This document shows positions 1-7,579 of a stretch of 7,579 nucleotides of DNA, in pieces. A program made the position numbers and the translations under genes. The notes under the pieces are model-generated. The model searched no databases, was not told the origin of the DNA, and was given only the letters and a program-made list of their open reading frames with translations. The stretch is from Candidatus Latescibacterota bacterium (GTDB lineage Bacteria; JAAXHH01; JABIQT01), in the NCBI GenBank assembly GCA_018667995.1, contig JABIQT010000465.1, positions 1-7,579 of the forward strand. The letters run 5' to 3'. The number at the start of each line of letters is the position of its first letter. Positions within the stretch are counted from its first letter, which is position 1.

Positions 1-894
1 ATACACGCGTATGATGATGGCGGTTGTGTTCACTAACAGGACCGTTCCAAGCAGTACTACGGCGGTGCCGTAGGGCAAGGCCTCGGGTACACCGGGAACC
101 TGGGTCGAGATGGTGAACAGGTGCATGGACAGCGCCATGCACTGGTCCAGTAGACCATAGGCGAAGATATCTCCCTCGGGAATCGCTTTGAAGAAGACCA
201 CACCCGTAAACATAATCGGTGCGGTTTCACCGGCTGCACGGGAGACCTGCAGGATAACGCCGGTCAGGATTCCGCTGACAGAATTGGGTAGGACGATACC
301 TCGGATCGTCTGCCAACGCGTGGCACCGACATTCCAGCAGGCTTCTCTGAATGAAAAAGGCACGGCACCCAGAGCCTCCTTGGTGCTGGCAATGATCACC
401 GGTAGTGTCATGATGGCCAGTGTCAGAGACGCAGCCAGAATCGAACGCCCAATACCGGCAAAGAGGACAAAAGCACCCAACCCAAAGAGGGCATGAACAA
501 TGCTCGGTACGCCGGCCAGATTAACCACTGCAAGGTTTATGATCCGGGTAAACCAGTTTTCCTGGGCATACTCATTCAGGTACACAGCCGCCAGGACACC
601 GATGGGAGTGGCTACGATCAATGAAATGCCTACCAGGTACAGGGTACCAAGAAAGGGCGCCCATATACCACCCTCGCGCATGCCACGAATGGGATTCTTG
701 ATGAGAAAATCGATGGACAGAATCGGCGCCGCTTTGACAACCAGATAGCCCACGATCAGGAGCAACGGCACGATCATCATCAGTGCCATTGTAGCAAAGA
801 CTATCCGAGCCAGATTTTCCGTGAACCGTTTCTTGCGTCCCAACCCGGTTTCGGTGAAAGTCTTGTCGGTTAAGGCCTCGGTATTAGCGCTCAT
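1..894 (-). CDS. pstA: Phosphate ABC transporter permease PstA (3' end cut by window edge)
   Basis: This is an inner-membrane permease subunit of the high-affinity phosphate importer, pairing with PstC and driven by PstB. The frame is open for 298 codons from the ATG to the window edge. Family members are about this long, so only a few C-terminal residues should be missing. Visible features are a cytoplasmic N-terminus, a first membrane segment at about residues 30-53, and the EAA loop contacting the ATPase at about 184-203 (EAC..VGATRWQ...VLP). An RAAGETAPI motif at 219-227 is typical of PstA, and further hydrophobic segments follow. The start codon shares one base with the pstC stop (TAATG), which indicates translational coupling. 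An AGAGG lies 9 bases upstream of the start. pstB should follow outside the window. Confidence 0.96.
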   Translation of the reverse strand, partial: MSANTEALTDKTFTETGLGRKKRFTENLARIVFATMALMMIVPLLLIVGYLVVKAAPILSIDFLIKNPIRGMREGGIWAPFLGTLYLVGISLIVATPIGVLAAVYLNEYAQENWFTRIINLAVVNLAGVPSIVHALFGLGAFVLFAGIGRSILAASLTLAIMTLPVIIASTKEALGAVPFSFREACWNVGATRWQTIRGIVLPNSVSGILTGVILQVSRAAGETAPIMFTGVVFFKAIPEGDIFAYGLLDQCMALSMHLFTISTQVPGVPEALPYGTAVVLLGTVLLVNTTAIIIRVY

Positions 895-1793
895 TAATCC
901 TTACCTCTTACGCCCTTGACGATCATGTCGGCGCTCAGGTTAACGATGAAGTTTATAGAAAATAACAATACCCCGATTATGAACAAAACCTGGTAATGAT
1001 CCGAATTCACAGGGGCTTCACCAAGTTCCGCCGCGATGGTCGCGGTGAGCGTCCTGACAGAATCAAGCGGGCCCGTAGGTATTTGAACGGAATGCCCGGT
1101 AGCCATGAGCACCGCCATGGTTTCGCCCACCGCCCGAGCGACGCCCAGCAGTGCCGCCGCCAGCAGCCCATTCTTGGCGGCGGGCAGAAGGGCGCGGTAC
1201 ACGACCTGCCACCGGGTCGCCCCCAGGGCTACAGCAGCCTCCCTGAAAGAATCTGGTACGGCCTTCAGAGCATCCTCACCAATAGATACGATGATCGGCA
1301 CACTCATGAGCGCCAGGATCAGCCCACCATTCAGCACAGTCAATCCGATGGGCGCATCGAAAATGTCGATGATCAACTCATTCATGATGGTCAATCCAAT
1401 GAATCCCCAGACCACCGAGGGAATGGCGGCTAAAAGCTCAATCACAATCTTGACCGTTTCCTTGAGCTTCGGACTGCAGAATTCAGAAACGAAGATGGCA
1501 GCTCCGATTCCAAACGGCACGGCGATGACCATGGCCAATGCCGTGACACTGAACGTACCAACCATCAAAGCGAATACGCCATAGCGCTTATTGCTCACAG
1601 ACGAGGGAAACCACTCGGAGCTGGTGAGGAATTCTGTAAGATCGAGCCCCCCGAAAAAGAAGGAGGCCCCTTCACGAAATACGAAGAAGAAGATACCAAA
1701 TACGAACAGAATGGCGCTGATACCACACAGTCGGATGATCCATTCTATAATGAACTCGGTTGTGCCTTCAGGCCGATGCCTAGTCTTCAGCAA
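894..1793 (-). CDS. pstC: Phosphate ABC transporter permease PstC
   Basis: This is the second permease subunit of the PstSCAB phosphate importer, 299 residues, in the inner membrane. It has a hydrophobic segment at about 15-39, then a periplasmic stretch and a core of five hydrophobic segments. The EAA loop is at about 185-206 (EAAVALGATRWQVVYRALLP), followed by the RAVGETMAV motif at 220-228. In E. coli PstC the charged residues of this motif are needed for transport. The start is a TTG, the first possible start after an in-frame TGA that is also the pstS stop. A GGGAG at 1802-1806 inside the pstS end sits 8 bases upstream and supports this TTG. No ATG occurs in the frame before the second half of the first hydrophobic region. 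Coupled translation with pstS is likely. Confidence 0.97.
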   Translation of the reverse strand: MLKTRHRPEGTTEFIIEWIIRLCGISAILFVFGIFFFVFREGASFFFGGLDLTEFLTSSEWFPSSVSNKRYGVFALMVGTFSVTALAMVIAVPFGIGAAIFVSEFCSPKLKETVKIVIELLAAIPSVVWGFIGLTIMNELIIDIFDAPIGLTVLNGGLILALMSVPIIVSIGEDALKAVPDSFREAAVALGATRWQVVYRALLPAAKNGLLAAALLGVARAVGETMAVLMATGHSVQIPTGPLDSVRTLTATIAAELGEAPVNSDHYQVLFIIGVLLFSINFIVNLSADMIVKGVRGKD

Positions 1794-1796
1794 TGA

Positions 1797-2735
1797 TCAG
1801 TCTCCCGTGGCTTCATTCTCTGGTTCCGAGTCTTTCTGTACCGGTACATATCCATTGTCCTCGACGATCTTCTGACCCTCTGCGGACATGACCCAGTCCA
1901 GGTAGGTTTTAGTGGCTCCTGTAGGCTCCCCGAGGGAGTAGATGTACAGCGGACGTGCAATAGGATAGGTCTTGTTGAGGGACGTCTCCAAAGTTGGCGG
2001 ATAGGCGGTGTCGCCAGATTTCACGGCGACTCTGAGTGCCTTGACGTGCTCTGTCATATAACCCATTCCACTGTAGCCGATCGCACAAGGCGTCCGCTCC
2101 ACCAGTTCTACCACGTCTTTTGAACCGTGAAGGTCTCGTGAACCCAACTTGAAATCTTGCGTGTCCCCGAGCAAAGTCTCACGGAAGTAATGGTACGTTC
2201 CCGAATTGGACTGCCGACTGATTCGGATGATCTCTCCAGATTCGCACGCTTTATGGTCGATGCCCAGGGCCGACCATTTGTCCAGGGTTCCTTTTTCGCC
2301 GTATATATCCGCCAACTGCGCGATAGTGATTTCTTCCAGCGGATTATCCTTGTGCACATAGACCGCAAGTGCATCGAACCCGACGATGAACTCAATAGGC
2401 TGTTGACCGGTATTCTGCTTGGCGCGTTCCAGCTCTTCAGGCTTCATCTGGCGACTGGTATTGGCGATATCGACTGTGCCGTTAATGAGCGCCGCAACAC
2501 CGGTGCCGGAACCGCCTCCCGATACTTCAACGGACACAGTCGGAGCAACACCGGCATATGATTCTGCCCAGGCCTGTGCCAGGTTGACCATCGTGTCAGA
2601 TCCCGCGTTCTGGATGATATCTTTGTTCGGGGTGCTTCCGTTATCACTCGATCCGCCACATGCGGCTTGAAAGAGACATAATGCAACCGCGAAACTACCA
2701 ATCAGACACTTCTTAAACAGCGACCTGTATGACAT
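1797..2735 (-). CDS. pstS: Phosphate-binding periplasmic lipoprotein PstS
   Basis: This is the substrate-binding protein that captures inorganic phosphate and delivers it to PstC/PstA. From the preferred start it is 312 residues. The N-terminus is basic, a hydrophobic stretch follows, and a lipobox-like FQAAC puts the lipidated cysteine at residue 26, so the protein is probably anchored to a membrane. The -3 position is Gln, which is unusual. Ligand-loop motifs of the family are clear: GSDT (45-48), SGGGSGTG (about 73-80), a TSRQM turn (about 93-97), SRQSNSGTY (about 173-181) and AIGYSGMGY (about 218-226). Two in-frame ATGs exist, at 2750 and 2735. The second has a GGAG 9 bases upstream, whereas the first has only a weak A-rich leader. 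The 2735 start was therefore chosen; the other adds five residues (MEQQK) and changes nothing functionally. Confidence 0.95.
   Translation of the reverse strand: MSYRSLFKKCLIGSFAVALCLFQAACGGSSDNGSTPNKDIIQNAGSDTMVNLAQAWAESYAGVAPTVSVEVSGGGSGTGVAALINGTVDIANTSRQMKPEELERAKQNTGQQPIEFIVGFDALAVYVHKDNPLEEITIAQLADIYGEKGTLDKWSALGIDHKACESGEIIRISRQSNSGTYHYFRETLLGDTQDFKLGSRDLHGSKDVVELVERTPCAIGYSGMGYMTEHVKALRVAVKSGDTAYPPTLETSLNKTYPIARPLYIYSLGEPTGATKTYLDWVMSAEGQKIVEDNGYVPVQKDSEPENEATGD
1802..1806 (-). promoter_or_regulatory. Shine-Dalgarno site for the TTG start of pstC
   Basis: GGGAG within the last codons of pstS lies 8 bases before the TTG start of pstC. It spans the pstS stop region, so ribosomes finishing pstS could restart on pstC. 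No ATG is available in this frame nearby. Confidence 0.65.
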
Positions 2736-2744
2736 TTTTTGTTG

Positions 2745-2748
2745 CTCC
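2745..2748 (-). promoter_or_regulatory. Shine-Dalgarno site deciding the pstS start
   Basis: GGAG lies 9 bases before the ATG at 2735 and overlaps the alternative upstream ATG at 2750. It therefore can serve only the downstream start, which gives a normal-length lipoprotein signal. Confidence 0.6.
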
Positions 2749-2836
2749 ATTTTTCTTGAACATCATCATTGTCAGATTTCTCGTGTAATGAAACCGGAGC
2801 TAGGAACTACCGCAGGCTGGTGTCGAACACGCACGT

Positions 2837-3958
2837 TCACTCATCCTCCTTTCCTCCAAGGTCATGTCCCAGTATAGCCTGAATAAAATCCCGTATATGT
2901 ATATCAAGGTACTTGTAGGTCTGTTCGTATGCCGCCTGTATCTCTTCCTCTGAACCCTCAACGCGGGAGGGATCATCAATCTCCCACGTAATACTAACCG
3001 TCTTTGCTGTCGGAGGCGGTAGGGCAGCTTCAGCCTCCCGGCAAAGTGAGATCACAGCCTGGTAGCTTTCAATGTTCAATATTTGGTCCGCAAATGTCGG
3101 CACCTGATGTGAAACGTCAATGCCCTTGCCGGCCATGAATTCAACGGTCTTAGGATCGATCCGCTCAACCTTCATCCCAGCACTGGTGAACTGGAATCTC
3201 TCAACGCCAATGGCATTACCGATACCGGCCGCCATCTGGCTTCGACAGGAATCAAGCTCGTCCACAAAGAGAATCCGTATGACTTCCTTGCCTTCATGCT
3301 TCATGCCTTCGCCGGTATATATGTACAACACTTCCTCGCAGATGTTTCCGGCCTGATCACCGACTCGTTCGCAGCGATTAGCCATCGTCATGAGTGGCAC
3401 CAGGGCTGATGAGGGAAGCACTCCCTCGCTGTGTTGCGAGGTCAGGTGAGCCAGTATCGCAGCACGCTGGTGATCCACCACTTTGCTCTTCTCGATGGTC
3501 CTCGTCTCGAGAGCGAGTTTGGCGTCTTGGTCAGCAAAGGACTGAATGGCATTATGGATCATCCTGATAACCATTTCGATCAGCTCAATAAGGCTGTCAA
3601 ATGATGGCTGGGGACCGATGTCACTCAGCGCCAGATACTGCCGCGCTAATGCCTCGGCGTAATCTCCCGTGCGCTCTAGATGACCGTTAATCTTTATCGA
3701 AGAATAGACCAGTCGAAGTTGCGTGGCGGCAGGTTGATGTTTGACGAGAAACTTCAGGCAGAGCCAGTCCAGCTCATTTTCCATCTCGTCGATGTACCCG
3801 TCCTTTAGAATGACGGAGTAGGCAACCCGGCGGTCTTGCTCCTGGATGGCCTTCAAGGCCGATCTCAGAGCGTCTTCCACCATGCCACCCATTCTGATCA
3901 CTTTCTCACGAATCTGATCAATGTCGCGCTGTAGATGCTCTTCGAAATGAGACTGCAT
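2837..3958 (-). CDS. phoU: PhoU phosphate-signalling protein fused to a degenerate ArsC/LMW-phosphatase-like domain
   Basis: The protein has 373 residues, whereas ordinary PhoU has about 220-240. Residues 1 to about 215 form two PhoU helical-bundle repeats, each with the family's metal-binding signature: HLERTGDYAE (93-102) and ANRCERVGDQAGNICEE (193-209). PhoU links the Pst transporter to the PhoR/PhoB system and represses it when phosphate is ample. Residues about 226-365 match thioredoxin-type arsenate reductase ArsC in order: ILFV, SCRSQMA, SAG, GIDVSHQ, VISLC, then W.IDDPSR and EEE. The catalytic loop is altered: Asp233 replaces the nucleophilic Cys and Leu313 replaces one redox Cys. Cys238, Arg239, Cys306 and the Asp329 general-acid position remain. 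An AAGGAG lies 7 bases before the ATG. Identity as PhoU is secure; the role of the C-terminal domain is unknown, and arsenate reduction is unlikely. Confidence 0.94.
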   Translation of the reverse strand: MQSHFEEHLQRDIDQIREKVIRMGGMVEDALRSALKAIQEQDRRVAYSVILKDGYIDEMENELDWLCLKFLVKHQPAATQLRLVYSSIKINGHLERTGDYAEALARQYLALSDIGPQPSFDSLIELIEMVIRMIHNAIQSFADQDAKLALETRTIEKSKVVDHQRAAILAHLTSQHSEGVLPSSALVPLMTMANRCERVGDQAGNICEEVLYIYTGEGMKHEGKEVIRILFVDELDSCRSQMAAGIGNAIGVERFQFTSAGMKVERIDPKTVEFMAGKGIDVSHQVPTFADQILNIESYQAVISLCREAEAALPPPTAKTVSITWEIDDPSRVEGSEEEIQAAYEQTYKYLDIHIRDFIQAILGHDLGGKEDE

Positions 3959-3965
3959 TCCGAAT

Positions 3966-3971
3966 CTCCTT
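3966..3971 (-). promoter_or_regulatory. Strong ribosome binding site of the phoU fusion gene
   Basis: AAGGAG is placed 7 bases before the ATG at 3958. It is among the best Shine-Dalgarno matches in the window and fixes the start of the fusion protein. Confidence 0.75.
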
Positions 3972-4001
3972 ATAGGTCAGCAGTAATGCGGAGCCTGATG
4001 T

Positions 4002-4008
4002 ATGACAG
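4002..4008 (-). promoter_or_regulatory. Lone PhoB-box heptamer in the gap before phoU (tentative)
   Basis: The 98-base gap between the triphosphatase gene and the phoU fusion contains one exact CTGTCAT heptamer reading toward phoU. A partial CTGTAGC lies 12 bases upstream, one base off the usual 11-base register. The expected downstream partner (CAGGCTC) does not match. It could be a weak internal PhoB site giving the phoU-pst genes their own promoter, or chance. Confidence 0.25.
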
Positions 4009-4056
4009 ACAGCGCTACAGGCCTGTCGATGCGGTTATTCCAACGGTACTCACGTT

Positions 4057-4587
4057 TCAGATACAAGCAATTGAGGCGGTATCATGAAGACCGACAAGCG
4101 CCAGATGCTTGTTCTTGTACCGGTGATCTTTGGTAACCTCGGTCCCAAACCAGCGTGGGACCACAAAAGAGGTACTCTCTGTAGTCGATTTGAATTCTAC
4201 TTCGGCGATACGGAGTCCTTCCAGCTCGCCATGGTACACATCGAGCTCTATCGTCAGTCCTTCATATGCTATATCGTAGCGAGCCTTCTCAACCCGCATT
4301 CCGCAGGTAGCGGGCCATAGTGCTGTGAACTGCTCTGGCGTCAATTCTATTTCATATTCCGACCTGACCATATCACCCGGCCCTTTAACTGTCTGGAAAT
4401 ATTGATCGCCCTTTCGACGAAGCCTCACTTCTGTTCCATCATCAGTAATGGCAAGATAGCCCTGCACGATGTGCTCGTACGATTCTCGATCACAATTATC
4501 GGGCAGCGTCTCCACAAGGAACTTACGCTCGATCTCCAGAGACTTGTCCGTCTCTAGCAACTCTCTGCTTCCACCATCCAGAGTCAT
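4057..4587 (-). CDS. CYTH-domain triphosphate tunnel metalloenzyme (probable inorganic tripolyphosphatase)
   Basis: This is a single-domain CYTH (TTM) protein of 176 residues, probably cytoplasmic. TTM enzymes hydrolyse triphosphate groups with a divalent metal inside an eight-stranded barrel. The signature ExExK is present as EIERK (18-22). The barrel's charged ladder follows: RLRRK (55-59), Lys68, Arg75 with EYEIEL (77-82), RVEKARY (98-104), ELDVY (114-118), EVEF (129-132) and RYKNK (156-160). From memory the layout closely resembles the short bacterial TTM protein of Nitrosomonas europaea, which prefers tripolyphosphate, so tripolyphosphatase is the best guess. Class IV adenylate cyclase and thiamine triphosphatase are the alternatives. 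It starts 16 bases after ppk1, with AGGCGG 9 bases before the ATG, and is almost certainly cotranscribed with it. The first 17 residues are outside the domain. Confidence 0.92.
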   Translation of the reverse strand: MTLDGGSRELLETDKSLEIERKFLVETLPDNCDRESYEHIVQGYLAITDDGTEVRLRRKGDQYFQTVKGPGDMVRSEYEIELTPEQFTALWPATCGMRVEKARYDIAYEGLTIELDVYHGELEGLRIAEVEFKSTTESTSFVVPRWFGTEVTKDHRYKNKHLALVGLHDTASIACI

Positions 4588-4603
4588 CCTCAGAATCCGC
4601 CTT

Positions 4604-6721
4604 TCAGTCTGCCAATTCCCGGTGCCGTTCCTGAAGCCACGTCTGCGTATCGATGGGATCCGACGTAACCCCTACCGACATCCGCTCATATGTGCCATCG
4701 GGACACAGCGAACGGGATTTTACGTTGTCCGTGAGATAGGCGTTCATGACCTCGTCACGGAGATACCGTATATGCTTTGGCTCCTCGACCGGAAACAACA
4801 GCTCCACGCGCCGATCGATATTCCGCGGCATCAAGTCAGCGCTGCCAAGGTAAATCTCCTCAGTACCGCCATTCAGGAAATAGTAAAATCTGCTGTGCTC
4901 CAAGAAGCGCCCTACAACACTGATCACTCTGATGTTCTCGCTCAATCCCGGAACTCCAGGGCGCAGACAACATATACCGCGTACTATAAGGTCGATCTTC
5001 ACTCCAGACTGGGAGGCCTTGTAGAGTAACTGAATCATCTGTTTGTCGACCAGTGAGTTCATTTTGAAAATCAGATGCCCGGGTTCACCCTTTGTCTGAT
5101 GGTTAATCTCACGGTTGATTAAATCTTCTATTCCGGACCGCAGACTCACGGGCGCCACGAGAACCTTGCGGTAGCTCTTCTTATCGGAGTAGCCAGTAAG
5201 ATAATTCAGAAAATCGGTCGCGTCGGCTCCCACGTCCTCATTGCACGTGAAATACCCAAGATCAGTGTAAAGATGTGCCGTTACGGTGTTATAATTCCCA
5301 GTCGCCATGTGGACGTAGCGCCGAATGCGCTTGCCTTCCTGGCGCACCACCAGGGCAATCTTGGAGTGTGTTTTCAAGCCTAGAAGCCCATATATTACGT
5401 GCACCCCGGCCGTCTCAAGTTTGCGTGCCCACTCAATATTGCTCTCCTCATCGAATCTGGCCTTCAACTCCACGAGCACGCTAACTTGCTTGTCGTTCTC
5501 CCGGGCCTTCAATAACGCCTCGACGATAGGAGAATTGCTACCCACACGATATAATGTCTGCTTGATAGCAAGCACATTGGGATCACGTGCAGCAGCATTC
5601 AGGAATTCGACAACCGGACTGAACGAATCGTAGGGATGATGCAAGAGGATATCCTGTTGCCGGATAGCAGCGAACAGATCCACTTCACCCGCCTGATTGT
5701 TGTTTGCCTTATGGGTCGCGGGTAGAAACGCGGGAAACTTCAGTTCATACCTGTCGATACGATAGAGAGCCGACAGGTCGCTGAACCCTAAAGGATCTTC
5801 CAGGGTGTAGATGTCTTCAGAATTCAGGCGAAGATTTGTAGTCAGGATTTCCCGAACACGCTGCGACATGTCCCGGTTCACAGCCATTCTAACAACCGTC
5901 CCGAAACGCCTCTGGCGGACACCTTCCTCCATGGTTGCCAGCAGGTCATCCGCTTCAAGTTCCTGAATGACCATGTCGGCATTTCTTGTGACCCTGAAGG
6001 GATGCGCCTCGACGATTTCCATCCCTGGAAAGAGCATTTCCAAATGTGCGATGATCAACTGGCCAAGCCAGACGAAATGGTGTTGCCGACGGTTTCCGCC
6101 TGATGTCTTAACAGGGACCAGTCGGGGCAGTGTACCGGGTACTTTGATGCGGGCAAAGCGTTCTTTTCCTGCACTATCACGGATGAGCACTGCAAGATTC
6201 AGACTCAGATTCGATATGTGAGGAAAGGGACGGCCCGGATCGAAGGCAATGGGGGTGAGCACAGGAAATACGAACTCTTGAAAGTACTTATGAAGGCCGT
6301 CAGCCTGCCGCTTGGTAAGGTCTCCATATTCTACAACGTGAATTCCAGAACTCCGAAGCTGCGGCAAAAGATCTTGGTGCCAGCAACTTCGCATATCATG
6401 CATGATTTCCGAGGCTAATTCCCGTATCGCATGTACCTGCTCGGAAGGCGTCAGTCCGTCGGCGGGGATATCTACAACTCCAGCATCCATCTGCTGTCGC
6501 AACCCCGCAACCCTGACCATGTAGAATTCATCCAGGTTCGATCCAACAATGGATAGGAATTTGACACGCTCAAGCAGGGGATTTCCCGGATCCTGCGCCT
6601 CTTCCAGGACACGTCGCTGAAACTCGAGTAGACTGAGTTCTCTATTGATGAAGTTTCCGGGGGCGTTCAGGTCGACTTCTACAGGTTCTGCGGATTGCTC
6701 TATTTTAGGCACGGATTCCAT
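4604..6721 (-). CDS. ppk1: Polyphosphate kinase Ppk1
   Basis: This 705-residue enzyme reversibly transfers the terminal phosphate of ATP to a growing polyphosphate chain. The length is normal for Ppk1 (E. coli 688). The N-terminal domain opens with the family block FINRELSLLEFQRRVLEEA (24-42), then NLDEFYMVRVAGL (62-74). The middle domain has HHPYDSF (361-367) and IKQTLYRVG (386-394). The C-terminal phospholipase-D-like lobes carry both catalytic histidines: His452 in KTHSK, the autophosphorylated residue equivalent to E. coli His435, and His609 in FLEHSRFYYF, equivalent to His592. YLGSADLMPRNIDRRVELLFP (624-644) is also typical. No catalytic residue is missing. The ATG has AAGG 8 bases upstream. 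As first gene of the block behind a PhoB box, it should be induced by phosphate limitation. Confidence 0.98.
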   Translation of the reverse strand: MESVPKIEQSAEPVEVDLNAPGNFINRELSLLEFQRRVLEEAQDPGNPLLERVKFLSIVGSNLDEFYMVRVAGLRQQMDAGVVDIPADGLTPSEQVHAIRELASEIMHDMRSCWHQDLLPQLRSSGIHVVEYGDLTKRQADGLHKYFQEFVFPVLTPIAFDPGRPFPHISNLSLNLAVLIRDSAGKERFARIKVPGTLPRLVPVKTSGGNRRQHHFVWLGQLIIAHLEMLFPGMEIVEAHPFRVTRNADMVIQELEADDLLATMEEGVRQRRFGTVVRMAVNRDMSQRVREILTTNLRLNSEDIYTLEDPLGFSDLSALYRIDRYELKFPAFLPATHKANNNQAGEVDLFAAIRQQDILLHHPYDSFSPVVEFLNAAARDPNVLAIKQTLYRVGSNSPIVEALLKARENDKQVSVLVELKARFDEESNIEWARKLETAGVHVIYGLLGLKTHSKIALVVRQEGKRIRRYVHMATGNYNTVTAHLYTDLGYFTCNEDVGADATDFLNYLTGYSDKKSYRKVLVAPVSLRSGIEDLINREINHQTKGEPGHLIFKMNSLVDKQMIQLLYKASQSGVKIDLIVRGICCLRPGVPGLSENIRVISVVGRFLEHSRFYYFLNGGTEEIYLGSADLMPRNIDRRVELLFPVEEPKHIRYLRDEVMNAYLTDNVKSRSLCPDGTYERMSVGVTSDPIDTQTWLQERHRELAD

Positions 6722-6806
6722 TAAAATAACCTTGCTTGTAAGGTACGGATTGGACTGCTACCACTGCGACTTCACGCGAGGTGAAACCGCCGACAGACAT
6801 TAATAA

Positions 6807-6822
6807 CCATACGCCGGTATGG
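6807..6822. repeat. Short inverted repeat in the ppk1 leader
   Basis: CCATAC and GTATGG are six-base complementary arms around a GCCG loop. There is no following T-run on either strand, so it is not an intrinsic terminator. It lies between the proposed ppk1 promoter and start codon and could be an operator half-site pair or a leader hairpin. A six-base arm can also occur by chance. Confidence 0.35.
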
Positions 6823-6868
6823 CCTGTTTGTCAATGGGCCCGGAGTACTATCGGTTGCTCAGAGTCAC

Positions 6869-6874
6869 AACCTA
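6869..6874 (-). promoter_or_regulatory. Candidate -10 element of the ppk1 promoter
   Basis: TAGGTT starts 10 bases after the last PhoB heptamer, the spacing seen in E. coli Pho promoters where the box replaces the -35. It matches TATAAT at only three of six positions but keeps the key first T, second A and final T. Transcription would start near 6862, giving a leader of about 140 bases. Confidence 0.4.
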
Positions 6875-6884
6875 CAGAAGGGGT

Positions 6885-6913
6885 GTGACAGTTGGATGAC
6901 AATAGTGTAACAA
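6885..6913 (-). promoter_or_regulatory. PhoB box with three tandem heptamers upstream of ppk1
   Basis: Read on the minus strand, the site is TTGTTAC-ACTA-TTGTCAT-CCAA-CTGTCAC, three seven-base units with four-base spacers (11-base period). The last two match the PhoB consensus CTGTCAT/C at six or seven of seven positions; the first is degenerate. The direct-repeat geometry and orientation toward ppk1, together with a downstream block encoding Pst and PhoU, make a PhoB-type activator site very likely. It also sits about 40 bases upstream of the rightward promoter candidate. Confidence 0.82.
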
Positions 6914-6953
6914 ACGAGCCACACCGACCTGATTCGGCTTTTGAATTGAATAA

Positions 6954-6984
6954 TTGACCTGCATTTATTGAATATATATATAAT
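6954..6984 (+). promoter_or_regulatory. Candidate sigma70-like promoter of the Tat [2Fe-2S] gene
   Basis: TTGACC at 6954-6959 is followed by an AT-rich run ending in TATAAT at 6979-6984 (19-base spacer). The overlapping TATATA at 6977-6982 gives a 17-base spacer. Both are plausible. The start would be near 6990, with a leader of about 115 bases. The hexamers are close to consensus, but the AT-rich alternation makes chance matches easier. Confidence 0.5.
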
Positions 6985-7096
6985 CAAACCACTGTACACA
7001 GCGATCAGACCTCAAATTATCTTCTATAGACGCTTTATCTTACCGGGATAGCGGCGAAATGGTCTTCGTCCGCACCTGCAAATCCACATAGGGCCC

Positions 7097-7102
7097 AGGA
7101 GG
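7097..7102 (+). promoter_or_regulatory. Perfect Shine-Dalgarno site fixing the start at 7109
   Basis: AGGAGG lies 6 bases before the ATG at 7109. The later in-frame ATG at 7214, directly before the twin-arginine motif, has no comparable site. This supports the long region ahead of the signal sequence as genuinely translated. Confidence 0.8.
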
Positions 7103-7108
7103 GTGCAA

Positions 7109-7579
7109 ATGGCCAGTGAAAAGCCACGCGACGTGTTAGGACAGGATGACAGCTTCATCCAGGTGGAGCCTACAGATGGTTCCATTAATGAAGCGCCGCA
7201 TGTCCTATCGAACATGTCCCGACGAGATTTCATAAAGAGTATTATTGCGACGGGAATCGCCGTTTCATCCACAGGCTATCTTTTGGGCGGGTGCGCAGGA
7301 AGCGATGGTACGCCCGCGCCTGGATCCGTAGAACGTCTGATCTCATTGAACATCAATGGACGGGTCAGACGCGTGGACGTCCTTCCGCAGGAAACGCTAG
7401 CTATGACCCTACGGTATAAACTCGGTCTCACGGGTACAAAACTCGGCTGCGACCGTGGTGAATGTGGAGCATGTACCGTGTTGATAGACGACGTTCCGGC
7501 GTATTCCTGCTCGATCTTAACCCACAGTGCGCGAAGCCGAGAAATAACTTCCATCGAGGGTTTGGCCGGTGAGAGTGGA
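7109..7579 (+). CDS. Tat-exported [2Fe-2S] subunit of a xanthine dehydrogenase/aldehyde oxidoreductase-type enzyme (3' end cut)
   Basis: This is the first 157 residues of the small iron-sulphur subunit of a molybdenum hydroxylase, which passes electrons from the molybdenum cofactor subunit. Residues 37-43 (SRRDFIK) are a near-ideal twin-arginine signal, followed by a hydrophobic stretch ending in LLGGC (Cys62). A Gly/Ser/Pro-rich linker then leads to a plant-type ferredoxin domain from about residue 76. The first cluster has Cys114, Cys119 and Cys122 (CDRGECGAC) and Cys134. The second, helical [2Fe-2S] domain should follow but lies outside. Thirty-six residues precede the twin-arginine motif, longer than usual, but the AGGAGG site supports them. 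The large catalytic subunit probably follows and would be co-exported. The nearest known plan is periplasmic PaoA-like aldehyde oxidoreductase; the substrate cannot be told. No functional link to the phosphate genes is evident. Confidence 0.92.
   Translation, partial: MASEKPRDVLGQDDSFIQVEPTDGSINEAPHVLSNMSRRDFIKSIIATGIAVSSTGYLLGGCAGSDGTPAPGSVERLISLNINGRVRRVDVLPQETLAMTLRYKLGLTGTKLGCDRGECGACTVLIDDVPAYSCSILTHSARSREITSIEGLAGESG

Follow-up and report, generated by a model that had tools for sequence, protein, structure and literature searches.

In Escherichia coli, PhoU contacts PhoR and requires PstSCAB for signalling, and the mechanism by which it signals the state of the Pst transporter to PhoR has been called elusive (PMC4423584). 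How PhoU learns that state and relays it to PhoR is an old open question. The arsenate reductases ArsC of Bacillus subtilis and Staphylococcus aureus use three catalytic cysteines, Cys10, Cys82 and Cys89 (PMC2714181), and the Pst system of Enterococcus faecalis has PstB1 and PstB2 (PMC12096839). Here we describe a natural variant, a conserved PhoU with what appears to be a dead oxyanion enzyme built in, linked to an importer of which one ATP site seems to be impaired; the variant allows the signalling surface and the asymmetry of the ATPases to be tested apart from each other.

The window, that is, the whole stretch of 7,579 nucleotides analysed, carries a phoU::pseudo-arsC fusion gene on its reverse strand (2837-3958), with homologous fusions elsewhere. 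The open frame encodes 373 amino acids and is uninterrupted from start to stop, so that the continuous passage from PhoU into an ArsC-like part described in the first-pass annotation is borne out, as is its description of a complete PhoU with two ERxGD motifs. The PhoU part (residues 1-217; 3308-3958, reverse strand) comprises two PhoU repeats, matched by PF01895 in two stretches (E 1.6e-30; Pfam), and scores 146.5 bits over residues 8-217 with the full-length PhoU equivalog TIGR02135, above the cut-off of 130.25 (NCBIfam); both motifs, ERTGD and ERVGD, are there, at residues 95-99 and 197-201. A linker (residues 218-225; 3284-3307, reverse strand) with low pLDDT at residues 220-223 leads into the C-terminal domain (residues 226-363; 2870-3283, reverse strand), which passes the superfamily profile PF01451 LMWPc (36.3 bits against a cut-off of 23.2, residues 229-356; Pfam) and matches the arsC equivalog TIGR02691 with E 4.8e-21, at 75.4 bits against a cut-off of 174.3. 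An AlphaFold2 model built from five homologues has a mean pLDDT of 82.5. Its PhoU half adopts the six-helix, two-repeat PhoU fold and superposes on 4q25 (Z 30.5, 1.2 Å over 209 residues), and its C-terminal half superposes on B. subtilis ArsC 1jl3 (Z 20.8, 1.7 Å over 137 residues, 226-363), where an LMW-phosphatase fold had been expected at 226-365. Pfam, NCBIfam and AlphaFold agree that the protein is a full PhoU (1-217) joined to a predicted ArsC/LMW-PTP fold (226-363), which annotation based on TIGR02135 would label merely PhoU.

We gathered 36 distinct fused proteins, which span at least five phylum-level groups. G001, a genome from the window's order, has a fusion with 65% identity, and homologous fusions at 45-56% identity are found in MAGs that carry the names Deltaproteobacteria (chromosome record CP070692), Calditrichia and Acidobacteria; a Myxococcales MAG has a fusion fragment at a contig edge. 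Across the phyla reached by one genome scan, in which most genomes are MAGs, the fusion occurs in 2/16 genomes of the window's own phylum, 20/396 of the phylum of the Acidobacteria MAG, 3/40 of that of the Calditrichia MAG and 2/188 of that of the Myxococcales MAG. For the phylum of the Deltaproteobacteria MAG the frequency was 5/198 and later 9/375, the latter counting matches to a C-terminal model within an open frame of at least 370 amino acids; in these 375 genomes a clear gap separates the fusions (E up to 2.7e-31) from standalone ArsCs (from 2.4e-28). No record in a plasmid collection covered 80% of the query, and a literature search, with subscription papers mostly outside its reach, found no paper describing PhoU fused to ArsC or to an LMW-PTP.

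The window comes from a MAG broken into 1165 contigs and is itself a short one, as would suit an assembly artefact that joined two genes, but the same architecture recurs 36 times in separate genomes and independent assemblies, one of them the chromosome record CP070692, with boundary and neighbours constant; we regard assembly error as ruled out, its residual probability being negligible. The survey of fused architectures proposed at first pass yielded a recurrent gene that adjoins pstS wherever its flanks are readable. Quick maximum-likelihood searches placed all fusions on one side of a branch, with SH-aLRT support of 99 for the PhoU half and 81 for the ArsC half, and three subclades (14, 4 and 18 members) are identical in the two trees. 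Because both halves are monophyletic, one fusion event is likely, and the trees are most simply read as a single fusion with joint descent or transfer thereafter.

Residue conservation was read from an alignment of the 36 fusions with 24 standalone ArsCs and B. subtilis ArsC, the last serving as reference, with its residues verified at the positions discussed. The "block by block" likeness to ArsC first claimed for the domain holds for fold and profile but fails exactly at the catalytic residues. In the window, the altered P-loop (residues 233-239; 3242-3262, reverse strand) reads DELDSCR against CTGNSCR in ArsC, Asp233 replaces the nucleophile Cys10 and Leu313 stands at Cys89, so that of the cysteine triad only the counterpart of Cys82, Cys306, is present. 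The same loss extends to the whole family: the Cys10 position is occupied by Asp in 30/36 fusions, by Ser in 6/36 and by Cys in none, against Cys in 23/24 standalone ArsCs, and the CX5R motif of LMW-PTPs thus lacks its nucleophile in 36/36. Cys82 is kept in three fusions and Cys89 in one; the anion-binding Arg16 is kept in 16/36 and lost in 20/36, Asp105 is kept in 18/36, loop residues Asn13 and Ser17 in 27/36 and 28/36, and Trp101 in all 36. Asp10 often precedes an acidic residue, Glu in 18/36. Ser occupies the nucleophile position in a four-member fusion subclade (L053, L054, L194, L195), and a divergent unfused ArsC-like protein (L031, G017:C36:32850-33155), with Ser replacing Cys10, is also without the nucleophile.

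Judged from these residues, the known route of arsenate reduction is closed to the domain, and cysteine-based catalysis is refuted. An active arsenate reductase or phosphatase attached to PhoU would agree with the fold and the overall profile, yet it is extremely improbable with no Cys10, the Cys82/Cys89 relay gone and a score far below the ArsC equivalog cut-off; we warn against annotating the domain for arsenate resistance. Over seven close pairs, dN/dS is 0.10-0.25 in the ArsC-like half against 0.08-0.14 in the PhoU half, so the former is not freely decaying, and by these estimates the pseudo-enzyme is under purifying selection. That it is a decaying relic with a merely structural role, as linker or stabiliser, could draw on the vanished catalytic residues and on a conservation somewhat lower than that of PhoU in most pairs; we consider it unlikely, given that the domain is retained in 36/36 fusions across several phyla at these dN/dS values, with Trp101 invariant and Asp10 at 83%.

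The fusion had initially been proposed to read the oxyanion state. This part of the proposal finds no support, since the arsenate-attacking residue is Asp or Ser in 36/36, Arg16 is lost in 20/36 and the thiol relay is gone. A weaker form, in which non-covalent binding of phosphate or arsenate in the altered pocket would switch PhoU, seems to us rather unlikely: Asn13, Ser17 and position 10 are conserved and a mycobacterial PhoU is reported to respond in vitro to Pi (PMC12301784), but that PhoU has no such domain, an acidic side chain stands in place of the anion-facing thiol in 30/36 and Arg16, a main anion ligand, is kept in just 16/36. The Asp at the Cys10 site, which lies where the first strand ends and often has an acidic residue after it, might alternatively bind Mg2+ or take a phosphoryl group, forming a receiver-like switch, but Ser replaces it in six fusions, including the entire four-member subclade. 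To our knowledge no such cation-binding or phospho-acceptor chemistry has been described for the ArsC/LMW-PTP fold, and we rate this switch as very unlikely.

The genes around the fusion confirm the pst/polyphosphate operon initially recognised. On the reverse strand of the window, the fusion gene is flanked on one side by pstS (1797-2750), encoding a phosphate-binding protein of the TIGR02136 class (223 bits, cut-off 206.6; PF12849), the permease gene pstC (894-1793; PF00528; conserved order) and the permease gene pstA (1-894; PF00528), truncated by the contig end. Upstream of the fusion are genes for a CYTH-domain protein of the polyphosphate/triphosphate family (4057-4587; PF01928) and for the polyphosphate kinase ppk1 (4604-6721; four PP_kinase domains); in G001, ppk1 lies after the pstB pair. 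Divergent from ppk1, the forward strand (7103-7579) encodes the N-terminal portion of a protein that bears a TAT signal and a 2Fe-2S domain, truncated by the contig end and probably unrelated.

Gene order in the other loci was read with tblastn. Two arrangements occur, fusion-pstS-pstC-pstA-pstB-pstB, as in the window, and pstS-fusion-pstC-pstA-pstB-pstB, and among the loci examined no fusion was seen outside pst operons with two unequal pstB genes. The suggestion that the fusion reports to Pst/PhoR is strongly supported in its Pst part, pstS adjoining the fusion gene in 32/32 fused loci with readable flanks (a count that omits the G641 fusion, cut by a contig end, and four later-added fusions). 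Its PhoR/PhoB part is supported by three loci in which phoB and a PhoR-like kinase gene are codirectional with the operon, downstream in L104, upstream in L102 and after a second phoU in L095. In L017 (3516-5674), the fused pst operon is immediately preceded by genes for a PhoU-like DUF47 protein and a PitA-type phosphate transporter.

The two ATPase subunits are asymmetric in 26/26 fused operons with both pstB genes readable. PstB-a combines a Walker A motif GPA(Q/N)SGK(T/S), with minor variants, and the signature LSGGQQQR with an Asn that replaces the switch His (VTNL). In PstB-b the Walker A motif reads GPSGCGK(T/S), the signature is degraded to L(Q/S/A)L(E/D)(Q/E)QQK and the switch His is retained, apart from a Tyr in one case. 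Both have TIGR00972 as their highest-scoring family, although in L016 (9955-11503) PstB-a and PstB-b score 292.7 and 320 bits against a cut-off of 343.2. The window ends within PstA, and the pair of the same genome lies on contig C183 (G000:C183 2167-3665, L187), which ends at the PstB-a start. A 502-aa ORF after this pair (L187 1-1506) appears by eye to combine a Ppx-type HD region with a CHAD (polyphosphate-binding) domain, which would suit the ppk1/CYTH context. In a tree, PstB-b forms one clade with full support, and the PstB-a group requires one extra change; unfused relatives of the same order have a single PstB with His retained.

Some ABC transporters, TM287/288 among them, are heterodimers in which one ATP site is degenerate, and each subunit of an ABC dimer places its Walker/switch side opposite its partner's signature. 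Since the switch side of PstB-a would face the signature of PstB-b, both lesions should share one composite ATP site and leave the other canonical, from which we infer an asymmetric heterodimer in which one ATP site is impaired. Operons that lack the fusion have the pair too (L156-L162, L168; L164-L166), in two genomes with a downstream ordinary PhoU gene, one with an adjacent divergent PhoU gene and eight related genomes with no PhoU gene in the operon and one elsewhere in the genome; the idea that the asymmetry depends on the fusion was dropped. Conserved over phyla, the PstB pair is possibly of equal interest to the fusion.

In five genomes (G000, G001, G063, G175 and G338) no PhoU other than the fusion was detected, and the fusion should therefore serve as PhoU there. 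We propose that the protein acts as PhoU for a divergent Pst phosphate importer with two unequal ATPase subunits, and that its catalytically dead ArsC-fold domain would act by binding, docking PhoU to partners, most likely the PstB-a/PstB-b heterodimer and possibly PhoR, thereby setting how transporter activity passes to PhoR/PhoB. To this reading, a non-catalytic docking or regulatory module appended to the PhoU of a Pst system with asymmetric ATPases, we assign about an even chance; the docking surface and the signalling to PhoR are what we infer. What speaks for it is that the nucleophile and the redox cysteines have been lost across the family, that both halves share a single probable origin and are under purifying selection, and that the gene is constantly linked to the two-PstB pst operon; recurrence in several phyla within this unusual operon suggests that the domain was kept for regulation, not chemistry. 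Against it, a pure docking surface would not need the Asp10 found in 83% of fusions, which hints at use of the pocket; the asymmetric pair also exists without the fusion, so the pseudo-domain is not required for it; and some genomes encode an ordinary PhoU in addition. The Asp-for-Cys pocket might conceivably be a repurposed ligand or phosphoryl site, giving a PhoU-borne phosphate-state sensor coupled directly to the asymmetric PstB heterodimer; we hold this to be rather unlikely, but if true, Pst signalling in these systems would work differently from that in E. coli.

Like other PhoU proteins (TIGR02135; 4q25, 1t72, 1sum), the fusion is full-length, with both repeats and the ERxGD motifs, scores above the equivalog cut-off and lies in a pst operon, but it has an extra C-terminal domain of 140 residues, and its gene stands before or just after pstS, whereas E. 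coli phoU is last in its operon. With thioredoxin-coupled ArsC (TIGR02691; B. subtilis 1jl3, S. aureus pI258 1ljl) the added domain shares its fold, a recognisable sequence, the loop Asn and Ser and the Trp; it differs in the replacement of Cys10 by Asp or Ser, the loss of Cys82 and Cys89, the frequent loss of Arg16, the junction to PhoU and the pst context. Two adjacent pstB genes within one pst operon are shared with E. faecalis PstB1/PstB2 (PMC12096839), but here PstB-a is without the switch His and PstB-b without the LSGGQ signature. As in heterodimers of the TM287/288 type, the lesions of both subunits would fall in one composite site, but in this case in a Pst-family importer whose heterodimer is predicted from sequence.
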